Assembly: GCA_035235625.1 (NCBI GenBank) | Contig: CP141146.1 | Coordinates: forward strand, 8,302,501-8,366,500 | Direction: 5' to 3' | DNA from: Saururus chinensis | Taxonomy: Eukaryota; Streptophyta; Magnoliopsida; Piperales; Saururaceae | DNA: 64,000 bases | In this document: positions 1 to 64,000 of the stretch, one piece after another | Numbering within the stretch: position 1 is the first letter of the stretch | How the letters are laid out: every line of letters begins with the position of its first letter | The notes under the pieces: model-generated | The model's database searches: none | What the model was told of the DNA's origin: nothing | The model's input: the letters and a program-made list of their open reading frames with translations, nothing else | Program-made: the position numbers and the translations under genes

Positions 1-916
1 CCACATATTCCCTCGTTTCGAATGGGACCCACACATATCACATACGTACACTAGACATACATCTAAGTGTTCATTTATACATTGTGGGCCCTAGTCACAC
101 GAATTAGGTGTTAGGGGTAGAACACGTATTTAGCAAGGAGTCGACCCTGTCACGGGCTTAGCCGTATGTAGGGGGTCCAGGCCTCCTCGGGCTTTGCGTG
201 ACAAAGCCCGCGCCCGTTGTGTTTAAACCTTTATTAGAAACCGGAAGAATTCAAACTTGCAAGCCCAATTTATTCAAAGCTCAAATCTGGCCCGTTCTAT
301 TTTTGGAAAGCTTTGGGGATTGATTAGAGGGAGAGAATAGGGGAGAATATTCTTCCTTATTCCCAAACTGAAAATGGGACGCCCCCCTCTTTTTTGGATC
401 TAAGAATTCATTTGAATTCACTCCTCTCACCTCTCTCTTGGCCACCCCCCCTCTCCTAGTGTGAGTTTTGGTTCTCCGTTGGAGAAGCTACTGGCCGCTG
501 CTTCTCATTCCTATCCAAGGTGTTGTAGGCAGGCTGAAAGGAAGGAGAGGACTCTCCTTCATCGCTGATTTGCTTTGAGGTTCGATTGGGCTGAGATCTT
601 GCAACGTATTCTTTATCCAAGTGGGGTTTAAGAGGGATCAACACATAGGTAACTATATCTCATCCTTCACTTGTTTTGATCTTGCAATTGGCGTGCTAGA
701 TCTTTTAAGGAGGGCATGCAAGGGGCTGATTTGGCCTGGGTCAGTTCGTATCTCTTCTATATTTAATTATCTCCCTTTGATTGATTGTATGTGTTGCATG
801 TTTATTACTAATTTGTATTAGTGTTGCATGCTTATGGTGTAGATCTTGTAAAAATTGGATTTTGTTGTCCGCCACCTCTCCCACCACTGCTTCCACTGTG
901 ATCCGGCCACTCTATA
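1..916 (+). repeat. 5' LTR of Copia element 1 (left end outside window)
   Basis: Aligns base by base with 6107-6633 and 8972-9366. The common right end reads ccactctaYa, followed immediately by the primer-binding site. The complete LTR would be about 1.03 kb judging from the 3' copy. The two LTRs differ by scattered substitutions and small indels, so the insertion is not recent. Short ORFs inside the LTR are not conserved as proteins and were ignored. Confidence 0.92.
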
Positions 917-917
917 G

Positions 918-930
918 TGGTATCGGAGAC
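918..930 (+). promoter_or_regulatory. Primer-binding site (initiator Met tRNA type)
   Basis: TGGTATCGGAGAC starts one base after the LTR end. It differs by one substitution from the usual plant Copia site TGGTATCAGAGC over the first 11 bases, which pairs with the 3' end of initiator methionine tRNA and primes minus-strand DNA synthesis. Confidence 0.85.
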
Positions 931-2013
931 ATTTGGGGGAGGTTTGGTTGCTGGTTTGGTTAAGATCCAATCCATTTTACCCGATCTAGGTTTAGATTGA
1001 TAAAATTGGGGATTTTAGCCTAAATCGTCTGATCTACCCGATCTAATCAAAGGGTTGTATATGTTGGTTTGATTTAACTAATCTATGAATGTTTACATAA
1101 GATTTTGACTGTTGGATGCACATGATTAGAGTTTAAATTGAGTTTTTTGTGCACGATTGTATGCATAAGGGCATAGTGGTAATTTTGCCACATTTTCTTG
1201 TGCAAATTTTTTCTCTGATCACAAATTAGGCACACAAGTCCCTGCTGGACAGTAAGGGTCTTTTGAATTATTTTATTGTGATAATAATTTAATTTAATTG
1301 GTTAAGGGTGTAAGTTGACCAAAATAGCACTAGGGGCATTTTGGATAATTCACATGTGTATTGTGTGTGCTTAATATAGTTCTGTCCAGATCTGTTATTC
1401 TCTATGTTGATAACATGCTTTAATTGTTGTGATAATTTTTTGGTGTGCCTTTGAGGGCAGAAAAGACCAAAATAGCCCTAGGGGCATTTTGGTAATTTTA
1501 CACCAAAAGTTTTTTTGGACAGAATCTAAATTTCTAGAAGTGATCAGAATTATTATTTTCTAGAATATAACTTTAAAAAGTTTCTATGATTAATTTTGGT
1601 GTGCCCTTAAGGGTAGAAACGACCAAAATAGCCCTAGGGGCTACACCAAAATTTTTCTGGACAGAATTTTAAAATTTTAAAAGCCTCAAATTATGTTTAT
1701 TTGCTGATTTGTTTACTGGGTTATGTGTTTTGGGAATTCTAAATTCATAAAAACACATAGATACTTAATTAGGGTAACTTCCTTTAAGGGGTTAAGGGGT
1801 AGTTAGGGTTATTTTCGGAAAGTAACCCAAACCCTAATTAGGATATTCTAAATAAGGTAACTCAACATAATATACTCTTTTATCCCTAAGCTTATATTTA
1901 GTTTTAGAGTTTGTCTAAGTAAGTACCTATCTTTGAAGCAGTCAACCTACCTTAAATAGTACTAATTTCCTATTCACTGCCTGTTTTCCCTATAGATTAA
2001 ATTGACTTCTAAA
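931..2013 (+). other. Untranslated leader of Copia element 1
   Basis: AT-rich leader without a credible ORF. It carries three spaced copies of a block reading roughly 'gaccaaaatagccctagggg' (about 1317-1345, 1440-1500 and 1596-1650), each tied to 'ggcattttgg' and 'ttggtgtgcc' segments. Related blocks lie in the leader of the minus-strand Copia copy at about 58.5-58.9 kb, so they belong to the family. Confidence 0.7.
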
Positions 2014-2688
2014 ATGGTAACTACTGAGTTAGGAAAAATTGAGAAACTTAATGCTAATAACTATCTGGTGTGGAAGAGAAGGATTCACCACATCCTAACT
2101 CTTTCTGTTCTTACTCATGTACTTGAGCAGGTCATTGAGCCACCACTAGAGGGTACATCAGTTGATCAGTTTAAAGCTCTTGAGAAGCTGAGGGATGATG
2201 ATAATAAGGTTAGGTCCACCATTTTTACTTTCATGGAGCCTAAGATAGAAAGAATCTTTGAGAAGTATAAGACTGCCAGAGAGATACTAGATGCAGTGTC
2301 TGTGAGGTATGGGGAGCAGATTGAGGCTCATAAGAGGATGCAATACTCTAAATACCAAAATTCCAGGATGAGGGAGGGAGATGATGTGAATGAGCACTTG
2401 AGTGCCATGTCCATCATAGCTGATGATCTGGAGACACTGGAGGACCCCATCTCTGAGGGAATCCAAGTGTCAACAGTGTTGAATAGCCTTCCCAAATTTT
2501 GGGAGAGTGTAGTGATCTATCTGAACATGAGTGACCAGAAGATCACAATAGAGGCTCTGACTGCCAAACTTAGGCTTGAGCAAGAAAGGAGGAACCATGT
2601 GAAGGCTTCTGGGAGGTCTGTTAATGCCAACCTGGTACACAACTTTGGTGGGGGCAAGAAAGGTGGACAAGGGCCTAGTCCCTCTTAG
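2014..2688 (+). CDS. gag: Copia gag (capsid) reading frame
   Basis: The first ATG is at 2014; the open frame extends a few codons upstream without one. The N-terminus (KLNANNYLVWKRRI) is the typical start of the plant Copia gag/UBN2 domain, followed by the helical region with EKLRDDDNK and the later NSLPKFWES motif. About 224 residues run to a TAG at 2686-2688. The same frame continues beyond that stop into a lysine-rich linker and a zinc knuckle, so this TAG is probably a mutation or suppressible stop inside an originally longer Gag. Gag assembles the cytoplasmic virus-like particle in which reverse transcription occurs. Confidence 0.85.
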   Translation: MVTTELGKIEKLNANNYLVWKRRIHHILTLSVLTHVLEQVIEPPLEGTSVDQFKALEKLRDDDNKVRSTIFTFMEPKIERIFEKYKTAREILDAVSVRYGEQIEAHKRMQYSKYQNSRMREGDDVNEHLSAMSIIADDLETLEDPISEGIQVSTVLNSLPKFWESVVIYLNMSDQKITIEALTAKLRLEQERRNHVKASGRSVNANLVHNFGGGKKGGQGPSPS

Positions 2689-3420
2689 AAAGCTTTCAAG
2701 AAGAAGGGGAAGAAGCCTCAGAACAAGGGCTCTGGAAAAGGGAATGACAAACCCAAAGGTGCATATTTTAAGTATGACCAGATGGGTCACTTCAAGGCTA
2801 ACTGTCCCCAGAAAGATAACCATTCAAGCAAGGACAAGGGCAAGAGCGAGGATTTCGTCTGTGTTGTCTCTGAAGTGATGCTTGCTGACATCAAGGAGAA
2901 GACTTGGTGGCTGGATTCAGGAGCTACTGTGCATGTTTCCCACTCTAGGGGAACAAGGGGCGAGATGGTCAATCTGATTCTAGGCCAGAACAAAGTCTTC
3001 ATGGGGAATAACACGTACTACGAGGTAGAGGCTATGGGGAGCTACAAGATTCCTCTAAAGAATGGGTCTAACTTTGTCCTGACAGTTATGCTCTTTGCTC
3101 CTTCCATCAAGAAGAACCTGATTTCAATCCCTGTTCTGACCAAGAAGGGGTTTGAGGTTAGGTACAAAAGGAGTAAGGCAACTGTGGGCAAGGGTGGGAC
3201 CATTTTGTTTATTGCTTCTTTAATTAATGAATTGTATTGCTTAGATGTAATGAACTCTATTGAATCTAATGAAATAAGCGCTTCTAAGTATTTTGTGTTG
3301 CCTGTGGATGATGCTTTACTTTGGCATATGCGTTTGTGCCATGTAAATGTAGATAAACTACATAAGATGTCGAGCGCTGGGTTGTTAACCAAAATATCCA
3401 AAGACCCTACGTGTGTGTGA
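2689..3420 (+). pseudogene. pol: Copia zinc knuckle, protease and integrase N-terminus
   Basis: Continues in the gag frame after the TAG. The zinc knuckle at 2764-2804 reads YFKYDQMGHFKANC: the GH and last Cys are present, but the first two Cys of the CX2CX4HX4C motif are Tyr (TAT at 2764 and 2773). The aspartic protease follows with the WWLDSGA active-site motif (about 2905-2930). The integrase zinc-binding N-terminus starts with LLWHMRLCH (about 3315-3345). The frame stops at TGA 3418-3420, next to a GTGTGTGT run; the expected CEDC part of the zinc site continues in the next frame, so this is a frameshift. Confidence 0.85.
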
Positions 3421-4440
3421 GGATTGCTTATCGGGTAAGATGAGCGGGCAATCCTTCCAAAAGGGACAAAGGGCAAATGAACTGTTAGGGGTGGTACATT
3501 CTGATATCTATGTGCCCCAAAATGTTTAGACCCACAGAGGCATGACATATTTTATTACGTTCATTGATGACTATTCAAGATACGGGTACATGTATTTAAT
3601 AAGCAGGAACTTTAATGCCTTAGATAAATTTAAGGAATTTAAAGCTGAGGTAGAGACTCAGGCTGGAAAATAAAATTCCTGAGGACTGACAGGGGTGGCG
3701 AGTACACCTATGACCTATTTAAAAATTTCTGTACCGATCAAAGAATAGTTCATCTGTACACCCTACCGTACACTCCACAACAAAATGGAGTAGCAGAAAG
3801 GTGTAATAGGACACTTATGAACAAGGTAAGGTCCATGTTAAATCACTCTGAGCTAGGAACCAATTTCTGGAGTGAGGCTTTAGACACCGCCGTATATATC
3901 CTTAATCGTGTACCAACAAAGGTAGCCCACAACCACCTTATGAATTATGGATGGGTCAACGTCCAAACTTAGGGCATCTTAGAGTGTGGGGGTCTAGGGA
4001 ACATGTAAAGGTGCCTGACTAGCATAGGTTAAAGCTAAACCCAAAGACCATAAAGTGCAACTTTATTGGTTACTATGATCACTCTAAGGGGTACAGATTC
4101 GTGGTTCACCACACGGATGGGACAGTGGGGGTTGTTGAGTCTAGAAACGCTTATTTCTTGGAAGAAGAATTAAACCCTAGAATTCCTAACGAGAAAGTTA
4201 ATTTGTTTGAGGTGGTTAAAGAGGCTGGTCCTAGCACTTCCCCAGAGGAAGTAATTGGATCAGATCAAAACCAAACCGAACAAGAACTCAGGGCATTAAG
4301 GGAAAGAAGACCTTCAATTCTGTTGAGGGACTTCTATACAATGCTAGGGGAGGACAACGTCACGTTAGATGAACCTATTCTAAATGATCCGATTACTCTT
4401 GAGCAAGTTTTAAGTCTTCCAGATGCTCAAGAATGGTAGG
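3421..4440 (+). pseudogene. pol: Copia integrase core and C-terminus, frameshifted
   Basis: The integrase catalytic region is readable only by switching frames. FITFIDDYSRYGY lies at about 3550-3590, and the 'QNGVAER' region at about 3780-3805. A GTAAG-rich hydrophobic stretch and the family-typical HTDGT...SRNAYFLEEE segment follow at 4101-4170. There are stops at about 3528, 3670 and 3970. The 4101-4439 part is open for 112 residues and is the linker between integrase and RT. The enzyme would insert the cDNA into host DNA; this copy is inactive. Confidence 0.8.
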
Positions 4441-5400
4441 TTGCTATTCAGGAAGAGATGGACTCTATCCTAAAGAACAAGGTCTGGGAGATAGTGGATC
4501 CACCATAAGGGTGAAAGCTCATTGGGTGTAAATGGATCTTCAAAAAGAAGCTTAAGGTTGATGGGTCTATAAATAAGTACAAGGCGAGATTAATGGCCAA
4601 GGGGTTCACCCAAGTGTATGAGATAGACTTTAAGGAGACATACTCACCGGTGTCAAGATTTGACTCGATTAGATGTCTCTTAGCATGTGTTGCTTACTTT
4701 GATTTAGAGTTGCACCAAATAGATGTAAAGACTATCTTCCTAAATGGAGATTTAGAGGAGGAGATTTACATGGAACAACCTGAGGGTTATGTGATTCCTG
4801 GAGAGGAACACAAGGTGTGCAAGCTCATAAAATCATTGTATGGCCTAAAACAATCTCCCAGGCAATGGTACTTCACTTTTCACAAGGTGATTAGTGAGTA
4901 TGGGTTCATAGTGAACAAACACGATCATTGTGTTTATACCTTCCGGGATGGGACTAGGTATATGATGTTGTCATTGTATGTAGATGTCATACTCTTGATG
5001 GGGAATGACCTTAGTATGATAATCAATTTAAAGGAATGGCTCAAAACCTAGTTTGAGATGAAAGACATGGGTGAGGCATCCTACATCCTCGGGATAAAAA
5101 TGGATAGAGATAGAAAGCTAGGAAGCTTAGTATATCTAAAGAGTCATACATAGAGAGCGTTCTTAAACGCTTCAATGTTATTGGTTGGAAAACCATTGAA
5201 TCCCCTATATACAAGAGTACTGTGTTGTCTAAGAGTATGGCTCCTCAGTCAGAGGAAGACCGACTCTAGATGGAGTCCGTGCCATATGCACAGGCTATTG
5301 GCAGCTTGATGTATGCCATGACCTGTACTCGATCTTATTTGAGTTTTGTAGTAAGCTTGTTAAGCCGTTACCAAATAGACCCTGGTCTTTAGCACTAGCA
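4441..5400 (+). pseudogene. pol: Copia reverse transcriptase with mutated active site
   Basis: RVT_2-type RT. 4593-5051 is open for 152 residues and contains KARLMAKGFTQ, the ETYSPVSRFDSIR block, QIDVKTIFLNGDLEEEIYM (normally DVKTAFLNG), and SLYGLKQSPRQWY. The catalytic YVDD box reads YVDV: the second Asp is Val at 4986-4988. Stops occur upstream (TAA in 4505-4508) and downstream (TAG in 5049-5051). The region after 5051 (MGEASYILGI and following) is the RT connection in broken frames. Confidence 0.88.
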
Positions 5401-5950
5401 AGCAGTGAAGAGGGTATTTCGGTACCTATTAGGGTCTAAGAGTTTAAAACTCACCTATCAGGCGGAAAGTCTGTCATTGGCTGGATATAGTAATTCAGAC
5501 TATGCGGGGGATCCAGATGACAAGAAATTCACTGCTGGATATGTCTTCATGTTTGGAGGCGGTGCTATATCGTGGGCAAGCAAGAAACAAAAGAGTGTTT
5601 CTAAGTCTACGATGGAAGCTGAGTTTTATGCATATAGTATTGCAGCTTCCCGGCAGTTTGGATTAAGGAGTTTCTATCAAAATTAGGGCTAGAAAACTGG
5701 ACTGATGCTCTTGTCCAGATGTATTGCGATAATCTGGCTACAGTGTCGACACTTAAGAATGGGGAGATCAGTGTCAGGGGGTAAGCACATTGAGGTGCAT
5801 TACTATTACATCTTCGACATGCTACAGAGAGGAAAAGTGATTGTGAGTCATCTTCCTACTTTTGAGATGTTGGCAGATTCGTTCACTAAGGCCTTAACAA
5901 CGAATCTATTTTCTAAGCACACTCATAGCATTGGTCTTCGACAGGACTAG
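5401..5950 (+). pseudogene. pol: Copia RNase H domain
   Basis: Two overlapping frames carry the RNase HI domain. SDYAGDPDDKKFTAGYVF and SWASKKQKSVSKSTMEAEF (5490-5640) contain the first Asp and the Glu of the catalytic set, then a stop at 5684-5686. A second frame (5705-5950) has KHIEVHYYYI and the LADSFTKAL end motif. This domain removes template RNA during reverse transcription. Confidence 0.85.
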
Positions 5951-5989
5951 CGCTGGTCGTTGTTGGACCATATGAGCCCTTCACCCATA

Positions 5990-5997
5990 GTGGGGGA
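5990..5997 (+). promoter_or_regulatory. Polypurine tract of Copia element 1
   Basis: GTGGGGGA immediately precedes the LTR start TGTTGGACC. It is the plus-strand priming site. The minus-strand Copia copy has the equivalent AGTAGGGGA at 52043-52051. Confidence 0.75.
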
Positions 5998-6638
5998 TGT
6001 TGGACCATGGTATGGGCTCGGGCCGGGTTTGGTCCAACATGTCATGGTCTGAGTGAACCGGTACGGGTCACGTGGTCCAAGGGTGGTGGGGGCGGACATG
6101 CCAACACCACATGTTCCCTCGTTACACATAATTTTAATGGGACCCGCACATGTCACACATGTACACTAGACATACATCGAAGTGTGCATTTACACATTGT
6201 TAGGCCTAGTCGCGCGAATTAGGTGTCGGGTAGGACAAGTGTTTAGCGAGGGGTTGACCCTATCGCGGGCTTGGCCGTGTGCAGGGGGAGGCCTCCGCAA
6301 GCTCTGTGTGACAGAGCCCGTGCCCGTTATGTTTGAACTTCTATTAGAAACCAGAAGAATTCAAGCTTGCAGGCCCAATTTATTCAAAACTCAAATCTGG
6401 CCCGTTCTATTGTTGAAAAGCTTTGGTGATTGACTAGAGGGAGAGAATAAGGGAGAATATTCTCCCTTATTTCCAAACTAAAAATGGGACGCCCCCCTCT
6501 TTTTTGGATCTAAGAATTCATTTGAATTCACTCCTCTCACCTCTCTCTTGACCGCTCCCCCTCTCTCCTTGTGTGAGTTTTGCTTCTCCATTGGAGAAGC
6601 TGCTGGCCGCCGCTTCTCATCCCTATCCAAGGCATTGT
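5998..6638 (+). repeat. 3' LTR of Copia element 1, left part
   Basis: Begins TGTTGGACCATGG at 5998 and aligns with the 5' LTR from 6107. It is interrupted after ATTGT (6634-6638) by the solo LTR. The uninterrupted 5' LTR shows that the empty site read ccaaggtgttgtaggcaggc. Confidence 0.92.
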
Positions 6639-7013
6639 TGTAACGATCGCGAATTTTTGGTATGAGTTCTTGCCTCTAATAAAATTATTTTATGAGTTTT
6701 TTAATTATTTTAAATTATTTAGAGGTAAATTTTTAGAGACTTTTTATATGGGTTGATAGAGCTCAGTGAGACGAGCGTAACGAACCCAAGAACACATAAA
6801 ACGGAGGTCAGGAGTAAAAGTTACGACCTCGAAAAAAGTGTCTTATGGGCGGGACCCACTTTGAAAGTATGAGGTAACCTACTCATGTGCAGTCTTGTTT
6901 TTAAAAGCTTGTCGATATGAGTCTATCGATACTAAGAACGTGTAATTCCAACTTCAAGATAGGAAGCTATCGCGTTTTGAAGTTGAGATATTAATTGAAT
7001 AAAATAATATTAT

Positions 7014-7160
7014 AGCAGATAAGATTGTTGACGAAGCGGATAAGATTGATGACGTAAGTGGATAAGGTTGACGACGAAGCAGATAGGGTTACTGACAAAG
7101 CGGATAAGATTGCTGACAAAGCAGATAGGATTACTGACGAAACGGATAGGATTGACATAT
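7014..7160 (+). repeat. Minisatellite in the solo LTR
   Basis: About seven degenerate copies of a roughly 21-bp unit, gcggataagattgctgacaa, just upstream of the TATA box. The position, immediately 5' of the promoter, suggests U3 repeats; an enhancer role is inference. Confidence 0.75.
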
Positions 7161-7187
7161 GTCAGCCTCACATTTATCCTCTTTTTC

Positions 7188-7199
7188 TATAAATAGCAT
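7188..7199 (+). promoter_or_regulatory. TATA box of the solo LTR
   Basis: The sequence ctataaatagca is followed by a pyrimidine-rich, CT-containing leader, as in many plant LTR promoters. It fixes the orientation of this LTR as plus. Confidence 0.6.
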
Positions 7200-8971
7200 C
7201 AACAACATCTAGTCTCTCCCACGTTTTCTTATTTCTCTCCCACGTTCAGAAATTTTTGTTCTTCATTTTTTACTCATTTTAAGTCCGATTTAAGTCGTTT
7301 AAGAAGCATTTCTACCTAAATCGAGCATGCCGAACGTCATGGTGTGGTTATTTTTCTAGTTGGAGATTTCCATAACCCTAGAAGTGGACATCCAATTTCA
7401 TGGTGCCCGATTTATGGGTTTCAAACTAGCACAAAAAGCGAGGTAGGGGCTTTTATCCTTTCTTATGACATGATTATAATATTTGGTTGTGTTTTTAACT
7501 TATTATTTATATGACTCTCACATGCTATGCATTAGAGATTACTTTCAAGTTATGATTTATGATTTCTGCATATATATATTTGATCTGTCGAATGGTTAAT
7601 CGTTGAGATAGAATATGATTTATATATCGTATATTTATAATGCTATTATGTATATTCATTTAGTCAAATGATTTACTGCTAGAAGCGGATATGTTTTATA
7701 CTACATGCATTATGATTGCCTCATATATAATAGTTTGATCGAATGTTTATCCGTGGATTTTGATATAAATTATACATGTTGGAGCATGTGAGATAGAGAC
7801 AAACTAGCTTCGCCACTGTTTTCATTGTGAATGAATACAGTATGTTCGAAAGACGATTTTAGATGACTCATCTTTGTTGAAAGGATGATTCTCAAGATTA
7901 TTTTTGAAAAGACGTATAAGCATGGTGATCGAGTCACTGAAGCGAAACAAAGAAGGGGTAACTGTCTCATTAGAATGAGCGACCAACCTTGCCTTTGTAT
8001 CGTTGATAGTGACGCTCCCATGGCTTGTAGAGGCTGAGCTAGGGTTTTTAAAAGGATAAACATTGGGGTAGAATGTTTTAAAAGAAAACAACCCTTTTTG
8101 GAGTCTAGGAACTCTAGGATTTTTGGATTGAGTCTGGGACTCAAGATTATGAGTCTGGGACTTATGAGTGTTTTGGTTGTCCAGAGCTATTGTTGGGCGC
8201 CCCGATAGAGCTCCGTTGACTAGATGAGGGCACAATTAATCCGGTTCAGAATCAAATGCACGGAGGGCAAGAACCCTGATTTGCCCCTAACGAAGGGCAA
8301 CTATCAAGGCTACGTGCGCTAGGGTAGAGACTATCATAGGAAGACTCTCTACTCTCTAGATCTTGGCGCCCTATGAGCACGGTTGACTCTTCTATCTACA
8401 AGCACAAAATATTTTGAGATGATCTGTGGAGAAGTAAGAGGTCGCTGCTTTGTACCCGCAGCAAATTCCTATTAATATATATGTCTGGGACATTTGTAGC
8501 AAGCCGTGAGAGCTTGCAAACCCTAGTAGCATCTTTGATACGTAGGAAGAAGCTCTAGGGGTGGTTTTGGGTGAGAGGCACACCCTGTTTTCATGAATAT
8601 ATTTTATATGATATATGCTGTGAAACTTCCATGTGTTTATTCATGTCTGATCGTATAAACTCCTCTATTGAGTATTTTAAAACACTCACCACCCCCAAAC
8701 TTTGCAGGACTCGACGAAGCTTAGTGTGTAGGTAGAAGAGCCTACTCTGAGTTTTATCGATGTGATTTCAAAGATTTCAACCGCACCAAAACGAGTAAGA
8801 ACTCTCTTTATTATTTTTCTATTGTGTGTTTGTACACGGACCGTGGTTCCTAGGAAATTATCATTATATTATCGCACTAAGGCGAGCGGCTCCAGTCGCG
8901 GGCCCGGGTAAACTCCGATATCTTTATGAAAAGAAAATTTTTATATGCTTCCAAAATCCCAGGGCGCGATA

Positions 8972-9366
8972 GTTGTAGGCAGGCTGAAAGGAAGGAGAGG
9001 ACTCTCCTTCATCGCTGATTTGCTTTGAGGTTCGATTGGGCTGAGATCTTGCAACGTATTCTTCATCCAAGTGGGGTTTAAGAGGGATCAACACATAGGT
9101 AACTATATCTCATCCTTCACTTGTTTTGATCTTGCAATTGGCGTGCTAGATCTTTCAAGGAGGGCGTGCAAGGGGCTGATTTGGCCCAGGTCAGTTCGTG
9201 TCTCTCCTATATTTAATTATCTCCATTTGATTGATTGTATGTGTTGCATGTTTATTACTAATTTGTATTAGTGTTGCATGCTTATGGTGTAGATCTTGTA
9301 AAAATTGGATTTTGTTGTGCGCCACCTCTCCCACGATTGCTTCCGCTGCTGGCCGGCCACTCTACA
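8972..9366 (+). repeat. 3' LTR of Copia element 1, right part
   Basis: Resumes at the target duplication and aligns with 523-916 at high identity, ending ccactctaca. The following bases (aaaaataggt) are flanking DNA. Confidence 0.92.
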
Positions 9367-10755
9367 AAAAATAGGTAAATCCCCCTCTCTCTCTCTGATT
9401 AGGCATTTTGTTTAGGCAAATTATGATTAAGCATTTTGCTATGGTGCAGGACTCTGTTTTTTGGGGTGTATAAATGCTGGGGCCCAGGGGCAGAAGCAGC
9501 CAGGGGGAGTTTCATGGGCCGGGGAACTGGATTACAAGAGAGCCAGGCCCCTCCTCACAAAGAGCCTCGTCAATGGGAGGCACTGGATGGGCCCAGACGA
9601 TGCCTAATCATGCCATACTAATCCCACTTCATTGCTAAAATTCGATTAGTTTTCTGTTTTTAGCTAAATTTTATTGGATGTAAGACAAAATATGATGTAA
9701 GTTGTAAAATGATCGATTTGTTTGTTCTATTTTATTTTATATTTTGGCAAAGTTTGTTCTATTATTGGTTATTTATATTTTGGCAAACTTTGTTCTATTA
9801 TTGGTTTTCCCATCCATTTTTTATCTCTCTTGCACCTTTCTGCTCCTCAGCCACAATCCTCATTTTTCTTTTTTCTTTTTCTGTTTTTGGTTGATTGCAG
9901 TAGCCAAAGTCTAAAAGCCACCACAAAAAATATCTGATTTAATTATGATAAGACCTGGGGAGAACCTAATAGGTACAAATATTTTTAGGAAAAAGTTCAT
10001 ACCTCAGGTTTCATATTGAAAAATATGTGCTTAGTGTGACTCATGTTATATTATGGTGGTCGAGTATGAAATAATTCAAATTAGATAAGGGGGGCAAGCG
10101 AATAAATTAAAGTTTTAATCGGACAAAATATGTGAGCCTCGTACAAAGTTTACTTAGGGTACCCTTATTCTCCCAACCAAAATTTAGTTGGGAGTTTTTG
10201 TTGGGTTATTTATTATATAAATATTATTTTTATTTGTCCCCTAAGCAATATTTGCTTCGCAAGTAAAGCATCCAGCCCAGTGGGCGCATATATAAATGGG
10301 ACTCATATGTTTATCTCTATATTTATTAGTAGCTATGTATGCCGTCAGTGTGGTACAAATCACAGTGAAATAGTAACCAAGGCAAGGGCGGTAGAAAGCC
10401 ACATACAATTTTCATAGCAATTATGCAGTGTAGGGCGTTGGCAACTTTCAGATGATATCAATCAGAGTAATCTGCATGCTTGCGGCGGTGAGAAGGCCCC
10501 ATGCCAACACACAAACCGTATGCCGTCATTGTGGCTAGCATTATGCGAGAGTCCTTGATTATAGTTATCATATCAAGAATGACTCAATTTGAAGGTTATT
10601 CCAGACATGAGAATGCGAAACAAAAATTCAGTTGTTGTACCTAAAGTTTAATTGTAGAGAGCCCGTCTAGCCTATGGCGTGCCCCGCTCTTCTTCCCTTC
10701 CAACCTTCCATGCTACACCGATGAACCACCTTGCCTAGGTCCTACCAGAGTTTCC
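9367..10755. other. Intergenic AT-rich DNA, no gene seen
   Basis: No ORF with recognisable content. Visible structures are a (CT)n run at 9383-9399, a 36-bp direct repeat (about 9738-9809, unit tatattttggcaaagtttgt...), and an 8-bp-stem hairpin, ctcccaac...gttgggag, at 10171-10195. The phrase tgccgtcaNtgtgg occurs twice (about 10339 and 10522). Confidence 0.5.
9738..9809 (+). repeat. 36-bp tandem repeat, two copies
   Basis: Two adjacent copies of a unit starting tatattttggcaaagtttgt; the main difference is g/c in 'caaaSttt'. It makes overlapping short ORFs that are not genes. Confidence 0.75.
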
Positions 10756-11165
10756 ATGGCAGGTTTCACACAATTGCATGGTCTAGATTTTTCTCATTAT
10801 ATACCCGAGTTCTGGTCCAAAGTTCAGAAGAGTTACAAAATAGAGTTTTTTCCTTATTACCGGGACGAAGAAGCTTATATTCTATATTTCCTTATTTTTA
10901 AGTACAAATGCCATATAACCCTGACTTGCATGATTTTTTTAGAAAATAGGACTAAAATATCTTTCTTAGGGTTTAGGGTTTTATATCGTGTAAACCCATT
11001 AAACCATCATACTTACCCAGAAACAACCTATTCCATTGATGATTTCCAAAGTCCGACCAATGAAAAGAGAAAACGCAGTGGTAGGTCCGATTTCTAAACC
11101 ATCCAATTGGCCATTTCCAAAAATTGACTAGTGAGAAGCAAAAATGCAGTGGGAGGTCCGATTTT
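10756..11165. other. Non-coding with a diverged direct repeat
   Basis: A 113-codon open frame from 10756 has no recognisable domain and I do not call it a gene. Its 3' end overlaps a roughly 65-bp direct repeat (11041-11097 and 11098-11165). Both copies contain 'gcagtggNaggtccgattt' preceded by 'aagNNaaaaNgcagtgg'. Confidence 0.4.
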
Positions 11166-11723
11166 CAACTTATCCGGCTGGTGTTTTTAAAGTTTTCGCC
11201 ATGAAGCGAGTTCCATATGTGAAGTAAGGTTTAGTCCAAGTATATACTCATATGCCTATGGTAAAGAAGTGATATTTGGCAAAGATCAGTGGCCCATCGA
11301 GGGGTTAATATGGCAAAGCTCATTGGTATCAACCAGTTATCAACTTTCATGATAATGGCCTATTATTTAAAATCTAGTTCAAATCGTATGTTCATATACA
11401 CGATTGTTCATACATCATGTTATGGAACACACAATAGGTAGTACTTTAATACACTCAATACATTGTCATGTTATTAATAATAAGATATTGATTATATCGT
11501 GTTATCAATTATCAATAATACAATACATGACATTAAGAAGTCATCTTACCATGTATGGGTGGCATACATAACATATTATCAATAACATGAAATGCGATAG
11601 ATGATATTCAATTGTTGTTCTATCATGTATGAGAAGGCATCCTATCGTGTAACCGATAACACGATATATGAATGTAGCATGTATTTAAATGTTAGTTACA
11701 TAATGTGAATCAATGCGACTCTT

Positions 11724-11728
<5 letters not shown>

Positions 11729-11811
<83 letters not shown>
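11729..11811 (+). repeat. (TA)n microsatellite
   Basis: About 40 uninterrupted TA units. Confidence 0.98.
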
Positions 11812-11813
<2 letters not shown>

Positions 11814-12069
11814 CAAATGAAGGTTGTAAGAATACAGTCAAATGGCAAAATTAGTGAAGGCCTCAAAAGTGAATTTAATGGAAGAGACCGGGTCTAAGAA
11901 CCAACAGTTTCCCTGTTGGACTTCGACTATCAAAAGACCTCATTGAATTGAGGCTGGGATGCAAGGTAATTTTGGAGACTAGGTTCTACCTAGTATACGA
12001 TTGCATGTAAATCATTGTCTCTAGGTCGCGCCTATACATTCTAATAAGTGAGTGTTGGGACAACTCACA

Positions 12070-13425
12070 AGGAGTGTTTAATATTCGGGGTAAATACTAC
12101 CCCTCACGGAGGAAGAAGTCCCACTGATCACTAGTTTAAGGGCGAAAAGAAACCCATTGAAGTTAGATAGTGACAATGGGAAGGCTGCCCAAGGAAAAGG
12201 GTAATTCTTCAAAAGGTTCTTCACAGGGAAGCGGCCAGAGAAGAATCTTATTGAAGAAAATTTGAAAGAAGTGGCAGAAAACAAGCGTATTGTCTATGAG
12301 GAAGACTTAGGACTCTTGGCCATCGTCCACATGGGGGCCCTAGTATTATTCACATAGATCTGTCTCCCCATCTCTATGTGACTTCCTCAATGACCTGGCT
12401 GTTGTGGGGAGGTACAATTGGGAAGAAGCTGTTCATGACATGTTGCGTTGAGGCACATCCTCAACCCACCGCAACATCAGGAGTAGAGAAGATGAGCGCT
12501 CTTCCATAAGTAGTATTCTCATTGGGGCTTCATTTGTGTTACAGGTAAATTTCATATTGTCAATAACATGATTACTTATATTAGCATAGAATTAATAGTA
12601 CGATAGCATATTAACATTTTAGGTATATCGTCTTATAAATAACATGATAGTGTAATTTGCGTGGTTTAGATAACATGCTAATTTGATTTTTATGTTATTA
12701 ATCACACGCTAGTTAGGTTATCGTGTTGTAGATAACACGATAAATTACCATATTGTGTATACTCAATCACACGATGTGAGTATTTTGTGAAATTGGTAAC
12801 ATGATTAGTTTAATAAATTTGTTAGTCATGACACGACATACATGATATAGGATCACTATTAACGGGATTGTTTTGTAAATGTAGGTGTGGTTTTTTTTAG
12901 CATACTTCTATATGAGCTCCAAGTTCTTATCCATGTAGTCCGAGGTGCAAGAGGAGCCCTGGATTTACCCAATTGTTGACGGACGTGGAGAAGGCAGCTA
13001 AACTTGACTTGGTAGATAAAAAAATCACATTATTGGCTCATCACAAGATGAGGAAGTGGTACAAGGAGATACTCATGCAGCTAAAAGTAGGTTCAAAAGT
13101 GGTTTTGCAGATAACTCAAATTGCTAAAGAGGCTCACTTGATTAGGGCCCAAAGGCTGACCCAGATGGTGAAGAAGACTACCACGCATTCTACGATAAAT
13201 AGGAAAATTGTGCTCATCAAATTACATTATGGTCAAATGCAAGGACAATATCACTCTGGCAAAGATGTCATTGAGAGCTTTGTCATGCCACTACATGTCA
13301 TGATTGGGATTGTTGACGTCATTTTGGAAAATGTCGCTTTGTATGGAGAGTGGAATGGAGTACTAACAGTGTGCAAATTACACTGCAAAGAGTTAAAAAT
13401 GTTCTTGAGGTGGCCACGAGGTTAA
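12070..13425 (+). pseudogene. Degenerate spliced transposon-type gene (DUF1985/plant-mobile-domain-like)
   Basis: No single long frame, but coding traces are visible. An exon ending at 12544 contains FLNDLAVVGRYNWEEAVHDM and then ISSILIGASFVLQ. It is followed by an intron with GT at 12545 and AG at 12883-12884, and splicing continues in frame as Q|VWFFLAYFYMSS. A 'Y.WG/E.AV.D.L' motif and then a 'G...VLQVWFYE' segment resemble the DUF1985 or plant-mobile-domain proteins carried by some MULE-type transposons. A 150-codon open frame (12973-13425, LAHHKMRKWYKEILMQ onward) follows in another frame. Stops at about 12340, 12454 and 12928 make it a relic. The family assignment is from memory of the motif pattern and is tentative. 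Confidence 0.4.
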
Positions 13426-13950
13426 ACAAATAGATGCAGCCCCCACATGAAGGATTATCTCATCCAGAAACAAAGCATCCACATGAAATCCCTCAACCAG
13501 AGAAACGTCACACAGCAACCCCTCCTCCAACAACTGAAGGAGAGAAGTCAATGAGGGTCAAGGCTCGAGCTTCCAAATCAAGTGAATTTGTTCATCACTC
13601 TACTCATGAAGAGTAAACAAAATTTGTTCCTCAATTTGAAAAAGACGATTTCATTTTGCATAAATGTTATCATATTATATTTAATGATACGACCTACTTG
13701 GAAAGGTGTGTTATTGTGTAATCGATAACACAACCTTTTGTATGATCGTGTTAGATTCAAAATGACTTCAAAATCGTCGTGTCATCGATAACACACATGT
13801 ATATAATATTGTACTATATTAAAAATGACTTGGTAGTAGTCATGTGATCGATAACACGACCATTTGTATTAGTGTATTAAATTCAATACTATTGTTGGAA
13901 TAGTCATATCATCAATAATAGCTTTATTTGAATATTTTGTATATACTCAT

Positions 13951-14604
13951 ATGATTTATTATATGTATTATGCAGAGAAGATGGAGCCCCAAACTGGTTC
14001 CCCAAATAAGAATAAGGGTCCAAGGTTGAACGGGTCGTTATCACCAGGTTCCTCAAGAAAATTAATGAGGAAGTGGTGTAAGCCCAAGAGGAGGAAATGG
14101 TGCAAGCCTAGGAGGAGGAAGTGGCGCATGCCCAAGAGAGGAAGTGGTGCCACCAAAGCAAATAAAGCTGAAGATAAATAAATAAAAAATTTAGATGTTG
14201 GCTCCATCACATCCTTGCTATCACCTATACTTAGGAGGATAAGGTACATGATGGCTAATCCACCGGTGCATGCAGCCAAGGGGGAGGTAGCCAAGGAGGA
14301 CACAGTGAAGGTAGAGGCTACCAAGGAGGATCCAGCCAAAAAGGTGTCAGACCTGGTTCGTCCAAAGGATTTTAGCAGCTTCCTGGCCAAGAAGATTGGA
14401 AAGTTGACTCGATTGGCAAGGGAGGAGGGGGTGATGAGACTAGGGGATGAAGTTTCATTGGTAGCAGTCCCTGCCACAAACATTATCCCTACTGAGAGGA
14501 ATTTGCTGCAAAGTCTCCTACCGTGGCCCATGAGTCCTCAAATGTTACTTCTAGCTCGGCCGCTATATCAAATACTCCTGATTCAGTTGATTAGGTATTA
14601 CTAG
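13951..14604 (+). other. Low-complexity Lys/Arg- and Lys/Glu-rich open frames
   Basis: Two adjacent frames (13951-14181 and 14215-14604). The first contains a short tandem repeat of 'gaggaagtggtgtaagccca' (14068-14150), giving KWCKPKRR-like repeats. The second begins with 'AKGEVAKEDTVKVEATKED'. This may be the tail of the degenerate gene just upstream, since such transposon proteins often end in charged repeats, or just repeat-derived ORFs. Confidence 0.35.
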
Positions 14605-16141
14605 ATAGTATCAGAAGAGTGATAAGTGTCAAAGAGTATGTTGAGAAGAAGCAAAAGGACAAATGAGGAGGTCACAGTGGTGCTGCACAACTACCTTGAC
14701 CTCCAGCCCGTGTTCCACATGAAGATCTTACGTGGAGAAGATCAAGAGACAATCAAGGAAAATAGATAATTGTATCCCTTTATTATATTGGAAACAATTG
14801 TATTCAATTCAGTTGGAGGATAAAAAAATAGATAATTTCTAAGCAATTCAAGAAACTAGCTCCTAGTTTTTTCGCACTCATTCTGGACTACTACAAATGC
14901 AACACATATTATTGTTCCCGTCTAGTGTAGTTGCTATCAATAGTTGACCATGATCCTTTCCCTTCAAGAAAGTAGCATCTACGGTTAGTAATGGACTTAA
15001 TGTTGTTCTAAAAGCTCTTGCAACTAGCTAAACATCCAAAAGACTTTTAAAATCAAATTCATCAATAGGTCTAGGAATATCACATGCTTTAATTGGAACT
15101 ATTACACTCCCTGGATTAATATGTGGTAGGATTTGTCTGGGTCCCCATCTATTAAATCACATAGTGTTTTACCTGCAAGACTAGATTTTAAGTAGTTAAC
15201 ATTAAAAAAAGGTCATATTCTCGAGAACACAAAAAGATTAGTAGTTGTATTTTTGTAAAATGGGACTTTGTAATAAGTGGTTCTTGTTAACAAATTAGGT
15301 AAACATATCGTGTTTTAAGAAAATGCAACCGTAACAGCCTCATGTGGCTAATAACACGTCATATTCAAAAGTCGTATTTTTATAAACATGATTTAAAGAA
15401 TATCATAAGTTTGCTTTACCTGCATGGTAGCATTTCTTTTAGTTTATAGTTATACCCCAGTACTTATATCTTGCTATGCTTTTTGGTGCAATGTCTATTG
15501 AATCTTTAAATAACCGATAACTTTTCTCGTAATCAAAAGGTACAATGCTAAAGGATAGTCGGTCGATTTCTTTACATTCCACATGAATGGTCGGGCACTA
15601 AACCTTTATCTCCATTTTCATGAAGAACTTTCTTGAAATGCAGTCACACTTGTGACGGACCTCAAACCCTTTTTTCCTATCATGGCTACTGCTTGCTCCT
15701 GAATCTAGAATAGGATGGGGAGGGGGGCATATAAGGCTAAGGGGAATAGTAGGTGTAAGGGTTAGACTGGAAGAACTAGCTGGTGTGGAAGAATTAGTTG
15801 GGATGGTAGAACTAGCTGGGGTGAAAGAGCTAGTTGGTGTGGAAGAACTAATCATCTCTGTTAGTAGATACAAATAAATTAAATAATAGCACTTACAAGA
15901 CAAGAACAAATTAATAAGAATAAAGACATAAATTAATTAACCACTCATAAACAAGAACAAATTAAAGAACAAAATTGAGAAAATGATAAATTAAATAACA
16001 AAACAGAGAGTCAGACAAGTCAAAATTATGTAATAGAGATAAAAATAGAATAAACACAAGAACAAATTTGATTATAGAATAAAGACAAATAAAAATTAAA
16101 GAACAAAGACAATAATAGAGGTGTAAATTAAAGATGAAACA
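14605..16141. other. Intergenic, no gene seen
   Basis: AT-rich, stop-rich DNA. At 15720-15860 there is an imperfect array of 'agctggtgtggaagaactag'-like units. From about 15890 the sequence passes into degenerate repeats (attaaataacaaaacagaga) that resume on the other side of the solo LTR at 19674. Confidence 0.5.
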
Positions 16142-19100
16142 TATAATGTCACGACCCGGATTTTCAAAAGCATTTTTAAATAGCACGAACAGTAAGTAGC
16201 GAGAATTTTTTTTCTTTAAATACAAAACAAACCCTTCGATGAAATATCCAAGTCATGATAATTGGGGTTGACAAATACAAATATCAAATCATATGATATT
16301 ATTTAACATCTGAAAATTCATAAAGACTGGCTCATCCATCTAAGTATAAATCTATTACCCATCTGAAAATAAATAATAAGTTGACTCTCACACTTAAGGT
16401 ACACTTACATACCGGAGTTACAGAAACGCAGAAACCACTTTTGCATGCCTGCCTTAGTCTCACTTTTCGTCGCCTGGAGAATCTACAACAAAGCAAACCA
16501 AACAACAACCACAACCACAATGGAGCATCTCCGCCCACAAGAGAAGAACTTCCAAAGGACAAAAGGTTTTATTAATATTTTTCGAATCGGGCCAACATCA
16601 CCCGATGTTAGTTGCCTACGTACTCATCGGACAACATCTCCAATGTTTCCAATAAGATCGGATCCAGACGTAGTTCTGCCTAGAAACTACTCTATCCTAA
16701 GAAGCATAACATCACACAGGCAATGCTTAAGTATTTTTAACCTACATTTTAGTAAGTCCTTTAATCATTCAACTTGTCTAATTAACAAGCAACAACAAAC
16801 AATGTTATTAATTATCTCACAACTCTTGTTCAACAATTAATACTACAAAATCTGTAACTCAGAGATGACTCGCCCCTCGAGAAATCTCAAAACATAGTAC
16901 TCCAACCTTGGAGTAGACTGCTTAACAGCAGCTTGACCCAAATCCTCAGGGCTCTCAATAGCCTGCCATGAATCTGGGGAGGAGGATCCCAACTGTGCTC
17001 ATGGACACAGATTGGCAAGAAACATAAGCCTTCCATGATGCTCATGTAACTCCGCTTTTTGTACGTACCAAATAGTCCTGGGAAGACCTGCAGGAGACTC
17101 GCGGTAAAGACCCTCTAGTCAATACCCAAACCGTCATGGCGATGAAGAAGCATATTGCAATCTCCACCCTCCCAACGTTGGGAGAAAATGTCTTATAAGA
17201 CATTACTAATGAATCCATAGAAGCCTTAGGTTCTTATGACCATTGACTCCCCCAAATATCTGAACTTAGACTAGATTATTATCATCCAGTAAAGTATCCG
17301 CTCAACCATTTTGGTCCTCTTCACCTTGTGAATCGACCCACTATATAGCTCATCCACTGAGCTATGACTCGAAGAACATCCCGTAACCATCCTCGGTTCA
17401 TTAACCAAGATAAAATTCTATGTCAGGGCCCCGTTTAGTCCATGAACTGGTCCCAACCCTAAAGAGGGTATTTTAGTCATTATCTTTATTAGGTGTTCTC
17501 CCCTCAAACCAACAGCAACCCATGCCTCTTGATTAATCTTCATTAATCTTAAGTTACTAATATAACTTAAAACATCAATATCAAAAGCATGCATCAACAT
17601 AAATAACATGCATTCACACCAGTGCGTAAAGAATGAATAAAGGCCCGTTGCACTCATTTGCAAGGCTAGGGCTCAGCTAGTTCAAGCCCAAGACTGTAAA
17701 CAAGTCTAACACATCCCACGAGTTACATATAAAACACTCTAGTCGATCAGTGCACTCAGTTGCAGACACATGAAATACGCTGCTTTAAACCTGAGAATTA
17801 GGGTTCTACCCCTTATTTCCCATGACACTCTGACCCGACAAGGTCTTCGTGTCACAAACTAGTCATGCTCCTTCCTTTTTAAGTCATGTATAGGGTACTC
17901 TACCTCTTAATTCACTAGGTCATCTGTTTCAATAGAAACATAATATATTGCCCCTTAGGGTGTTAGGGTAATTTTACCACTTAGGGTATGATACCCTCCC
18001 TTGGGTCATTCTAGTCATTTTACTGCCTCTCTATTGATTTAAGTCATTAACCTCTCACAAGGCTCTACTCTTAGACTGACCCACGCTTCCACTCACACGA
18101 ATGTGGGCAGGTCCACTCTAAGGGGTATTTTTGTCATTTGGTTTAAGGCCTTAATGACATCTAATGGTTCTAAAATTCAATCAAGGGTACTACTGGGCTT
18201 CATAGCCTCTATGTAATTTTCCTGGCGTGTGACGGGGTTGTGAACCCCTTGAACCAACCCAGGTTTTGACTAACGGTTTACTATAAACCCTAAGGGTAAA
18301 AGGGTCAATTACCCACTCACTGGGATTTTTCCTCCCTACACGGTTTGGCCTATAATTATTTTACCCATTAAACTCTCACTGAGAATTTTTCCAATTTTGA
18401 GATCAACTCATAGGCCCCTAAACCGGAGCCCCTAAGTCAGGTAAGTGGTTTACATATTCTCTGGGATAATTCCCCGACTGAAACTCGGTCAGAATAATGC
18501 CAAACCTCTCCAGATCCAAGAGTATTTTTTTCTAAAATTTATTTGACATTTGTATCCTCATGAACCGAACCCGGTTCATCTCCTCTTCTACCCCTTTTTT
18601 TTTAAAAAAAAACGGAACCGAACTAGGCCAGTTTAGCCGACCTAGTCCGAGAAGCACATACAACCCACGGGTCATCTTCCCCGTGACCAGCCAGAGACCT
18701 TTCAGCCTCTGGCGGTGCTGCATGGCCCTCAGATCGCCGAAGCACAGCGGATCCGACAAGGTCAGTCCCGCTGACGTCCGGCGACCGTCCGACGGCCAAA
18801 AGGCCATCTTCCTCTGTTTTAAAACAATGTGCTTTGCTGCAACTGGGGCCAGCGTGGACCATGCTGGTGTGGCTGGGTCCGTCACGGCCTGGGCCGTCGA
18901 GGCCTGGGCCAGTGTGGCCGGGACTGGTGCAGCCACTGCGGCGCGGCCTCAGCCAACGCCTGATTTTACTTTTTATGTTATTTTTCTGCACCGGCCCGGC
19001 TGCCTGCTTGGAGGTAGCTGCGTGCTGAAGCCTGGCCAGCCAGCAGATACGTGGAAATTTTACAAAAACTAAAATTACAGAACAGTTTATGCACTGTTCA

Positions 19101-20160
19101 ACTAAATTACAAATTACAGAAATTTGAATTTATTTGATAAACTTTAATTAATCTTCACTCGAGTACTAAGGCAACGATCCTACCTTAATCACAGATTTGT
19201 TGTTGATCCACCGCCGCCAAAGCTTCACCGAAAAATCCAATGCCGCTTGTTCTCCTTCACGCCAAAAATCCCCCTCCTCCTTCTTTAAGAGCCCTAATTA
19301 ATTCTTTTTATAGGCATGGAATTATGCCCTAATCCCATGAGAAATTAGGCATCAAAAACTCAATTTCGGAACAGTAAATAATCGGGCCCACAAAACAACT
19401 TAAACGGTCCAGTTGCACGTTTAAATCAGGTAAACTGGCCCTATACAACATATTCAACTTTGAACAGTCATATCTCCCTCATCCGAACTCCAATTCGCGT
19501 GTTCTTGGTAGTGTTTTGAAGCTCTTTCTGTCTACTTTCCATCCATATATATATCAGCCACCAAATCCAAGCATTGATTAATTTATTTCAACGAAAAGGT
19601 CAAGGGGTCTAGCACCCTAATTTCCACGTGTACGACTTCGAGAATTAAGAAAATTACCGGATGTTACATATAAAAATTAAACAACAAAGCTAGGAACATA
19701 ATAGAAACAAATACAACATATACTAGTACAAAATAACAAACAAAATTGAGACGATGACAAATTAAATAACAGAACAGAGAGTTAGACAAGTTGAAATTAC
19801 ATATAGACAGAAACAAATTAGATTATAGAATAAAGGTAAGTAAAAATTAAAGAATAAAGACATTAATAGGGTTGTAAATTAAAGAAGAGACATATAGAAA
19901 TTAAACAATAGAGACACAGGATCAAAATTGAAACAAATACAACACATACCAATACAAAATAAAGAATAAAATCAAGACAATGATAAATTAAATAATAAAG
20001 AATTAGACAAGTCCAAATTACATATAGACAAAAATAAATTAGATTATAGAAAAAAGAAAAATTAAAGAAGAGACATGTAGAAATTAAAGAACAGAGATAA
20101 GAATAGAACAAATACAAATACAAAATAAAGAAACTACAAATTGAAAAACACAAATCATAT
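15890..20160. repeat. Degenerate AT-rich tandem repeat field split by a solo LTR
   Basis: Blocks with the order 'acaaattaaataacaRaaca', 'gagagttagacaag', 'attacatatagacaRaaa' and 'agattatagaataaa' recur at about 15960-16090, 19745-19860 and 19970-20060. The array was continuous before the element at 16147-19668 inserted. Confidence 0.65.
16147..19668 (-). mobile_element. Gypsy-type solo LTR, 3.5 kb, with perfect target duplication
   Basis: The plus-strand ends read TGTCACGACCCGG and CCGGATGTTACA. Both ends are flanked by TATAA (16142-16146 and 19669-19673). On the minus strand the element begins TGTAACATCCGG, has a promoter-like ctataaaaag at about 19297-19307 followed by a CT-rich leader, and ends in CCGGGTCGTGACA. 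This is the usual layout of long plant Gypsy LTRs. There is no internal gag-pol and no second LTR, so a solo LTR is the simplest reading. The GC-rich 18.6-19.05 kb stretch holds overlapping ORFs on both strands with no known domain. Confidence 0.78.
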
Positions 20161-20224
20161 ACAACTGATCAACCAAATAAAGAACAGAAGACGGAAAAAA
20201 AATTTATTTTTCTTGTCGAGAACG

Positions 20225-20470
20225 GAGATATTAGAAGTCCACCGGTGAGAGGTGAGAGGAGTAGTGAGAGGCTAAAGGGTCGGTGACCACTCAAGAATTA
20301 GAGAGGTGAGAGGGCAAGCAAGAGGCGAGAGGGCCGGTGACCACTCGAGAATTAGAGATGCGAGAGACCACTCGAGAACTGGAGAGGGTTGGTGAGAGGG
20401 ACGGCGAGAGGGCTGGTGACCACTTGAGAACTAGAAAGGTGAGAGAGCTGGTGAGCAAAGGCAGAAGAGT
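20225..20470 (+). repeat. Minisatellite, purine-rich
   Basis: Four to five imperfect copies of a roughly 50-bp unit containing 'gagaggtgagagggc', 'tggtgaccactcgaga' and 'attagag'. No ORF. Confidence 0.75.
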
Positions 20471-20539
20471 TTAGAGACTAAGAGATGAAGTGAGAGACTG
20501 AGAAGGCAATATGGAGAAGAGTGTCAGAAGCAATGTGGG

Positions 20540-20750
20540 CTTGGGCTTCTAGGCTTGGGTAACGAGCTTTAGTTTTGTGGGTCAGGCTAGACTTTTCTAT
20601 TTTTTTAGCACAGGCCTGAGCCCGACCTTAATTTTTTCTGGCTTTCAAATTTAAGGCCCAACTTGACCCAATTTAAATTTTTTTTGGCCCAAACCCGAAC
20701 ATTTATGAGCTATGCTGAGCCGAGTTGGCCCTCAATATTTGCAACCCTAA
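20540..20750. mobile_element. Possible right end of an hAT-like element
   Basis: A biased stretch of 'gcccgaacc/gggtcaggc' words ending ATTTGCAACCCTAA. This is the style of plant hAT terminal regions (TTAGGGTTGCAAAT when read inward). I found no matching left end or 8-bp duplication. Confidence 0.3.
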
Positions 20751-20972
20751 TAACCAAGTGGGGGATGACGCAAACCCATTGTTGGCTTGACATACTAATA
20801 ATTTTTACAAGTTTCTTGTACTTTTTTCCTGATAGGTTTCTTATACTTGTCATTCCAAAACTTGATTGATTGTTATAGGGCTACAAAGGAAGCTCTTTCC
20901 TATCCTTCATTTTTCTTGTCTTCTTTTAGCTAATTTCTACATAGTTAGGTAATGAGTTCAGTAATACCTGTT

Positions 20973-21328
20973 TGACAAATGATCCTCATTAAAATAGAAG
21001 GTCTTCGAATATAGTATATAGAAAAACTTGACTCAACTTGACCTTAATGGTCAAGTTAGGTTTCTAATTAGTTCAACTCAAATGGCTATTCGAATCGGTT
21101 TAGGTTTCAAGTGATCCAACCAGACTTGGCCCAATTAATATTATATGTATTGACAAATGATCCTCATTAAAGTAGAAGGTCTTCAAATATAGTATATAGA
21201 AAAACTTGACTCAACTTGACCTTAATGGTCAAGTTAGGTTTCTAATTAGTTCAACTTGAATGGCTATTTGAATCGGTTTAGGTTTCAAGTGATCTAACCA
21301 GACTTGGCCCAATTAATATTATATGTAT
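20973..21328 (+). repeat. 178-bp tandem duplication
   Basis: Copies at 20973-21150 and 21151-21328 are the same length and differ at about six positions. Each contains 'cttgactcaacttgaccttaa' and similar words, which also occur in the hAT-like element at 42.5 kb. No ORF. Confidence 0.95.
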
Positions 21329-22664
21329 TAAATTTAAATATTTTTATTATATTTTAATTATAACTCTTAATATTTTTATAGTGGGTAAAAGACAAAATTA
21401 AATAATTATTTAAATATTTTTTTAAAATTAAGTGATTTCAAAAAATATTTTAAAAATAATATATTATTCTAGGTCAAATCAATCAAGTTTATGTTTAGTG
21501 GTTGAGTTTGAGATTAGTGGTAGGGTAAGGTTGAGGTTATTATTTCTTAAATAGTATTAAGTTTAAGTTTCGTAAAATGGGACTAAATCCGCTCTTGTAG
21601 GCTTGTTTGTAAAAAAAGCTGAGAAGAGTATAACAAATCTCTCTAACCTTAACAAAGTGGATTTTGGTTGGATAGAAAATATGGCCCACGTAGCCCCCTT
21701 TTCAAGTCCAACCAAAAATTATCATGTCACAATTCCACAAATAATAACTCGTCTTGATCTTTAAGGGGCCTCGACTAAATAAAATATGTACTGACCCAAA
21801 ATTTCTTCTCTTGTGCCGCATGTGCCCACTAGGCCCCAAGGTAACTTTTATGTTGGCCAATTGGCCTTAAGCGGATGAAAAGGATTTGGCTCCGCTTGAC
21901 TTTGGACTATGCCAAGTCATGGGTAAGACAAAAATGTATGGCGGAGTGGATGGAAGTCCATTCCATCCTCATTTTTCTCATTCTGAGAGTTATGAGAGAG
22001 AGATTAAAGCTGAAAAGCTTGCGACACCCCATATGGGGGGCTTGTGCTGTGGCGGGTCTTATTATCTAAGATTCTTTCTATGAAATTGTTGAAATTTTCG
22101 TCCTTGACTCTTGCTTACATAGTTATCAATGCTTAATATGCTTCAGTTTATACTTGATTTTTCCTTTTCTTGCAGTACTTAAGTGCATATCTCTACACAG
22201 TGCCATATAATTTGGCCTTAATATAAATTGTATGAATATATTATGGAGTGTGACTGCACTATTCTGGTTTGATAGCTGTTAAAATAAAGATGCATCACGG
22301 GGTTAATACGAAAGGCTTGAATTTTAAAGAACATTTTGACATGCTAATTCTTAAACCTAGCAAATACTAACTAAGACTTAATTTCTAGCATAAATTGTGT
22401 ACCTCATTGTGACTGATATTTAAGATTAAATTATTTGCTTTCATGTACTTAAAGTTACTTTTACCGATGACATTGTTTGGTAATATGTTATAAATTTATG
22501 TACAACTAGTTTTATGAACCAAGAGCTTTAGCTGAGTAATGATGATCTCCACCACTACCTCAAAGTATTGCTTGTTATATTGTGGTTCATATCCCAAAGA
22601 CTATATGGTTAATAGATTTGAGCTTTTTCACAATAGATGCATAGGGTTAATTTTGTAAAGCCAA
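21329..22664. other. Intergenic, no gene seen
   Basis: AT-rich DNA. Short overlapping open frames at 21875-22083 have no recognisable motif and no splice context, and are not called. Confidence 0.5.
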
Positions 22665-24163
22665 TAAATGAACAACCTATAACTACCTCTAGGAACTTGT
22701 TATAGGAGCTTAGTTGAGGCCGTGGATTATTATTTTGATGGAAGATTTAGTGTTGTAAGGTTCATAACTTAATGCATTGGCTAATCAGACAAAAACAGAG
22801 GGAGGAAAATTTCTTTTCTTTGGCAACAAAGGATATAAATTCAAACGAGGAAGTCCGTCTGTCAATCTACAATGGCAACAGTGCTCCAATGGGCAGAAAT
22901 TTCTCTCGATTTGGTACCCTAGTCATATATGTTGGATCCAATAGATATTCTTACATTGTTGAGCTTCCAAATGTTGAGGGTGTTTGAATATGGGTGGGAG
23001 ACAAATCCAAGAGTTTCCTAGTGGAATTGTGAAGCTATACCACCTACTGTACTTTGAATTTGAAACACACTTATATTGGCATGACTCCCAGTCCATCGGT
23101 AATCTGCACAAATTGCAAACTCTAGATCTACTATGGTCAAATGTTACGTAATTGCCCACTGAGTTCCTTCACCTACATGCTATTCGTAGTTTAAATGTTA
23201 GTCCTAAAAAAAGGGCAAGATGGTGATGTAAGAAAGAGGCACATTAAAATACTTATATGAGTTAAACATTGAAGTACTTATATGAGTTGAACAGGCCACA
23301 TAGTCGGGTAAGCTCACAGAATTGAGATGACTACGCATGATGTCAGTGCAAAGGAAAGATTAGAAAGCCCTGTGTGATTCCATCACGAAAATGAGATACT
23401 TTGAGATCCTCACTATAGCAATAATTGAAGGTGAGAAAGAGCCATTCGACATGGACTTTCTGACAACCCTTTTGCTTCATAGTATAACATTCCATGGGCC
23501 CCTCAATGGCTTGAAGAGTGGGTCATTTTTTAATAGTGTGAATTTAAGATTATCTCGGTCAAAGTCTAGGGGAGGGGCCTCTCAATGCATTGCAACATCT
23601 GCTACGGGAAGTATTTTTTATATCCATTCTTACCGTGAGGCGAGCGTAAAAAATGTACATAAAATATTTATTTTTAAGATTAATAACACACATATTAGTG
23701 TACATTAGTGCAAATGATACTTATATTAATATATAATAATTTTAAAAATAAATGCTTTATGTACATTCCTTACACTCAGCTTATTGTTAAAATGAAATAT
23801 AAAAAATACTTCCTTACCCATCATGCCATGAGACCTCCGCCTTATTACATATGAGAAAGAGATAGCATGCGGAGAAAATGGCTTTGATCAGGGGATAAGC
23901 ATTAGCAATCAAATAATTAGGTGAATTGTATATTGGGAAGGGAGCCAAATCACAACTAGCTGAGATGGGCAATCAAAGTTATTGCAAGTTAGAGGGGTTT
24001 CCATTTGGGGCGGAAAATCTCAAACCAATGAAAAAATTCACTTTCCATGATATGCTAAGAGAATTCATTGAGAAGGTACAAGACAAAGAAGGTAAAAGAA
24101 CATGCCAAAGTGAAGCACATCTATCTCGCACAACACATTGGAGAAAGGCAGGATGATGTATGA
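22665..24163 (+). pseudogene. NLR disease-resistance gene relic (RPM1/RPP13-like), 5'-truncated
   Basis: A frameshifted trace of the C-terminal half of a coiled-coil NLR. In order it shows the end of the winged-helix region (SLVEAVDYYFDGRFSVVRF, about 22710-22768) and the linker REENFFSLATKDINSNEEV. The leucine-rich repeats follow: NFSRFGTLVIYV, SIGNLHKLQTLDLLWSNV, LPTEFLHLHAIRSLNV (22990-23200), LTELR, and ITKMRYFEILTIAI (23310-23540). The terminal block is LEGFPFGAENLKPMKKFTF with REFIEKVQDKE, ending VKHIYLAQHIGERQDDV and TGA at 24161-24163. NB-ARC P-loop and coiled-coil parts are absent. NLRs are intracellular immune receptors; this copy has several frameshifts and stops and is split by a MITE at 23607-23813. 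Confidence 0.85.
23607..23813. mobile_element. Fold-back MITE inside the NLR relic
   Basis: A 207-bp element whose halves are near-complete inverted copies. The left end GGAAGTATTTTTTATAT...gtgaggcgagcg...atgtacataaa is mirrored by the right end tttatgtacattcct...aatacttcc. The 3-bp words TAC lie just outside the ends (23603-23605 and 23815-23817), a possible 3-bp target duplication with one unpaired base at each end. The superfamily is not determined. Confidence 0.8.
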
Positions 24164-24599
24164 AAGTGTATTTTCATACGGCATCTAGTAATTAGGATGA
24201 ATCATCCCGCGTATTAAGTAATTGAGACTATTCATATTATTTGTAGTGAGTTGGCAATGCAATTGTAGGAAGTACACTACAAAAAAAGTGGTTATCAGCG
24301 ACACACATATAGCGATGTTTTGAAAAACACTCGTTGTATGTGTTATATTTAACACACGATCGATGCCGCTCCTCCCGTATACACGACACTTCCCACTCTC
24401 CCGCATTTTCATGTCTCTGCGCGCGCCTATTTTCCAGGGATTGTGGGTTGTTAGCTATGAGATTTCTTTGCTTCTTTGTGCCAATCGAATTCCTCGACCT
24501 AGACAGCCAAAGCTTAACAAAACACCGTATCTTCTTCACCCACCTGAAATCCCCTGCCTTCTTCCTCCGACCTCTACACAAGCTTAATTAATTCCCAAA

Positions 24600-27500
24600 T
24601 CCGCTGCAGCCTTCTTCCCATTGACCACCATCGGATCACCTTCTTCTATATTCAGTAAAAGTTAAGTCTTCTACTGGACTTGTTCGGTCAGGGAGTTGCG
24701 GATCGAACAAAAAGGTTTCCCTGAAGGTTCAAGGGCACACCCATTTGGAGATCGAAGTGATCCCAACGACATGGTATTTTAAGTCTCTTCTCTTTCTCCC
24801 CTTTCCCTACCTGCTTCAATTCTCTGCTTGTTTTTCATTATGTTTGCTTTTGTTGGGAGTACGGGAAATCTCTTGTTTTAGAGGCATCAGAAGAGATGAA
24901 TTGCTAGATTTGCTTGAAGCAGTTGAGAAATCGTAATTAATTGGTAAAGGATATGCAATTTTTAGAAATGGGACTCACGGAGGGAGTATTGTCTTATGGT
25001 GTTCAAGGTCGATGAGTTTTGCATTTTTCTTACTGTGATTATTTATTGAAATAACTATTTGAGTTTTTATGACTTATGAGTGCTAATGATTTACAGAAAT
25101 AGCTTTGACTAATTTCATTGTCACCGTTGCTAGGGTTAGTGCTTCTATTTTTCTCCTCTGTGACAATGTGAAACAGTTTGCCTCAATTTTAAGAAGGATT
25201 GTTCGACATATTAGGCAATGCCTTGAGGAAGAAAGTATTGCAACGTTGAAGTAAGATTATAATTATCTTATTGGGTCAGATGCTGCATCATTTCTTGGTT
25301 ATATATTCCATAATATCTAGAAATGAATAAGTTTAAGTTAAAGTGCAGGGGTGACTACCTTGATTGAATTCAAATTCTATATCTGCCCTTTAATGTTTGA
25401 TAACATTTTGAAATTGTGAGTGGGGAAAAGTGTTCAGCATGATGTTTAAGAAATGCTTCTGGTGGTGTGGCCTAGAATAATTTTTTGAAGGCAACCGGAG
25501 CATGTAATACTATAAACTCCTTTTTTTAGGCCATGCCTGAATCTATGCTAAGTATGAATGAAGTGTTTGGTTGTATGATAGAACAATATGCAACTCCTAA
25601 TTTTACATCCCCTGAACTATTGCAGGTTGAAAATTTGGGATATCAAAAATTCACTTGTTTAAGTTTGGGAAAATATTTGAATTACCTGTCCATTTTAATT
25701 TAATTTTCATTAAATGAACTAATCTTCTAAATTTATACCCTTATGATAAACCAAAAACAAAACTACCCTTCATTTGTTTGTCGGGTGGCTTCTCTGGCCT
25801 CTGGGAGGATTTCCTTTAGCTTGTCCATTAAGTTCCGGTCACCGTACAACAGTAATGGCCACTACCCCTTATCTCTCGTGCCCCCAGGGCAATGCATGAT
25901 TAGGGAGCCAGGGTGGTGATAGGCATGGTCAGACTGACCGAGGAAAGGATCAAGCCACTGGGGAGGAAGGGAAGTGAGGAAGGAATTGGGGTAAATGGGA
26001 CTGACTTTATAGGTTAGAAGGACAGGAAGGGGATTGCTGCCAAATCATGGATGTGGGAGCAAGAAGGTGGTCTGAGCTGTAGGAATTATACAATGGGCAT
26101 AGAAGATGGCTGGAGCAGCCTCCTAGGTGCTTTTTTAGGTGGGGTGACGAGCGGGAGGAGCTCCATCTGGTCAACTCTTCCCTTGTGAGAAATGTAGTGG
26201 AGCAAGGAAAAGCAGAGCAAGTAGAGAGCACAATTAATAGGATAAATATAACTTGCATATAATAAAAATTTAAAGTAAAAAGGATGAGTTATTTAGATAT
26301 GAGCCTCCCCTATTATATATGCATGCCAGTCAGATTCAGATCTTAACTTTTTCCTTAGATATTTCCCCTTCAAGTTTTTTTAGCCTAAATTCCGTACAGG
26401 ATTTTTACTACAGTTTTTTGCAATTATTTGTTTGTGAACACAAACACCAAACTTTGGCTTTAGTGGTGGTGTAAAATCCATTATTTGGTGGGTACCACTA
26501 TGAATTCTTCCTATTTTGTAATACTTGATTGGGTATTTGTTTCTTTCCTATTTCTTAAGTATAAATGTAACATTCTCCTTCCATCAGTTTCATGGACATA
26601 TTGGACATCCCAATATGTTTTTTTGGTGGTTGTATTATGGTTTCTTAAGCCTCAATATCTGACTTTGGTTGGTCAAAACCTTGCATCCTTATTCATCTAC
26701 AAAACAGGAATATTTAATTTGCAGACTGTGGGAAACCTGCATTCTTCATTTACTGACCCCCTCATGATTTTTCCAGACTTCTTGATTTTTTTTTAATTTA
26801 TTATATTTGTCTTTTGATTATATCATGCTCTTATCTAGTGATTCTTGCATGCTATGGTGCTTGGCATGATTAGTCTCTTCCTTTTTTTGCCGTTTGTGAT
26901 GTCAAGGTGGTTCGTCCTTGTTTTGGGAACACACTGTCAGCTAATAAGTTCATGAGGTTTAAACTCCTCCCAGGACAGTTGAAAAAACAAAGCCCAAAGA
27001 GTTGGATTCCCAAAAGCCAGAATGAACATTGAAACACTTAAGATCAATTAATGTACTGACTGTAGTCGTTGTTTAGACTTTTTAGTAGTGAGTATCAAAA
27101 TTGGGCAAAGAGTTTCCAGCTTGACTTTTCCTCTGGGTTTTTGGTCTACTGTATAAAGAAAAGCACAGGACTTGTTTCTGCTGTGAAGTATTTGACTTTC
27201 ATACTTGAAAATATCCCACAATATACAAGATCAGTGGCTCAATATTTCTTCATATAGATATTTCAGCTTTTTTTACTCATTGTTTTCTTTTCATATTCCC
27301 GGAGATGTTCAATGTGAAAGCTATGGCTTAAACCTCATAAGGATTACAGTATTAGGAGTCTGGTGGTCCTTCAACAGAAAATAGTTCTTGTATCTTATGC
27401 AAACAGCAACTGGCTTTTGTGTTAACCATAATGTGCAAATTTGCATGTAGGTTCTGTTTGTTTGTGGATTTTTCCAATATATAATGAAAATGCTTATTAT

Positions 27501-28300
27501 AGAGATCTTCATAAAAGGACAATGAATTATACGCCAATTGAATTACTATTTTTGAAACTACTCTTATTTTCTTGTATTTTTTCTTGACATGCAAATTCAA
27601 GGGGAAGTATAAGCATCTTAAATATAAGGAAAAATTGAAATTAGCAAAGCTTCAATTCTACTAATTTTGTATATGCATAACCTGGACAAGGAATTACTTA
27701 ATTATTAGATTGTGCCAAAGGTTCAGCTTGAAAAAACATCTTAGATTCCAGTGTTGTTAAAGTTCTTTCCTTTACATCGCATTCTGAGGTTTTCATCCTT
27801 GTTCCTCCCAGCGTAAACATATCTTTCTGCTCTTGTTTGTCGAATAAAACAAATTAAATGAATCTTTCTTTTTGTAATTCATCTGAATTCCCATTGGGAG
27901 AGCTTTTTTTTCCTTTCTTGTAGAATATCTAAAATTAATGGTTGTACATCATTGCATTACTTATCTGCATAGTAATCAATATTAAATCTAGATTTTCTTA
28001 TTTGGTGTTTGTTGCTTATTTAGATATTGAGAGTAATTTGGTTAATTAAGGAGGGCGTGCAACTATTGGTCATTTTATAGCTTCCTGAAAAGAGAAAAGG
28101 TACTTGACTCAAATTTCTTGAATATATATTTTTTATTTACAATAATTATTTATTTACTAAAATGTGATAAACTTGGATATGTGTAGAACCTATATGAACA
28201 AGGGTTTTCGTAATATGCCTATGCATAGGTAGATATATGATACTATCAGTTTTTCTTATTTACAAGGGTTCATACATAAATTTCTTTTGTGCAAATACAG
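24600..28300 (+). other. Long T-rich interior of the CACTA element
   Basis: No long ORF. Exon-like islands are the motif KVQGHTHLEIEVIPTT ending before a GT (about 24715-24772) and an open stretch after an AG at about 25096-25250 (IALTNFIVTVARVSAS, then ILRRIVRHIRQCLEEES). I do not recognise either. They could be pieces of a captured gene or chance ORFs. A Stowaway-like word, acggagggagta, sits at about 24972. Confidence 0.35.
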
Positions 28301-28374
28301 TCTTTGTATTGTAGAGGTTATTATAAGATTATCAATATTTTTAGGTGTAATCTGTAAATCTGGTATATATTATC

Positions 28375-28844
28375 ATGGATAAGAGTTGGATGAGTAAAAG
28401 TAGGGTTTCTAATGAGTATGCTTCGGGGGTAGAAGGATTTCTCAATTTTGTTGCATCTCATGGAACACCTATCAATGGGAAGTTCAAATGTCTTTGCGTT
28501 CAATGTGGTAATGTCTATTATCAAGATAGGGACATTTTGTATGAGCATTTGATATGCAATGATATTATACAAAATTATACAGTGTGGTATTTTCATAGAG
28601 AAGATATCTTTCAAACAAATTCATCACAGAATGATACTTTGAACAAAGTGCTGCTATGGAGGAGCAATTTCAACTTCGACTTGCAGAAAAAGAAGCATAT
28701 ATGGATGCACAAATGGCAGCCAATAATGCTGCTATGGAGACTCAGTTAGCTGAAACAAATGCAAAATTAAAAGCAATTATGAGGAGGATGACACGGGTAC
28801 ACTTACAAACACTTATTTTTTTAATTCCTATATTAATTTTTTAA
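28375..28844 (+). CDS. CACTA transposase remnant: Transpos_assoc domain fused to coiled coil
   Basis: ATG at 28375 (MDKSWMSKSRVSNEYASGVE) starts the transposase-associated domain of TNP2-type CACTA proteins. The Cys pattern CLCVQCGNVYY and HLICNDI follow at residues about 40-65. The frame is open to 28749. A second frame from 28656 (MEEQFQLRLAEKEAYMDAQM, then NAAMETQLAETNAKLKAIM) looks like the coiled-coil C-terminal end of a TNPA/Transposase_24-type protein and runs into GTACAC, a possible splice site. The N-terminal domain of one product therefore abuts the tail of another, as expected from a large internal deletion. Confidence 0.7.
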
Positions 28845-29334
28845 TAGTTCATTTAGGATAATTTAATAGGGATTTATAAGTTTTGCATTGTCCCACAGAG
28901 ACAGTAGAGGCGTCATGCAATCACAAATTATATGTTCTTATTTGCCATTTACATAAATAAAGGTTTCACTTTCACCTATATTTTTTTATATTGATTTACA
29001 ATATCAATCTATAATATTAATAAATTATATTTTGCAGGTTATTTTGAAGGCAAGGCATCCAATTGTTTCATCCTGGGAAGCAATCTCTTTTTTTTAAGTT
29101 TTATTCAACTTTTATGAATGTAAAAGGGTTTAGGGTACTTTGTTATACAAACATTTTAAAGGGCTACTTCTATGTTACTATAATTTATAAATGGTTTGAT
29201 GAAATGATTTGTATTTACATTAATTTAGTTATATATTACAAAAATAAATAATATTTATTTTTTAGTCACAGTAAATGTAATTATCATCATTTATATTTCT
29301 ATTAGGTGCTCATAATGAATACAATCAACAATTA

Positions 29335-29895
29335 TTTAACGATGTTTTTTGAAGCATCGCTAATAATGTTTCTTTTGTATTCGGTACTCCTTTTTAGCGA
29401 CGTTTCTAAAGCGTTGCTAAATCCTTATTCTGATTTCCCTACGTATATAACAACACTTCTAAACGTTGCTAATTGTTATTGAAAAAATGTCGTTAATATA
29501 TTTAGCAACGTTTCGAAAATGTCGCTAAATCCTTCTTACGATTTCTATACGTATATAGCAACACTTCTAAACGTCGCTAATTATCATTAAAAAACATCAT
29601 TAATATATTTAGCGACGTTTCTAAAATATCGTTCAAGCCTTCTTACGATTTCCATACGTATATAGCAACGCTTCTAAATGTCGTTAATTGTTATAAAAAA
29701 CATCGCTAATTGTTTTAGTGACGATTTATAAAACGTTGATATTAATTATAATAGCGACATTTGATTCAAACGTCGCCACAAACATCGCAATTTCTTTTAG
29801 CGACACGACCTTTAGTGACAGTTGTATAAAACGTCGCTAAAACATTTAGCGATGTTTTAAATACTTTTAGCGACGCTTTTGAAACGTCGCTAAAA
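29335..29895. repeat. Right subterminal repeat array of the CACTA element
   Basis: About 20 copies of AGCGACGtTT or AACGTCGCTA in both orientations, with the intervening phrase tacgtatataRcaacacttctaaa repeated three times. In CACTA elements such arrays bind the regulatory transposase protein. Confidence 0.88.
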
Positions 29896-29916
29896 CCAAG
29901 TTTTTTTGTAGTGGTA

Positions 29917-30676
29917 GTGAACCAAAATGGCTAGCTACTAGGACCAAAGGACATAAAAGGGCAAAACCTCGTACCTATGACGAGGAATGACGAATGAGCC
30001 TATCTTCATTCAATTTTCAAATGAATGAATCTTTAGAAGTAGAACACTTAAAAAGACAAATTAAACTTGTCTAGACAATGAAGTTGACCTGTGAGTACCT
30101 AGTAAAGTGCCCGATTAAACTACGTAGCATGTTATCAGCTTCTTGATATTGACTAGACAAAAACCGATGCAAAAGAAGAGCAATTTGATCCAGTTCCTCT
30201 CCTTGCTCCTTCATATGTTCCTCATTCACCAACCTGTTGAAGCCCCTCTCCATTTCATAAAGTTCTCCGGTGATATTGCTAACACGGGAAGCTCATGCAT
30301 CAGAGCGTAACTGCCAATCTTGGATTGGGCTCATTATGGAGTTTTTGTCGTTGAGAACAGTTGGACCTTTGTTGTGGAGAACGTGTGCATTGGAGACGAA
30401 GCAGCAATGCATATTGAATTGAAGACAGGGGCGCTTCTTTTCAGGGTCATGCATGGCCATATGGGCCCAATTGCAAGTCCATGGAGATTTTCAGTAGTTC
30501 ATCGTTGGTCCCAACTGGAGGCCCATAAGCGTGGAGCCTGTGTTGAAATTATCAAAATGTCCTTTGTCTTTAATTAATTTATAATATAGTTCATTTGATA
30601 TTTGTATTTTTAAATAGACTTTTTTGTGTTTGAAATATTTAATAATATTATTACAAATTTGCTGCTGCCTGATTAA
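29917..30676. other. Flanking DNA with one small minus-strand ORF
   Basis: A 60-codon minus-strand frame (30253-30071) starts MERGFNRLVNEEHMKEQGEE and is hydrophilic and helix-like (ALLLHRFLSSQYQEADNMLR). It could be one exon of an unrecognised gene. A plus-strand frame at 30320-30577 has no known motif. Confidence 0.3.
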
Positions 30677-31239
30677 GGGACTGTTTGGGTACTGAATTTT
30701 TATCAAATTTAATTGATTCTATCTCAATTTCGGCTAAAATTATTGAAATCATATTTATGTATAAAATTTGAGCAGAATTTAAAATTTTGTATAGAAGTTG
30801 ATTCTAAGCCATTTAAAGCCAAAATGGACCGAAATCACCAAATCACTTCATGAGGTGATTTCATCGATGTCAACTCTCAGCCCCTGTTTCAAAAATTACA
30901 AATTTCATTATTTTTCAATAACTACCTCTCATTGAGAGCCTAAAAAGTATACCATATAAGTAATGCTCATTTTAAAAATTTAAAATTACTCACCCTTGTG
31001 GGATTTTGTTTGATAAAACTCGAATTTAAGAGTGTAATAATACTAAGAACGTGCATATTCGAATTCAGGAGAGAGAGTTATATTAGTTCAAAGTTTTAAA
31101 ATTAAGTTTGATAAAACATCTAAATTTATTCTAAAAAATTCTATTACTAAACATAATTTAAATTCGACAATAAATTTTTAAAATTAATTTCAAAAAATTT
31201 CACTTTTATTTCTACAAAATTCTAACACCCAAACACCCT
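30677..31239. mobile_element. PIF/Harbinger-type MITE
   Basis: Terminal inverted repeats GGGACTGTTTGGGTACTGAATTTT and its inverse AAAATTCTAACACCCAAACACCCT (one gap) are flanked by TAA (30674-30676 and 31240-31242). This is the target preferred by PIF/Harbinger and Tourist elements. The 563 bp have no ORF. The ends resemble those of the autonomous element at 45378-51709 (GGGGTCATTTGGATATTGAAT), which could mobilise it. Confidence 0.75.
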
Positions 31240-31470
31240 TAAATTTGGACGCGGGCTGGTCGTCCCTATGAGACGAGCTACTGGCACTCATATTGCTACG
31301 TTTGCTTTAGAGTCATATGACACAACTGGAGCCTAGTGTTTGTGGAGAAGCAGTATCCCCCCAAACGCTGGAGCAACCCTGTCTTTGGGTCCATGAAGAA
31401 GGCGTCAACAGCTTCTACAGCCCCACCTCTCCAAAGATTGATGGCAATACCGTGATATGCACCTAACCAA

Positions 31471-32010
31471 TGTTAACCGGTGAAACATAATTACGGGGTT
31501 TATTGAGTGAAGGGTAGTTTGGTCTTTCTATGTATAAAACCTAAGTTATTAATAAAGATCATCAAAGAGGCTTACGTGATTTACTTGTAAAGAATTCCAA
31601 AGAAGAGACCAGAGTCACCGTGACCCGGAACCGGAGAGGCCAATGCAAAACAACACAAAGAGAATGAAAAACGGGAATTTATGGGAAGAAGAAGTTAGAG
31701 TTTTTTTCTTGTGTATTGTGTGAGGAGTGTTGCATATATCTTTGTAATCCTCTTGTAACTATTTCTTTATCTAGTAGAATTGTGTGATTCCGTAGATGTA
31801 AGCAGCAAGGCCGAACTACATAATTCCTTATATCTTATTTTGCTTTCTTGTTGGCGTTTCTAAATCCATTATTCTGCAGTACAGACAAAAAATAATAAAT
31901 TTATACTCTATTCACCCGTAACTAGAGAATAATATAGTTCTATTTTATTCGGCAAGAACTAAAATGCAGTAAATATATACTCTATTTGGTGAAGGCTTTA
32001 GTTATATTCC
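31471..32010 (+). mobile_element. Probable Copia-type solo LTR
   Basis: Starts TGTTAACCGGTG, has tgtataaaacc (about 31529) as a TATA box, and carries the R/U5 signature 'gtgtgattccgtagatgtaa' at about 31785, followed by 'gaactacataattcc'. The repeated word taaccaa before 31471 and after 32010 may be a target duplication, but the right end is uncertain and does not end in CA. Confidence 0.45.
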
Positions 32011-33111
32011 CCGTAACCAATTTCCCAGCGCACGGGTGGCTCATCTTCCTCTTACCCCTCCCTAGCCGTATAAGGGTTGTCGCCGAACCTGTCCTTGAAA
32101 ATCCTTTCTCCGTCCAGCAATGCCAATTTACCAAACATTTGCAATGCCCCGGCCTGTTGACAAGATGTACAGGTCGATACCTCCGGACGACCCACAATGC
32201 ACTGTCGCATACATACCAGCACGGGTGTGATAGGCGTTTGTAGGCCTAAATCCGAATGGGTGCCTGTTTACACCAACAGTCTTCTCACGGATCACTAGTT
32301 TGTATCTGCAATCTTCTACTGAGGTTCACAGCCACCCGGGAGGCGCTTCACCGGGTGGACTAATCTTCTCCTCCTCCTCTTCATGTCAGAAGCATGGGAT
32401 CTTGTATTCTACCTCTAATTGAGCATCACGGGGAATTGATGAAGTGCTGTTTAGAAGTCGAAAATGGGATTTTTCGTCATTACGTGGGACCAAGCCCGCT
32501 GCCGCCCCTCTTTAAGACATTCAAACCACGAGTAGCTACTGGATGGACTCTATCCCATCTTAGAAAATCAAATCACAACTCCTCTTCAAGGGTTTGTGGA
32601 AGTCGTGGACAGAATCACATCTCTATATCGTTCTAAACTTCCTTACCGTGAAGTTCTCCCCACGCCCTTAATAGCTCCAATAGAAAAAAAATCGCGTTTC
32701 ATTTTAATTGCTCCATTTCTCTAATTTAAACGTCAACAACTCTACGATGCTTCTCACTTTAGAAAAAAAATTATCTACTACTTTCAGCTTCATTCTGTTA
32801 CTGTTTCATCACCCTGCTCATAGGCCGATGTGAAGCGGGGATACCACTACTTCTTCACTCTGAGAATCCGGCGAAGTTGGGATACCGCTACCCCATCACC
32901 CACCTCTCACGCTCCTCCTCGTCCCGCTCATGGCCATGGAGAAAACTTAGCAATCGGAAGCAACAACGAGTCATGAAGTTTTCTAAAAAAAAAAAAAAGA
33001 ACACAGACGTCATTGAGAACATAGAGAATCAAAACAAATTCTATCTAGTTATATGGTCGCCATGCAAAAGAGAAATACTATGGTGCAAAAGGCAGAGAGA
33101 GAGACGACTGA
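32011..33111. other. No gene recognised
   Basis: Contains plus-strand open frames at 31986-32243, 32394-32636 and 32877-33137 with no known motif. The words gaagcggggataccactac and gaagttgggataccgctacc (32830-32895) form a short diverged tandem repeat. Confidence 0.4.
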
Positions 33112-33300
33112 TCAGGAATCCAAAAATCCATAGCTGAAGATAAAGATGACGGATAATCTAGTTGCCACTGTGGAAAGATCTAATGTGCTAACGTGACTGA
33201 CAAAAATCTGCATGGTAGAGTTGAGGCCATATATGCAGAGGATGTTCAGGGCGATGGGCACGACAATGACCCAGAGCTTACGCGACTCGTGGTTGTAGAC
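33112..33300 (-). pseudogene. MATE (DETOXIFICATION) transporter fragment
   Basis: Sixty-two codons without a stop on the minus strand, from 33300 down to TGA 33112-33114. The segment ESRKLWVIVVPIALNI, then GLNSTMQIFVSHVSTLDLS, and then SVIFIFSYGFL matches the first two transmembrane segments of plant MATE exporters in order and spacing (family pattern ESKKLW..., VFAGHVGTLELA, ...FGFL). The conserved GH is SH here. The fragment is cut on the upstream side by the MITE at 33302 and ends at a stop where the family continues LGMGSALETLCGQA. MATE proteins are membrane exporters of metabolites; this piece is non-functional. Confidence 0.6.
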
Positions 33301-33301
33301 C

Positions 33302-33464
33302 TACTGCAAGAAAATAGGGTATTAGCGTCGCTAATACTTGTAAAAGCATTGCTATAAGTTATTTGCGATGCTTATTTACCGTCGCACCCAAATAACAGTT
33401 ATTAGTAACACCTTTTTAAGCGTCGTTAATATAAAAGCATCGCTACAAACATTTTGTTGTAGTG
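33302..33464. mobile_element. Small CACTA-type MITE
   Basis: A 163-bp fold-back. The left end TACTGCAAGAAAAT and the right end ATTTTGTTGTAGTG are inverted partners of the CACTACAANAAAAT type; the first base of the left end is mutated. Subterminal GCGTCGCTAAT and AAGCGTCGTTAAT words are present. The flanking ACC (33299-33301 and 33465-33467) is a 3-bp target duplication. Confidence 0.78.
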
Positions 33465-33707
33465 ACCCTCCAGGCGTCCGTTAAGCCTGTCACTAGCCTG
33501 TATTCGCCAAAGCCGGATCCGGAGCCTGAGGAGTCTAGTCCAATGTGCCCACCATTCAGCAAAGGTGCCTCCATGGGCTTCGGTAACTTATTACTCTAGC
33601 GTACAACATCCACCCACCAGTGCGAAGAGCAGGGAAGTCGGAGCGGTGGGGGTAAGGTAGGAGACAAAGTATATAAAAGGAGTCTCTGGCAGCTTCGACG
33701 TGCCTGC

Positions 33708-34019
33708 CCTATAAGGGATACGACCAAGATAGCCTGAATCTGTTGCCCATGACGAACTCTGGAGTGCCTATTCTGGAACTAGTAGAAGACATTGGCATCG
33801 AAAACCGCACTGAACTTCTCAAGTAGCCTCTTGATCCTCACTGTTTCATCCTTGGGGGGATTCACCATCCCGCTGTTGAAGATGGACTCGAGGATCATGA
33901 TCTGCTCGGGCTTGGGGTTCCATCGGGACCTGATCGGTTCATGCGGAGGCTTATCAGGGCCACCATGGCTGCTAGAACTAGCAGCAGTAGTTGGATTGTC
34001 GCCTATAAGGGATACGACG
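33708..34019 (+). repeat. 17-bp direct repeat bracketing the WOX fragment
   Basis: cctataagggatacgac occurs exactly at 33708-33724 and 34003-34019. The first copy sits just past the end of readable homeodomain sequence. The second sits where WOX-like sequence gives way to UGT-like sequence on the other strand. Confidence 0.9.
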
Positions 34020-34099
34020 ACGAGCTGCCTTGCATCACCAACAAAATGGCCCCTTACATCGGCTGTATCTCCACCGCCTACCCGTCCATTACTTTCCAT
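33725..34099 (-). pseudogene. WUSCHEL-related homeobox (WOX11/12-like) fragment
   Basis: The minus-strand frame from ATG 34099 to TAG 33779-33781 encodes 106 residues. Residues about 57-106 are the first part of a WOX homeodomain: [39 protein letters not shown] and DANVFY. The next codon, Trp in the invariant WFQNR of helix 3, is TAG; after it the frame continues FQNRHSRVRHG. This matches intermediate-clade WOX proteins (WOX11/12 type), transcription factors of root and shoot initiation. Only one exon-sized piece is present. The N-terminal 30 or so residues lie antisense to UGT-like sequence and are probably not original WOX sequence. Confidence 0.85.
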
Positions 34100-34450
34100 C
34101 GCCTACCACCGATCTCCCTCCCTCTCGAAAGATCCACATCCCGCCACCACGAGACTTTCTTCTTCCGCCTCGCCCACCTTAACAGCCCACTCCTCTTCGA
34201 TGCCCTCAGCTCCATCTCATCCTAGACTTCTTCAGCCACCCGACCCTTGACATCTTTGCCAAGCTAGGCATCCCGTCTTACCTCTTCTTCACGTCACCGG
34301 CCTAGCTCTGTCCTCTCCGTCTTCCTCCATGTCTCCACTATCCAATGCCATATGATGGGCAGATAAGGTGACATGCCCCGCCTTCAAGCTTCTTCAAAAC
34401 CACACAACATAGCCTCTGTAGAGTTGCACCATTTCCCCGTATCCAAGCTT
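34030..34450 (+). pseudogene. UDP-glycosyltransferase N-terminal fragment (UGT88/72-like)
   Basis: The plus strand reads [26 protein letters not shown] and RLAHLNSPLLFDALSSISS, stop, and then in another frame LDFFSHPTLDIFAKLGIPSY and LFFTSPA. This is the order and spacing of residues about 55-150 of plant family-1 glycosyltransferases, which transfer sugar from UDP-sugar to small acceptors. The catalytic His region upstream and the PSPG box downstream are absent. After 34350 the similarity fades (HHFPVSKL). There is a stop and a frameshift at about 34224. Confidence 0.7.
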
Positions 34451-35800
34451 TATCATGGCTCCCTTCTCTTCACTCCCTCTTTCCCTCTTCTTTATGTTCT
34501 TTGTTCAGTATCTCTCTGCTTCCTTCACCACCGATGGCACCGTCTTTTTGCCTCATTGCATTCGCTTTCCTCGACCCACTTGACCACAAGTGATACTCCC
34601 CACCTCATCAAGTCCTCCGTCGCCCGCTCCATCGCTCGCTTCTGCCGCCACCTCCAACACCGGTAGGTCCCGCTGCCTCTCTCCCCCGGGAGTGACTACA
34701 TGTTGTCCCTTGCACTTGGTCTTCACCAGGCATAGTGCATTAGCCTGTACATGGATGGGATGCCAATACAGCACGTTCGACTTTGGCTTCGTAACGGGGA
34801 GTTTTATTATGATTATATTTACACGAGACTTATCATAAGATAAAAATTATAAAAATGAGAAATGGAGCTATTAATATAGGACGGAGGGAGTATTAACTTT
34901 TGTTTCCTTTTACTTTTAATATTTAATAGATTTACTTATTACTTTTGCTTGCCTTTTGAATTGTTTGCTTTCTTTGAAAGAGTAAAATTTTACATTTCTT
35001 ATAATCATGAAAAAAACAAGTTTTTAGGATTCAAAAGTATTCTTCCTTCCACTTCTTCTCTATGTTGTTGGCTCCCATCATCTATTAACCAAGCATTTTT
35101 GTCTAGCTTGACATATTCAAATGGTAAAATATCATATGAACTTAGAGATAAAATTTTATACTATTGCAATATGGTAAAACTTTATTATTTTATATAATAC
35201 AATTTTATACGAAAATAAAACTAAGAGCATACTTCAAATCTGAGGTATTTTATAGAGAATGATTGAGAAGACAGTTATTGGAAAATACTTGTTGGTTTTG
35301 TGAACACCAATTCCACCGTATGGCATGGAAATCAATGAGCTGAGACTATGTCAACTGTTCTTCTTGATTGCAAATAAGAATATAGGCCCTAAAACCATGC
35401 TGAAAATGAAGTCCCTAATAATATGCAACACAAAGAAGATAGAAGATGAGGAAGATCACGTATAATTGATGTGGAAAGAAAAATAGCTCAAAGTAGTGTT
35501 TCCTGACGGGCTGAAATGATGTCACCTACATCAAGTAACCAGCGAAAAGTTTTTATCACCCAAGGGCGTTTAGCAATAACAAAGGCTTTTCCACTGTAAC
35601 ATCTGTCATCGACAGTGGTAATCCAGGTGTCGTCCTTAGTGGTGCGTTATGGGGTTGACAAGCAGGAGTAAGTGTTTGTTCGGAGTGTCATCGTGATGAG
35701 GCATGGGGACAGGATCGACAATGCAGAGCCACTATAGGTCAGCATGGCCCCGCGTCCATTGCCCCTCACTGATGCGGGCCTCGTCCCAAAGTATGGCATA
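34450..35800. other. No gene recognised; single Stowaway-like end
   Basis: The sequence aggacggagggagtat at 34878-34893 is the reverse of the Stowaway terminus TACTCCCTCCGTCC; no partner end was found. The open frames at 34373-34838 (both strands) and 34949-35197 have no recognised motif. Confidence 0.4.
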
Positions 35801-35824
35801 CTGTGGATGCATGGATAGAACGTG

Positions 35825-36045
35825 CTGTTAACTCTATAACAGTGGCTTTAATAGCCGTCGCTGAAATTGTATCTTTAGCGACAAACTTGGTAAACCGAAG
35901 CTAATGCATACTCTCAGCGACGGCCAGCAAATTCAATTGTTGAAACTTATATTTAGCGGCGAACTTAGGACCGTGGCTAATGCATACTTTCAGTGACAGT
36001 CTTGATTGGTTAAGACCGTTGCTGATGGTAATTTTTAGAAGAAAA
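35825..36045. repeat. CACTA-like subterminal repeats (left cluster)
   Basis: The words agccgtcgctg, tagcgacaaacttggt, cagcgacggcc and agcggcgaacttagg, with the phrase 'gctaatgcatactYtcag', occur twice. A related cluster in the same style is at 43570-43660 and 44774-44815. Confidence 0.6.
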
Positions 36046-36059
36046 AAAATTTAAGCATT

Positions 36060-37598
36060 AGAACTAGGTGGATAACCCCTAAAGTAGAGAACTGTGTCAA
36101 TCCATCTCTTTGGATGACAATCATTGTTAGAAGTGGGCATTATTAATGGGTTAAGCCCATATTATTTAAATGGGCATAATAATGGTTATGTGGGTCAAGC
36201 CCATATTACTCAAGTGGGTCAAGCCCATTTGGTAGAGAAAGCCCAAGCCTACTTCATATTGAATGAGAATATTACATAGGAATTGGTTAAAGGAGTGAAT
36301 AGTCCCACATCACCTAGGTGAAGGTGATAGTGTTGGTATATAAGGCTTTAATTTGGCCTTTCATGTTATGCCCTTGGGCTAACCCACTTTTGTGGGGGAG
36401 AGAGATGTTGGACCAATGCACCTAGGTGGGCTAACCCACATGCGCGCCGCCGCCGTCTGTCCGGCCGGCTCAGCTCGCGCTGGGTTGGGTTGGGTCAACA
36501 AGATAATATTTTGGGACAAATTCATTTGGTTCGGTTTTCTATTTGGTTTGATTTTCTATTAACTAAAATGGGTCCGGTTTGCTTTCACTAAAGGAAGTGT
36601 CCATTAACGGATGGACGCATCCTAAACACCAGTAAGGCGGGCGAATTCTGTCTTAAAGACAGAGCTGATTGCTTGATTCGATCATAAATATTCTAGTAAC
36701 ATTTCTCATCACATTTAAGGCAAAGGCTCCTCCATCAGTGGGAGGAGCCCATCAACTGTCCCAAGAAATAAAGAATTGAATGCAGCTTGAATTGTTGTTG
36801 TTTTGTTCTTGTTATTCATAGCAGTTGTTAAGATGATTCTGATCTGCAGATTCTTGTCAAGCTTGGGAGCTATGGATTGCCATTGATAAACAAGGTCTGT
36901 TGCACCTTCTTCTAAAGATTTGCGAACTGCAAAAACAGTCACGGAAAGAGGAACAGGAACTAGCTTGATTTTCCATTCCAAAATTATGCCAAAATTAGCT
37001 CCACCTCCTCTGATTGCCCAGAATAAATCTTCACTCATGGTATCTCTGGTTTGGACCAAACCATTAGCATCTACCAAGCAGGCATCAGCGATGTTGTCAA
37101 TAGAAAGACCATGCTTTCTCATCAAGAGACCAATGCCACCTCCACTGAAGTGTCCACCCATTCCAATGGTTGGGCAGACCCCTGCAGGGAATCCATGGGT
37201 TTTGCTCTTCTCAGCATTCCAATAGTAGAGCTCGCTGAGCTTTGCACCTGCTTATTGGCGGTATCCACCCTGATTGATCGATACTTGATGTGGTCAATGG
37301 CTACGAATGGGTCGTAAGAGACATAGGAGAGGCCTTCGTAGTCATGGCCCCCACTTCGGACTCTGATCTGAAGGTTTGCTGCCTGCAACTGATGACTGCT
37401 GCCTATCGACAGTGGGTTTTGTATGGAGGATTGTAACACTGAAGTGTAGTTTTCATTGTTTGGAGCAAGAAAGGTTTCTGAACTTAAGGTGTAAAATGTA
37501 AAGCACTGCAGGAAGGTTTCAAATGCTGAATATGTAGAAAGAATTGAGATCCTGAGAAGAGAAAGCAGAGAGGAAACAGGGTACCTGGATGAAACCAT
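36060..37598 (-). pseudogene. Berberine-bridge-enzyme-like FAD oxidase, broken by a solo LTR
   Basis: Minus strand from ATG 37598. The short N-terminus (LLSLLRISILSTYSAF) may be signal-peptide residue. FLQCFTFYTLSS and NENYTSVLQSSIQNP follow. A deletion of about 40 residues removes the 'P..I.TP..VQAAV' region before LQIRVRSGGHDYEGLSYVSY, which keeps the His for covalent FAD attachment. After a frameshift at about 37240, AGAKLSELYYWNAEKS and FPAGVCPTIGMGGHFSGGG keep the second FAD-linking Cys, then EDLFWAIRGGGANFGIILEW and TTIQAAFNSLFLGTV, to a stop at 36715-36717. Beyond the LTR (36125-36713) the gene resumes as KRWIDTVLYFRGYPPSS (about 36066-36116). Family members are secreted flavoprotein oxidases; this copy lacks part of the FAD domain and most of the substrate and BBE domains. 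Confidence 0.85.
36125..36713 (+). mobile_element. Solo LTR of a TGTTAGAAGTGG family, copy A
   Basis: Aligned with 40085-40872. Both start TGTTAGAAGTGG, contain ttggtatataaggc (TATA, about 36333) and the words 'gggctaacccacttttgt', 'gcacctaRgtgggctaaccca' and 'ccggctca', and end atYaca. Copy A lacks about 200 bp present near the 3' side of copy B. It interrupts the BBE-like coding sequence. No clear target duplication remains. Confidence 0.75.
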
Positions 37599-38020
37599 TT
37601 TGCACTAGTTCCTGTGTGGATAAGAGTAGCGTTTCACAATGAAGCTTTTAAGATGTTGATAAAGATAAGTAACCTCTTCTAATTAGACATGCTAAAAGCC
37701 CCCAAAAGAAAAGGAACATTCGCCAATCAGTAACCTCTTCTAATTAGATAAATTAATACTAGAAGGATAAGACATGATCCTAGCCTCCATTTAGATTGTA
37801 CCCTTTAATTTTCTAAATTACGTTAGCACAGAGAACCGCTAATTAGCATTACATAAAAATGTCTCTCTGTGTTTTTTTTCAGATAGTAGCATAAAAATGT
37901 CAAAAGCCGCATGATTATTTGTTTTTATCTCCAACTAAAACTTCGTCATCATCTAGATAAAACGATTTCCTATATATGCCCACTTGTTGCAACAAAAAGA
38001 AAACATGTTGAAGCACTCAC
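37599..38020. other. Upstream of the BBE relic; no gene seen
   Basis: AT-rich. The phrase 'cagtaacctcttctaattaga' occurs twice (about 37669 and 37730). No promoter was recognised with confidence. Confidence 0.4.
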
Positions 38021-38206
38021 CTGAATCCGACCAGAGTGTGGAAATTGTGAAAGAGCATGTCTTTCCCCAAGCGCAGCAAGCTCCTGTTTCCTCTCTCCCT
38101 CCATTCGCGTCAGCAAATTTTTCAAAGCTTGAGTTCCTCTAATTCCACGGTAATTCGCATTCCCATTGATGTTAAGCCCAACTACCTCTCTGCTTTGATT
38201 AAAGAA
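38021..38206 (-). pseudogene. Isolated exon resembling plant RING-finger proteins
   Basis: An exactly 62-codon open stretch bounded by splice signals on the minus strand: acceptor gatcAG before 38206 and donor CAG|GTGAGT after 38021. It reads REVVGLNINGNANYRGIRGT, then ALKNLLTRMEGERKQELAAL and GERHALSQFPHSGRIQ. The pattern 'R..EL..L.ER.AVS.F.HR.RIQ' is typical of the N-terminal conserved block of a group of plant RING/C3HC4 ubiquitin-ligase-like proteins. No RING domain was found nearby; a CPIC motif at about 38800 on the same strand is upstream of this exon, not downstream. It may be one exon of a host gene or a captured fragment. Confidence 0.45.
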
Positions 38207-39588
38207 CTGATCTAATACGCATTAGACAAGGAAAACAAGAAATGCTAAGATTGTTTATAACACCCCAGTCAATATTGAAGACATTTTACGGTATATCCAG
38301 TAAATCAATCTCTCTTATCAAGCTTTCCAGCGGATGAGCCACCCTGCATATCCCAAATCTGTTCATCACAATTGTTTGTTGGTTTCGCCCCCTAATTGGT
38401 TTCAGATTCAATTTGATGGCACTGCTGGTGGCTCCTCAACATTTATGGTTGAATTAATTTATGATTAAACATAGCAAACCATGAAGCCAGGACTACATTG
38501 GATCACCAGCAGCATATCTAATTGATTCTTTCAGTTCCACCTTTTTAGAAGTCACAGATACAATCCATAAACATCAGAGTCAAATGAGCTGAGCTTCCTA
38601 AATAAACATATTTGGTAATAGACCAAATGCAACATATTCTTACAGGTAAGATAACAAAGCCCAAAAGGAAGACATGAACTCTCATGATTTATGTCCAGAG
38701 GAGCAAACATATCTTTAGCAAATCAGCTGCACCGGTTGTAAGTGCACTATCACAAAATAGAGGATGAATATATGCTTCTCTACAAATGGGACAGGGAACG
38801 CCAACAAAATAATTAAATACAAGTACTTCAGCATTTTGTGCCACAGGTTTTTTGCTATATTCTCTGTTAGTGCTAAAGGATACCAAGGTTTAACATTGTA
38901 TAAATCAGTTGAACTAAAGACACCTCAATGGCATACTAATCTTTTTTTTTCATTTGTTTGATTGGAATGGCTTACTAATAATATAAGATACCAAGATCAC
39001 ATCCACGCAGAGAGCGTACCTATCACATTTCACCCCAGAGATAACAGCAGACTAGCAATTAAGAGGTACTCTAAAAAATTACTCTACGCAGAAAAATGCT
39101 ATGAAAACTTAGTAATAGCCAATACATGCAAAAGTTAATTCTAATACAGGGATGAGATAATAAGTACAATGAATCATATGTTTACCTAATGGAGGTGGTG
39201 CAAAAAGGCCTCTAATTTCTTCAGCAAACAACACACGCTTCTCCAAACAACACACGCCCTCTTTCAAATTACAGAAAACAAAATTCTCTAAGCAAACATA
39301 TATTACGGAAAATGTTTCAAAACCCACAAGCCAGTGGCAGAGACTCATCAGCTAATAAATGTAAAATATTCCATAAACCAACTAAGCCTATGTAAGAAGA
39401 CTAATAATCGAGTGAAATTCAACTGTGTTACAGAAATTGCAATCACCCCAGCATGAATGAATTCTTCAATCCTTCCAGTCGAAAAGCGACCAAGAAGTCA
39501 AGGGCCCTGGCCGTGCTTAGACATGCACTCAAATTCTGACGAGAACCTTCCTGTCAAGCACCCCTACTTCCGTTGGCTAGGTGATCTG
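38207..39588. other. Intron-like or intergenic, no gene recognised
   Basis: AT-rich. A minus-strand frame at 38886-38689 contains VGVPCPICREAYIHPLF but has no support as part of a zinc-binding domain. Other frames are stop-rich. Confidence 0.35.
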
Positions 39589-39805
39589 TTAGACCTGGTT
39601 GGTCATGGCACCTTTGAGCAGAACCACCTGCAACGCCTTTGAATCAGCAACATCAGTCCATTTTGAAGCCAAATAATGTAAAAGTCTCTTCACCTCATCG
39701 GGCAGCTGGGATTCACCAACAAACATCGCAGAAAGAGATGGTTGCAGAAGCAAAGAATTGATAGTGAGCACCAGTTGGAATAGCTTTTCGCGCGACACCT
39801 CCCAC
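39589..39805 (-). other. Exon-like open frame, unrecognised
   Basis: Minus strand. After a pyrimidine tract and AG (tttcttcttcaag, ending at 39806) an open frame reads WEVSREKLFQLVLTINSLLL, PSLSAMFVGESQLPDEVKRL and LHYLASKWTDVADSKALQ to GAMTNQ. It ends at a CAG|GT just before a stop at 39589. The composition is that of a normal helical protein exon. I do not recognise the family. Confidence 0.4.
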
Positions 39806-40084
39806 CTTGAAGAAGAAACGATTTCTTAGATAAAAACTCGAAGCTACCAATTAAGGAACTGAACTTAAATTGGTGGTCGTGGACAAATTCAAATTGGACT
39901 CAGCTCTCTCTATAGCCTCACAAGAGACGTACATGACACATCACAGAATGTTCATATCGATGATGGGTAACAGAGACAAGCAAAAAGACTGAAAACCCAG
40001 ATCAAGGCTCCATAAACTCAATCCACCAAAAGATGCTAATGAAGAGAATTCAGCTAGTTCAATCCACAACCAAGAGGAAAATAA

Positions 40085-40872
40085 TGTTAGAAGTGGCCAT
40101 TAGATTTAATAGGTTAAGCCTGTGGGCATAATATTATTTATGTAGGTCAAGCTCATGCGATAGAGAGCACAAGCCCACTTTGCATTAAATGAGAATCACA
40201 TACGTAAATTGGCCGAATGAGTAAATAGTATCACATTGCCTAGAAGAAGGTAATTGTGTTGGTATATAAGGCACAAGTTTGGGCTTTCAAGTTAGACCCT
40301 TTGGGCCAACCCACTTTTGTTGGTGAGAGACATGTCAGACCTATGCACCTAAGTGGGCTAACCCATATGTCCGCTCAGCCGCCATCCATCTGGCCGGCTC
40401 AATTTGGTTCGCGGGGCTGGCCATATTGGGTTGGGTGAACAAGATAATTATTTTTTAAAAAAATTTATTTGGTGTGGTTTTTACTTAATCTAAATTAATT
40501 TGGTTTAATTTTCTCTTAACCCGAAACGGTTCGGTTTTATTCTCACTAAAATGTGTTCGTTAACGGACAGATACGTCCATTTGAATGGGACGAGTTATCT
40601 TAACGGGATTTCCTATAATATCTTAGAAAATAATTTCTGTAAGATCCTTTTCTGGATTTTCGTCCATTCCTTTTTGTGATAGCATACCATACCGTAGTTC
40701 GTTGTATGTACTGTGTTGGAGGTGCTTCTACAGTATATAGTTAATCGTCTTATTTTAGGAGGCAGACATATAAGAGAATCCTAAGCACCATTAAGAAGGG
40801 CAAATTATATATTAAAGACAGGGTGATTTGCTTGATTTGAACGTAATAATTCCAGTAAGATTTTTTATCACA
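40085..40872 (+). mobile_element. Solo LTR of a TGTTAGAAGTGG family, copy B
   Basis: Longer partner of the LTR at 36125, in the same orientation, with TATA (ttggtatataaggc) at about 40258. The two could in principle be the LTRs of one element. However, no primer-binding site, gag or pol lies between them, and copy A sits inside a gene whose two halves flank it. Two independent solo LTRs is the better reading. Confidence 0.7.
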
Positions 40873-41204
40873 ATACTTGAAAAGGTGCGAAAATAACAAA
40901 CAAAAGCATATTAGATTATACAAAGTGTGCACGAGACATATACCTATAACTAGGATTGATTGGAAGTTGGTGGTCATCTTCCCTGCTTCCTCTCTGGCCA
41001 AGCAACGAGATTTTAGAGAGCAGAGCCTTCCTGGAACCTGAGTCGGCGATGACTTTTTAATAGTAGACCGACAAATATAAAGCAATATACCCTTAAAGCT
41101 CCACGGGCTTGAAGGTGTTCCATAAGCCGTAAACTGTAAATAAATTTTCTACTAAATCTGTCAGATCACTAAACAAATGAACCTTGATCACAAAACAATT
41201 GAAC

Positions 41205-41310
41205 CTTGATCTGTCTCATCATAAAAAAGCTTGTAAAGAAGGATTTGAACAGTTTGAGGTTCTGTTGAGTCTTCTGGTGATAATTCAAGTACCAAGGCTA
41301 ATATGCGAAT
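41205..41310 (-). other. Exon-like fragment, possibly TIMELESS family
   Basis: Minus strand, 106 nt between an acceptor (taaaatgcAG at 41311-41320) and a GT after 41205. It is fully open: IRILALVLELSPEDSTEPQT, then VQILLYKLFYDETDQG. The 'V..LL.K.FYDQTDQG' ending recalls plant TIMELESS replication-fork proteins, but I am working from memory of a short motif. The flanks on both sides look like intron. Confidence 0.35.
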
Positions 41311-42503
41311 CTGCATTTTAAAGCAAATAAGATAAGAATAAGTTTTGTCAGCTAACAAACAACATACAAATTTCATGATTATAAGGTTCCTTTAATTCAT
41401 AAAAATATACACAAACTTCATCAATAAATTAAAGCAATATAACTATTTTGGTTTGGATAAAATATAGCTCAAAGACATAGTTTATCACTTTGTAGCCTCA
41501 TCAAAAGCATATTAAGATACACAAGGAAAGAGTCACTCCCGCAAAATAAAGGATGACTTATCTGATCACAAGGGTAAAGCCAAATAAAAGAGATGACTTC
41601 TTTATCCCAAAATAAAGGATGACTTATTTGATCACAAGGGTAAAGCCAAAAAGAAAAGGTAAAAGCAAATTTTTATTTTAGACCAGGGCCACAAAAATGC
41701 TTGGATAGCAGTATTTACTTCTCATCTTTAAAAAAATTCAAAATAAACTAAATAACTTATCACCTAGTCAGAAGAGGCCTTAAGAAACTAGAAAATGTAG
41801 ATGTATAAATTGAATCTTATGATTGGCTATAACACAAGCCCAACAATACTAATGCGGGATCACTGTCCAGCCTCTTATTTTTTGGTTCAATCCAGAAAAA
41901 TAGTTTAATATCCTACTGGTAACGTCCCTTCTTCAGTTTAATGATGTCCCTCATCATCTGCTTCGTCATTTATATTGAGCGCTGAAATAGGTAAACAGAA
42001 ACAGCAAATATCGTACATGAACTAGAAAATTTAATAGCAGACATTCTAAAGGAAAAACTTAAGTTATTCCAGCCATGTTGGCCGTCACATGGACCCATGG
42101 TATTATTGAAATCAATATCAGCAATGCATCCCATTCAATATAAACCTTTCTGCTGTCAACTATTTTTAATTGCTACACTTAAAGGCTAGCTAAAAGGCTG
42201 AAAAATCTAATGCCTCTAGAAAAAGACAGAATAATGCATGGTGCAGATGCATTTAATAAAAAAATTTAAGCAAAGTCAAAATGTGAAATGTTAAAAGCAG
42301 TTTCAAGACAAACTCCTTCGATATACTTTGCAATAGACATCCAACACCAAAGTATCTTCGAGAAAACAATTTGTTAGCCATTTTATCAAAATCTTGTAAT
42401 GTGTAATTTCTGGACAACCAAAGAGTACGAAGCCAGTAAATAATCATTCCACCTCTTTGTGAAATAAAACTAACCTTCCACTCGTAACTTTTACATCATC
42501 TCC
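41311..42503. other. Intron-like or intergenic, no gene recognised
   Basis: AT-rich. A near-duplicate phrase of about 35 bp (aaaataaaggatgacttatY and gatcacaagggtaaagccaa) occurs at about 41543-41583 and 41610-41650. Confidence 0.4.
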
Positions 42504-42676
42504 AGGGATGCCACTCGGGGGTCATGTAAATGGTAAAACCAAACCTGACTTGACTCATTGGTTTTTTTAAATTGACCTTAATAGCTATTTGGGTCCGAGT
42601 TTTAGGTGATTCAACTTGACCCAACTTATATATAATTATAAATATAAAATTTTAATTTTTTATATATTTTTTAATA

Positions 42677-42708
<32 letters not shown>

Positions 42709-42840
42709 TCTATTCAGGTCAAATAGGTAAGATTCTGGTTGGATTCAAGTCAAATCGGGTCAGGTTTAGGTTACAGTTTTCTGAAGTGGTATTGGGTTCC
42801 AATTTGACAAAACCCCACCCAAACCCTGAGGCCGCAACAC
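42504..42840. mobile_element. Short hAT-like element
   Basis: A 337-bp element starting AGGGATGCCACTCGGG and ending CTGAGGCCGCAACAC, whose inverse has the same TGC.nnC.C layout. It is flanked by tcatctcc (42496-42503) and taatctcc (42841-42848), an 8-bp duplication with one mismatch as expected for hAT. The interior is a run of 'gacttgact/tcaacttgaccc' words without coding capacity. Confidence 0.6.
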
Positions 42841-43072
42841 TAATCTCCACTTCTAGTCAAATCATCTAAGCATGTACCAAAAGCATTGAAGAAAAGCTAA
42901 TCAAAAGAAACGAAAACATCAATCAAACGGCATTTGCAACGAACACAAAGGAAGGAGAAAAGAAAGGGGGCAGTCAGATCATAAGAACAGAGCACCCGGC
43001 TGAGCCGAAATCATCCTCCAAAGAAGCAGGGGCTTCTGGACACATCCACGACATGAAAACAGACGCGTTTCA

Positions 43073-43453
43073 GTTGTAAGCGAAAAAACACAAAGGACAA
43101 CAACTTATGCAGTATTGGGGGGGCAGTAACAAGAGAAAGGAAAGCTCAAGGGCGTCCAGAGCACATACACGACCGTGAGAAAGGTAGGCACGTCCAGGCA
43201 TGCGTTGGAGGAAGTCTTGTGGAAGAAGATGGGAGGAGTTCAGGCTGGGAGTTGAAGATGTGGCGGCAAATCCAATTGCTTCAACATCAGTTTCGGTGAG
43301 CTTCAGGTCAAAGAATGGAAGGACGGACTCCTTGATGCCTAATGCGTCCGAGAGAAAGTCTGGCATAAAGCTCCCATCTGAGTACTCGCCATTGGAGAGG
43401 TGCCGGAACCCCGCCGCTGCTGATCCCACGCTGGAGGAGGAGGATGATTCCGG
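43073..43453 (-). other. Exon-like open frame, unrecognised
   Basis: Minus strand. It opens after tttgggcAG at 43454 and is open to TAA 43070-43072: PESSSSSSVGSAAAGFRHLS, EYSDGSFMPDFLSDALGIKE and PFFDLKLTETDVEAIGFAAT, then a Leu/Cys-rich tail that is probably not coding. The first 90 residues look like real protein (Ser-rich, acidic and amphipathic). I could not assign a family. It lies beside CACTA-like subterminal repeats. Confidence 0.35.
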
Positions 43454-43564
43454 CTGCCCAAATTATGCCCAGGGGCGTCGGGATGGAGGGAGGGGGAGGG
43501 CAGAATGGTTTCAGCTGGAAAGTGGAGAAATGGGGGAGGGAAAGGGCGGGCAGGGGCGTAAGGA

Positions 43565-45056
43565 GGTGATCATCAGCGACGGCCTTATTTAGCCATCGCT
43601 GACTAATCAACTGCGATGGCTCAAGCCGTCGCTGTTAAGACTAATAGTGACGGCTATAATTCATGCATAGGGATGCCACTTGGGTCGGATTTGGATTTAC
43701 TAAATGGTATAATGGATTAGGTTTGGGTTTAAATTTTGACTAGAACCATTTGGGTTGGGTCGGATTTGGGTTTTCCCTTACCCGACCCGATTTGACCCAG
43801 TTTATATAAACATCGTTACTTAAACCCATCTAACCCTAAATGTTGTTTCAAATTCATGCTCCGCTGCCAATGTCCGTTGTCTCCTAGTGTCCTTCGGCTC
43901 TAGACGATTTTCAACGTCTCCTACTGCTCCCTCCCATGTCCCTCCGATTCTAGGATTACTGGCGACGGCATCCTCTGGCTCCAGACGGTTTCCAATGGCG
44001 TCCCCTCTCACAATTTCCAACTGCTTCCACTGGTTCTCTAATGTTTCCTCTGGCACCCTCCAGTGTCCCTTACCCTAAGCTTGATTAATTTTGGGCTACA
44101 ACGTCGTCCTCCAGTTTGGGTTTCAGCAAAGAAGCGACACACCAAAGGAGCGAATTTTTGGTTTCACTTATCTCTCTCTCTTATTCCCATTCCCTCCCTC
44201 TGAACATCTCGCTTCTCATTTTCTTTGGTTTCCTTTTTTTTATATAAAAAGGTAAACTTTGGAAGGTTTTTTTGAGAGGCCCGTTGATATTCAAAAACGA
44301 GATCTAACTTCGTTTCATTTGTTAGAGTTTTATGTTTTTTAATTTTTAATTTTTTGTTTTCATTTTTATCAGCCAAGAGGCTTGTTTTTCGGTCCATGTA
44401 GTTGGTGATAGATTTTAGCAAGTGAAGGTTTTCATCTTTGCCCGTTTAATACATTTCACAGTGATACATTTCGTGTTGATTTGCACTGATTTGGGTTTAA
44501 TGTGTTACCAAAGCTATTTTTTATCCTCATTTTGTTCCCAAAATTTTTTACGTAGGTGTTCATGTATTCAGGTTGGGTCGGGTTATATTTTTTGGGTTTG
44601 CATGTTATGCAGGTCGGATCGGGTTCGGGTTTTGATTTTACCATTATGAGTCGGGTTTGGTATGGAATTTTTAACCCATGACGGGTTTAGTATAGGATTT
44701 GGGTTTTAATTTTTTAAATGGTATCAGAGTCGGGTTTACCAAAACCCGACCCGATGGCATCACTATTAATGCACTTCATAGATGGTTAGTAATAGAGACG
44801 GCTACATAGTCGTCGCAGGTACTAAAAAATTCAGCTGCGAGAAAGAAGAAAACATGGGAGGAAAAGCATGGAGGGAAGTTTGATCATCACTGACTGCTGA
44901 ATGAGGCTCTTGTTGATGATCATAATCATCTACAATAGCTCCAGCCATCGCAAATACACACATAGGTGATGGTTGAATTTCTGGGTGTCGCATATTGTGG
45001 TATTAGCAATGGTTGATGTTGAGCCATTGCTATTGGGTGTTACCATAGCCAATTTT
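43565..45056. repeat. CACTA-like subterminal repeats (right cluster), split by an hAT element
   Basis: tcagcgacggcc, agccatcgctga, tgcgatggctcaagccgtcgctg and agtgacggctat (43573-43655) continue after the hAT insertion as agagacggctacatagtcgtcgcagg (44790-44818) and, at 44985-45056, as agcaatggttgatgttgagccattgct followed by accatagccaattttttttt. The last part is the usual shape of a CACTA end, but the terminal GTAGTG is missing at the junction with a Copia LTR. Confidence 0.5.
43668..44765. mobile_element. Non-autonomous hAT element, 1.1 kb
   Basis: The left end TAGGGATGCCACTTGGGTCGG and the right end ACCCGACCCGATGGCATCACTA are inverted partners. ttcatgca (43660-43667) and ttaatgca (44766-44773) form an 8-bp target duplication with one change. 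Subterminal 'cgggtttggt/acccgaccc' words are abundant at both ends. No transposase is present; the short ORFs are not recognisable. Confidence 0.82.
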
Positions 45057-45377
45057 TTTTTTAATGTGCGTTGATCTCTAAATAATCCCTTGTAATAGAG
45101 TGTAGATCTCTTGATGGAGTGCCATAAGCCCTTCTCTTACATCCTCCTGTGGATTTAGACAATAATATGACTCCCACGGCTATCACCACACAATAGAAGA
45201 TGACAAGGGAGGAATGAAAGGAGGTGGCCAACCCAATTTTCCTTTCTCTTTGTGCAACACATCAGAGAGAGGGAGAGGAGAGGAGGAGTGGTGATGGGAG
45301 AAAGAGGGGGGCTGTGCCTTAGAGCTTCTCCTCTTTTTTTTTTTTCTTTTATACTCCCTCTCCTTACATGTGCTTAA
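45057..45377 (-). repeat. 3' LTR of Copia element 2, distal part
   Basis: Matches 59420-59703 of the 5' LTR over blocks such as gatctcttgatggagtgcc, ttgtgcaaNacaNcagaga and gggagaaagaggggggc. A TATA-like gagtataaaag (minus strand) lies at about 45347-45357. It ends abruptly against subterminal repeats at 45056 and lacks the last 300 bp or so. Confidence 0.75.
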
Positions 45378-46255
45378 GGGGTCATTTGGATATTGAATTA
45401 ATTCAGTAGCGAATCAGAATTTTTGTGAATTAATTCAGTCGATTCAGTAGAGAAACAGAATTTCGTTTGGGTACAAAATTTTTTAGATAGAATCATGTTT
45501 GGATAGTGAATTGGGTTTCAGGTCAGAATCTTTGAAATTTTTAGGTAAATTGATAAATATACCCTTTGAATGGAATTATTTTGATAGAATCATGTTTGGG
45601 TAAGGAATTTGTATAATTTTTGGAATCGTTGAATTTTTTAACATATGACAAATATAGGCAGTTTAGGGTTTGTGCGCGGTTAGTGTGCAATACCAATAAT
45701 ATACCCCGATGTATGCGATTGTATACGGTTGCAACAATAATATGCCCGACATTGTACACAATTGAGACCAATATGGTATGATACTATGGGTGATACGCCC
45801 TACGTAAAAATCGATGTGTATCGGTTGTATTGGCTTGTACTATATCGATACGGTAGATACATATCGACACATTATTAATTTATTATTTATTATATTTAAA
45901 AAAATTATACAACAGGGACACGGAACAATAATGATGCGTAGTTGTATTGGCCCCACATTGAAGCAATATCAATGATCATTGTAGCGATAATGTTGTAGCG
46001 TTGTAGCAATATTGCCGCAATAATGATATAGCCTTATATGGTCTTATGATGTTCTAAAAACTATTATAATGATATATGATTATAATATTTTTAATGTGTA
46101 AAAAAGGGTTTGTTTTGGCGCTTACCAAGTGTATCATTGATGTGTACCCTATGCTACCTCTAATCATACAAGTTCACATCATTATCACATAGGAGTTACA
46201 TTTCATTACAAAAATAAATAGCATTAGTACAATATGGAAAAAATATATAATTGAC

Positions 46256-47536
46256 CTAACGTTGATGTCGTCCACATCGTACACCAACTGAAGGCAATTG
46301 ATAATGGTGACCGATGGCATCCCGAAGTTCATCATGAAAAGTTGACATTACCCTGTCATCCTGACATACAGGTGCTTCATCTTGCCCCTCAACTTCATCA
46401 TTCATTACATGTTCATCTTCATTTTCCCAACTAGTGCAAAGCACATCTCGAAGATCAGGGTTGGTAGCGCCATTATGTTGTTCTTGAATGAAATTATGTA
46501 GTGCCATTGAAACCCTCACCAATGCCACTTGAATAGGAAATGGATACTTTGGAATGTTTTCAAGTAACTTCCATCTCTCCTTCCACATACCAAATGTTCT
46601 CTCTATGATGTTTCGGAGAGAAGAATGAATTTGGTTAAACTTCTCAATTCTTCCTTGTGGGCCACGCCTTCGAAATTCTGGAACATGGTATCTCTGACCT
46701 TTATAGGGTCCCAAAAATCCCTCTTTATTTGGATACCCAGCATCAACAACAAAATATTTATGAGGAGGTAACCTTGGGAAACCTGAGCTCTCTAGATGTA
46801 AAAGCACATCTTCTAATACCTTAGAGTCATGAGCTGACCCTTCCCAACCAGCCACTACGAAAATGAATCTCATGCTAAAATCACATATAGCCATAATATT
46901 TTGTGTGACTTGACGATTTTCACCTCGAAATGCTTGTTGTTGATATGGAGGAACTTTTGCCTTTATATGTGTGCCATCTATAGCTCCCACGCAATCTTTA
47001 AACCAAGGATAAAACAGAGGACTACCTGAAATATATAAGGGAGTTTGGGATAAAGGTATAAGTGGTTTGATCTTTGTACTAGACCATTTATAAAGCACCT
47101 TCAGAACATTATGCAAATTGCGGTTAACTGTTTCACTTGAATGTGACATTATATGACCCACCACTCGTTGCCCATGAGCATGTCCCAATAGTTGTAAGAA
47201 TGATCGCAGTTGTTCTGCCACTGTCACATGCCTTGTGGGCTTTAATTCCAATTGCTCCAACTCCCAACACAATCTCATAAATGGTTTCTTATTCATCCTA
47301 CATAAATCATGACAAATTGTATCTGGTCCATTTAGCATATCGTACACAAGCTCATCACCCCGATCTGGATGTGTATGAATTGCATTCCTTGGGGGAGGCG
47401 GAATTATAGTTTCAACAACCTGTGCAATAATATTATCCAAAATAAAATCTTCTTGTCCAAATGTGTCATCTTCATCGTCGTCATCAAATATTTCTCTTTC
47501 ATCTTCCTCCCCATCATTGTTTATATAAAGATCCAT
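46256..47536 (-). CDS. PIF/Harbinger transposase nuclease (HARBI1-like), 426 aa
   Basis: Uninterrupted from ATG 47534-47536 to the stop at 46256. It has an acidic N-terminus (residues 1-30), then a region with RHVTVAEQLRSFLQLLGHA and SHSSETVNRNLHNVLKVLY resembling the helix-turn-helix of HARBI1-type proteins. The DDE_Tnp_4 nuclease follows: first Asp in CVGAIDGTHI (D187), then VAGWEGSAHDSKVL (about 229-241), second Asp in YFVVDAGYPN (D265), and the catalytic Glu in NIIERTFGMWKERW (E312). Length fits plant PIF transposases. The protein cuts at the element ends and joins them to TAA/TTA targets, usually needing the partner Myb-like protein encoded upstream at 48383-49633. It lies 846 bp downstream of that gene on the same strand, with a tandem repeat between. 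Confidence 0.95.
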   Translation of the reverse strand: MDLYINNDGEEDEREIFDDDDEDDTFGQEDFILDNIIAQVVETIIPPPPRNAIHTHPDRGDELVYDMLNGPDTICHDLCRMNKKPFMRLCWELEQLELKPTRHVTVAEQLRSFLQLLGHAHGQRVVGHIMSHSSETVNRNLHNVLKVLYKWSSTKIKPLIPLSQTPLYISGSPLFYPWFKDCVGAIDGTHIKAKVPPYQQQAFRGENRQVTQNIMAICDFSMRFIFVVAGWEGSAHDSKVLEDVLLHLESSGFPRLPPHKYFVVDAGYPNKEGFLGPYKGQRYHVPEFRRRGPQGRIEKFNQIHSSLRNIIERTFGMWKERWKLLENIPKYPFPIQVALVRVSMALHNFIQEQHNGATNPDLRDVLCTSWENEDEHVMNDEVEGQDEAPVCQDDRVMSTFHDELRDAIGHHYQLPSVGVRCGRHQR

Positions 47537-47839
47537 CTAATTGAGTACCTAATAAATAACTCCATATTAAAATCCAATATAACATCATATACTTAAAAAT
47601 TAAGTAAAAAACATATAGTAAGACCCCACACACAATATTATCTATTCATATCTTATAATAACCTGTGCACATCACATTATAACTTACGTAACCTACACAC
47701 ATTCATTACATTTATATCATACATCCATAATTCATCACATTTATACGACACCCATTCTATAATTGTACATATCACATTATAATCTACACGCATACATCAC
47801 ATTTATACCATATCCATTCACCCAACCACACATCTATAA

Positions 47840-48185
47840 AATTAAAAACAAACTTGAAAAAAATTACATCACCCTGTACACACATCCATCACATATTAAA
47901 AACAAGCTTGCTTCACCCATAGGAACAACTTCCAATAACCTGTTTCACCCAACCACACACATCCAACAAAATAAAAACAAACTTTAAAAACAAGTCATCA
48001 CCCTGTACACACATCCATCACATATACCCTAAGATCACACATATGCTTAACCCAACCACACACATCCATCAAAATAAAAACAAACTTTAAAAATAAGTCA
48101 TCGCCCTATACACACATCCATCACATATACCTTAAGATCACACATCTACTTCACCTAACCACACACATCCATCAAATTGAACATA
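47840..48185 (+). repeat. About 103-bp tandem repeat between the two PIF genes
   Basis: Three diverged copies of a unit containing 'caaccacacacatccatcaa', 'aataaaaacaaactttaaaa', 'gtacacacatccatcacata' and 'taagatcacaca', with spacing of 102-103 bp (anchors at 47950, 48053 and about 48155). It lies immediately upstream of the nuclease gene, so it is in its promoter region. Confidence 0.85.
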
Positions 48186-48382
48186 AATTGAAATAACATT
48201 ACCACCCATCCCTCTCACATAATGCCATTCTCATAACTGATAACCATAAACTGTTATTATAAAGTTCAGTTATATAAAAAACACCATCATAAAACATGTT
48301 CTCTAGGAAATGAAATAACTTAAAGTCAACAAAGTCACAAAAAAGAAATAAAACATGTCCGATCTCATTGCACAAATATCAT

Positions 48383-49633
48383 TTAATGCTTCGGTCTATG
48401 ATCCCTGTAGTGCACACGAAGCCATTTCTCTGCACGAACCGGGTCATGCCCCATAGCAAGAAACAAGCGACGAAAATTCTTATCTAGGAAGAATGATGGT
48501 GCACCCGAGTACAATTCGTCGTCGTCATTATAACCCGGAAGTTTCTCTAACAAATCAATACACTTGTCATAATCATCTATTTCTTCTTCCCTATTCCCTC
48601 GAACAATCTCATTCCTATCCTTCATGGCTTTGGACAAAGCTTGCAACCCTGATGAAACCTCCACCTCTGATTGTTTCCTCTTTGTACTTCGCTGGCTGGT
48701 AGCTGGTGTCCTATTACCTTGAACCCTCCTTGAGGGGGGTGGAGTAGGTTGTGACGGGCTTGCACCAGTCGCCTGTGTAGTGGAACCATGTGCTTGTGGC
48801 TTATTTGTCCTACCCATGCATGGCAAAGTAGTAGAATTCCCCACTCCCTCATGAGCCTGATTGTCAACTCCCAAGTCCTCAGCAATCAAGTCATTCACAA
48901 CCCGATTATACGGATCATATGCCCATGGAGTACCTGTTGGCCATTCAAACGATTCTGCATCCAGTTGAGATTGTGTGTTCACAGTTGGAGTTGTAGTGGG
49001 GGTTGAAGTTGGAGGTGAATGGGGGGCTACATTTGGATCACTATAGGGGACTGAAGCATTATCAATGTGGGGGATAGTATCAGAAACACCAGAATCCTTC
49101 CATCGGCCAGATGCATGATTGTTTGAATAGACAGCATAAAGGTTAGCTTCGGCCTCGACGTCATACCCCCAATTCTTCAACCGTTTACAATCCTTATATC
49201 TCTACAAGAGGCAACGACAAACAAAGTGTTAAAATTATAATTCAAATTAAATATACAAAAAAATTTAGAGTTCACATATTATGACCTTGATAAAGTTCAG
49301 CCACACGTGTGGGGGACATATGAAAGTGTTGGTGAGTTCGTTCCAACCAAGTCCAATGTAACCCCTGAGTTCATTCCACCCTTGCCACAATTTTCTACCT
49401 TTGTCATAATGATTTTTCAATATAGCAAAGTCGACATTAATTTCATTCTCATCTCTCAACCTATTTATCACTAGATCCCACCCTTCCTTGTCAAGTGTAT
49501 TATTCTTCTTGTATCCCTTATTGATAGCAAATGCTATGTGGCTCAAAAAAGCATAATGTTCCCGCTTATGCCAATCAATCTTTTTATGAAACTTCTTTGG
49601 GGATCCTCCTACTCGAGCAGATGGTGTAACCAT
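48383..49633 (-). CDS. PIF/Harbinger Myb/SANT-like protein, two exons, 388 aa
   Basis: Exon 1 is 49633-49286 (ATG to ...LNFIK), the intron is 49285-49202 (84 bp, GT...TTGTAG), and exon 2 is 49201-48383. Splicing is in phase 0 and gives LNFIK|RYKDCKRLKNWGYD, which restores the family sequence across the junction. Residues about 18-130 form the Myb_DNA-bind_3/SANT-like domain typical of plant PIF ORF1 (WHKREHYAFLSHIAFAINKG, LKNHYDKGRKLWQGWNELRG, TGLGW-type segment). A low-complexity Thr/Pro-rich linker (TPTTTPTVNTQSQLD) and a basic patch (STKRKQSE) follow. The C-terminal EKWLRVHYRDHR motif is common to this family. It is expected to bind subterminal repeats and recruit the nuclease. Confidence 0.9.
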
Positions 49634-50930
49634 AGTCTAAAAAAAATTAAAATTTATGACTAATGCATCACCACAATTAATCAATCCCACAAACATCATA
49701 ACATATCAAACACGGCATATTAACATTTTATAAATAGACATCCAATCATCATTCCAATTATATACAAATTCAATCATGGTCCAATCGCATCATGACAATT
49801 AGTAAATACATATCACAACACACCAATAAATGCTTTAAAGAACTTGACAATAAAATAAACCACATCTACTATTAATCCATTTATTGCAGAAGAATGTTCC
49901 ATGTATTTTCAGCTATTTTCTGCTGAGGTAATAAATCAAAATATTTGGCTGATGGTGGTTCACATTTCAATCACAAGCATATTGAAAATCAGTTTTTACA
50001 AGCACTCCTAGCAGTGGAACACATTGCCAAACCGGTTAGTGTTTTCAAAGTTTTGTAGCCTTTTTGCCCAATTTTTACGCAATAGAATTCCAGAGAAGGA
50101 AAAACATCTCATTGCACAAAGATCAAAAAGCAAAAAGATGTAAGTCTCTGCTCTATTAGAGTTGGTGGTTTACTACAAGGGACGTCTAGCAAAAATGACT
50201 GCAGCTAGGAAAAAAATTCACACAATCTTCTTCATTGAATCTAACAATAGTGCCAATGAAGATGAGAAATTGCAGCAAGCACCAGCTGCATCCTCCCATG
50301 CAGTCTGACAATAATTGGGAGGAGACTTGTAATCATGAAAACAGAAATCTTAACAAACTCTTGCATCAGAACCAGAGACCGGCCAAAAATTACATAGGAA
50401 AGATATTGACCAAGATGAAAATGTGAAAGGGGCATACTTTGGATTTCAATTTGTAAGGTCAGCAAAGAGGGAAAAGCCCGGTCTTTAAATCGTATGTATG
50501 GCCACTACCTATGATCACATAAATAAAACAATATTACATAGACAAATGGATCATAGCAGATCTGATCATATAAATAAAACATTATTACAAGATCAGTGCC
50601 AGAAGGATCGAAAAAAAAATTCAACACAGATCAAGAAATTTTTTTTATCACATACCAGTGAGCTTTGAGGGAATTGTCGGTCAATATAATGAGAGCTACG
50701 TGAGGGCCTAAAAATTCAAACAAAACTAAACACAGATCAGTGACGGTCTGTGGGTGAAGAAATGAATGAAAAGGCAGTCCTTTTTGAATGCAGATAATGA
50801 AAACATAATACTGAGATTTGGGGGAATCGTCCTAATCAAAATGTGGCAAAAAAAATTAGCACAGCAAATGATCAAGAAGAAAAGGGGAAATCATTTGACA
50901 AGAGAAGAAAAGGAGAAAAAAATGGCGTAC
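49634..50930. other. 5' region of the PIF element, no gene seen
   Basis: Upstream (minus strand) of the Myb-like gene. AT-rich DNA with short frames of no recognisable content at 50235-50465 and 50766-50951. It probably holds the 5' leader and intron of the element's genes. Confidence 0.45.
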
Positions 50931-51338
50931 CTGTCGGCCGATCAGATCTAGGCGGCTGAAGAGCGGGATTGAAATCACCGGCAGATGATGGGCGAGCTGT
51001 CGAGGACCAGGAGTTTAGGTCGAAGATGTGACGAATCGAAGATGTGCCGCACTAGATGAACTGTAGACGTCCTCACAGCAAGAAATTGACTACAAAACTT
51101 CGGTGCGGTGCAGGACGAACAGACGAGCAGGTACCTGTCGACCGATTAGATCAAGGCGGCTGAAGAGCGGGATGGAAATCACCAGCAGATGATGGGCGAG
51201 CTGTCGAGGACCGGGATTTTGGGTTGAAGGTGTGACGAATCGCAGATGTGCCGCACCGGAAGAACTGTAGATGACCTCACGGAGAGAAATCGACGACAAA
51301 ACTTTGCTATAGCGCCGGACGAACAGAAGAGCTGGTAC
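50931..51338 (+). repeat. 204-bp tandem duplication in the PIF element
   Basis: Copies at 50931-51134 and 51135-51338 each begin ctgtcgRccgat and end at ggtac. They share blocks such as 'aggcggctgaagagcgggat' and 'gatgatgggcgagctgtcga' with about 85-90% identity. It is GC-rich compared with the rest of the element and sits 370 bp from the right end. Confidence 0.92.
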
Positions 51339-51709
51339 CGGCCAAGACACCGAAGGGAGATAAGCAGCGCCGGCCATGTGCCGCCAGAAACTCAGCAAGT
51401 AGACGATCGATCCCCAAAATGGAAGAAAAGGAATCGGTTTTCACTGGAGAAAATTTTAACGAGGGGGTAGGGGTAACGGCTGGAAATATGTCGTAATGCA
51501 TGATTCTATTTTCACGCGTTTTCGTGAATCGACTAAATCTCCTCGCGAGGAGATTCAGTGATTCAGGACTGAAACATGTCCGAATCGTGTTTCAGCCTGA
51601 ATTTTTAATTCAGTTTAGATTCATTATCCAAACAGACTTCAGACAATTCTCCCCTGAATCGTGATAGAATCGACTGAATCGTGAACCGATTCAGTACCCA
51701 AACGAGTCC

Positions 51710-52042
51710 TAAGTCAATGGGCCTCTAATATGAGTTCTACCTGGATTAAACTAGAGAGTGACATAATGGGAGTGTACTTTATTTCTAAGAGCCCACAAAG
51801 GCTTAAGCCCCATGCAACCATGCTAATGACAAGGTCGACCCCTCACTAACCATAAGACCATGGACACTTATTCTATAGTCGGGCCCCACAATGTGAATAT
51901 GTGCACCTTAGTCATATGCCTATTGCATGCGTATGTCAGATGTGGGTCCCACGAGAATGTGTGTCACCATGGTTCTAACGGTTTATCCGAATAGTAAACA
52001 AGGGTAGACCATGTGGGCCCAAGCTCATATCATGGTCCAACA
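51710..52042 (-). repeat. 3' LTR of Copia element 2, proximal part
   Basis: On the minus strand it starts TGTTGGACCATGATATG at 52042, directly after the polypurine tract, and runs to the PIF insertion site. It shares 'gggacccacatctgacatac', 'gtgaggggtcgaccttgtca' and other blocks with the element 1 LTR, but is clearly diverged. Confidence 0.85.
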
Positions 52043-52052
52043 TCCCCTACTA

Positions 52053-53450
52053 TAGGTAAAAGGCTCATATGGTCCAACAATGACTAGCACTAGTCCTGTT
52101 ATACCAAGGCAATGAGCATATCGTGTAAATAGACTTGTCGTTAAGGCCTTAGTGAACATATCCGCCAACATCTAATTAGTAGAAATATGATTCATAATTA
52201 CCTTTTCTCTCTATAGCATATCAAATATATAGTAGCAATATACTTCAATGTGATTACCTCGGGCACTAATCTTTGCATTTTTAGGTGTCGACATTGTAGC
52301 CAGATTATCGAATAAATCTGGACAAGAGAATCAATCTAGCTTTCTAGTCCCAATCTAGCTGCAAATTTTTTTATCTGAAGTGCATGTGAAGCTGCTATAC
52401 TGCATGCATAAAAACTCAGCTTCTATTGTAAACTTGAAACACTTTTATTTCATGCTTAACCACAATATAACCCTGCCTCCAAATATGAAGACAAATCTGG
52501 AAGTAGATTTACTCATCTAGATCTCCCGCATAGTCTGAGTCACTATATCTAGCTAATGACAAACTTTCTACATGATAAATAGTTTTAATTTCTTAGACCC
52601 TAGAAAGTATTAAAATATATTTTTCATTGCTTGCCAGTGTTGAAGTTCAGGGTGTGCTTAGTAGATACTTAGCAAGCCTACCACAAAACCCAAATCAGAT
52701 CTAGTACAAGTCATAACATACATTAAGCTGTCAATAGTTTGTGCATATGGCACTGACTCTATCTGAAGTCTATCTTCCTCTATCTGAGGAGTCATACTCT
52801 TAGACAATACAGTACTCTTATATATAGGGGATTCAATAGTCTTCCAACCAATGACATTGAAGTATTTGAGAATACTCTCTATGTATGATTGTTGAAATAT
52901 AATTGGCTTCCTAGCCTTTCTATCCCTGTCAATTTTCATCTTAAAGATGTAGAAAGCCCACCCATATTTTTTTTAAATTGGGTTTTGAGTTATTCTTTTA
53001 AACTGACAATCTTACTTAAGTCATTCCCCATCAAGAGTATATCATCTATACAAAATGACAACATCATATACCTAATCTCATTATGAAAAGTATATACACA
53101 ATGATCATGTTTATTAACTATGAACCCATATTTACTAACCACTTTGTAAAAAGTAAAGTATCATTGCCCTGAAGATTGTTTAAGGCTATACAATAATTTT
53201 ATTAACTTGTACACCTTGTGTTCCACTCCAGGAACCACAAAACACTCATGTTAGTCTATGTAAATCTCCTTTAAATATGCATTTAGGAAGACAATCTTTA
53301 CATCTAACTAGTGCAGCTCTAAATCAAAGTAAGCAACAATTGTTAAGAGACATAAGATTGAGTCAAATCTTGACATGTGTGATTATGTCCTTCAAGTCCA
53401 TCCCATATGAAATAAATCATTGAAATATAATATTAGGGGTATGAGTATCA
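52053..53450 (-). pseudogene. pol: Copia element 2: RNase H and reverse transcriptase remnants
   Basis: The minus strand shows the end motif region at 52080-52200, RNase H pieces at 52260-52600, and an open 93-residue connection segment (52939-52658) with QQSYIESILKYFNVIGWKTI and VPYAQTIDSLMYVMTCTRSD. RT blocks lie at 53060-53410: FDSILCLLTIVAYFDLELH, DVKIVFLNAYLKEIYI, and HKVYKLIKLLYSLKQSSGQ. There are many stops and indels. Confidence 0.8.
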
Positions 53451-53459
53451 TTAATCTTC

Positions 53460-55479
53460 ACAATCATTTTGATGTGATAATAATAACTTTAATAAGAATT
53501 TAAGTAATTATTATATTAAAATATGCACAAGACCCACATGTTCTGAATTGTCTGTTGATAACATCTAAACTAATGAAAGAGGAATGACACACTCATGTAT
53601 CTAGTCAAACCTAATTAAAGAATATCCATAAATGTAGAATAGAACTTCACTATAGCCAAGGTTTTCAATTACCTTTGAGTCTCAGGTTGAGCATCTACAC
53701 CACAAAGGATACTAAGTAAACATAAATACTCAATTGGATAGAAATTTTAAATAATAATTAAAGTTTGATCAACATACCATGAAATTTTCGTTAGAAAACT
53801 AGTTGATTCATCATAATAGAAAGAGTACATACCTTTCACATTAAGCATTTTATTTATTAGCAAAATCATTTTTAAAAGTTCTCTTGACATGATGACCTCA
53901 TCTAGAAACTTCACACAACTAGATATTGAGCCATCATATAGTGATCTCAGCGCTTTGAAGTCTTCCTCTCCCCATCTATGCTATAAAATAAAGGCTCACT
54001 AGGGCTCATAGACCTTAGTGTTGAGATTATGACTTTTTATGATCATCAAAACCTCCTAAATTACGCTACGCAGGACTAATCGTCTTTTAATGCTCTAGTC
54101 TATTTGAATATGACTCATAGGCTAGGGAAGCAGTTCTACATAACTCCCATTTTTAGAGTGTCGGAAGACTTGATCCTTTTTTATACCAAGCCCATTTCAT
54201 CTATGTGGCTAAAGACACTTTTAGAGCCAAGATACCAAGGGTTTCTGCTACCTTGGTTGTCGTATGCATAGTCTTTGGGTACCCATTGACCACTATCAAT
54301 GGTTTCATACACATGCATTGGGGATATTAACCACTAAGTAATATATGCACAATTATCCTTCATCTACATCACTTATTACATAAAAAATCATGCAATATTA
54401 GTTATAATTACTATTATCGTACACTAGCTATAATCACAAGAAAACCAAAAATCATATATTCCATTGGCAGCCTTGTAGACATGTCGATGACCATTGGTGA
54501 ACTCGTCAACACATTGGACCCTGCCAATAGTGACTATGAGGTCCATTGGTAACCTCATGGATAGGCCAGTGTCCTTGTTGATAACCATCGGTTAGCTCAC
54601 CGACATGTCAGACCTTACCACCAAGGTCTATTAGTGACCTTAAGGATGGGTTGGTGCCCTCACTGATAACCATCGGTGAGTATACCAATGTGTCAACTAT
54701 CATCGACAAAGACGTTAATCTCTATCAGCGACTTCTAGATTGATCGGTCATTCACTCCAATGCCTCATTGATGCGTTGTTTATACTACTGATGACCAAAA
54801 ACCACATGCTTGTGCAAATTTAACTTCTTCCTTTCGTCGATTTAGCCACCAACACGTTGGTAACTTCACAGATGATTAGAATCGTGCCTAGATGCTCTCT
54901 TTTGTTTCAAAAATCCATATTTATGTATATACTCATTGAAAATCTTTCACAAAAGAAGAAATCATTGACCCAAATTATAATTTTACTTCCTAATACAGTA
55001 AAAACCATGAAGTTGTCTCAAAAGATTGTAAAGCTCACAAACTTCACTTTAATTGAGGATATATTCAACACAAATCATGAAGAGCATGAACAAAATCCAA
55101 AACTACATCAATTCAATAAAAGTTTAAATTCAAAAAGCCATCTGACCTTGAAACATGAGTGCCACTGATTTTCGACTTTCGCTCGACTCCTGGTCGTCCA
55201 CTACTCTCTTCTCCAACTACAAGTTTCCCTTTATACTTGTTTTCCCTCTTCTCAAATTATTACTAAGCCTTAAATACTATCATAATTGCCAAATTTGAAA
55301 TTGATTAACTGCCTCGTATTTAGGAGTAACTACATGCATGCAGTTACCATCAGCGGTTCCATCAACACATTGATGAGTCTATCGATGGAAATTTCTTGAG
55401 TTCCATCTGCAAGTCTGTCGATGGGTTTCTGATGACTAATAATTTTTATTATTTTCTTTAGAAAATATGGGGTGTTACA
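53460..55479 (-). mobile_element. Gypsy-type LTR inserted in the RT of Copia element 2
   Basis: Minus-strand start TGTAACACCCCATATTTTC at 55479, immediately after RT codons that read VKAH. RT sequence resumes on the other side at about 53450. The left boundary is not resolved and about 30 RT codons are missing, so no target duplication is visible. The interior contains a diverged array of 'gaccatNggtgaNctc', 'gtcaaNacattgg' and 'aaccatcggt' words (54470-54740). Small frames have no known motifs. Confidence 0.5.
54465..54760. repeat. Diverged ~100-bp repeat array in the inserted LTR
   Basis: Three or so imperfect units built on 'cattggtgaactcgtcaaca', 'cctgccaatagtgac' and 'tgataaccatcggtNagctc'. 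Confidence 0.55.
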
Positions 55480-56450
55480 CTGTGGGCTTTCACACGTTAT
55501 GTGGATCTAATATCTCTCAGACCTTATTGTTTAAGATTGAATTCATTTCCTCTTGAATAACATTCTACTATTCTTGAGAATCTAAAAGACTCAAAGCTTT
55601 CTAAAGGGTAATGAGATCTAAAATGGGCTCATCTAATATGGCGTTGTCTCCCCCTAGCATTGTATAGAATTCCTTCAACTAGGTTAAAGGTTTTCTTTTC
55701 CTCAATGCCCTGGGTTCTTGGTTGTTTTGATTTTGACGGGATTCAATTACTTCCTCAAAGGTAATGCTATGACCGATCTCTTTTATAATTTTAAATAAAT
55801 TAACTCTTTTATTAGGTATTTTTGGATTTAATTCTTCTTCTAAGAAATAACCGTTTCTAGACTCTATAGCCCTCATCATCCCATCTGTGTGGTGAACCAC
55901 AAATCTGTACTTATTAGAGTAGTCACAATAACTAATAAAGTTGTACTTTATAGTTTTCGGGTGCAGCTTAGACCTATGTTGATTAGGCACCTTTACATGT
56001 GCCTTGGGCCTCCCACACTCTAAGATGTCCCAAGCTTGGGTGTTGACTCGTCCATAGCTCATAAGGCATCCATTGGACTACCTTTGTTGGTACACGATTA
56101 AGGAATTTACATTGTAGTGTTTAGAGGCTCACACCAAAATTTGGTTCCTAATTTAAAGTGATTTAACATGGATCTAACCATGTCCATTAGCATCCTCTTT
56201 CACCTTTCTACCACTCCATTTTTTGTGTTGTGTGTATTGGTGCACTATTCCTCGATTGGTATAGTAATATTTAAACAGATAAGATGTGTGTCCTTAAGAC
56301 TTTAACCTTCTTGCCTAACTAGATTTCTACCTCAATTTTAAATTCTTTAAATTTATCTAAAGCATCAAATTTTCTGTTTATAAGATATATTTACCCATAT
56401 CTTGAATAGTCATCAATAAAGGTTATGAAATAAGTCATGCCTATGTAAGT
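55480..56450 (-). pseudogene. pol: Copia element 2: integrase remnants
   Basis: The 127-residue open stretch 56062-55679 has CGRPKAHVKVPNQHRSKLHP, FVVHHTDGM and SRNGYFLEEELNPKIPNKRV, corresponding to 3980-4320 of element 1. The catalytic core between 56100 and 56450 is present in broken frames. Confidence 0.8.
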
Positions 56451-57110
56451 TTAAACATTATGGGGATCATAGATGTCTGAGTGAACTACCCCTAATTGTT
56501 CATTTGCCTTTTGTACCTTTTGAAAAAATTGTCTGCTCATCTTTCTTGAAATGCAATCCTCACACATACATAGTTCTTTGGACATTTTGGGTAATAACCT
56601 TGCCTTCAACATTTTATGTAGCTTATCTACATTAATATAACATAAATACATGTTCCTAAATAATGCATCATCTACAAACAAGACAATATATTCAGAAGAT
56701 GCTAATTCATTATAAATAAATGAGTCAAGAATATCTAGACAAAATAATCCATCAACTACAATAGCAAAAAACAAAATAGATCCACCCTTGCCCATTGTGG
56801 CTTTGTTCGTTTTGAATCTAACCTTAAATCCCTTCTTGGTGAGAACATGGATGGATATCAAATTCCTCCTGATGGAGGGAGCAAAGAGTATATTAGTCAG
56901 GACTACAGTTGACCTTTCCTTCAAAGGGATCCTATATATCCTCGTGGCCTCCACATTGTAGGAAGTGTTGTTCTCCATATAAATTTTATTTTATCTAGGG
57001 AGGAGATTGATCATCTCGCCCTTGGAACCCCTAGAGTGTAATACATGGACTGTGGCTCCAAAGTCCAGCCACCAGATCTTCTCCTTAGCATTAGCAATTA
57101 TAACCTTAAA
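56451..57110 (-). pseudogene. pol: Copia element 2: protease and integrase N-terminus
   Basis: Open from 56978 to 56451: ENNTSYNVEATRIYRIPLKE, LISIHVLTKKGFKVRF, and the zinc-binding site as LCYINVDKLHKM...LCMCEDCISRKMS, intact in this copy where element 1 is frameshifted. The protease active-site region (WWLDFGATVHV-like) is at about 57030-57080, with the catalytic Ser-Gly of DSGA changed. Confidence 0.8.
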
Positions 57111-57299
57111 AACAAAACAATTGATCTCTTCATTCTTGCCTTGTTATTGTTGTCGGATTGGTCATTCTTCTGGGGATAATTAGCCTTAAAGTGGCCCACC
57201 TAACCACATTTGAAATAGGCATCTTGGGTTTTGTTATTTCCCTTATTTTTGAGGCTTCTTTACCCTCTTCTTGAAGGTTTTTTCTTTGAAGTTCCAGAC

Positions 57300-58020
57300 C
57301 CTAGTCCACCATGATTTCTTCCTCCAGAGTAACTTTGTGCCAGGTTAGTAGTAACCTAAAAGTATTAACATGGTTCCTCTTTTCTTACTCAAGCTTAAGC
57401 TTGACAGTTAGAGCCTTCATTGTCAGTTTCTTGTCACTCATATTAAAGTAGACCATGACACTCTCCCAGGACTTAGGGAGGTTGTTCAACACTGTGAACA
57501 CCTAAAATCCCTTAGAGGTAGGGTCATCAAGGGTTTTCAGGTCATCAGTTATGATGGACATGACACTTAGGTGCTCATTCACATTATCCCCTATTTTCAT
57601 CCTAGAATTATGATATTTTGAATCGAGCATCCTCTTGTGCTCATTCACATTATCCCCTATTTTCATCCTAGAATTATGATATTTTGAATCGAGCATCCTC
57701 TTATAAGCCTCTATTTGCTCCCAATACCTCACGGATATTGCCTCAAGCATCTCTTTGGTAGTCTTAAAATTTTCATAGAGCCTTTCTATCTTAGGCTTCA
57801 TGAAAGTCAAAATAGTTGACATGATACTTGAGTGCTCATTCACATCATCCCCCACTTTCATCCTAAAAGTTTGATATTTTAAGTGGAGCATCCTCTTTTG
57901 AGCCTCTGTCTCTTCCCAATACCTCATAGAGATTGCCTCAAGCATTTCTTTGACAGTTTTGAGCTTTTCAAAGAGCATTTCCATCTTAGGCTTCATGAAA
58001 GTTAGAATAGTAGACCTACC
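57300..58020 (-). pseudogene. gag: Copia element 2: gag with internal duplications
   Basis: The 57996-57502 frame (164 residues) has two copies of a gag segment of about 75 residues (MKPKMEMLFEKLKTVKEMLE... and MKPKIERLYENFKTTKEMLE...). The second copy contains a further exact 22-residue duplication. The matching part of element 1 has one copy (2236-2460). The start of gag is lost, and the C-terminal part continues in other frames to 57300. Confidence 0.85.
57571..57702 (-). repeat. Perfect 66-bp tandem duplication
   Basis: 57571-57636 and 57637-57702 are identical, keep the frame, and duplicate the SKYHNSRMKIGDNVNEHKRM segment of gag. Confidence 0.97.
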
Positions 58021-59141
58021 TTGTTGTCATCATCTTTCACCTTTTCATAAGCTTTCTTTCAAGCTACAGTGTAATTTTTGGGCAAGGATCAATGACCTAC
58101 TCCACCACATGAGCTAGGTTAGAGAGGCTAAGGATATGAAGTATCTTCCTCTTATATACTAGATAATTATATACATTTAAATTTTAAGTTTTCCCCAACT
58201 CAGAAGTGACCATTTTGCTTATCATGATGCAAGAAAATAAACTACAAAACAAGACAATATCACAAGAGAGTAAATACAAACGATATTGCCAAAAGCTACT
58301 TAATGGATTAAGGTATGAATCACTTATTGAAAATCACATAAATATTTAAATATGGTTTTATGTTGAAATAATCACAATAATTGCACACAACCAACACTTA
58401 ATCGATAAGCAAGTAAATTACCCAAACTACCCTTAAGGTATGTTCAATTCAACATGAAATTAAGAAAACAACATGACATGTTACACACTATGCATATAAA
58501 TCAGTAAGAAAACACTTTTAAATATTGGTAAAATTTTACTTTTCTGTCCAAGCAAAAATTGGTGCAAAACTACCAAATTATCCCTTGGGCTAGTTTGGTC
58601 TTTTTACCCTTAGATCACACCACACACAAAAAATAATAAATCACCTAATCAGAAATAAAACATGCATAAAAGATGATAACTAATATTTTGGAGAGAAGTT
58701 AATCACTCACAAAAATTTACCAAGTAAATTGACCAAAATGCCCTTAGGGCTAGTTTGGTCAATTCTCACCTAAATCAAATCTAATCAATCAATTACACAC
58801 CTAGAATGAAATCAAATAATTAATATAGGTCTGAAATATATCTAGGAATGTAGAGTGATAAGGAATTATTTATTTGAACAAACAAGACAAGGGGCAAATT
58901 TACGAAATTGCACTTAGGGCATGTCAAATGCCCAATTGGATGATCAAATAAAAAAGTTTCGGCAAAGTATATATGTTAATAAGTACGTATAACATTTAAT
59001 TTCAATCAAATAAAAAGTCTCATAATAAAAAATCATACCAATACTAATTTAGGGTTTCCCCTAAATTCTGCACAATCAAACTCTAGATAGGATCAAGACT
59101 TGTGCTTTTTCTCAAATCAACGGCCTAGACCCCAAAATCCG
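58021..59141 (-). other. Leader of Copia element 2
   Basis: No ORF. It holds at least three blocks of 'gaccaaaatgcccttagggc' and 'tagtttggtc' type (58560-58620, 58725-58765, 58890-58925), the counterparts of the blocks in the leader of element 1. Confidence 0.65.
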
Positions 59142-59154
59142 GGCCCAATACTAC
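59142..59154 (-). promoter_or_regulatory. Degenerate primer-binding site of Copia element 2
   Basis: The minus strand reads GTAGTATTGGGCC next to the LTR end ccactcttca, matching the position and most bases of GTGGTATCGGAGAC in element 1. Confidence 0.55.
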
Positions 59155-59703
59155 TGAAGAGTGGCGTACCAATGAAAACATGGGTAAGGCGTGAGCCCAA
59201 GGGGTGGCACATTTGAGAAAAATTAAGTCTTCTCAATTATCTCTACACATGCATATGGAAATAAATCAACATAAGCAATAAACATGTTCAAGAGGCTATT
59301 ATTCAAATAGAGATTGAAGGGATGATGCAAACTGACCTTTGGGGCTGATCAGCCCCGGGATGTCATATCCCTTCACGCTTATGCCCAATCGATAATTGAA
59401 TACCAATTCATTCAATGGAAGAGAGAAGTGCCTTTTTTAAGTGAAGATCCCTCAAAAGTCCCTTGTTATGAAGTATAGATCTCTTGATGGAGTGCCCCAA
59501 GCCCTTCTTGTGCATCCTTTTGTGGATCTAGACAATGATACAACTCCCAAGGCGATCACCATGCAATGGGAGATGACGAGGGTGGAAGGAAAGACAACAT
59601 TCAGCCCTCTTTTCTTTTCTCCTTGTGCAAGACACCAGAGGGAGGGAGAGCAGGGCACGTGATGGGAGAGAGGGGAGAAAGAGAAGGGGGGCATGCCTTA
59701 AAA
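59155..59703 (-). repeat. 5' LTR remnant of Copia element 2
   Basis: The last 549 bp or so of the LTR, ending ccactcttca on the minus strand. The outer half is missing; the match to the 3' LTR stops at about 59703. Confidence 0.75.
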
Positions 59704-60075
59704 ACCAATTGTAGTCTATTAACAGATAAAAAGGTTCAGAGTTAAACTACAGTTAATTTTCCATGCCACATGCAACTTTATAATAGGTTGTTCATTTTAG
59801 TCTCATTGCATAACGACATGCTTAGTTCACATATTTCGAGTTAACTTACCTTCAGCTAGTTTATTTCAGTGTTTTAAAAACCAGACCGGACCGCCCGGTC
59901 CAAGCAAGTTCAAACAAACCTTTATAAAAAATGGGCCGGTTTAACTTAATTTTCAGGTTGGCTTAACTCGGCCAGGTCAATGTGACTAGGCCAATTAAAC
60001 CGATGGCCCAACCTTCCGATCCATTCCCATTTTGGAAGGAAAAAAAACCTCACAACACCCCGATGACAGACAAAC
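59704..60075. other. No gene; biased 'ccggttta/gggccggtt' stretch
   Basis: 59870-60030 reads gttttaaaaaccagaccgga and further gNccggtttaac words, the style of a non-autonomous DNA-transposon terminal region. The partner end was not found and may lie beyond the element starting at 60076. Confidence 0.35.
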
Positions 60076-60779
60076 TGTAACGCCCGAGATTTTTCATCCC
60101 TTTTTCTCAAAACTCATAGAAATTTTTTTTCAATATAACGTCTGTAAATCGGAGGAAAAATGACGAAACCAAAACCTGATAAAACAGTTTATAATTTAAA
60201 ACATCATACGGTTAAACATCGTACTGTCAAATCAAATATCCTCAGGCGCTACCCGAAAACACACGTACGAATAAATTCTGCTATGATCATAGACTTTTAA
60301 ATACAAATCACTCTCCCGGGCATCCCTGAGTACAAGTCCCCTAACAGTCCACATTCTGATCCAAACAAAAGTCCAGAATAAACATCATGATGTCTCATCT
60401 CACCCAATACAGGAGATCGTGGCACAAAATACTCGCAGTGAGTAAAGCAGATACCTGAGTCAATGGGAATCAATCCACCGCTGAAACGAGCGTCCATCAC
60501 CAGGAGCTCTCCGCACAACCTGCAAAACCTCCCGTACAACGGGGCTACAAGTAGTAGGGTGAGTATTTTCATACTCAGTAGGAAAATACCCAGTAGGGGA
60601 AATCCCAAACGGTGAACTCACAAGTTCAGAAATCATGCGTCATGCAACACAAACATGAAGCAGTCATCATAATATAATCATAACATGCTCAAACGCATAC
60701 GATCATACCAAAGGCACCAACGTGCCAAAATCACACCAAGGCACCATCATGCCAAAATCGTAATACAAGCACCCTTATC

Positions 60780-61145
60780 CAGGGTCATACAAACTTACTC
60801 GTACCACAATACGCATACTCATACAACATACGCATACTTGTACGATCTTACTCGTACAATCGTATGCTCACTCATACAGCTTACTCATACATGTACGACC
60901 TTACTCGTACAATCAGACTCGTACGACCTCACTCGTACAGTCTGCACAAAATCATACTTACTGTCTTACTCAAAAACATATTCTCACAATCGTACTCATA
61001 CTCTTACAGTCGTGCTCATACTCATACGCTTACAGTCTTACTCATACTCATACACTTACAGTCTTGCTCATACTCATACACTTACAGTCCTGCTCATACA
61101 CACTCTTACAGTCTTACTCATACTCATACAGTTGTACTCACACAC
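60780..61145 (+). repeat. Minisatellite 1: actcatacacttacagtc units
   Basis: Degenerate 'ctcgtacNatcatactcata' units pass into a clearer period of about 26-30 bp, ttacagtcttgctcatactc, from about 60985 to 61125. It creates long Thr/His/Ser-rich spurious frames. Confidence 0.85.
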
Positions 61146-61395
61146 ATAATCGTACACATATCAACGACCACTGAAGCTCATTACAACTAATAGGCTCCAG
61201 TGTCGAAAAGGAAAAGAATGCCACTGGGGCAACACCTTAACCTCCGGGGAGTGACTAGACGCCATGGACTTTTCCGAAGGTAAGGCACACCAATGCTCAT
61301 GGGAGCCTTTGGATCAAACAGGTAAGAGTAGATCCATGATACTACTTACCTGAGCGCGCAAACATAAACACCCACACATAAGGGGTCACACAGTT

Positions 61396-61500
61396 GCCCA
61401 CCATAATGGGTCTTATAGTGCCATAGAATCGCCCACCATAATGGGTCTTATAGTGCCAGAGAATTGCCCACCATAATGGGTCTTATAGTGCCATTGCCAC
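61396..61500 (+). repeat. Minisatellite 2: 35-bp unit, three copies
   Basis: gcccaccataatgggtctta (+15 bp) starts at 61396, 61431 and 61466; copies differ by one or two bases. Confidence 0.95.
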
Positions 61501-61571
61501 TCTTGGGCAGAAAACATACAGTGCCACTTGGGCAGAAACGTACAGTGCCACTCTTGGGCGGAAACATACAA
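61498..61571 (+). repeat. Minisatellite 3: cttgggcagaaa units
   Basis: Three copies of 'cactcttgggcagaaacata' joined by cagtgc, with a period of about 28-30 bp. Confidence 0.85.
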
Positions 61572-61890
61572 CGCTCTCAACAGAGCATCAAACGTCTGGG
61601 CTTACACAGCACACAGACCAAATCATAAATATACGTCGCTCTCAGCAGAGCATCAGACGTCTGGGCTTCATACAGCACGCAGACAAACTCAGAAACGTAC
61701 ATCGCTCTCAACAGAGCATCAAACGTCTGGGCTTATACAGCACGCAGACAAAGTCAGAAACGTACATCGCTCTCAACAGAGCATCAAACGTCTGGGCTTA
61801 TACAGCACGCAGACCAAATCAGAAACAACATCGCTCTCAGCAGAGCATCAGACGTCCGGTGCTCTACATAGCACACAGACAACATCCCGC
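61572..61890 (+). repeat. Minisatellite 4: 64-66-bp unit, five copies
   Basis: The unit begins cgctctcaRcagagcatcaR and contains acgtctgggctt and cagcacgcagac. Starts are at 61572, 61637, 61703, 61768 and 61832. The 'gctctcaacagagc' core is itself a short inverted repeat. Confidence 0.95.
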
Positions 61891-62630
61891 AGGATAAACA
61901 CCATGGCAAGACATGATAAATGCTCGGCCAACTCATCAGCGGCCAGCCCAAACACGGAACTTAATCCGTCGAACCCTCAGGTCTCAAACTCACAATGCTA
62001 TCATTAGCTGTGCTTATAATTCAAGTTTGAATTAAGTATATTATGTGGTACAATTATGCTACACAACTCACAGTCCTCGACTGGTCAAACCGAAGCTGAG
62101 CCCGATCCGAAACCCAAGTTCGTTAGGGCAGCAGACTTCAGTTACTCGTCCACATCATGGACAAAACTCATCGTACAACAAACCCTTACAGTCTTACGTA
62201 CTTCGCCATCCATCTTGTGGCCAAATCAACTTACACTGGCATCCTCAAATAATGCTCCTTAGAGCCAACCCAGTTGTCGCCCTCTTACTTATATCTCACT
62301 TATTATTATACTTACTTTTCACTTCATAATCTGTACGTTATGCTTGTACAATTATGAACACTCTTACTGTCTGACAAATGCCCAACATACAATCCACCCC
62401 AAACTGATCCATTCTAATCCTTGCCCGTCATACTCAAATCCTATGTCATACGCTTACACAACTGTATCCAAATCCAGACAAAGCTTCTGTCACCTCTTAC
62501 TGTCCATCGCCCATATCTCTGCCCACATACACTTACACACATCCAAAGCATAGGCAAAATGCCATCATACATACGTATGTCTCACACATACGTATAACAT
62601 ACACATACGGTCATACATACATAACTTACA

Positions 62631-62890
62631 AACATGCACGCTAGCCATCACTAGCACATGCATCCACACGTCAAACATGCACGCTAGCCATCACTAGCAC
62701 ATGCATCCACACGTCAAACATGCACGCTAGCCATCACTAGCACATGCATCCACACGTCAAACATGCACGCTAGCCATCACTAGCACATGCATACATCAAA
62801 CGTACACGCTAGTCATCTCTAGCACGTGCACACACACATTCATACATACTTCAAACATGCACGCTAGCCATCACTAGCACGTGCATAACC
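62631..62890 (+). repeat. Minisatellite 5: 43-bp unit
   Basis: The unit aacatgcacgctagccatca continues ctagcacatgcatccacacg. Starts are at 62631, 62674, 62717 and 62760, nearly identical, followed by two diverged copies. The core gctagccatcactagc is an inverted repeat. Confidence 0.95.
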
Positions 62891-64000
62891 CATACACAGC
62901 ATACTGACATATTTGCTAGCCATCGCCAGCGCATACATACTCCACATCCATAAAACATGCATACATCTCATGCATATCAATCATACCATACAATCATGCT
63001 TACACGCACATCATGCAATCGGATCGTTACTTAACATCCAAGCATGGAATCATACAATCCTAGCATGCTGCTACTCATTCAAAGCATGCTTCATGAATTT
63101 ACGAGTTCAAAGCTCCCCTACCTCGTAATCGTGACGTTCGATGGCGAGCACACGACGGTGGCGGCGTCGGCGGCGGAGTTGGCGGTCAAAACCGTTGCCT
63201 GGCTGAGAGAGCTGCTGTCCCGAGGGTTTCAAGATGCGCCGGAACTATCCACGGCCAAACAGAGTGTCAGAACTCAATGCGGTAAAAATCCGCGATCCAC
63301 GGCGGCACACTAGGGCCGCCAGGAGAAATCTCATGCCAACATAAGTGGCGGTGCGACCATAGGTCGAGGGTGTACTCTGAAGATCAGCCGGTGGCTAAAA
63401 CGTGCTCAGCCGGCCACAAAGACGTCGAAATTGGCCGTGGACAGCACCCAACGGCGACGATTCCGGTCAACAAAGTCCCACATAAGGGCGGAGAGCGTGG
63501 GGCAACGCTCGAGAATCAAAGGAGAGGTGGTGGAGGACAGCTCTAGTGGTCAACTCCACTCGGTGGCAAAGCCAACCGATGGTTAGGCGGCACAAATGCG
63601 GCGCCTAAACCCAGAAGTACACGCGTGGCCACATGCGCACGCAGCCCAAAGGGCGGGGGAAATGGGGCGACTCAAGGCCCACAAAAGCCAACAGGGCTAA
63701 AGCCCTTAGCGGTGGCCAATCTAAGTGGCGACATCGCCGATCGCCACCCACAACCAAAACCCATGGTGTGGGCGGCTGTGCATCTCACACGGTATAGGGC
63801 AAGGGAAGGGTTCACGGTCGAGCAAAGGCCACGAGGCCGTCACTGGCCAAGGCCTGAGCAAGTGAACTCGTCCACCTTCTGTCAAGGTAAGACATACAAT
63901 CTCTTGCCCGAGGCCGTCCGGTACCGACGGCGTAAAATGGGCAAGAAGAGTCAATGGCACACATGCCGGTAAGGCGGACTAGCTGCGGCTATGGGCCGCA

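Follow-up and report, generated by a model that had tools for sequence, protein, structure and literature searches.

How did pieces of unrelated host genes come to lie side by side at this locus of Saururus chinensis, and by what vehicle? A first-pass annotation of the window (the whole stretch of 64,000 nucleotides analysed here, C7:8302501-8366500) had recognised a MATE transporter piece, a WOX homeodomain piece (which it labelled WOX11/12-like) and a UDP-glycosyltransferase (UGT) piece, and had suggested a gene-capturing transposon or filler-DNA repair, with the ends of the carrier still to be found. The route by which cut-and-paste transposons take up exons is still disputed. We found that all three pieces lie inside one element of 2,235 bp, including a nested MITE, whose ends are now located at window positions 32656 and 34890. 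Very probably, the feature is a copy of a non-autonomous Stowaway/Tc1-mariner-type transposon with a cargo of host-gene fragments, acquired serially and in nested fashion through repair-type events; nothing points to a host function.

The limits of the carrier were assessed by comparison with related loci in the genome (516 Mb in 11 contigs). In the longer comparisons, including those with loci that share only part of the interior, similarity spanned 32668 to about 34893 and then stopped, and the stops fell at the inverted repeats (CTCCCTCCGTCCTATATTAATAGCTCC and complement), beyond which stands TA. These ends are of the Stowaway/Tc1-mariner type, the target site is TA, and the terminal inverted repeat (TIR) of the family begins CTCCCTCC, which we take to be the Stowaway consensus. 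The left TIR, decayed in the window copy, is intact in its relatives. No 9-bp or 3-bp target duplication was seen at the carrier ends, and no inner TIR or arm remnant was seen in the window element. The order of the cargo was established from an alignment of four copies and comparison with donor loci, and runs left arm, KCS piece 1, MATE, KCS piece 2, 17-bp repeat, WOX, 17-bp repeat, UGT piece 1, aspartic protease, UGT piece 2, right arm, with KCS, UGT and protease on the plus strand and MATE and WOX on the minus strand:

32656..34890, no strand: whole carrier, non-autonomous Stowaway/mariner-type (Pack-Mariner), with inverted terminal repeats and ends common to related copies elsewhere
32656..32677, plus: left TIR, decayed (3 substitutions and 4 deletions against the 24-bp family TIR); flank TT, not TA
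32656..32828, no strand: left arm, common to the element family; inner limit approximate
32873..32938, plus: KCS (3-ketoacyl-CoA synthase) piece 1, 62/66 identical to donor L034
32941..33681, minus: MATE transporter piece, within the KCS piece, 475/544 identical to donor L013 (MITE excluded)
33301..33463, no strand: CACTA-like MITE, 163 bp, inside the MATE piece; target duplication GAC at 33298-33300 and 33464-33466
33683..33710, plus: KCS piece 2, 25/28 match to donor L034 (score 41), much shorter than in relative L017
33708..33724, plus: 17-bp direct repeat CCTATAAGGGATACGAC, first copy, bounding WOX
33721..34000, minus: WOX homeodomain piece, 255/280 identical to donor L021
34002..34018, plus: 17-bp direct repeat CCTATAAGGGATACGAC, second copy; one diverged copy in the WOX-less relative L017
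34018..34380, plus: UGT piece 1, 321/359 identical to donor L019
34383..34755, plus: aspartic protease piece (5' leader and first codons), within the UGT piece, 246/274 identical to donor L018
34762..34784, plus: UGT piece 2, shortened relative to the C8 copy, against which it was positioned by alignment
34799..34890, no strand: right arm, common to the element family (genome-wide, 411 first-look candidates, of which 40 were scored)
34864..34890, minus: right TIR, exact match to CTCCCTCCGTCCTATATTAATAGCTCC; TA outside at 34891-34892

MITEs are short (under about 800 bp) and AT-rich, and the carrier, at 2,235 bp with an interior GC of 0.498 (window 0.388), is not one itself. The three pieces first recognised are real, on the strands originally given, and are identified through donors L013, L021 and L019; their limits needed correction. 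The MATE piece, drawn at 33112-33300, in fact extends over 32941-33681 and is interrupted by the MITE; WOX moved from 33725-34002 to 33721-34000; and UGT, which had been taken to 34450, stops at 34380 in piece 1 and is followed by the aspartic protease at 34383-34755. With this protease, and with KCS at 32873-32938 and 33683-33710, the captured genes number five rather than three. The 3-bp duplication reported beside the CACTA-like MITE is present (GAC), but the MATE piece does not end there, as homology to its donor resumes past the MITE. The MITE is absent from the three sister copies described below and is therefore a later insertion; similar short repeats occur elsewhere in the genome. At 35850-36050 in the window, short repeated motifs are reminiscent, by eye only, of a second CACTA-like MITE.

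Within the cargo, a short partial second copy precedes KCS piece 1 (by eye in the alignment), the MATE piece consists of the first exon and upstream DNA with its start codon at 33572-33574, and, in the window copy, stops interrupt both the WOX and the UGT frame. The two CCTATAAGGGATACGAC repeats around WOX do not differ from each other in the window; in all three sisters they carry mismatches but can still be recognised. Pfam matches on the window pieces themselves were weak (MatE 0.012 and Homeodomain 0.0088, both below the cut-off; no Pfam match for the UGT piece), so that the identities of the pieces rest on the donors.

Parental loci were sought in the same genome and found for all five captured genes. 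The KCS donor matched FAE1_CUT1_RppA at 1.5e-109 and the WOX donor Homeodomain at 7e-11 (Pfam), while the UGT donor has a 481-aa frame with UDPGT at 2.4e-21 and the protease donor a 490-aa frame with TAXi_N at 1.9e-29. For the MATE donor (C2:8.87 Mb), exon 1 gave MatE at 9e-4, below the cut-off, and exon 2, 3.7 kb beyond it, continues the profile at 1.5e-25. The captured stretches come from 5' parts of the donors: UGT piece 1 covers 0.12-0.38 of the frame and the protease piece -0.19 to 0.08, with KCS at 0.07-0.29 and WOX at 0.03-0.34 as rough fractions based on stop-to-stop or two-exon spans. A TIR scan of the five donor stretches (up to five mismatches) found no TIR adjoining any captured stretch; it returned one arm-like end in the MATE donor locus, some 1.3 kb away from the exon, and in the protease donor locus a single match with 4 mismatches, without arm similarity.

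We also assessed whether the chimera has other copies with shared ends. Besides itself, the query 33000-34600 matched three places in the genome from query position 457 or 465 to 1601 at 86-91%, and the preceding part of the query adjoins each of them. These sisters lie at C8:17.75 Mb, C9:35.99 Mb and C2:21.29 Mb, giving four copies on four contigs with unrelated flanks. Both ends were located in the window, C8 and C9 copies and the right end only in the C2 copy (L011), in which the left TIR was not found and left-arm similarity resumes about 0.8 kb away; in the C8 sister (L024 and L009, C8:17.744-17.750 Mb), about 6.7 kb of inserted DNA separates the two parts. That several copies share their ends indicates that the composite has moved as a unit, and the early suggestion of a gene-capturing transposon was right in kind: this is a TIR/TA element with four copies and donor-derived cargo.

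The cargo is nested, with sequence from the same donor on both sides of MATE (KCS) and of the protease (UGT). Past the protease, the C8 sister retains 41 bp of UGT, donor-frame positions 640-680 (score 57; 300 shuffles reached 25 at most), and the C2 sister scores 41 against UGT (shuffled maximum 28). The relative on C10 (L017) carries KCS with MATE inside it, followed by UGT: KCS halts at '...atgatcctcatgga', then comes MATE, and KCS continues from 'gccgcact...' to '...gagcgctccggtct'. This relative lacks WOX and has a single diverged repeat copy, 'tctataagtgatacggtg', between KCS and UGT. It is split, as L017/L025 (C10:35.32-35.33 Mb), by an insertion of several kb, and its right part resembles L029, L030 and L032, not the window group.

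Four further relatives (L012, L014, L015 and L016) combine KCS piece 1 and MATE with a kelch piece (donor L053: 461-aa frame, Kelch_1 1.2e-19; 82% over 100 residues), and gave no match to WOX, UGT or protease. Their KCS piece 1 is identical to the donor at 62/68, 65/69, 57/62 and 64/68 positions, respectively, with scores of 71-98 against shuffled maxima of 24-28. In a donor-rooted tree of the MATE region, the window set and the L012 set each had support of 100, and the joining point of L017, with support of 77, does not resolve. Identity between the majority sequence of the four copies and the donors rises in the inferred order of addition, from MATE (489/547) through UGT (331/359) and protease (251/272) to WOX (267/283), which lends this order weak support because donor genes evolve at different rates; KCS fits an age order poorly (62/66 in the short piece, 226/270 in L017). 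Junctions in the window group have little microhomology, with 4-6 unassigned bases at UGT/protease.

The wider family was assessed with a 27-mer TIR pattern, which had 2,982 matches genome-wide at up to 3 mismatches (1,530 forward, 1,452 reverse) and none in the genome when read backwards as a control. We examined 19 elements reached by three routes: six by cargo common with the window (the window element, L010, L012, L014, L015 and L016), seven by the right arm (L026-L032; an eighth match, L025, proved to be the far end of L017) and six by convergent TIR pairs chosen by eye among the matches listed (L037-L042). TA lay directly outside 32 of the 37 called ends (L029 contributed only its left end). 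The other five were the left ends of the window element (TT), L041 (CA) and L030 (TT), the right end of L030, with TA four bases further out, and the right end of L012, where the call allowed for substitutions alone and the true end, flanked by TA, lies 2-5 bases further. Lengths ranged from 1,215 to 2,564 bp in the 18 elements with both ends called, a range that includes the arm array of L030 and, in the left part of L016 (C3:48.34 Mb, about 5170-6195), a roughly 1-kb inserted stretch of other origin. Interiors were GC-rich (0.468-0.573 in 18 elements, 0.522 in L042), and 120-bp arms were AT-rich (GC 0.275-0.375).

Inner arms or TIRs were present in two of the 19 stretches and in none of the others. 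L030 (C6:25.31 Mb) has at one end, at about 1765-2523, a tandem array of four left arms of about 217 bp, such as tandem insertion of related elements may be expected to leave. L042 (C1:7.07 Mb) has a 1,286-bp element at 53-1338, with TA outside the TIR at 1338, and a separate 164-bp TIR pair at 2947-3110, with TA on both sides, about 1.6 kb from it; MITE-sized members of the family thus also exist.

Among the 13 elements reached by routes other than cargo, 5 had a host gene identified by Pfam or donor. L030 contains an aspartic-protease stretch (TAXi_N 2e-15), L041 HSP70 (2.5e-13) and L042 rubredoxin (2e-8); L031 has kinase stretches (Pkinase best 3.9e-6) and a weak F-box (0.0023), both sub-threshold; and L040 is a chimera of two donors, Methyltransf_29 (L057, 1.4e-49) and ROH1-like (L058, 4.1e-95). 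Two more of the 13, L029 and L032, are linked to a host gene by resembling L030 along most of their length. No host gene was identified in the remaining six, four of which were scanned (L026, L028, L037 and L038; the other two are L027 and L039); ten ORFs of L026, L037, L038, L040 and L042, and one of L028, had no Pfam match. For both L037 and L038, similar pieces lie at several further loci, and three donor-donor junctions in L038, picked for overlapping BLAST ends and so not a fair sample, share about 3 (ttg), 4 (ggcg) and 3 (cga) bases. At L020 (C9:25.03 Mb), an intact UGT gene, a paralogue of the UGT donor, is followed closely downstream (about 6133-6743) by a short stretch with arm matches at both ends, the interior of which resembles the L042 rubredoxin fragment by eye and had no Pfam match.

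A mariner transposase source in the genome is plausible. A DDE_3 profile search of the genome gave no matches, and DUF7769 was found at eight places, including one 476-aa open frame. This frame, at L044 (C11:21.96 Mb, 346-1773, minus strand), combines DUF7769 with a weak Tc3-type HTH match and is by sequence a putative mariner-like transposase; element ends were not recognised in its vicinity. Inspection of four of the eight places showed no TIR of the matching kind, the one trace being a weak 39-bp right-arm match in L045 (E 0.005). An empty-site search with the flanks of L016, one of the 19 elements, matched only its own two flanks and no paralogous empty site.

The relatives occur in different states (KCS+MATE+kelch; KCS+MATE+UGT; the latter with protease and WOX), and since the donor genes survive in the same genome, the order and junctions of each uptake can be read. 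The ancestral element would have held the KCS fragment, inside which the MATE fragment then came. The UGT fragment would have joined downstream and received the aspartic-protease fragment within it, and the WOX fragment, probably the latest addition, would have entered where KCS meets UGT, duplicating 17 bp. We infer that excision, or breakage of a fork, inside the element was followed by synthesis-dependent repair, during which template switching copied the pieces in, and that a mariner transposase then mobilised the composite in trans. Following insertion at the present locus, the copy would have decayed and the CACTA-like MITE landed inside it. For the window element, the nesting and the 17-bp repeat favour repair-type gap filling or fork switching.

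Pack-MULEs, Pack-CACTAs and Helitrons, which the first-pass annotation had named as candidate carriers, are the best-known gene-capturing elements of plants, and the cargo is GC-rich and drawn from 5' gene parts, as in Pack-MULEs. Pack-MULEs have long Mutator TIRs and a 9-11 bp target duplication, Pack-CACTAs have TIRs beginning CACTA and a 3-bp target duplication, and Helitrons have no TIRs, with TC at the 5' end and a 3' hairpin with CTRR. A Stowaway/mariner-type TIR starting CTCCCTCC, inverted repeats at both ends and a TA target site contradict all three: ends and target site are other than the Mutator type, the ends are not CACTA (only the nested 163-bp MITE is CACTA-like) and clear terminal inverted repeats are present. 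It is very improbable that any of these carries the pieces, and a larger enclosing element with other TIRs is contradicted by the end of similarity at these TIRs. Filler-DNA repair probably does apply to the inner pieces, given the WOX repeat and the same-donor flanks, and the inner junctions look like repair products. As an account of the whole locus, a one-off rearrangement or filler-DNA patch instead of a mobile unit is scarcely credible, as the composite has spread and the same chimera stands at three other loci, on other contigs and with unrelated flanks.

A different route of growth is that two neighbouring family elements were mobilised as one, taking the host DNA between them, and that this happened repeatedly. 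Such fusion is described for Pack-TYPE elements, including rice Pack-Mariner cluster 217, in the available text of PMC8903248, where Gisby & Catoni cite the model and take it further. The tandem array of left arms in L030 suits fusion and may be an example of it, and the neighbouring element and short TIR pair of L042 represent the neighbourhood that fusion needs. In the window element, however, MATE and protease each have the same donor gene on both sides, and such nested cargo speaks against fusion, which puts new DNA between element ends and not inside a captured exon; a 17-bp direct repeat around WOX and the lack of an inner arm or TIR remnant also stand against it. We consider repeated fusion unlikely, and favour internal repair with template switching for the window element. 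More tentatively, and with some doubt, this Stowaway-type mariner family may be a major gene-shuffling vehicle of the genome, on a Pack-MULE-like scale, that grows by repeated internal template-switch repair rather than fusion, copying new gene fragments into the midst of older ones and leaving as traces short microhomology, templated duplications and donors nested in one another.

Better known as tiny MITEs, Stowaway-type mariners can build kilobase mosaics of five genes, which gene annotation may take for genes. The family resembles Stowaway MITEs and plant mariner-like elements in its TIR start, CTCCCTCC (presumably their consensus), and its TA target site, and differs from the short Stowaway MITEs in that 18 elements measure 1,215-2,564 bp with GC-rich interiors. 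With Pack-MULEs it has in common multi-gene mosaics, GC-rich cargo and 5' gene parts, whereas its TIRs and target-site duplication are different.

Pack-Mariners are already published, and ones with multiple loci are known in rice: as far as the available text goes, 19% of rice Pack-Mariners contain multiple distinct loci, most are said to be low copy, and capture by plant Pack-TYPE elements is proposed to occur via fusion of neighbouring elements (Gisby & Catoni 2022, PMC8903248). Its worked example has non-Pack members of 311 bp on average and a gene piece of 260-280 bp. The accessible part of PMC12550479 has nothing on gene capture. For animal Pack-TIRs, the text available of Tan et al. 2021 (PMC8277862) proposes gap filling and template switching, with a median microhomology of 2 bp, and attributes multicopy Pack-TIRs to template switching plus transposition (FoSTeST). 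Our element is like these in its proposed origin by template switching; they are from animals, and the word 'mariner' is absent from the main text in that available part. The window element shares with the rice Pack-Mariners of PMC8903248, as they appear in the available text, Mariner/Stowaway TIRs, TA, the lack of a transposase and host-gene fragments, and differs from the worked example there in that it is 2.2 kb long, draws on five donors with nesting, has relatives in other states and belongs to a family whose TIR matches number in the thousands. What it adds to known Pack-Mariners is its size, its five donors, a nested cargo of which relatives show other states, and the large family around it.
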